Shown here in pieces: positions 1 to 22,267 of a stretch of DNA of 22,267 bases. The DNA is from a virus: positions 1 through 22,267 of the IMG/VR virus record IMGVR_UViG_3300048823_000198. One strand, 5' to 3'. Under the pieces are notes generated by a model. It saw only the letters and a list, made by a program, of their open reading frames with translations. It was not told where the DNA came from and ran no database searches. How positions within the stretch are numbered: the stretch's first letter is position 1; every line of letters starts with the position of its first letter. Position numbers and translations under genes: made by a program.

Positions 1-846
1 GATGCCGGGGATGACCTTGACCTCGCCGCCCTTGCGATCGTTGAGGGCGTAGTTGGGCTCGACGCAATAGCACACCACCCATTCCTGATCGAGGCCCGCG
101 CCTTGGTTTTGCCAGGCCTTCTGCACCTCGGGCGGACAGTTTTCCAGCCTGAAACGATCGACCATCTGCAAAGTGGTCATGACGAATTCCGGCAATAGCG
201 TATCGACCGCAAAGCGGCCGCCGGTGCCGAGATAGTATTCGCCGGCGACATAGCTGTAGAGGCGAATGACGTCTTCGGCGTCCTCGTAGACCATGATCGG
301 CGCGGTGCCGATCACCACCTCGTCCTTGAATACCTGCGCCATCGTGTCGTAGAAATTGGATTGGTGCAGCACGGTTCCGACGCGCTGGGTGGTGTCCTCC
401 AGCCATTCCTTGCCGTCGGCGTCGAGCTCGAGCCAGGGAAGTGCGATGTCCCATTTGAACCAGGGCCGCGAGGGCGAAGTGAGCCCGGTCCACATCCCGG
501 CGGCGCAGGTCCGCACCGCCTGAAGCCCGACGGAATTGATGATCTGGTCGTTGACCGGAGAGCCCTTGTTCATCCGGTTGGCGACGATCAGCCAGTGCTG
601 GCGCCGCGGCTGGAAGAACGCGGAAAGCTGCAGCCAATAGGTCCACCAGCTCCAGCGCCAGGTGCGCAGGGAATTGAGGCGCTGCTCGAGATGGGTGTAG
701 GCGACCTGCCACCAATCGAGCGAGCGGGCTTTCTCGACGTCGGGAGGATTGACCGGCTGCTGCGAGAGCAGCGAGGGCGACATCTCGGTGTAAGGCGCGT
801 GGGAGGCCTCTTCGAGCGAGACGGCGGGTTTGACGTGGGCGTTCAT
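1..846 (-). CDS. Phage head-to-tail connecting (portal) protein, N-terminal 282 residues, cut by window edge
   Basis: The reverse strand reads without a stop from an ATG at 846 to base 1, giving 282 residues. Full connectors of this type are usually over 500 residues, so roughly half is outside the window. The segment NRMNKGSPVNDQIINS near residues 95-110, followed by GMWTGLTSPSRPWF, is what I recognise from the podovirus (T7 gp8-like) connector family, which forms the dodecameric ring through which DNA enters and leaves the capsid. The N-terminal part is Trp- and Arg-rich (RTWRWSWWTYWLQ). The start overlaps the stop of the upstream gene as TGATG. It lies downstream of both terminase subunits, the usual packaging-module order. 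Family assignment is from remembered motifs. Confidence 0.88.
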   Translation of the reverse strand, partial: MNAHVKPAVSLEEASHAPYTEMSPSLLSQQPVNPPDVEKARSLDWWQVAYTHLEQRLNSLRTWRWSWWTYWLQLSAFFQPRRQHWLIVANRMNKGSPVNDQIINSVGLQAVRTCAAGMWTGLTSPSRPWFKWDIALPWLELDADGKEWLEDTTQRVGTVLHQSNFYDTMAQVFKDEVVIGTAPIMVYEDAEDVIRLYSYVAGEYYLGTGGRFAVDTLLPEFVMTTLQMVDRFRLENCPPEVQKAWQNQGAGLDQEWVVCYCVEPNYALNDRKGGEVKVIPGI

Positions 847-1109
847 CAGATGCCGCCAATCCCGAAGGATTCCAACACAGCACGATCAGCGATCGACCGG
901 AAACCGAAAACATCGCCAGATTGATCAGCGACGTCACGAGGGGTCCGCGAATAGTGCGTGCGACCATCGAATTTGAATTGAGTGGTGTAAACATCAAAGA
1001 GCCGGCCGCCGAATAAACGGTGGCGAATGCCGAGATCGCGCACCGTCACGGATACGTTGCCACCGCCGCCGAGCCAGTAACACACAAAGGTGTTGCCCTT
1101 GAATGTCAT
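846..1109 (-). CDS. Hypothetical phage protein between the A/P-rich protein and the portal
   Basis: This 87-residue protein begins MTFKGNTFVCYWLGGGGNV. The reading frame is open further upstream, but the ATG at 1109 forms an ATGA overlap with the preceding gene's stop, and the extra upstream sequence would only mirror that gene in another frame. Its own stop overlaps the portal start as TGATG, so it sits in a translationally coupled string. It is rich in Gly, Arg and aromatic residues, with no membrane segment or signal peptide. I do not recognise the family. Its position next to the connector suggests a virion or head-completion role, which is inference only. Confidence 0.6.
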   Translation of the reverse strand: MTFKGNTFVCYWLGGGGNVSVTVRDLGIRHRLFGGRLFDVYTTQFKFDGRTHYSRTPRDVADQSGDVFGFRSIADRAVLESFGIGGI

Positions 1110-1327
1110 CCTCCCAGCAACGCCTTCGTTTGCGTCGCCGGCGCCGAAGCGCCCTGCGGCGAGGTTTTGACGGTATCGGAGAAGCCCTGACCGCCGGAGG
1201 CTGCGGCTGCCGCAGCACGCGCGGCATTGCCGGCGGCCTGCACACTGGAATCGGCGATGGTCGGCGGTGCCGGAGGGGGCGGAGGCGGGGCTGGAGCGGC
1301 GGGGGCTTGGGGGGCGAGAAAGGACAT
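1106..1327 (-). CDS. Small Pro/Ala-rich phage protein ending in a TKALLGG-type tail
   Basis: A 73-residue protein starting MSFLAPQAPAAPAPPPPPP and ending ATQTKALLGG. I remember this layout, with a Pro-rich N-terminus, an Ala/Gly-rich middle and a C-terminal TKxLLG, from small proteins encoded beside terminase and portal genes in many proteobacterial podovirus-like phages; their function is not established to my knowledge. The start is supported by a GGGGGAAG Shine-Dalgarno-like stretch nine bases upstream. It begins three bases after the large terminase stop and overlaps the next gene by ATGA. The low complexity makes it look disordered. Confidence 0.7.
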   Translation of the reverse strand: MSFLAPQAPAAPAPPPPPPAPPTIADSSVQAAGNAARAAAAAASGGQGFSDTVKTSPQGASAPATQTKALLGG

Positions 1328-1329
1328 GG

Positions 1330-2802
1330 TCAGCGGCTTCCCCCAAACGGATCATAGGCATTGCCAACCGCGTCCTGTACGCGCTGGTTGAGGCTGGCGA
1401 ACGGATCGTATTCGGCCTGCATCGGCTGCGGCGCGCGCGCCAGTTGCTTCGGCAGCACCGGCTCGGCCATGGTCAGGATCGCCGCATCGAAGTGATCGGG
1501 CGAAAAGCCGAGTTTCTTTTTGACCGCGTCTTTCGGCTCGATGATCATGCGATCGGCCTTGAAGGCATAATTGGTTTGGGTGAGCGCCTTGATGAATTCG
1601 TCGTGATTCGGGATCGCGCCGCCGCGCCGTATCCAGGCGACCAGGTCCATCGCCATCTCGCTGCGCTTGTTGTAAAAGCGGGTTTTGTCATGCGCTTCCT
1701 GGGAGAAATTGATCGGAACGGGCGTTCGGCACAGCACGCGCAACTGATCCACCCATGATGAGCCGAATCCGCCGGTATTGTCAACGAAGGCGGCATCGGC
1801 GCCCCAATCCGTCCACTTGCGATTGACCTGGGCTCCGCCCTGGATGCCGTCGATGTTGCGGTAGGCGTCCATCTTGAACATTTGCAGGCCCTGGCGGGGA
1901 CAGATCACGCTGGGATCGTCGCCTTCGCGGCCGACATCGACGCCAAGAACTTTCGCCGATGATTCGATATCGGAGAGGCGATAGACCCGTTTGGTGGCGG
2001 CGATGCATTCCTCGAGGCCAATCAGGGCGTTGAAATCGGCGTCCGGGAACTGGCCGAAGATGGTGACGCGTATCCAGGGGTTGTCGCGGCCATATTCGGC
2101 GATCATCTGGCGGGCGTGCTCGACCGAAACGCGCGGGGTGCGCATGGGATCGTCGGGGTCGGCGGTGATCTGGATGGTTTTCCAGAGATTCGGCGCCATC
2201 GTGGCGCGGTACAGCGGGCCGGATTTCTTGAGCGGGTTTCCAGCCTGCACGATGTGGGCCTCTTTCGGCGAGCCCGCAAAAATGCTCTCGCAGATCGGCA
2301 TGATGGCGTCGGGATAATCGCCGGTTTCGTCCAATAGCCACATCACATAATCGGCGTGCACGCCGCGCAGCGCGTTGCCGATCTGGTTGGCGTCGGCATC
2401 GGCCGACCAGGTGCGGGCTTCCATTTTCCAAGTGCGCGGGCGTTCCTTGTAGAAGATCAGCTTCGAGGTCTGTTCGAACAGCGATTCCAGCAGCGGCGCC
2501 TTGGAACGCCAGCGCGCGAGTTCGGTCCACAGGTTCGCTGAAAGATTCGGCCCCGTAATCGAGGTGGCGCCGATCATGCAATCGCGCTTGGTGATCATGA
2601 AGTTCCAGCCGAGCAGCGCCAGCACGGCGGTCTTGCCCGGGCCGGCACAGGCCTTGAACGCCATCCGTTTGGTCAGAGGAAACGCCTCGAGACCTTCCTC
2701 CTGCCATTTGTCGGGCTCGAAATTGAACAATTCGCGGGCCATCTGGGCCGGGTGTTCGGTCCAGGTGACGATGGAATCACGGTACCAGGAGGGGATTTCC
2801 AT
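1330..2802 (-). CDS. Terminase large subunit (packaging ATPase and nuclease)
   Basis: This 490-residue protein has the two-domain plan of large terminases. The Walker A motif ACAGPGKT is at about 51-58 and the Walker B VMWLLDE at 153-159 with the catalytic acidic pair. The RuvC/RNase H-like nuclease domain starts with VDVGREGDD at about 288-296, has a second acidic site in FVDNTGG near 339-345, and a late HFDAAILT segment. The protein cuts concatemeric phage DNA and pumps it through the portal. Length is typical. The start forms a TGATG overlap with the preceding small gene, and the small terminase subunit lies just upstream, so the packaging genes are in standard order. No key residue appears to be missing. 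Confidence 0.95.
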   Translation of the reverse strand: MEIPSWYRDSIVTWTEHPAQMARELFNFEPDKWQEEGLEAFPLTKRMAFKACAGPGKTAVLALLGWNFMITKRDCMIGATSITGPNLSANLWTELARWRSKAPLLESLFEQTSKLIFYKERPRTWKMEARTWSADADANQIGNALRGVHADYVMWLLDETGDYPDAIMPICESIFAGSPKEAHIVQAGNPLKKSGPLYRATMAPNLWKTIQITADPDDPMRTPRVSVEHARQMIAEYGRDNPWIRVTIFGQFPDADFNALIGLEECIAATKRVYRLSDIESSAKVLGVDVGREGDDPSVICPRQGLQMFKMDAYRNIDGIQGGAQVNRKWTDWGADAAFVDNTGGFGSSWVDQLRVLCRTPVPINFSQEAHDKTRFYNKRSEMAMDLVAWIRRGGAIPNHDEFIKALTQTNYAFKADRMIIEPKDAVKKKLGFSPDHFDAAILTMAEPVLPKQLARAPQPMQAEYDPFASLNQRVQDAVGNAYDPFGGSR

Positions 2803-3062
2803 CAGGGCTGCGTGTGCTGCGCGGCGGCGCGCTTTGGCCGCCCGGCGGGCCTCAGCGTTCCAGCGGCACGCTTGGCTTCCCGCTCCGCAATGCGCTGCGG
2901 CTTAACCTTGGTCTGGTAGGATTTCCGGCTGGCGATCCGGCAGTTGTCGAGGTGTTCAAGCCGTGTGCAGGGATCGGGGCAGTAGAACCGCAGTCTGGTC
3001 ACCCGCACATAGTTGAAGGGCTGGTCGCAGCGCCGGCAAATCTGGGTGACCGTGACGCCCAT
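2802..3062 (-). CDS. Small Cys-rich, basic protein between the terminase subunits (possible zinc ribbon)
   Basis: An 86-residue protein starting MGVTVTQICRRC. The frame is open upstream, but the chosen ATG lies seven bases after the small terminase stop, and an earlier start would overlap that gene. Cysteines at 9, 12, 28, 32 and 41 (CxxC, then CPDPC) suggest a zinc-binding knuckle. The C-terminal half is Lys/Arg/Ala-rich (REAKRAAGTLRPAGRPKRAA) and could contact nucleic acid. I do not recognise the family. A packaging accessory role would fit the location but is not shown by the sequence. Confidence 0.65.
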   Translation of the reverse strand: MGVTVTQICRRCDQPFNYVRVTRLRFYCPDPCTRLEHLDNCRIASRKSYQTKVKPQRIAEREAKRAAGTLRPAGRPKRAAAQHTQP

Positions 3063-3069
3063 CCGATGG

Positions 3070-3693
3070 CTACGCCGCCACGGGCTTTTGTGCCGCCCGC
3101 TTCGCTTCCACCAGCGCCATGGCTTCCGCCACGATATCGGCAAACGACAGATCCTCGCCGTCCTTGGTGGTGGCGGCCAGTTTCTTCGGGGCTTCCCAGC
3201 CGGCGATGCGGGCCATCAGTGCGAGGATCGCGGGCTTTGCTGTGTAGCGATCGGGGCCCTTGATCTTGATCTTGGTGCCGAACTTGCCGGGCTCGATGGC
3301 AAGTTCGGTCAGGCGCGCGAGCTGCTCGCGGCTGGCCTTGGAAATGTCGATATGGCGATCGCCGAATTCATTGGGCGCGGTCAGAAAATCGTCGATGTTG
3401 TGCGCATCGATTTCGTCGAGCAGGTTCTTGGCCTGCACCATTCCCCAGCCGGCTTCCAGCACGGCCAGCGTCGCCGCGCGCTCGGCCAGTTCGGTCAGGC
3501 GTGCCGCGACGTCCTTGCGCTGGCACAGCCGGCGCGTATTGGGCTTGAGTGCCTCGTCGTTCGGATTCTCCCCGCGGTACATCGTCTCGCGGTAGGCTGC
3601 GAGGCGGGCGAGCGATTGCTTCTCGCCGGCCCAGAGTTTGGCGTGCAAAGCCTGGCAGAAACGCTCATGGAGGAAGTTTTCAAGCGCGGGCAT
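3070..3693 (-). CDS. Putative terminase small subunit
   Basis: A 207-residue protein whose residues about 25-70 (SLARLAAYRETMY, then RRLCQRKDVAARLTELAER) match the arrangement of the DNA-recognition region of phage small terminases (Terminase_2-like): an AAYR-type helix followed by a short helix with VAARxxEL. The small subunit recognises phage DNA and directs the large subunit to it. The rest is helical and charged, with a C-terminal Ala/Glu/Lys-rich helix. It lies one small gene upstream of the large terminase, the usual order. The only clear ATG is at 3693, with a weak ribosome-binding site. The assignment rests on this motif and on position. Confidence 0.75.
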   Translation of the reverse strand: MPALENFLHERFCQALHAKLWAGEKQSLARLAAYRETMYRGENPNDEALKPNTRRLCQRKDVAARLTELAERAATLAVLEAGWGMVQAKNLLDEIDAHNIDDFLTAPNEFGDRHIDISKASREQLARLTELAIEPGKFGTKIKIKGPDRYTAKPAILALMARIAGWEAPKKLAATTKDGEDLSFADIVAEAMALVEAKRAAQKPVAA

Positions 3694-3735
3694 GACGCGT
3701 CCAGAGAATCGATTCGGTTTGATTCGCCGCTGTAA

Positions 3736-3981
3736 TCATTGCAGGTTGCGCCTCGCTTCGGCTTCCAGCGCCGCAATTTCGCGCCGGCACTCATGCACCG
3801 GATGGCTCTGCGGGATCACGCAAATAGGCGCCCAGGGCTTGCCGTTCAGGGCGCAGGAGCCGCCATTGCGAAAACCATCGGCGCCGCAGGTTTTCTGGGT
3901 GCAAACGCCGTGGTAGGCCTGTGCCGGGCACAGAAGGTTGATCCAGATGGTGTCGGCGGGATCGGGGGCGGTGATCTGCAT
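3736..3981 (-). CDS. Hypothetical six-cysteine protein upstream of the terminase genes
   Basis: An 81-residue protein (MQITAPDPADTIWINLLCPA...). Cysteines lie at about 18, 27, 32, 43, 54 and 65, some with CxxxxC spacing, and the C-terminus is a short charged helix (REIAALEAEARRNLQ). The start is well defined: GAGGAAA lies about five bases upstream of the ATG and an in-frame TGA lies just before it. There is no signal peptide, so the cysteines more likely bind metal than form disulfides. The family is not recognised. It ends 42 bases before the small terminase start. Confidence 0.65.
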   Translation of the reverse strand: MQITAPDPADTIWINLLCPAQAYHGVCTQKTCGADGFRNGGSCALNGKPWAPICVIPQSHPVHECRREIAALEAEARRNLQ

Positions 3982-4035
3982 CGAGTTTCCTCAAAGCGGA
4001 GACGGCGGAGGATGGCTTCAGGAGGGCCTTAGCCA

Positions 4036-4116
4036 TCACGCCTTCGTGGGGACGATGACGCTCAACACCCCGCCGTCACCATGGGCCAATGGAACGGGGG
4101 AATCGATTCGGGTCAA
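4036..4116 (-). CDS. Possible 26-residue peptide with TTG start after the replication-type protein
   Basis: A TTG at 4116 overlaps the stop of the preceding gene as TTGA. From there a 26-codon frame (ending GGVLSVIVPTKA) runs to a TGA at 4036. The junction style matches the coupled overlaps elsewhere in this strand, and the C-terminal half is a hydrophobic strand with a Lys. The length is too short for statistics and the start is non-AUG, so this is tentative. Otherwise the 131 bases between 3982 and 4112 hold no gene I can support. Confidence 0.3.
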   Translation of the reverse strand: MTRIDSPVPLAHGDGGVLSVIVPTKA

Positions 4117-5288
4117 GAGGCTGTGGATTGGCCGTCAACAGGGGGTTCGTCGGAATAGATCCGCCCATCCTTGGCCGGCGGCCATTGCCAGGGCGCGCGG
4201 ATGGCGTCGAGGTGATGGTCGAGCGGCAACGCGACGCCGATCCACTGGGTGAAGCGGGATTGCCATGCGGCGAATTCCGCGGTGCCCTGTTGGAACGCGG
4301 GCCAGCGCAGCGGGCTGTCGCGGGCCGCCAGCATCGCCAGCATGTCGGCGCCGACGGGCGTCTTGTGCAGATAGCCGCGATCGCCGCCCCGGGTCTGCAC
4401 GAACGGGCTGACCGCGCGCGCCAATGAGCGCACCAGCCGCAGCGCGCGATCCTCGTCGGAACCTTCCACAATCCAGACGCCCTCGGGGGGCGGTGCATCG
4501 AGCTTCTGGCGGGGGAAATTCTCGAACATGCCCTTGCGCAGCCAGATATGGGCGTTTTTTGGAGCGCGGTCGCCGGCTTTCTTGAGTTCTGCCTTGAGCG
4601 CCGGCAGCACGCTGACGGCCCATTCCGCGTCCAAAAGCGCCAACGAATTGAACTCAGCTCTTGCCGCCTGCTGATCCATGGCGCCGATGCCGGGATATTC
4701 GACCACGAAACGGTGCCAGAGTTTATCGCGCGCTTCGCTTGCTTCCCGATCCGATTTTGAAAGAGGACCCCCGGAGGGGGTAGGGGGAGTCTCTTGTTCA
4801 AGTGAAGGTTCATCTTGGCCATGTCCCGACTGCCACCCTCCCCCTGTCAGGACTGCACCGGTAGGGTGTCCCGACTGCACGGGTAGGGTGTCAGCCTGAC
4901 ATGGTGTCCTTAAGTCTTGTGGACCGTCCGTTTCGGAACCGTCAGAGATGGTTTCGTCGTCGGTTTCCGCCTCATTTGGCTGCCCTGAGTCATGCAATTT
5001 TCGCAGGACGTCATCGGGACTGACGGACAGGTCAAGGTGGATCTCATCGGTGGTGCGGGTGCCGTCCTCGCGGAACCGTTCGGTCAGCCTGATAATACCT
5101 AACTCCACCAGCGTCTTGACGCGCCGGTTCACGGTCGAGCGGGATTGCGAGGATTTTTCGGCAATGGTGTCGCGCGACGGCCAGGCAATGCCATCGTCGC
5201 GCGCGTTGTCGGCGATCGCCAGCAGCGCCAGTTTGGCGCGCGGTTCCAGCGGCAGACCGAAGGCCCAGGTCATGGCCTTGATGCTCAT
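4113..5288 (-). CDS. Helix-turn-helix replication-type protein
   Basis: A 391-residue protein starting MSIKAMTWAFGLPLEPRAKL. Residues about 10-70 form a winged helix-turn-helix of the HTH_36 type (ALLAIADNARDDGIAWPSRD, then STVNRRVKTLVELGIIRLTE), seen at the N-terminus of many phage replication initiator (O-like) proteins. The middle is acidic and low complexity. The C-terminal ~190 residues are helical, with WLRKGMFENF around the middle of that part, and I do not recognise a catalytic motif. The frame extends 35 codons upstream, but the ATG at 5288 has GAGAAG six bases upstream and starts the conserved domain. It may bind the phage origin and load replication proteins; this is inferred from the family. 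Confidence 0.75.
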   Translation of the reverse strand: MSIKAMTWAFGLPLEPRAKLALLAIADNARDDGIAWPSRDTIAEKSSQSRSTVNRRVKTLVELGIIRLTERFREDGTRTTDEIHLDLSVSPDDVLRKLHDSGQPNEAETDDETISDGSETDGPQDLRTPCQADTLPVQSGHPTGAVLTGGGWQSGHGQDEPSLEQETPPTPSGGPLSKSDREASEARDKLWHRFVVEYPGIGAMDQQAARAEFNSLALLDAEWAVSVLPALKAELKKAGDRAPKNAHIWLRKGMFENFPRQKLDAPPPEGVWIVEGSDEDRALRLVRSLARAVSPFVQTRGGDRGYLHKTPVGADMLAMLAARDSPLRWPAFQQGTAEFAAWQSRFTQWIGVALPLDHHLDAIRAPWQWPPAKDGRIYSDEPPVDGQSTAS

Positions 5289-5353
5289 GTGAAGCTTCTC
5301 GTGATGCAAGGGGAAACGAGACGCGGGACGCAACGGGAACTTGTGGTGAGCGA

Positions 5354-5422
5354 TCAGTGATCGAGCCGCAGGAACCGCCCTGCGATGCCGCAATCCCGCA
5401 GGTCGGGAATAAAAAACTTCAT
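5354..5422 (-). CDS. Possible 22-residue peptide upstream of the HTH gene
   Basis: An ATG at 5422 is preceded by a good Shine-Dalgarno GAGGTGA five bases upstream and opens a 22-codon frame (MKFFIPDLRDCGIAGRFLRL...) that ends at 5354, 65 bases before the HTH gene start. It begins five bases after the upstream gene's stop. The strong ribosome-binding site is the main support; the product resembles nothing I know. It could be a leader peptide or a remnant. Confidence 0.3.
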   Translation of the reverse strand: MKFFIPDLRDCGIAGRFLRLDH

Positions 5423-5426
5423 TTTG

Positions 5427-5642
5427 TCACCTCGCATCCATGAGCCGCACATCCACATTGGCCGGATGTACCGCCCGAATAAAATCCGGCACCTCGGGTC
5501 CGGTCTCAAGACACCCGGTGCCGAAAATCAGCATATCCTCGAACGCGCGTTTGTGCTCCCGGTTGACGATCCGCAGTTGCCGCCACAGCACCTTCCAGAC
5601 CGGTTTTGGAATATCGCGGGTTTTGAAATTCATTCTCAACAT
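5427..5642 (-). CDS. Hypothetical small phage protein
   Basis: A 71-residue protein (MLRMNFKTRDIPKPVWKVLW...) with a basic, Trp-containing N-terminal half and a hydrophobic-acidic second half (VPDFIRAVHPANVDVRLMDA). Two starts are possible: 5642, overlapping the previous stop by seven bases, or the ATG at 5633, two bases after that stop. No membrane segment or recognised motif is visible. It belongs to the string of small coupled genes between the methyltransferase and the replication-type protein. Confidence 0.6.
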   Translation of the reverse strand: MLRMNFKTRDIPKPVWKVLWRQLRIVNREHKRAFEDMLIFGTGCLETGPEVPDFIRAVHPANVDVRLMDAR

Positions 5643-5911
5643 CGAAACGGCCTTGTCGGCAATGTCGGTTTGGGTGGTTTGCGCCAGCCGCCGTGGACGG
5701 GCGGCACAGGCTCGTCCGGGATGTCGAGCAGACGGCGGCCCAGCGCGGAGCGCTCGAACGGCGGATCGGCGCAGATTTCCGCGGTCAGGGTTTCGGGTTC
5801 GGGTAGTTTAAGTTTGCGCGCTTCAAGCTGTGCCCGCTGTCTTGCTTTCCGCGCCATTCGTTCCGGGGCCTCGCGTTCGATCTCGGCATAGCTTCTTCGG
5901 TCTTTCGCCAT
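5636..5911 (-). CDS. Hypothetical charged protein with Arg/Glu-rich N-terminal helix
   Basis: A 91-residue protein starting MAKDRRSYAEIEREAPERMA. The first ~35 residues should form a highly charged helix and the second half is Pro-rich (DEPVPPVHGGWRKPPKPTLP). The start is supported by GGGGGAAAA five bases upstream of the ATG. The stop overlaps the following gene's first codons. No known domain is visible. The basic helix could be a nucleic-acid contact. Confidence 0.6.
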   Translation of the reverse strand: MAKDRRSYAEIEREAPERMARKARQRAQLEARKLKLPEPETLTAEICADPPFERSALGRRLLDIPDEPVPPVHGGWRKPPKPTLPTRPFRC

Positions 5912-5923
5912 CGTTTTCCCCCA

Positions 5924-6037
5924 TCATTTGCCGAACAGCGAATCGAAAATGGCGATCAGCAACATGCCAAGAATCGCCAGCACAAGAAACAGCGCGGGCG
6001 GGCTGCTCACAGTTAGCAAGGCTTGTTCTGGAGTCAT
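5924..6037 (-). CDS. 37-residue single-span membrane protein
   Basis: ATG at 6037 forms an ATGA overlap with the stop of the upstream gene and opens a 37-residue frame ending at TGA 5924. Residues about 14-32 (PALFLVLAILGMLLIAIF) are a clear membrane helix, followed by a short DSLFGK tail. The exact coupling and hydrophobic design make it likely real despite its size. The function is unknown; small phage membrane proteins act in lysis, superinfection exclusion or host takeover, and nothing here distinguishes these. Confidence 0.6.
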   Translation of the reverse strand: MTPEQALLTVSSPPALFLVLAILGMLLIAIFDSLFGK

Positions 6038-6318
6038 GGGCTGGCCTGGCGATCCGAAGATGATCCGCTACCGGTGCTGGGGGCCTCGCGAGCCGTACCA
6101 GACGCCTCCTGGGGTATTTCTGAAATTAAATCTGACGGGTCGGGCGCTGCCCCAACATCCGTTTCCGGCCGCTTCGTTTCCCGCACATCCGTATCGCCGG
6201 ACTGGTGAGCATCTTGGGCGCCGTCAGAACTCTGTGATTCATTCCATGGCGGCGACACTTCGAAAAAGCCCTGTCGGCCAATGGATTCGTGTTGGGGACA
6301 TACAGCCACATGATTCAC
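6034..6318 (-). CDS. Hypothetical 94-residue protein sharing a duplicated tail with the methyltransferase
   Basis: The frame ends at TGA 6034, overlapping the next ATG as ATGA. A GTG at 6318, eight bases after the methyltransferase stop, is the best start; the frame's only ATG, at 6447, lies inside that gene. The product is polar and disordered-looking. Its last 30 residues include SEIPQEASGTAREAPST, also present in the methyltransferase tail because of a 73-bp direct repeat, and in both genes the repeat is read in the same frame. A competing 61-codon ATG frame at 6126-6311 (starting MWLYVPN) covers part of this stretch; I prefer the first for its coupling and shared frame. Confidence 0.45.
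   Translation of the reverse strand: MNHVAVCPQHESIGRQGFFEVSPPWNESQSSDGAQDAHQSGDTDVRETKRPETDVGAAPDPSDLISEIPQEASGTAREAPSTGSGSSSDRQASP
6052..6124. repeat. 73-bp perfect direct repeat, copy 1
   Basis: Bases 6052-6124 are identical to 6446-6518 (offset 394, spacer 321 bp). Identity stops abruptly on both sides. This copy lies at the 3' end of the small gene that follows the methyltransferase. Confidence 0.95.
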
Positions 6319-6325
6319 GCTTTTG

Positions 6326-7774
6326 TCATCGCGCGCGCCGCAGCGGCTTGAGGACGATGAGATCGTCGTTATGTACCGGGATAAACGGAATATCGTCGAG
6401 CAGGGCGTTGTCGGAAATGGGCGGAGGCGCGAACTGTGTTCCTTCATCCGAAGATGATCCGCTACCGGTGCTGGGGGCCTCGCGAGCCGTACCAGACGCC
6501 TCCTGGGGTATTTCTGAATGAGGTGCCGTCTCTCCGGCTGTCACGTCCAGATTCTCAGACGTTGTAGTCGCAGTCCGCCCCGCGACATGCCTACTTGAAC
6601 CCGTCGCGCCGTCACCACTGCGGGCGTCGGTCGCGTTTGCCTCTGGTTCTTTCGCTTGGGATTCCTGTGATTCATTCCCCCACGCTTCCCAGTTCGGAGG
6701 CAGTGGGTTTTGCTCGTCGTGGCGGGCGAACAGTTCCAGCACGGGAAGCCCGCCGGTCATGGTTGCGATCATGTCGCGGTAAAATTGCGGCTTCCTCGAA
6801 TGGCCGAGCGGCTTCGATCGCTCGCGATGGTTGGAGCCGAATTTCTGTTCCGGTTTGGGCATCGGCAGGCCGCGGCCTTTCTTGAACAGGCACAGGATCT
6901 CGTCCTGGTCGCGAAAGATCAAGCCGGTGCCGGCGTCGTCGGAATGGTCCTCGTCGGTCTTGGTCCAGACCGCGAGCGTCGAATAGGCGTCGAAGCCCCA
7001 GGCGCGCGCGATAGCCCAGGCCAGGGGCGTCTTGATCTCGATCTCGTGGAGAACGCCGTCGTCGGTCTGGATGGTGTATCTGACCGGATGCAGCGCCAGC
7101 ACATGCGCGCGCGGCAGCCACAAAAACAGCCAGGCGTCGGGCAGCGATCGTTCTTTGACCGGCAGCGCCATGATCTCGTCCCAACTCATGGTGGGATAGT
7201 GATTCTCGTAGGCCCTGCCGCCGATACCGGCTTTGCGCTTCCATGGCGGGTCGGCGTAGATGCAGGGGAACTGGCGGGTTCCGGTTAGCTCGAGCGAGGT
7301 GTTTGAGAGCGCAACGGCGAGATTTGTGCGGTTTTCCCGGTTATTGGCGGCGCGATCTTCTTGCAGCACGTCAAAAGAATGCTTCTCCGGGTGTTCCTCT
7401 GCATAAGCCCGGCATCGGGCTTTTAGCCGCTCAAAAGCGTCCAGTGGCATGGCCGCGAGTTTCTGTTCCTCGCTGGATTCGTTGCGGGAAATGCCCAGAT
7501 CTTCCAAGGTCACCATGTCCGGGTCGGATGACATGAGCTTGGTCTTGCCGACCACGAGGCGGCCGGATTCCTTCATCGCGGCCACAAGTTCACCGCGGCG
7601 CCGTTTGGCGATCGCCCGGATATCGATGGCGTCGAGTTCCATCCGCCGATTTTTGATCCGGCGGCCGTATTCCCGCACGGCGGCGGCCTTGTCGATCCAG
7701 TCCGTCACTTCATCGACGGTTTTGGCCTCGGCGATGGCCTGGCAGGCGGCGTCGTATTTGAGGATGGCGGTCAA
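6326..7774 (-). CDS. MT-A70 family adenine methyltransferase
   Basis: The protein carries the MT-A70 catalytic signature DPPW in CIYADPPWKRK (about residues 199-202 if counted from the GTG at 7846). Later motifs are typical of the family: AWLFLWLPRAHVLAL, WGFDAYSTLAVWTKTD, and RSKPLGHSRKP followed by VLELFARH. This family transfers methyl from S-adenosylmethionine to adenine N6; phage members are thought to protect DNA from host restriction. An N-terminal helical region (KYDAACQAIAEAKTVDEVTDWI onward) precedes the domain. The C-terminal ~100 residues are low complexity and contain the 73-bp repeat. I chose a TTG at 7774, a TTGA overlap with the ASCH gene; a GTG at 7846 would add 24 residues but overlap that gene by 76 bases. 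Confidence 0.9.
   Translation of the reverse strand: MTAILKYDAACQAIAEAKTVDEVTDWIDKAAAVREYGRRIKNRRMELDAIDIRAIAKRRRGELVAAMKESGRLVVGKTKLMSSDPDMVTLEDLGISRNESSEEQKLAAMPLDAFERLKARCRAYAEEHPEKHSFDVLQEDRAANNRENRTNLAVALSNTSLELTGTRQFPCIYADPPWKRKAGIGGRAYENHYPTMSWDEIMALPVKERSLPDAWLFLWLPRAHVLALHPVRYTIQTDDGVLHEIEIKTPLAWAIARAWGFDAYSTLAVWTKTDEDHSDDAGTGLIFRDQDEILCLFKKGRGLPMPKPEQKFGSNHRERSKPLGHSRKPQFYRDMIATMTGGLPVLELFARHDEQNPLPPNWEAWGNESQESQAKEPEANATDARSGDGATGSSRHVAGRTATTTSENLDVTAGETAPHSEIPQEASGTAREAPSTGSGSSSDEGTQFAPPPISDNALLDDIPFIPVHNDDLIVLKPLRRAR
6446..6518. repeat. 73-bp perfect direct repeat, copy 2
   Basis: This is the second copy of the 6052-6124 repeat. It lies in the C-terminal linker of the MT-A70 methyltransferase and encodes the same peptide as copy 1 in the same frame. 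Confidence 0.95.
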
Positions 7775-8289
7775 AGAAGGGTTCCGGTCGTCTCGGGTTT
7801 GGGCAGCGGCAGCGGTTCCGGCTTTGGGGCCTTCGGCAGCATCCACTTTGACGGCGCGGGGACTACGGAGGCGTCAGCGGGCTTCCATGCGAAATAGCCG
7901 AGCGCGCCGATCGAAGGCGTAAATTCGCATGGCAACGCATTGCGCAGCACCAGTCCGCGCGGGCCGCAAAACCAAGCGCTTTCGCTATCGGTCACGACGT
8001 CGACCACGTCGACGCTGCCGATGATGCCGCCGCGCAACAGATCTTTGGCTTCCGGGCAGCGCATCCCGAAGTCGGGCGAAGCCGCCAGAATCTCGTTGAT
8101 GAAGTCGCGGCTGTCTTCGTATTCCTGCTTGCCGAGGCCCTTCGAGGCATGGATCGCGATGCGTCCGCGTTTGGCCAAACCATGATTGACCGCCTGCCAG
8201 GACCGGTTCTCGATATCCTTGCCGGCGTGGATGATCGCCCATGCCCAGGGCTGGCGCACGGACAGCGCGAGCGTGGGAATCTCACCCAT
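7771..8289 (-). CDS. ASCH-domain protein
   Basis: A 172-residue protein with an ASCH (PUA-like) fold signature at the N-terminus: LSVRQPWAWAIIHAGKDIEN followed by RSW (about 8-30), then RIAIHASKG near 45. The C-terminal ~30 residues are Pro/Lys-rich. ASCH proteins bind or act on RNA or modified nucleotides; the E. coli member YqfB hydrolyses N4-acetylcytidine and a Zymomonas member is a ribonuclease. The Lys and Glu of the GKDxEN stretch are in place, but activity cannot be judged from this. The ATG at 8289 forms TGATG with the upstream stop. It is coupled to the MT-A70 gene downstream, so the two are probably made together. Confidence 0.82.
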   Translation of the reverse strand: MGEIPTLALSVRQPWAWAIIHAGKDIENRSWQAVNHGLAKRGRIAIHASKGLGKQEYEDSRDFINEILAASPDFGMRCPEAKDLLRGGIIGSVDVVDVVTDSESAWFCGPRGLVLRNALPCEFTPSIGALGYFAWKPADASVVPAPSKWMLPKAPKPEPLPLPKPETTGTLL

Positions 8290-8546
8290 CAAAAATCCCT
8301 CCGCCCGTCGCCCATCGCCTGCACTTCCCGGTCCTTCGGGCCGCCGAAGGGCCTGTTCAGTCTCGGCAGGTCGCCGTCTTCCTTGGCCTTGTCCCAGATC
8401 CGATAGATATCTGCGGCTGAAAGCTTTCTTGTCCCGGTCGAAAATGCCGTTGCAAAATGCGCTGCCGTGCCGGGCAGAAAAAATGCGTTGATGATGGCGA
8501 GGTCCAGCGCGCGCTTGCCTTGCGGGGTGTCGGGGGTGGAAATCAT
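8289..8546 (-). CDS. Hypothetical 85-residue protein
   Basis: Starts at ATG 8546 in an ATGA overlap with the preceding gene; the longer open frame upstream is only a shadow of that gene. The sequence (MISTPDTPQGKRALDLAIIN...) has a hydrophobic helix-like stretch LAIINAFFLPGTAAHFATAF, too polar to be a firm membrane span, then a charged half ending GDGRRDF. It is not recognised. It belongs to the run of coupled early genes leading to the ASCH and methyltransferase pair. Confidence 0.6.
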   Translation of the reverse strand: MISTPDTPQGKRALDLAIINAFFLPGTAAHFATAFSTGTRKLSAADIYRIWDKAKEDGDLPRLNRPFGGPKDREVQAMGDGRRDF

Positions 8547-8815
8547 CTTTGAGTCTCCGTCCGCAGCGCCATCGCCGCGCCGTCGACCAAAAAATTGGCC
8601 AACTGGTCGCGGGTGATCTCGATGCGCTGCAGTTCCATACCGACCCTGAAATTGACGATGAAGGTGCCGCGGGATGGCTCGGTCAGGTAGAACATCTGGG
8701 CTGGCCATGCGGACGGTTCCAGTGGATCGGGTTTGCCGCGTGGCGCGGTTCGCGCGGCGATCTGTTCCCAAACGTCGCCGGGCCGCGGGGTATTGGTGGT
8801 GACGGGTTCGCTCAT
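8543..8815 (-). CDS. Hypothetical 90-residue protein
   Basis: ATG at 8815 (MSEPVTTNTPRPGDVWEQIA...) forms an ATGA overlap with the 52-residue gene upstream; a start at 8848 would cover more of it. The second half alternates strands and helices (GTFIVNFRVGMELQRIEITR, then DQLANFLVDGAAMAL). No motif is recognised and no membrane segment is seen. Confidence 0.62.
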   Translation of the reverse strand: MSEPVTTNTPRPGDVWEQIAARTAPRGKPDPLEPSAWPAQMFYLTEPSRGTFIVNFRVGMELQRIEITRDQLANFLVDGAAMALRTETQR

Positions 8816-8970
8816 CGCGGCCTCGGCATCTTGCAATCGCACAGCCATTCCATCACCTGGCCGTAAAAGTGATGGTGCGCCGCCGCGTTCGGGATCGCAA
8901 CCATCCAGCCGCAGGCGAGCCAGTCGCGCATCCGGTCATAGGTGACGTAATGGAACACGCGCTCCTTCAT
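8812..8970 (-). CDS. 52-residue hypothetical protein (His/Trp-rich)
   Basis: ATG 8970 to TGA 8812, overlapping both neighbours by ATGA. The product (MKERVFHYVTYDRMRDWLAC, then GWMVAIPNAAAHHHFYGQVM) has the pattern, familiar to me from small phage proteins, of a short strand, a helix with DWLxxGW, and a C-terminal EWL segment. Cysteines occur at CDC near the end. The function is unknown. The double coupling and protein-like composition support it being real. Confidence 0.6.
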   Translation of the reverse strand: MKERVFHYVTYDRMRDWLACGWMVAIPNAAAHHHFYGQVMEWLCDCKMPRPR

Positions 8971-9203
8971 TCCGCCGCCTCTTTCGCCGGTTCCAGCGGG
9001 TGCAACCCCAGCAGATAATCCCGCAACCGCAGTTCCTCGGCCTCCACGGCATCCCCGAGCCGATCGAGGCTGTCGGTCCGCGACGATTTGCCGGAAAACA
9101 CCCGCGAGATCGTGGTCGGGCTGCAGGGGGCGATTTCAGCCAGCCGGCCGCGCTGCAGCCCGATGGCGCCGCATCGTTTCCTGATTTCCTCTGGCTGCAT
9201 CAT
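8967..9203 (-). CDS. Small helix-turn-helix regulator (Cro/C1-type)
   Basis: A 78-residue protein. Residues about 3-45 fit a Cro/C1-type helix-turn-helix: PEEIRKRCGAIGLQRGRLAE, then IAPCSPTTISRVFSGKS, where the second part is the recognition helix region. Regulators of this size bind operators as dimers. The start at 9203 has GGAAG six bases upstream; the frame is open to 9404 with further ATGs at 9221, 9236 and 9248, but the domain begins here. It is the first gene of the leftward early operon and faces the rightward operon across a 239-bp control region, the classic place for a phage switch regulator. Confidence 0.75.
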   Translation of the reverse strand: MMQPEEIRKRCGAIGLQRGRLAEIAPCSPTTISRVFSGKSSRTDSLDRLGDAVEAEELRLRDYLLGLHPLEPAKEAAE

Positions 9204-9283
9204 GGGCCGCTTCCGAATCATTGGTGTTGCTGTCATAGCTACGATCATCTTTCTGGCGCTGTAAAGCCATATGTTGCGGTTTG

Positions 9284-9312
9284 TGTATAACCAAACCCCA
9301 ACCAAACCCCAA
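9284..9312 (-). promoter_or_regulatory. Candidate leftward promoter with internal 11-bp tandem repeat
   Basis: On the reverse strand TTGGGG (9312-9307) and TATACA (9289-9284) are separated by 17 bp, a plausible sigma-70-type pair aimed at the regulator gene. Two tandem copies of AACCAAACCCC (9289-9299 and 9300-9310 on the forward strand) fill the promoter and could be operator half-sites. No transcription data are available. Confidence 0.4.
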
Positions 9313-9341
9313 GGGCTGGGAAACCGGACCTCGCGCAACAA

Positions 9342-9357
9342 TGTTTCACATGAAACA
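9342..9357. promoter_or_regulatory. parS-like centromere site
   Basis: TGTTTCACATGAAACA matches the bacterial chromosomal parS consensus TGTTTCACGTGAAACA at 15 of 16 positions, differing only in the central step. The flanking bases extend the inverted repeat to ATGTTTCA-CA-TGAAACAT (9341-9358). ParB-family CTPases load on such sites. No parB is in the window, so binding by host ParB or by a phage protein outside the window is possible. It could instead be an operator palindrome for the neighbouring regulator. Confidence 0.55.
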
Positions 9358-9383
9358 TCTGCTGAATAAAAGACAGAAAGCTG

Positions 9384-9413
9384 TTTACAGAAGATCAATA
9401 ACATGGTTATGAT
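9384..9413 (+). promoter_or_regulatory. Candidate rightward promoter for the accessory operon
   Basis: TTTACA at 9384-9389 and TATGAT at 9408-9413 are 18 bp apart, about 30 bases before the first gene at 9443. Both hexamers are close to sigma-70 consensus and the surrounding DNA is AT-rich compared with the rest of the window. Confidence 0.45.
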
Positions 9414-9442
9414 GGCGAATCAACCAGAAGAGGGAACGTCCA

Positions 9443-9667
9443 ATGGACCATCAGGTCCCAGACATCAAGACCAGTTCCGGTGGCCGTGGCTGGAGCAGCG
9501 GAACCGCGTGGTTCGGCGGGGCGCTGCTGCGCTGGGAAGCCTACCGGGTCGATCAGGCCCGGATCCGGGTCATGCTGGCCTGCGAGGGCCGCTGGCTGAA
9601 GCCGCACACGCTGTCGGCGGCGCGGGCTGCGATCAGGCCCTCCGCGCGCGCGGCGATGCAAGGGTAA
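9443..9667 (+). CDS. Hypothetical 74-residue protein, first gene of the rightward operon
   Basis: ATG at 9443 is preceded by AGAGGGAAC. The product (MDHQVPDIKTSSGGRGWSSG...) has a Gly/Ser-rich start and a basic helical second half (EAYRVDQARIRVMLACEGRW). A different frame across the same DNA is open from 9403 but only because it merges into the next gene; the ribosome-binding site favours this one. It ends 11 bases before the HNH-like gene. The function is not recognised. Confidence 0.55.
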   Translation: MDHQVPDIKTSSGGRGWSSGTAWFGGALLRWEAYRVDQARIRVMLACEGRWLKPHTLSAARAAIRPSARAAMQG

Positions 9668-9678
9668 GGGGAAACGCC

Positions 9679-10053
9679 ATGACCGAACTGACCTATCCCA
9701 AATACCGCCGCGGCCTGTCCTCGACGGCGCGTGAGGCCCTGTACGATCGCTGTCGCGGCGAGAATGCGTTCCCGATCTGCAACATCCCCGGCTGCGGCCT
9801 CCCCGTACTGCCGCACCAGGATTGGGACGAAAGCCACATCGGCGCGCCTGCGGCGTTCGGTGGCACCGATACCGGGGTGGCGCATCGCAAGTGCAACCGC
9901 GACCACGGTGCCCAGGTGGTGACCCCGATGGTAGCCAAGGCCAAGCGCGGCCGCCAGAAGTTCATCGGCGCATGGGTCTCGAACTATCCGATGCGCGGCG
10001 GCCGGAACGACAGCATCAAGCGGACCATGTCGGGACGGGTGGTGAAGCGATGA
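9679..10053 (+). CDS. HNH-endonuclease-like small protein
   Basis: A 124-residue protein. Residues about 34-75 carry CNIPGCG, then DWDESHIG and HRKCNRDHG, a layout of small phage HNH-type nucleases: a zinc-binding Cys pair, an ESHI segment with the first catalytic His, then the H-x-x-C-N stretch. Phage HNH proteins often nick DNA near packaging sites, and this one lies far from the terminase genes here. The ATG at 9679 was chosen because the upstream extension to 9403 overlaps the preceding gene; GGGGAAACG lies before it. The C-terminus is basic (SIKRTMSGRVVKR), suiting DNA contact. Confidence 0.72.
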   Translation: MTELTYPKYRRGLSSTAREALYDRCRGENAFPICNIPGCGLPVLPHQDWDESHIGAPAAFGGTDTGVAHRKCNRDHGAQVVTPMVAKAKRGRQKFIGAWVSNYPMRGGRNDSIKRTMSGRVVKR

Positions 10054-10229
10054 GCATCTTCGTCATTCTATTTCGCAACACATCTAACCAGCGCGTTGGC
10101 TTTGTGAGCTTTGATGATCGTGGCGAACTGGCGGTATTTGCGAGCCGCGAAGAGGCGGAAACGGCCGCACACGACGTTCCCATATGCCAAGGCTATCCCT
10201 ATCAAATTGTCGAGGCTGACGAGCTATGA
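10050..10229 (+). CDS. Hypothetical 59-residue protein
   Basis: Starts at ATG 10050 in an ATGA overlap with the HNH-like gene and ends in an ATGA overlap with the next. The product (MSIFVILFRNTSNQRVGFVS...) alternates short strands and a helix (ASREEAETAAHDVP), like a small alpha/beta fold. It is less GC-rich than its neighbours. Not recognised. Confidence 0.65.
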   Translation: MSIFVILFRNTSNQRVGFVSFDDRGELAVFASREEAETAAHDVPICQGYPYQIVEADEL

Positions 10230-10597
10230 CCGGCACCAAATCAATCCACATCAATTTCCCCGAAGTCGTCGACCTGACCGACGATCATCAGCGCCTGCTT
10301 GACGCCATCGCCGGCGAACTGTGCGACGCCTGGCAGAAAGCCCATCCGGGCCGGGTGATGTGGCCGGCTGGCGTCGGCTCGACCATCACCTACATGCCGA
10401 TGACGCGCGCGGAGGAACTGGCCGGCCAGCACATCGAGTTTGACGACGCAAGCTTCTCGATCGATTGCGCCGAGCGCGCCGACTACAAATGGCCCTGCGC
10501 CAAATGCGGCAAGGAACAGGGCGACCACAAGGATCATATTCTCGATCCGCCGGCGGGAAAGTGCGAATTCGAGCCGGCGAAAGGAAGTTTCATATGA
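10226..10597 (+). CDS. Hypothetical protein with C-terminal zinc-binding-like Cys/His cluster
   Basis: A 123-residue protein. The N-terminal 85 residues look globular (HQRLLDAIAGELCDAWQKAH near 21-40). The C-terminus contains CAKCGKEQGDHKDH at about 91-104 and Cys113, resembling a treble-clef or zinc ribbon. It is coupled on both sides by ATGA overlaps. The family is not recognised; binding of metal or nucleic acid is inferred from the cluster. Confidence 0.68.
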   Translation: MTGTKSIHINFPEVVDLTDDHQRLLDAIAGELCDAWQKAHPGRVMWPAGVGSTITYMPMTRAEELAGQHIEFDDASFSIDCAERADYKWPCAKCGKEQGDHKDHILDPPAGKCEFEPAKGSFI

Positions 10598-10713
10598 AAG
10601 CCACCATCAGCAGCACCAGCGCCGTCCCCAGCGTCTTGCTTGATCTTGCGGAGCGGTGCGGTCGCAAGCCCGTCAAGTATGTTCTGTTTCCCCAGGAAAC
10701 CAACCATGAGTGA
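10594..10713 (+). CDS. 39-residue protein, probable truncated relative of the gene at 11583
   Basis: ATG 10594 overlaps the preceding stop as ATGA. Residues 12-22 (PSVLLDLAERC) repeat the N-terminal motif of the 143-residue protein at 11583, and 30 bp of DNA here are identical to that gene in the same frame. After the motif this protein continues with unrelated sequence (GRKPVKYVLFPQETNHE) and stops. It overlaps the next gene by eight bases. It may be a functional micro-protein or the remnant of a duplication. Confidence 0.5.
   Translation: MKATISSTSAVPSVLLDLAERCGRKPVKYVLFPQETNHE
10626..10655. repeat. 30-bp direct repeat, copy 1
   Basis: Identical to 11603-11632, 977 bp downstream, and extends five more bases with one mismatch. 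Both copies encode PSVLLDLAER in the same reading frame. Confidence 0.92.
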
Positions 10714-10990
10714 GCACACGCCGACGCCTTGGAAGGTCACCGCAGATGAGCGCGGTTCTATCGTTCGTGCGGACACGACTGAATCCCAACCCATCGCGTC
10801 TATGTGGCACAACGGCGATGATCCCGCCGCCAACGCCGCCCTCATCGTCAAGGCCGTGAACAACCATGACGCGCTGGTCGCGGCTCTTGAGAATATCTGC
10901 GGAGCAGCCGAGCATTGCGGCGACGGTGATGCGCCTGTCGTTGTGGCGGCGCGCAAGGCGCTTAGTGCTATGGGAGCACCGTGCAAATGA
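10706..10990 (+). CDS. Small phage protein of the TPxPW / NAALIxxA type
   Basis: A 94-residue protein beginning MSEHTPTPWKVTADE with NAALIVKAVNNHDALVAALE at about 45-64. This pattern, an N-terminal TPxPW strand followed by a helix with ANAxLI and LLEAL-like residues, is very common among small phage proteins of proteobacteria, but I know of no established function. It overlaps the previous gene by eight bases and the next by ATGA. The ATG at 10706 is the start of the conserved motif. Confidence 0.75.
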   Translation: MSEHTPTPWKVTADERGSIVRADTTESQPIASMWHNGDDPAANAALIVKAVNNHDALVAALENICGAAEHCGDGDAPVVVAARKALSAMGAPCK

Positions 10991-11154
10991 ACACCTTTTT
11001 GTATTGGTCGGGCGTTCTGGCGTGGCTCGTGCTCGGCCTTATCGGAATGTTCTGGCTCGCCGACATTGTGATCGAGGAAGCCGCCCACACGGCTTTCCTC
11101 GAGGGCGAGACCGTGGTGGAATTCGCACTCGACGTCAAAGCCATGAGGGAATGA
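10987..11154 (+). CDS. 55-residue single-span membrane protein
   Basis: ATG 10987 overlaps the upstream stop as ATGA. Residues about 5-29 (LYWSGVLAWLVLGLIGMFWL) form a strong membrane helix, followed by an acidic tail (IVIEEAAHTAFLEGETVVEF). No signal cleavage site is evident, so the N-terminus probably anchors it. It is the first of four consecutive small membrane-protein genes. The function is unknown. Confidence 0.6.
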   Translation: MNTFLYWSGVLAWLVLGLIGMFWLADIVIEEAAHTAFLEGETVVEFALDVKAMRE

Positions 11155-11303
11155 TGCAGCTGCGCCTGTTCGTTATTTTGCGGCCTCCAAAACTCGATCC
11201 CGAATTGTGGTTGATCGGGCTCGGGATCCCGCTGGCGATCGCGGGGCTGCTGATCGCCACGATGTGTATAGCATGGTCGATGCCGCCGGATGGTGCCTTC
11301 TGA
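11151..11303 (+). CDS. 50-residue single-span membrane protein
   Basis: ATG 11151 overlaps the previous stop as ATGA, and a second ATG at 11154 is an alternative. A basic N-terminus (QLRLFVILRPPKLDPE) precedes a membrane helix at about 19-42 (LWLIGLGIPLAIAGLLIATM). The stop overlaps the next start as TGATG. Second of four small membrane proteins in a row; not recognised. Confidence 0.6.
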   Translation: MMQLRLFVILRPPKLDPELWLIGLGIPLAIAGLLIATMCIAWSMPPDGAF

Positions 11304-11485
11304 TGAGTCACCCCCTGCTCGCCCTTGGCTTTGTGCTGGTACTCGGGCTTTCGATCGAACTTGCCGTGAGGATGAATTCACCGCAAGATAAGATTCACAA
11401 CATGCATGTCGAGAATTTTGCAGCGGCTATTCGCGAAGCCCTATCCCCGCATTCATCGACGGACCAGCGGGAGGGCCGGGAATGA
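11303..11485 (+). CDS. 60-residue membrane-anchored protein
   Basis: ATG 11303 forms TGATG with the upstream stop. Residues about 4-22 (PLLALGFVLVLGLSIELAV) make an N-terminal membrane anchor; the rest is soluble and charged (KIHNMHVENFAAAIREALSP...). Overlaps the next gene by ATGA. Third of the four; not recognised. Confidence 0.6.
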   Translation: MSHPLLALGFVLVLGLSIELAVRMNSPQDKIHNMHVENFAAAIREALSPHSSTDQREGRE

Positions 11486-11586
11486 CGCCAGAATTTGCCT
11501 GCATCATTGGTCTCGGCATATTCGTGATTGGTCTCGCCATCCGCGTAGCGCGCCTTAAGGCAAATGTGTGGAGGGTGAGGGCATGA
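11482..11586 (+). CDS. 34-residue single-span membrane protein
   Basis: ATG 11482 overlaps the previous stop as ATGA, and the TGA at 11586 overlaps the next ATG the same way. Residues about 5-22 (FACIIGLGIFVIGLAIRV) span the membrane and the tail is basic (ARLKANVWRVRA), favouring a cytoplasmic C-terminus. The perfect two-sided coupling supports it despite its size. Confidence 0.55.
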   Translation: MTPEFACIIGLGIFVIGLAIRVARLKANVWRVRA

Positions 11587-12014
11587 CGCAACGGTGTTCT
11601 GACCCCAGCGTCTTGCTTGATCTTGCGGAGCGTTGCGAACGCGCGACGGGGCCAGATCGGAAGTTGGGCTTTGAGGTTTTGCTGGCATGCGGCTGGCGCA
11701 AAACCTATGTCGGCCATTTTCATGGCCCACTTTATCAATGGTCCTCTGGCGACTATTCAAAAAGCTATTCGGAAGATCGATTACCGTGCCCCACCGGCTC
11801 AATCGACGCCGCGATGACGCTGGGAGAGCCCGGATCTGAAATCAGCATATCGACGCTCTATGGTGTTGCCCATGTCGAATACCCGCTGAATTTTGCCGAT
11901 TGTCCGCCATACGGAGGCCAGCACGTCGGCGGCCTGATTGCTCCGGCAATTTGCGCCGCAATGCTCCGTGCTATGGCTGGAAAGATGTGGTGCGACGGGA
12001 GGGACACGCCATGA
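11583..12014 (+). CDS. Phage protein with N-terminal LLDLAERCE-ATGPDR motif
   Basis: A 143-residue protein starting MTQRCSDPSVLLDLAERCER, followed by ATGPDRKLGFEVLLACGW. I remember this N-terminal motif from small phage and prophage proteins of rhizobia; their role is unknown to me. The C-terminal third (APAICAAMLRAMAGK) is a helix. The ATG at 11583 has GGAGGGTGAGGGC upstream and overlaps the previous stop; a GTG at 11568 is less likely. A shortened relative lies at 10594. Confidence 0.7.
   Translation: MTQRCSDPSVLLDLAERCERATGPDRKLGFEVLLACGWRKTYVGHFHGPLYQWSSGDYSKSYSEDRLPCPTGSIDAAMTLGEPGSEISISTLYGVAHVEYPLNFADCPPYGGQHVGGLIAPAICAAMLRAMAGKMWCDGRDTP
11603..11632. repeat. 30-bp direct repeat, copy 2
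   Basis: Second copy of 10626-10655, inside the N-terminal coding part of the 143-residue protein. Confidence 0.92.
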
Positions 12015-12052
12015 TGGCGGTTTCCTCTAAGGATCAGCGGGGCGAGAAATGA
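12011..12052 (+). CDS. 13-codon coupling mini-ORF before the GNAT gene
   Basis: ATG 12011 overlaps the upstream stop as ATGA. After 13 codons (MMAVSSKDQRGEK) the frame ends in a TGA that overlaps the acetyltransferase ATG, again as ATGA. Such a frame can hand ribosomes from one gene to the next; a stable product is doubtful. Confidence 0.4.
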   Translation: MMAVSSKDQRGEK

Positions 12053-12525
12053 TCCGCTCCATGATCGAGGATGACGTTCCGAAGTTGGCAGCCATCGTCG
12101 CGCTCAACTACAACCGTCATTGCGCGGAGGCGTTTCACCACGAGGCGCGCTGCGCATTCTACAACTATCCATTCAAGCCGCGCTTCATCGTCGCCGAAGA
12201 TTCGAGCGGCTGGCCACTCGGCTGCGCATGCTGGAACGCCGATTGGTGTTCGTGGGGTGTTTTCAATATCAGTTGGGTCCAGGTCGCACCGCACATTCAA
12301 GGCAGAGGCGTCGGCAAGGCTTTAGTCGAAAGCGTCCTTTCGGAACTGCGCCCAATTGCCTCTTTGATCCTACTGGCAACCACCAAGCCCATTTATTACC
12401 AGCGCTGGGGCTTCAAAGTCATTCAGACCTACAGCGCGACCGTCGAATATGAGAAGGCCGGCGAGATTGAAAGCCTGATGGCTCTCCCTGTCTCTCTCCA
12501 ACACCAGCCCGAGGGCGAGAAATGA
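12049..12525 (+). CDS. GNAT family N-acetyltransferase
   Basis: A 158-residue protein with GNAT motif A, the acetyl-CoA pyrophosphate-binding loop, as QGRGVGKALV at about 84-93, preceded by the strand SWVQVAPHI. The B motif region follows as YYQRWGFKVIQTYSA. The length is normal for a single GNAT domain. The substrate cannot be deduced; phage members could modify host proteins, small molecules or RNA. The start ATG overlaps the 13-codon mini-ORF, and the stop overlaps the next gene. The 12 bases at the start junction, GGCGAGAAATGA, recur exactly at the stop junction. Confidence 0.88.
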   Translation: MIRSMIEDDVPKLAAIVALNYNRHCAEAFHHEARCAFYNYPFKPRFIVAEDSSGWPLGCACWNADWCSWGVFNISWVQVAPHIQGRGVGKALVESVLSELRPIASLILLATTKPIYYQRWGFKVIQTYSATVEYEKAGEIESLMALPVSLQHQPEGEK

Positions 12526-12926
12526 CAGATGATGAAAGTCTCGATGGATACTGCGGGGCCGACCCGAGAGCAGCCCGTAAGGTTTTTGACCGGACCCAAC
12601 CCCCTCCCCCCGCCACACTGGCGGATCGGCTTGAGGCCAGCTACGCCGCGGGCTTGATCAGTATTGAGCAAGTTGCGAAAGAGGCGTGCGCTGCGCTGCG
12701 CAATTTGTCTGTGCCGTCCCCCGCCACAGATAGGCTAGCGACCGTACAATGGCTTCGCGATATGGGGAGCAAGCTTATCAACGGCACTATCGTTGACGGC
12801 GATATCGAATGCGCCAAGATATTTGAAGCCGCGGACGAACTTGAGCAAGCCATCCTCGCCCGCTCCCAGCCAGTAGGAGTGCGAGAGGCGCTGGATCGCT
12901 TGCGTGAAATCGAGCAACCAACGTGA
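12522..12926 (+). CDS. Hypothetical 134-residue protein
   Basis: ATGA overlap with the GNAT gene at the start. The N-terminus is acidic and Pro-rich (TQPPPPATLADRLEASYAAG). The rest is mainly helical, with repeated hydrophobic/charged heptad-like stretches (EAADELEQAILARSQPVGVR). No catalytic motif or membrane segment. Not recognised. It ends six bases before the Gp37/Gp68-family gene. Confidence 0.6.
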   Translation: MTDDESLDGYCGADPRAARKVFDRTQPPPPATLADRLEASYAAGLISIEQVAKEACAALRNLSVPSPATDRLATVQWLRDMGSKLINGTIVDGDIECAKIFEAADELEQAILARSQPVGVREALDRLREIEQPT

Positions 12927-12932
12927 GGGAAC

Positions 12933-13864
<932 letters not shown>

Positions 13865-13868
<4 letters not shown>

Positions 13869-14158
13869 TCCTGACCCCTTGCGAGCATCGCCTGCACCAG
13901 GTGCTACTGCATTTCGGTCCGGCGCCAACGGATCTGTTGGCACTTGTGATCGCCAACGGCCGGCCGCTGCGCAAAAGCCATCCCCTGACCTGGCTGCGCC
14001 ATCTGCGCCGCAAGCTGGGGCGCCACGGCATCGCCATCGTCAGGACGCCGCAAGGCTACAGGATCCATCGCGGAGGTCCGTTGCGCGACCGTGCCGCCTA
14101 CATGAAGGATTATCGGGCCAGGGTCGGGCGCGCGAGCCGGGCCAAGGTTCGAAAATAA
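13865..14158 (+). CDS. Orphan winged-helix DNA-binding protein
   Basis: A 97-residue protein coupled to the preceding gene by ATGA. Residues about 20-70 (PTDLLALVIANGRPLRKSHP, then LTWLRHLRRKLGRHGIAIVR and TPQGYRIH) resemble the OmpR/PhoB-type effector domain: a recognition helix with LRRKL, then a hairpin with GYRI. No receiver domain is present. The C-terminal 30 residues are very basic. It is the last gene before the convergent junction and could regulate either cluster. Assignment is by pattern only. Confidence 0.55.
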
Positions 14159-14217
14159 ATCCCAAATGTGAGCGATAGTGATCAGGAACGAACGCCCGCG
14201 GCGTGCATTATGTCCTT

Positions 14218-14274
14218 GGTCGCTGGTGGCCTCGGCCCTCCCCCCAAAGAGTTTGCCGGGCAAGGCCAGCGACC
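14218..14274. other. Inverted repeat in the convergent gene-free junction
   Basis: GGTCGCTGG (14218-14226) pairs with CCAGCGACC (14266-14274) across a 39-base loop. The 218 bases from 14159 to 14376 have no gene I can support. This stem might end transcription of the rightward operon or be part of a small structured RNA. Confidence 0.4.
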
Positions 14275-14317
14275 TTCGGGACGGGAGATGTAACCGCCTC
14301 AGTAAATGCGTCAGGAA

Positions 14318-14355
14318 CCGGCTTCCACGGCTTTAATGAGGCCCGTGGAAGCCGG
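14318..14355. terminator. 13-bp perfect inverted repeat, likely bidirectional transcription stop
   Basis: CCGGCTTCCACGG (14318-14330) and CCGTGGAAGCCGG (14343-14355) form a 13-bp perfect stem with a 12-base loop between two convergent operons. A small TCCC-GAAA-GGGA hairpin follows at 14363-14374. Neither side has a clear T-run, so intrinsic termination is uncertain, but location and strength favour this role. Confidence 0.55.
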
Positions 14356-14376
14356 CTTCCCTTCCCGAAAGGGATT

Positions 14377-14760
14377 CTAAACCCCGCCCGGCATCACGTA
14401 ACAATAGACGTCATGGGCTCGGCTGATGAACACCACGCCGTGCCCCGTGGGATTGCCGGCGTCGTATTTCAGTTTGGAATCCGGGATCTCGATCTCGGTG
14501 CCGACGTCGACATGCGGCCGCGTGAACGGGATGTCGTCGCGATCGTCGGTGATCACCGCATAGGTCTTTCCATCACGCACATGCACCTCGTCGGCCCAGT
14601 AGGCGTCGGCCTCGCCGCAGCAGGGGGCGCTGGGATTATCCGGCTGCATCAGGGCCTGGTACCAGGCGCGCAACGATGTATCTCCCGCGGTCCACTGGCC
14701 GAGGTCGCGGGCAGTGGCTAGAGCCGGGATCAGCAGCAGCATCGCCAGTATGCGTTTCAT
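14377..14760 (-). CDS. Secreted hypothetical protein with signal peptide
   Basis: A 127-residue protein starting MKRILAMLLLIPALATARDL: two basic residues, a hydrophobic core and an ALATA site indicate Sec export with cleavage near residue 17. The mature part contains SAPCCGEADAYWADEVHV and ends HDVYCYVMPGGV. I remember this CCGEADAYWAD pattern from rhizobial and phage proteins of unknown function. The start at 14760 has GGAGACAGGACC upstream and is coupled by ATGA to a small membrane-protein gene; an in-frame ATG at 14775 is less likely. It is the last gene of the lysis and envelope module. Confidence 0.72.
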   Translation of the reverse strand: MKRILAMLLLIPALATARDLGQWTAGDTSLRAWYQALMQPDNPSAPCCGEADAYWADEVHVRDGKTYAVITDDRDDIPFTRPHVDVGTEIEIPDSKLKYDAGNPTGHGVVFISRAHDVYCYVMPGGV

Positions 14761-14861
14761 CGGTCCTGTCTCCATTGCCACCATTCGTGCAGTGCAGTTC
14801 CGATCACCAGCAGCGCCACCACGGCCAGGAACAGCGCGGCAAAGGCCAGCCAGTGGGTCAA
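14757..14861 (-). CDS. 34-residue single-span membrane protein with TTG start
   Basis: The TTG at 14861 overlaps the preceding stop as TTGA, and the TGA at 14757 overlaps the next ATG. The product is a membrane helix (THWLAFAALFLAVVALLVIG) followed by an aromatic, basic tail (TALHEWWQWRQDR). Hydrophobic design and two-sided coupling support it. The non-AUG start has no separate well-spaced ribosome-binding site and would depend on coupling. It might be a lysis accessory. Confidence 0.5.
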   Translation of the reverse strand: MTHWLAFAALFLAVVALLVIGTALHEWWQWRQDR

Positions 14862-15268
14862 TCCTCCGTGCCCCGGCGGCCCGACAAAATATCATCCAAT
14901 TTTCGAAACATCCGGCTTCTGTCGTCGCGATATTCATGACGGAAATCCTCGAAATCCGATTTGGCGACAAAATTCTTGGCGGTATCGAGTTCGACGTCGT
15001 TGATCTTCTGGCGCAAGGCGGCGAAGCTGTCATGAAACTGGTCGACCAGCCCCTCGATCTTGGTTTCGCTGCGTTGCTCGGCCGCATCGATCTTTTCGCC
15101 CAACCGCTGCTCGGCACTGGCGATGGCGCCTTGCAAATTCAGCTTTGCCGTTGGCTTGTCGCCGCCGGCGCGAAAAATATGAGCGCCAATGGCTGTCAGT
15201 GCGCCTATCATGGCTCCCCCCAATCCCGAGATCGCGTGTGCCCAGTCGAAACCGCCGCTGTCGGCCAT
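14858..15268 (-). CDS. Membrane-anchored coiled-coil protein of the lysis module
   Basis: A 136-residue protein starting MADSGGFDWAHAISGLGGAM. A membrane helix lies at about 12-31 (Gly/Ala-rich), followed by a long charged helical region (about 45-130) with heptad-like spacing (EQRLGEKIDAAEQRSETKIE...). This topology, an N-terminal anchor and an extended helix, is also that of inner-membrane spanins, but no outer-membrane partner with a lipobox was found. GGAAAAAGG precedes the ATG at 15268; the frame is open a further 15 codons without a better signal. Confidence 0.65.
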   Translation of the reverse strand: MADSGGFDWAHAISGLGGAMIGALTAIGAHIFRAGGDKPTAKLNLQGAIASAEQRLGEKIDAAEQRSETKIEGLVDQFHDSFAALRQKINDVELDTAKNFVAKSDFEDFRHEYRDDRSRMFRKLDDILSGRRGTED

Positions 15269-15289
15269 CGGCCTTTTTCCCGGAATCAA

Positions 15290-15314
15290 GATGCCCGGGC
15301 GTAACCCGGGCATC
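15290..15314. terminator. 10-bp stem hairpin after the outer-membrane protein gene
   Basis: GATGCCCGGG (15290-15299) pairs with CCCGGGCATC (15305-15314) across five bases. It lies between the outer-membrane protein stop and the next leftward gene. There is no clear U-run, so it may attenuate or protect the message rather than terminate fully. Confidence 0.5.
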
Positions 15315-15346
15315 GATGCTAAGTGGGACGCGTCACGAAACGCCGA

Positions 15347-15994
15347 TCAGAAGTGCTTCTGCACCATGATGCGGAACACATTTTCGTCGGCCTGGCCCTT
15401 GACCGAGGGGGCGTTGTAATACTGGAACGCCGTGGTCCAGCCGGCCGCGATCACGCTGTCGACTTCGAATCCCGCGCAGCCTTTTTCGATGCCGTGGGCG
15501 AGGCAGCCGCCGGCAATGATGGCAGGGGTCGACTTGGCCGGGATGTTGGCGGGAACCAGATTGACGAACGGGTTTTGCGAGGCGGCCGGCGCGGCCGTGG
15601 GCGCTGCGGCGGTACCGGTTTGGGTCGAGGTGAAGAAATTGTAGCCGAGCTTGACGAACTGGGTTGAGGTGAAGGTGCCGGTGGCGCCGCCGGTGCCAGG
15701 CTGGTAGCCGGCATTGACCTCGATGCCGGCCAGCCAGGAGCCTTTCCAGAGCTGATAGCCGAAGCCGGTATCGATCCCGATCTGGCCGCCATTGCCGCCC
15801 GTGAGCGCGCCGCCCAGGTTGGCGTTGTTCTCGAGCGCGAAGTCCCAGTAGGCGCCGCTGCAATTGCCGGCGGCCACACAACTGGTGGGAGCCGCCAGTG
15901 CCTTGAAGACCGGGTTGGAGGGAAGGTTGTCCGCCGCCAGCGCCGGGGTGGCCAATAGCGCGGCCGCGAAGATCAGGGATGCGAGCGATTTCAT
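15347..15994 (-). CDS. Outer-membrane beta-barrel-like protein encoded by the phage
   Basis: A 215-residue protein with a signal peptide (MKSLASLIFAAALLATPALA, cleavage near 21). The mature part is rich in Gly, Asn and aromatic residues with alternating strands (WDFALENNANLGGALTGGNG..., IGIDTGFGYQLWKGSWLAGI...). It ends in QKHF, the terminal Phe typical of outer-membrane barrels. A Pro/Ala-rich loop (TGTAAAPTAAPAASQNP) interrupts the middle. A possible disulfide pair occurs in SCVAAGNC. Phage-coded outer-membrane proteins may alter receptors or block superinfection; that is inference. The start has AAGGA upstream. Confidence 0.72.
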   Translation of the reverse strand: MKSLASLIFAAALLATPALAADNLPSNPVFKALAAPTSCVAAGNCSGAYWDFALENNANLGGALTGGNGGQIGIDTGFGYQLWKGSWLAGIEVNAGYQPGTGGATGTFTSTQFVKLGYNFFTSTQTGTAAAPTAAPAASQNPFVNLVPANIPAKSTPAIIAGGCLAHGIEKGCAGFEVDSVIAAGWTTAFQYYNAPSVKGQADENVFRIMVQKHF

Positions 15995-16102
15995 GACATG
16001 GATTCCTTGTAAAGGGTGAATTCACGCCGGAGAAACTAGGTGATTCGGTTGTAACTGAATCTCGCGCCACTGTGGATGGCGTGAGATTTTGGTCCGATGT
16101 GA

Positions 16103-16537
16103 CTATTTGGGTACAAGTGCCGGAGCGGCAACCACGTTCGGCGCGGTCGCCGGATTGGCTGCCATCTCGGGGTTAACCACGCCCTGCGAGCCGATCGCCG
16201 GCGATGCTGCGGCGTTCACGATCGCCACCTTGGCGTCGACGTCGCCGGCCTTGGCGGCGGCAAAAATCTTGTCCATCATCGACCCGAAGCCGGACGAGTT
16301 GACGCCCATCTTGCCGAGATACACGGCCGCGATCGGGAACACGATGTACCAGATATTGGCGAAGGCACCGATCAGGTCATGGGTCGACTGGTAGATGGTG
16401 TGGGCCGAGGACAGGATCTGGGTCTGCTGGTCCGGCGAGAGCGTGCCGAGCGCCACAAACACGGCGAGGCCGCCGGTCGCATTGGAGCCGATATAGCGCA
16501 GCGCGGCGCTGATCTTGTTGGTGGTATCGCTTGCCAT
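16103..16537 (-). CDS. Putative holin (two membrane spans)
   Basis: A 144-residue protein starting MASDTTNKISAALRYIGSNA. Hydrophobic spans at about 18-33 (ATGGLAVFVALGTL) and 56-75 (IGAFANIWYIVFPIAAVYLG) are followed by a soluble tail rich in Ala and Pro. Similar small proteins with an RYIGS start, LSPDQQ linker and IGAFxxIWY span are found near phage endolysins, and I take it as a holin that would open the inner membrane for the endolysin. AAGGAATTT precedes the start. The tail is longer than in minimal holins. Confidence 0.6.
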   Translation of the reverse strand: MASDTTNKISAALRYIGSNATGGLAVFVALGTLSPDQQTQILSSAHTIYQSTHDLIGAFANIWYIVFPIAAVYLGKMGVNSSGFGSMMDKIFAAAKAGDVDAKVAIVNAAASPAIGSQGVVNPEMAANPATAPNVVAAPALVPK

Positions 16538-16557
16538 GGTCAAATTCCTTTTCGGTT

Positions 16558-16821
16558 CTAGCCGGCCGAGATCGATCCGGGTGGGCACCAGTGCCACAGA
16601 AAATGGGTCAGCAGCGCGCCCCAGAAATAGCCCAGCGCCAGGCATGCCGTTGCCAGCGCCAGCGGGAATTTCGACGCGACGGTATAGACCAGCATCGACA
16701 GCGTGATCTGGTTGGGCTTGGCTTTGGCGGAGAGCGCGCGGCCCTCGATGACGCCGAATTCGGCCCAGCCCAGCAACAGCCACGCCGCGATGCCGACCGG
16801 CCACAGGATCCAGTAGTTCAT
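16558..16821 (-). CDS. 87-residue two-span membrane protein
   Basis: ATG 16821 overlaps the stop of a small upstream frame as ATGA; an ATG at 16839 is less likely. Two membrane spans, about 3-22 (WILWPVGIAAWLLLGWAEFG) and 55-80 (FPLALATACLALGYFWGALL), are joined by a basic linker. It is followed by the putative holin gene, and either could act as holin or antiholin. Not recognised as a named family. Confidence 0.65.
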   Translation of the reverse strand: MNYWILWPVGIAAWLLLGWAEFGVIEGRALSAKAKPNQITLSMLVYTVASKFPLALATACLALGYFWGALLTHFLWHWCPPGSISAG

Positions 16822-16904
16822 GACGTGGTGCCCCCGCATCGTTCCGCCGCTACCGCGCGCGAGGCGGCTTCTAGCGCGTCAAGGAAATGGAATTCATCGC
16901 GCAA
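16818..16904 (-). CDS. Possible 28-residue protein with TTG start
   Basis: The frame ends in a TGA (16818) that overlaps the next ATG as ATGA. It reads RDEFHFLDALEAASRAVAAE followed by RCGGTTS, a protein-like amphipathic helix. A TTG at 16904 has AAGGGAAACAG just upstream. The frame stays open another 32 codons with good composition (DEAIAQTCKGKQ...), but I find no ATG, GTG or TTG there. The alternative is a 22-codon ATG frame at 16871-16939 coupled to the upstream gene. Confidence 0.4.
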   Translation of the reverse strand: MRDEFHFLDALEAASRAVAAERCGGTTS

Positions 16905-16935
16905 CTGTTTCCCTTTGCAAGTTTGAGCAATCGCC

Positions 16936-17082
16936 TCATCCGAACAATCTCCATGCCCCGCTGAAGCTGCCCAGCGCGATAGCCATCAGCGCCAGCGGCG
17001 CCAGCACGCCGTAGATCCCGCCCCCCGTGACCGCAATCACTGAAGCCCAGAACACCGTGCGGATGACGCTGCAACAGGCCAT
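16936..17082 (-). CDS. 48-residue small membrane protein
   Basis: ATG 17082, eight bases after the upstream gene's stop, opens a frame with a long hydrophobic stretch from about 8 to 40 (RTVFWASVIAVTGGGIYGVL, then APLALMAIALGSF), long enough for one or two spans. The ribosome-binding site is weak. A longer frame across the same DNA (16871-17134) has poor composition and overlaps more. It belongs to the lysis module; the function is unknown. Confidence 0.5.
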   Translation of the reverse strand: MACCSVIRTVFWASVIAVTGGGIYGVLAPLALMAIALGSFSGAWRLFG

Positions 17083-17090
17083 CAGAAATG

Positions 17091-17459
17091 CTAATCGTTG
17101 ACGTTCTCGTTGAAGGTGCAGGTCGCCTTTCCATCCGGGCAGCGCGTCCCTCTAACCTTCCAGTCTGCCGCCTTCTTTGAGGTCAGCGGCTCGCAGGTGT
17201 CGCGCATATACTGCTCCATCGGGTCGCTGCCTGCTGGACATGCGCGCTGTGGCTTGCATACCTGATCGCAGTTGTCGTCTCCCTTGGCTTGCGAGTAGGC
17301 GTGGCACGATCCCCAACGGTAGCCCTTCGACATATCGCAGCCGCGCGCCAGCGGGTCGATCATGCCGCCCATCATCCCCTGCGCCAGGGCCGGGGCCGCC
17401 AGCAGCGCCATGAAGATGATCGCAACGAAGCCGGGTGCGAAGCGCAGCGCGTGGTTCAT
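17091..17459 (-). CDS. Secreted eight-cysteine protein
   Basis: A 122-residue protein with a signal peptide (about 1-26, ending AAPALA). The mature part holds eight cysteines (CDMSKGYRWGSC, then NCDQVCKPQRACP, DTCEPL, RCPDGKATC), an even number suited to disulfides in the periplasm. There is no lipobox, so it is not an obvious outer-membrane spanin. The start overlaps the upstream stop as ATGA. The family is not recognised; the site in a lysis module suggests an envelope role. Confidence 0.68.
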   Translation of the reverse strand: MNHALRFAPGFVAIIFMALLAAPALAQGMMGGMIDPLARGCDMSKGYRWGSCHAYSQAKGDDNCDQVCKPQRACPAGSDPMEQYMRDTCEPLTSKKAADWKVRGTRCPDGKATCTFNENVND

Positions 17460-17647
17460 GGTGTAGGCCCGAATTTCTGCGCGGCGACCTTGCGGGTTCC
17501 GCGCTCCAGTTCGATCAGGAGGTCGAAGCTTTCCCCGAGGTGATGCTCGAGCTCTGCCCCACGAAAGCCCGAGGCATTGACGATCATGCCGTGCCCTACT
17601 TCGACCAGCGCGTCGTCGATCAGTTCGTTGAATTTATCGAGGGTCAT
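17456..17647 (-). CDS. Hypothetical 63-residue protein after the endolysin
   Basis: ATG 17647 overlaps the endolysin stop as ATGA; the longer frame to 17773 lies inside the endolysin gene. The product (MTLDKFNELIDDALVEVGHG...) is mostly helical and acidic with LIELERGTRKVAAQKFG at the end. No membrane segment. Not recognised; its tight coupling hints at a helper of the endolysin or a packing coincidence. Confidence 0.6.
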   Translation of the reverse strand: MTLDKFNELIDDALVEVGHGMIVNASGFRGAELEHHLGESFDLLIELERGTRKVAAQKFGPTP

Positions 17648-18285
17648 GCGGCGATGCCGAAGGCGCGTTTCCAGAGCTCGATCGAGACTTCGCGCTGGCG
17701 CAGCCCGATCAAGCCGCCGTTGAGATGGCGGGTTTCGTTCACTTCGTCGTCGCGCTGCGCGTAAGTCAGGCACTTGCAGATGGTGACGAAATCGACCACG
17801 CCGACCCGCAAGAAATACCGGGGGTCGTTGACCAACTCCGGATGGGTCAGAAAATCCACCTTCATCAGTTCGGAAAGCCTGCCGTAGGCGTCGCGTCCGG
17901 TTGATTGCGCCGGATCCCGGCCGCGGTAATTCCAGCCGTCCTCGGTGCCGATGCGGTTGCCCATCCGGCCGTTATAGGCCTGGTTGGCGATGGCGCGGGG
18001 ATTGTGCTGCAGCTGCTCGGCCAGTTCGAGCGAGAAATGCGAGGGCCACTGGCTGTGCAGCTGGCTGGCGCGGTAATTGAGGTTTTCCTCGACCTCGATG
18101 CCGCCGCCGCATTCCTCGGTGAATTCGCCCATCATGTTGGCGATCGCGAGCGCCGTCTCCAGACCGAATTCCTCGAACAGCTGAGGCGCCTGTTCGATCA
18201 TCGCGGCTCCCAGCCCGGGAATATGCCGGTCGCTGTGCGGCCAAAGATGCCGCAAGGCGTTGGCAAAGGTCCCGGGCTGGATCAT
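17644..18285 (-). CDS. Endolysin, glycoside hydrolase family 19-like
   Basis: At least 213 residues. GEFTEECGGG at about 53-62 with EENLNYRASQL just after is the catalytic-Glu and following-helix pattern of phage GH19 (chitinase-like) muramidases; later come NQAYNGRMGNRIGTEDGWNY and RGRDPAQSTGRDAYGRL. Such enzymes cut peptidoglycan to release virions. The usual block reads GRG-x-x-Q-x-TGR; here the second Gly is Asp. The annotated ATG truncates a region that relatives usually keep: the frame continues upstream as LASLTTDDILA, and a CTG at 18318 with AGAAGG before it may be the true start. No signal peptide, so a holin would be needed. Confidence 0.82.
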   Translation of the reverse strand: MIQPGTFANALRHLWPHSDRHIPGLGAAMIEQAPQLFEEFGLETALAIANMMGEFTEECGGGIEVEENLNYRASQLHSQWPSHFSLELAEQLQHNPRAIANQAYNGRMGNRIGTEDGWNYRGRDPAQSTGRDAYGRLSELMKVDFLTHPELVNDPRYFLRVGVVDFVTICKCLTYAQRDDEVNETRHLNGGLIGLRQREVSIELWKRAFGIAA

Positions 18286-18383
18286 GGCGAGGATGTCGTC
18301 CGTCGTAAGGCTGGCCAGCCAACCTTCTACCCCAGACCCGATTGATTCGCCGCAAGTTGTTGTGGATAAGCGGGGGTTTTCCG

Positions 18384-18524
18384 CTAGGCCTTGGGGCCCG
18401 GAACCAGCCCATGCCGCAACAGCATGGTGGGCTTGGCTTGTGGTTTTGCCTTGCGGCGATGCAACGGCTTGCGGCGGGGAGGCTTTTTGGCCTGGCGGGG
18501 GGGATGGGCGGGGGCGTCAGTCAT
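18384..18524 (-). CDS. 46-residue basic Pro/Lys/Arg-rich protein
   Basis: ATG 18524 overlaps the upstream stop as ATGA and runs to TAG 18384. The product (MTDAPAHPPRQAKKPPRRKP, then LHRRKAKPQAKP...) is strongly basic and disordered, with a short hydrophobic end (TMLLRHGLVPGPKA). It could bind nucleic acid or acidic surfaces. It lies 65 bases upstream of the most plausible endolysin start. Confidence 0.5.
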   Translation of the reverse strand: MTDAPAHPPRQAKKPPRRKPLHRRKAKPQAKPTMLLRHGLVPGPKA

Positions 18525-18796
18525 GCGGCGTCCGTTTCCGTCAGGTAATCTTTCCACATCGGCGGAAAGGTTGTGTCGTTACGCGCCGGCAGGTCATCCT
18601 CGCGCCAGGCAAACGGAATCCAGCCCTGCTCGTTGAGCGAGAGCATGGAGCCTCGGGTGAACAGTGCACCATGCTCGCCGACGTGAACGCAAAATATATC
18701 GATCGCGGTCGGCTCCTTTTCTGCAAAGGCCACGACAACTAAATCCGAACGATCCCAGGGAAAAATATGCTCGTCAAAGGTCCGCCAGCCGCTCAC
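18521..18796 (-). CDS. Hypothetical 91-residue protein with GTG start
   Basis: A GTG at 18796 overlaps the upstream stop as GTGA and has GAGG seven bases before it. The longer frame to 19000 would cover the whole upstream gene in another frame. The product (SGWRTFDEHIFPWDRSDLVV...) alternates strands and loops with many aromatic residues, and ends DYLTETDAA. It is not recognised. Confidence 0.62.
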   Translation of the reverse strand: MSGWRTFDEHIFPWDRSDLVVVAFAEKEPTAIDIFCVHVGEHGALFTRGSMLSLNEQGWIPFAWREDDLPARNDTTFPPMWKDYLTETDAA

Positions 18797-18990
18797 AAAC
18801 GATCCTCCGCGAACATCTCGGCCAGCAAGGTCAGATGCGAGGCTGCCTTGAGGGCCTGTTCCTTGTCGGAAATCTCGAAAATGATTTTGGATTCTTTCTC
18901 GTCCCAAAGCTTGATGCCGCGGCCGCCGCCCTCGAAATGAAGTAAGCGGCCGTCGTGCGTCACGAAGTCGCCGGGGGAGAAACCCATCAT
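18793..18990 (-). CDS. Hypothetical 65-residue protein
   Basis: ATG 18990 (MMGFSPGDFVTHDGRLLHFE...) overlaps the regulator's stop as ATGA. An N-terminal GDFVTHDG strand-turn, as in small SH3-like folds, is followed by a helix (DKEQALKAASHLTLLAEMFA). The function is unknown. Confidence 0.62.
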   Translation of the reverse strand: MMGFSPGDFVTHDGRLLHFEGGGRGIKLWDEKESKIIFEISDKEQALKAASHLTLLAEMFAEDRL

Positions 18991-19190
18991 GCCGCCTCAT
19001 AGAAATCGTTCGGCTGGACCTTGCCCCTGGTCATCTTCATGATCTGCCGCATCGCCTCTTTCTCCGGCATGCGATCGCCGGAAACATAGCGCGCAATGGT
19101 CGGTTGCGGCTTTCCCATGCGCCGGGCGAACTCGGTCACGGTCAAGCCCTCTTTGATCAGCCAGTCTTTGAGTTTCATGGGTTGAGCCAT
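18987..19190 (-). CDS. Cro/C1-family helix-turn-helix regulator
   Basis: A 67-residue protein (MAQPMKLKDWLIKEGLTVTE...) with a textbook Cro/C1 helix-turn-helix: LTVTEFARRMGKPQPTIARY, then VSGDRMPEKEAMRQI (about 15-50), and a short NDFY tail. Single-domain regulators of this size act as Cro-like switches. Starts at 19190 or 19178 are possible; neither has a strong ribosome-binding site. It is divergent from the operon at 19354, whose promoter carries an ATACC-N5-GGTAT palindrome that this protein could bind. The same palindrome recurs at 20265. Confidence 0.8.
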   Translation of the reverse strand: MAQPMKLKDWLIKEGLTVTEFARRMGKPQPTIARYVSGDRMPEKEAMRQIMKMTRGKVQPNDFYEAA

Positions 19191-19291
19191 ACCGCTGCGG
19201 TGTTGATTCCGCAAGATGGGAAAGCCAGCGCTCCCCTGCAATGATGGGTGCGACATTGTGGCGCATTGTGTTTTAATTTGCTGTTTTGGGC

Positions 19292-19319
19292 TTGCTATTC
19301 TATACCGTGTTGGTATGTA
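19292..19319 (+). promoter_or_regulatory. Promoter with ATACC-N5-GGTAT operator (site 1)
   Basis: TTGCTA (19292-19297) and TATGTA (19314-19319) are 16 bp apart. Between them lies ATACC-GTGTT-GGTAT (19302-19316), starting four bases after the -35 and sharing its last three bases with the -10. The site sits 35 bases upstream of the first rightward gene and in the divergent region of the Cro-like regulator. Confidence 0.6.
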
Positions 19320-19353
19320 TAGGACGTAAGCCACAGCCAAGGAGAAAGACAGA

Positions 19354-19692
19354 ATGAGCAAGGTCTACAGCAACCCCCGGATGAACGCGACGATTGAGAA
19401 TTGGCCGCACGGCTCTCAGCGTGTCACCGCGTTCTTTTCCATCGAATTCAGTCCGACGCGGGGCGAGCGCGCTGTACGGGTGACAACCGGAGCGCCAAAG
19501 AAGCTGACATTCGCGCGCAAGATGCGGATTGTCGACGGCGACGACGGCCGGACCTACATCGCCGAACTGACCAGCTACGGCCACATCACGATCATGCGCG
19601 GCGACATGAAGATCAACGAGGAAACCGTTTTCGAGCGCGAGCCGCGGTATCCCGAATTGCTGGCGCTCTTTGCGGAGGGACAAGCACGATGA
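19354..19692 (+). CDS. Hypothetical 112-residue protein
   Basis: The first gene behind operator-promoter site 1, with AAGGAGAAAGACAGA upstream of its ATG. The product (MSKVYSNPRMNATIENWPHG...) looks like an all-beta small protein in the middle (RVTAFFSIEFSPTRGERAVR) with an acidic helical end (ELLALFAEGQAR). I do not recognise it. It overlaps the next gene by ATGA. Confidence 0.68.
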   Translation: MSKVYSNPRMNATIENWPHGSQRVTAFFSIEFSPTRGERAVRVTTGAPKKLTFARKMRIVDGDDGRTYIAELTSYGHITIMRGDMKINEETVFEREPRYPELLALFAEGQAR

Positions 19693-20003
19693 ACACCTAC
19701 GGACCAAAGGTCACATGGGAGCAGATGCAGGAAGGCGTCCGGATTTACTATACCGGCGACATGGCGAACCAAAGCGGGTTCGGCACCATCACCCTGCGGC
19801 GCCCGATCGATCCTCGCTGGAAGTACAAGCAGGCTGATATCGCGATGGACGATGGCCGCGAAATGAAGGCGATCGGGGTCGAGAGTTTCCAGCCCGCGCC
19901 GGGACGGCGCTTCTGGCTTGAAGCCGATTGGAAGGCGGACCAGGACCGCAAGATCGAAGAATTCAAGGCCGCTTACTACGCGAGGAAGGAAATCGTCGGG
20001 TGA
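19689..20003 (+). CDS. Hypothetical 104-residue protein
   Basis: ATGA overlap at the start; a much longer frame from 19401 is a shadow of the previous gene. The product (MNTYGPKVTWEQMQEGVRIY...) has a beta-rich N-terminal half (GFGTITLRRPID) and a charged C-terminal helix (DWKADQDRKIEEFKAAYYAR). It is coupled to the following gene by GTGA. Not recognised. Confidence 0.65.
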   Translation: MNTYGPKVTWEQMQEGVRIYYTGDMANQSGFGTITLRRPIDPRWKYKQADIAMDDGREMKAIGVESFQPAPGRRFWLEADWKADQDRKIEEFKAAYYARKEIVG

Positions 20004-20209
20004 CCGACTACAAAATAGGAGATGTTTTCAGCATGAGCAGCGTCGCAAACCGCACCTACACCATCTGGGGCAACGGCGGAAAGTACGAATGGCTGATCCG
20101 CGATGGCGAGCACATCGTCGCCCGCTCCAATCCGATCTTCAACAGCTACGGCGCCGCCAAGCGCGCGATGGTCAAGGCGCTGTCACAGCCCGACGCCTTC
20201 AACGATTAA
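20000..20209 (+). CDS. Hypothetical 69-residue protein with GTG start
   Basis: A GTG at 20000 overlaps the previous stop as GTGA; an in-frame ATG at 20033 with AGGAG upstream is the alternative and would give 58 residues. The core RTYTIWGNGGKYEWLIRDGE, then HIVARSNPIFNSYGAAKRAM, looks like a small beta-hairpin and helix unit. It ends the first rightward operon, 101 bases before the next gene. Confidence 0.6.
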   Translation: MTDYKIGDVFSMSSVANRTYTIWGNGGKYEWLIRDGEHIVARSNPIFNSYGAAKRAMVKALSQPDAFND

Positions 20210-20254
20210 CCGGGGTGCGACTCCGCGCCGCACCACGTCCTGATTTATACCATC

Positions 20255-20282
20255 TTGACATATCATACCGGGATGGTATCTA
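20255..20282 (+). promoter_or_regulatory. Promoter with ATACC-N5-GGTAT operator (site 2)
   Basis: TTGACA (20255-20260) and TATCTA (20277-20282) are 16 bp apart and enclose ATACC-GGGAT-GGTAT (20265-20279) in exactly the same geometry as site 1. An extra ATACC half-site occurs at 20247-20251. The site drives the operon starting at 20311. Confidence 0.65.
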
Positions 20283-20310
20283 AAGATTGTCAACAAACAG
20301 GAGCCGCCAC

Positions 20311-20535
20311 ATGAACCTTTCCCCTCTCTACCTCGCCGAATGCCGGTTTGGCCGGTTCGGCAACGCCTTCCGGGAAACCGACCGGGATTCCAATTCCCGC
20401 TCCGAGATCATCGACCTGATCCGGACCGGAGAGATCGACGTGATCAAGGTGATCGAGGTCGATGAGGTTGCCGGCACGGTCTGCGACGTGACCGATGAAC
20501 TGGTGAGCGAGGCGCTGATGGCGAGGGCGGCGTGA
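20311..20535 (+). CDS. Hypothetical 74-residue protein, first gene of second rightward operon
   Basis: ATG 20311 has CAGGAGCCG upstream; the frame is open to a TTG at 20287 inside the promoter leader, which is less likely. The product (MNLSPLYLAECRFGRFGNAF...) has an acidic, strand-rich C-terminal half (IDVIKVIEVDEVAGTVCDVT). It overlaps the next gene as TGATG. Not recognised. Confidence 0.68.
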   Translation: MNLSPLYLAECRFGRFGNAFRETDRDSNSRSEIIDLIRTGEIDVIKVIEVDEVAGTVCDVTDELVSEALMARAA

Positions 20536-20726
20536 TGGCGAACATGAGCAAGTACCAGTTTGATCGCCTCGCCGAAAAGCTGATCCGCATGGCTTATGAA
20601 CTCGAACACGATGCCTCGCGCGTTCGGGCCGATAGCTGCAAGCCTTCCTATGCCGAGGCCATCAAGAATATCTCATCGCGTCTCGGCGATCTCGGCCGCA
20701 GCATGATCGCGGAGATCACATGCTGA
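20535..20726 (+). CDS. Hypothetical helical 63-residue protein
   Basis: ATG 20535 in a TGATG overlap; a GTG at 20532 would add one residue. The product (MANMSKYQFDRLAEKLIRMA...) is almost entirely amphipathic helix with charged faces (EAIKNISSRLGDLGRSMIAE), suggesting a small helical bundle or a dimer. Not recognised. Confidence 0.62.
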   Translation: MANMSKYQFDRLAEKLIRMAYELEHDASRVRADSCKPSYAEAIKNISSRLGDLGRSMIAEITC

Positions 20727-20932
20727 TGACTGACCTTCCCACCATCAAGCACACCGGCAACATGCCGGCCGACTTCACGGGTGTCGTCTACAACGATACC
20801 GGCAAGAACAACTATGCGGCCATGGTCAACGGAAACTGGCTCAAGCGCAAGGACGGCAGGGTCCGCTGGTTCAAGTACGAACAGGAAGCCGGGCGGGCCG
20901 CCTACCACGAAGCGAACAAGGGAGAGGCGTGA
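20720..20932 (+). CDS. Hypothetical 70-residue protein
   Basis: ATG 20720 has GGAG five bases upstream; an ATG at 20726 is the alternative. The product (MLMTDLPTIKHTGNMPADFT...) has an aromatic, basic core (NWLKRKDGRVRWFKYEQEAG). Overlaps both neighbours. Not recognised. Confidence 0.62.
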   Translation: MLMTDLPTIKHTGNMPADFTGVVYNDTGKNNYAAMVNGNWLKRKDGRVRWFKYEQEAGRAAYHEANKGEA

Positions 20933-21270
20933 TGCTCAGCTATCGCAACACCCGCTGCATTGACGGCCGCACGTTTCGCCACGATCCGCAACCTGACGAT
21001 CCCGGTCTGGAAACCGATATCGGGCGCTGCCCTGAATGCGCGGGCGAAGGCTGCGAGGCCTTGGCTCGCCAGGAAGCCGAGAAGATCGCGGGCGAAAAGA
21101 TCGTCACGCATTTCTGGGCCAAGCCGATCCCGCCGCGCGAATTTGACTGGTGCGCCTATCGCGACAATGACGAGCCCGATGACGACGGCCACATGATGCA
21201 GGGATGGGGCCGCACTGAACAAGAGGCGATCGACGATCTGATTTCGCTGATCGAAGACAACCGAGACTGA
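20932..21270 (+). CDS. Hypothetical 112-residue acidic protein with CPEC motif
   Basis: ATG 20932 forms TGATG with the upstream stop, with GGAGAGG before it. CPEC at 33-36 with Cys41 may bind zinc. The C-terminus (GHMMQGWGRTEQEAIDDLIS) is a helix seen at the end of many small phage proteins. The function is unknown. It ends 53 bases before the ATPase gene. Confidence 0.65.
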   Translation: MLSYRNTRCIDGRTFRHDPQPDDPGLETDIGRCPECAGEGCEALARQEAEKIAGEKIVTHFWAKPIPPREFDWCAYRDNDEPDDDGHMMQGWGRTEQEAIDDLISLIEDNRD

Positions 21271-21323
21271 GACACGGCAGCGACCGCCGCCAAGGTCGTA
21301 ATTCAACGAGGAGAGTAAGTACC

Positions 21324-22267
21324 ATGACTAAACTATTCCGTCCCGCCGAGATCACCACCGCCAAGCTCAAGATGGCCCTGATGGGCTTTCAGGGGTCCGG
21401 CAAGACCTATACCGCCGCCTCGACCGCCATCGGCCTCGTTCAACTGATGAAGAGCATGAACCTGCCCGAGGGCAAGCTGCCGATTGCCTTTGCCGATACC
21501 GAAAAAGGGTCGGACTGGATCCTGCCGCGGGTGCGCAAGGCGGGTCTGGAGATGGTGACGGCGAAAACCCGCGCCTTCTCCGATCTGATCGGGCTGATCA
21601 ACGAGGCCGAAAACAACGCCTCGTTTTTGCTGGTGGACTCGCTGACGCATTTCTGGACCGAACTCTGCGATACCTACTGCGCCAAGAAGGCCCAGCAGTT
21701 CAAAATCCCGACCTATCGGCTCCAGTTCCAGGACTGGGCGTTCCTCAAGGGCGAGTGGCGCAAGTTCACCGATCGGTTCGTCAATTCCAACCTGCACATC
21801 GCGGTCTGCGGCAGAGCTGGCTACGAATACGATTACCTCGAGGACGAGGACACCCACAAGAAGCAACTGGAAAAGACCGGCATCAAGTTCAAGGCCGAAG
21901 GCGAGATGGGCTACGAGCCTGATCTTCTGGTCTTGATGGAGCGCAAGATGAACATGATCAGCAAGGTCGACGAGCATGTCGCCCACGTGGTCAAGGACCG
22001 CAGCACGCTTCTGGATGGCCAGGAGTTCGCCGATCCGACCTTCGAGAACTTTCTGCCGCACATCAAGTGCCTCAATCTGGGCGGCCGGCAGATGGGCATC
22101 GACATCTCGCGGACTTCCGACGCCTCGATCCCGGCCGATGCGCCGCGCGACCGCGGCAAAATCCAGCGCGACATCGTGATCGATGAGCTGGCGGACCTGC
22201 TGCTGCGGCACAATTTGTCGGGCACGGCGGTGGCCGAAAAGCAGCGGCGTTCGGCGATCGTGGCCCG
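21324..22267 (+). CDS. P-loop ATPase of the phage recombination type, cut by window edge
   Basis: The frame starts at ATG 21324 with GAGGAGAG upstream and runs open to the right edge, giving 314 residues. The Walker A GFQGSGKT is at about 21-28 and the Walker B-like FLLVDS at about 101-106. Blocks such as FADTEKGSDW and HIAVCGRAGYEYDY follow. This matches the AAA_24/RecA-like ATPases that include Sak4-type single-strand annealing partners of phages. A role in phage recombination or replication is inferred from the fold and from its place in the early operon; I cannot see the C-terminus. Confidence 0.82.
   Translation, partial: MTKLFRPAEITTAKLKMALMGFQGSGKTYTAASTAIGLVQLMKSMNLPEGKLPIAFADTEKGSDWILPRVRKAGLEMVTAKTRAFSDLIGLINEAENNASFLLVDSLTHFWTELCDTYCAKKAQQFKIPTYRLQFQDWAFLKGEWRKFTDRFVNSNLHIAVCGRAGYEYDYLEDEDTHKKQLEKTGIKFKAEGEMGYEPDLLVLMERKMNMISKVDEHVAHVVKDRSTLLDGQEFADPTFENFLPHIKCLNLGGRQMGIDISRTSDASIPADAPRDRGKIQRDIVIDELADLLLRHNLSGTAVAEKQRRSAIVA

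Follow-up and report, generated by a model that had tools for sequence, protein, structure and literature searches.

A Cro-like repressor and its predicted CC-N5-GG operators in the early control region of a phage genome fragment

A small Cro-like repressor encoded in a phage genome fragment is predicted, with high confidence, to bind three single operators, one in its own promoter and one in each of two rightward early promoters (P1 and P2), shutting down both early operons as well as its own synthesis. The fragment, referred to hereafter as the window, comprises the 22,267 nucleotides of the IMG/VR record IMGVR_UViG_3300048823_000198, and the sequence bound by the repressor is very probably ATACC-N5-GGTAT. 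The features discussed below are collected in Table 1.

The original prediction, made from the nucleotide sequence alone, had described two ATACC-N5-GGTAT sites in identical geometry, and these two, O1 and O2, are exact and the only exact copies in the 22 kb record. Occurrence of the palindrome at random genome positions had been named as an observation that would speak against an operator, and no such scatter is seen within the record. In 60 dinucleotide shuffles of the window the exact sequence never appeared (maximum 0), while copies with one mismatch or fewer averaged 0.13 (maximum 1) as against three in the window itself. O1 and O2 each begin four bases past a -35-like hexamer (within CTTGCTA and CTTGACA, respectively), and their last TAT starts a -10-like TATGTA or TATCTA, with a -35 to -10 spacing of 16 bases. 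The third near-copy, O3, had been overlooked; it lies in the putative promoter of the regulator gene, at a position matching the proximal site of many relatives (about -17 to -35), and would be autoregulatory. Upstream of P2, the 15-mer at 20247 differs from the operator by two mismatches, and ATACCATC at its beginning is a possible extra half-site.

Table 1. Features of the early control region and related elements of the window
Feature	Position	Strand	Details and basis
Cro-like HTH repressor gene, probably 63 aa (67-aa reading starts 19190)	18990-19178	-	Pfam HTH_3, relatives, AF2 model
Putative regulator promoter	19186-19214	-	-35 TTGCGG 19214-19209, 17-base spacer, -10-like TATGGC 19191-19186; read from sequence
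Candidate operator O3, ACACC-GCAGC-GGTAT	19189-19203	-	1 mismatch; within the putative promoter of the regulator, the ATG following 10-25 bp further on
Putative early promoter P1	19292-19319	+	-35 TTGCTA 19292-19297, 16-base spacer, -10-like TATGTA 19314-19319; read from sequence, -35-N4-operator geometry common to P2 and relatives
Candidate operator O1, ATACC-GTGTT-GGTAT	19302-19316	+	In spacer/-10 of P1; exact match, absent from shuffles
First early operon, 3 small ORFs (19354-19692, 19689-20003, to about 20209)	19354-20210	+	Behind P1
Outer inverted repeat ATACCATC of GATGGTAT (20272-20279)	20247-20254	+	Read from sequence
Putative early promoter P2	20255-20282	+	-35 TTGACA 20255-20260, 16-base spacer, -10-like TATCTA 20277-20282; read from sequence
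Candidate operator O2, ATACC-GGGAT-GGTAT	20265-20279	+	In spacer/-10 of P2; exact match
Second early operon, 4 small ORFs and AAA_24 ATPase (21324 onwards, runs off record)	20311-22267	+	Behind P2
Second small HTH ORF	8967-9404	-	Weak HTH_31, E 0.0015; no ATACC-N5-GGTAT copy nearby

P1 and P2 are treated as putative promoters since their -10 hexamers share only three of the six bases of TATAAT (weak) and a consensus sigma-70 scan of positions 18500-21400 found no promoter; of the twin rightward promoters described originally, it is the -35, N4, operator and TAT geometry that was confirmed. P2 sits in an intergenic gap of about 100 bp. The first ORF behind P1 has 14 relatives in viral contigs, and a Pfam family search of the small early ORFs found nothing. 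The ATPase encoded from 21324 in the second operon matches PF13479 (5e-14) and phrog_1366 (1e-52), with a weak Sak4-like match, and appears to be of the recombination type. In search of a footprint of P1 and P2, the loci closest to the window in their early genes (L200-L218) were compared, and all of them proved to have other regulatory regions. In one of them (L214, 640-1620) the ATPase gene is 81% identical in DNA to that of the window, the control region is unrelated and repeated GTAACCG/CGGTTAC-like (GTAACC/GGTTAC-like) sequences lie at several promoters, a comparison which suggests that the switch module has been exchanged. No known phage matched the window by megablast. Elsewhere the window carries a direct repeat coding for ...SEIPQEASGTAREAPSTGSGSSSD in overlapping ORFs (about 6030-6120 and 6440-6520, ~400 bp apart), an MT-A70 methyltransferase (6326-7846) and a DUF5131 protein (PF07505, 12933-13868, E 3e-89).

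The regulator matches Pfam HTH_3 (PF01381, XRE/Cro-CI superfamily) with 35.4 bits against a curated cut-off of 23 (E 1.1e-8), in agreement with its earlier description as a divergent Cro/C1-type protein. Its proposed length of 67 residues was revised; the start is probably the ATG at 19178, giving 63 residues, because MKL is the start of nearly all relatives, and the reading from 19190 was rejected, its additional codons overlapping the operator. Transcription probably starts close to this ATG, yielding a leaderless mRNA, as judged by comparison with a relative from Hyphomicrobiales (L221) and with phage PY54. An AF2 model from the single sequence has five helices (pLDDT 88.6), with the recognition helix at residues 25-32. 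As a small one-domain HTH protein of 63-67 residues devoid of a cleavage or oligomerisation domain, it fits the class of Cro-type lytic repressors. Members of that class have palindromic operators that overlap early promoters, their own among them, and by sequence the three sites and the family footprint conform to this. The structural neighbours of the model all score modestly; they include YdaS of CP-933P (8co2) and, from Xfaso 1, Cro (3bd1). The Pfam matches of nine family members up to E 0.5 contained no Cro-specific family such as those of lambda or P22 Cro, and for YdaS (PF15943) the window protein reached 14.1 bits against a cut-off of 30, the best member having E 0.0017.

Relatives of the regulator were identified in viral contigs (78, with a common C-terminal KVQPNDFY-like motif) and in bacterial genomes (22, mostly Alphaproteobacteria such as Novosphingobium, Sphingomonas, Methylobacterium and Shinella). 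The 200 bp upstream of 46 members, chosen so that no two reached 75% identity, were examined for CC/GG palindromes with spacings of 0 to 11, and an excess was observed at spacing 5 only: 36 CC-N5-GG palindromes as against 3.7 expected (maximum 8 in 100 shuffles), or about tenfold, with perfect arms in 17 as against 0.43 expected. The proximal operator lies mostly about 17-60 bp before the start codon of the regulator. The arms include TACC (window, L221, L048), CACC (L219, L226, L227, L228, L232, L038), TATCC/TGTCC (L220), TAGCC (L229), ATTCC (a marine clade) and TACCC (L237). The closest geometric twin of the window sites is found in L221, where TTGACT-N4-ATACC-ATTTT-GGTAT is followed nine bases on by the ATG of the regulator, and two TACC-N5-GGTA sites lie 3 kb away. 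A scan of viral contigs by nothing but the promoter-operator pattern returned 119 stretches, by our own estimate about the chance number for so large a collection, over which the family profile was then run; it revealed one strong member, L112 (E 2e-19), lying on the site and divergent from a CI-like gene. Most of the matches look like chance, L112 alone having the regulator at the site. A distant member (33%) in L216 (2500-2800) is preceded by repeated GAATATTCGG rather than by CC-N5-GG sites; with such GAATATTC-type repeats it was excluded from the covariation count described below.

The base preceding CC in the operator was set against each column of the regulator alignment in turn, ignoring shared ancestry. 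With that simplification the top column is that of Arg30 of the window protein (z 8.1, the next best being 3.8), a recognition-helix position immediately followed by an aromatic residue. The base outside CC is A in 11 of the 15 members with Arg, although several Arg members (L020, L229, L230, L233) read T or G; where Lys is present the base is T (8) or C (3), the Lys/T class being largely one marine clade counted several times. Individual cases outside this count mostly agree and include L112 (TRY), where ACC agrees with the pairing of Arg and A; Microcystis phage Mae-JY35 (HRY), which also agrees, with ATACC-AAATC-GGTAT 25 bp before the regulator; Mesorhizobium phage MseS-P1 (RKW, Arg-Lys-Trp), which has CCC as does L237 (RKW); and Rhizobium phage RHph_Y25, which is mixed, its distal site being TCC. 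The outer operator base thus appears to covary with one residue of the recognition helix. The xxCC-N5-GGxx sites upstream of most relatives, this covariation and the recovery of L112 lend support, at the level of sequence comparison, to the proposal that the divergent regulator has the palindrome as its operator, which would define a small early regulon.

A dimer of the regulator would recognise xACC-N5-GGTx, with one recognition helix per half-site. On infection, all three promoters would fire first; the repressor, as it builds up, would occupy O3 in its own promoter, leading to autorepression, and O1 and O2 in the rightward early promoters. As all three sites overlap the -35 and -10 elements or fall between them, RNA polymerase would be excluded on binding, and the closure of both early operons and of the regulator gene would produce an early pulse, in which case the protein may serve as an early timer. 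The part of the genome beyond the 22 kb fragment may hold further sites or encode a CI-type repressor that uses the same ones.

The family occurs in two genome layouts. The first is that of lambda-like prophages, in which paired distant sites, a CI-like gene, proximal sites and the family gene follow one another (order OL, cI, OR, cro). In the prophages and in L038 the family gene is divergent from a CI-like HTH gene (3229-3915 in L221), with sites in the common intergenic region, and a second site pair, 25-35 bp apart, is present 0.6-3.2 kb away in at least nine loci (L219, L221, L226-L230, L232, L038). In the second, a "lone Cro" layout, the gene faces an early or recombination operon, as observed in many marine contigs and in the complete phages C72C1 and KLER1-1; the annotation of C72C1 contains neither integrase nor CI. 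The window has the lone-Cro layout: the neighbour divergent from the regulator in this incomplete record is the early ORF 19354-19692 and not a CI-type repressor gene, the AAA_24 ATPase belongs to the second operon and the 22 kb fragment has no match to the integrase family PF00589. Relatives selected by TerL carry other HTH genes, without this switch. In lone-Cro marine phages, family-type operators were also noted immediately ahead of small genes at a distance from the regulator (L251:193, L250:1635, L252:974). Sites directly before small genes elsewhere in such phages (G002, positions 193 and 38634; G022, position 9773) parallel the second promoter of the window.

The most probable alternative, although we consider it rather unlikely, is that the operators are used chiefly by a CI-type maintenance repressor whose gene belongs to the missing part of the genome, and that the Cro-like protein competes with it for these sites, as happens in lambda; the result would be a full lysis-lysogeny switch split across the genome. 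Such a reading would be in line with L219-L237, L038, L048 and L112, where a CI-like HTH gene runs divergently from the family member and shares the operator region with it, with the distant OL-like site pair present in at least nine of these relatives, and with the second HTH ORF of the window. However, that ORF has no close operator copy near it, the divergent neighbour in the window is an early ORF in a fragment devoid of a recognisable integrase, and in the complete phage C72C1, annotated with neither CI nor integrase, a family member occupies the same lone position.

It is improbable that the palindrome represents a promoter element common to these genes, or that a host factor binds it, instead of its being the target of the phage regulator. 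Its embedding in promoters and overlap with the -10 would be expected in that case; the arms, however, vary among the relatives (TACC, CACC, TATCC, TAGCC, ATTCC, CCC) at a constant spacing of 5, the changes track the recognition helix, and paired copies lie 0.6-3 kb away in several genomes. A fortuitous resemblance of the two promoters is more improbable still. Perfect 5-N5-5 palindromes with GCGCC and TGATC arms also recur, and a recurring palindrome of this form is by itself not rare in the G+C-rich window; what sets ATACC-N5-GGTAT apart is that its arm contains A/T, that it lies in promoters and that relatives conserve it. As palindromes with other arms recur and the scanner found no sigma-70 promoter, the case for an operator rests on conservation rather than on the two copies by themselves; conservation across the family, the third near-copy at the regulator's promoter, the identical -35 offset at both sites and the absence of exact copies from the shuffles all argue against coincidence. 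An RNA hairpin (attenuator or processing site), which inverted repeats can form in general, has a negligible probability, as transcription is expected to start downstream of the sites and the stem has only five pairs.

Beyond the repressor model, the window may perhaps belong to a widespread, hitherto undescribed class of CI-free phages, a tentative proposal that is less likely than not. In lytic phages of this class, early operons for recombination and replication would be timed by a lone protein of the Cro family acting through one operator per promoter; the same family would run full lambda-like switches in alphaproteobacterial prophages, and a single recognition-helix residue would reset the operator and insulate the circuit of each phage. 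The analysis gives a phage-repressor family spanning alphaproteobacterial prophages and marine phages a testable operator, CC-N5-GG, and a one-residue specificity rule. For uncultured phages, the sequence of the regulator would then suffice to predict operators and regulons. The family also offers a natural series for the study of Cro circuits losing or gaining a CI partner.

C72C1 and Pararheinheimera phage KLER1-1 resemble the window in layout: in both complete genomes the family gene and a recombination operon are divergent, and neither an integrase nor CI is annotated; KLER1-1 has a second HTH-XRE gene (gp45). No clear CC-N5-GG site was found next to the family genes of either phage, and their operators may therefore differ or be degenerate. 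Phage lambda Cro, acting at OR and OL, is likewise a small HTH repressor with palindromic sites overlapping its own and other early promoters, and the lambda gene order recurs in the prophage relatives of the window regulator. The lambda half-sites also carry ACC/GGT, the operator spacing is CC-N3-GG as against CC-N5-GG in the window family, and lambda Cro has an alpha/beta fold as against the all-helical model of the window regulator. The window further differs from lambda in having one site per promoter and no adjoining CI gene.

In PY54, phiKO2 and N15, Cro binds a single palindromic 16-bp site whose outer base pairs set specificity, N15 and phiKO2 have OR plus OL sites, and the cI and cro mRNAs of PY54 are leaderless (PMC4488713). 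The window resembles these phages in its candidate Cro operators, each a single palindromic site, and its predicted leaderless mRNA; it differs from PY54, in which the Cro site lies at the cI promoter, in having no adjacent CI and sites in two further early promoters. Correlations between Cro recognition helices and operator half-sites were proposed earlier (Hall et al. 2005, as cited in PMC4488713) and, as far as that citation describes them, concern another family and other operators than those of the window. YdaS of prophage CP-933P is a Cro analogue binding palindromes in divergent promoters, with repeats of consensus GTTTAGTAA, PaaR2 being the CI analogue, and cI and paaR2 are leaderless (PMC8630535). 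YdaS (PDB 8co2) is similar to the window regulator as a structural neighbour of the model and by a weak profile match; its GTTTAGTAA repeats are unlike CC-N5-GG, and the Pfam YdaS match falls below the cut-off. The kind of system is thus already known from the precedents of lambda Cro, PY54 Cro and YdaS, and what is added here is the operator code of this family and its two layouts.
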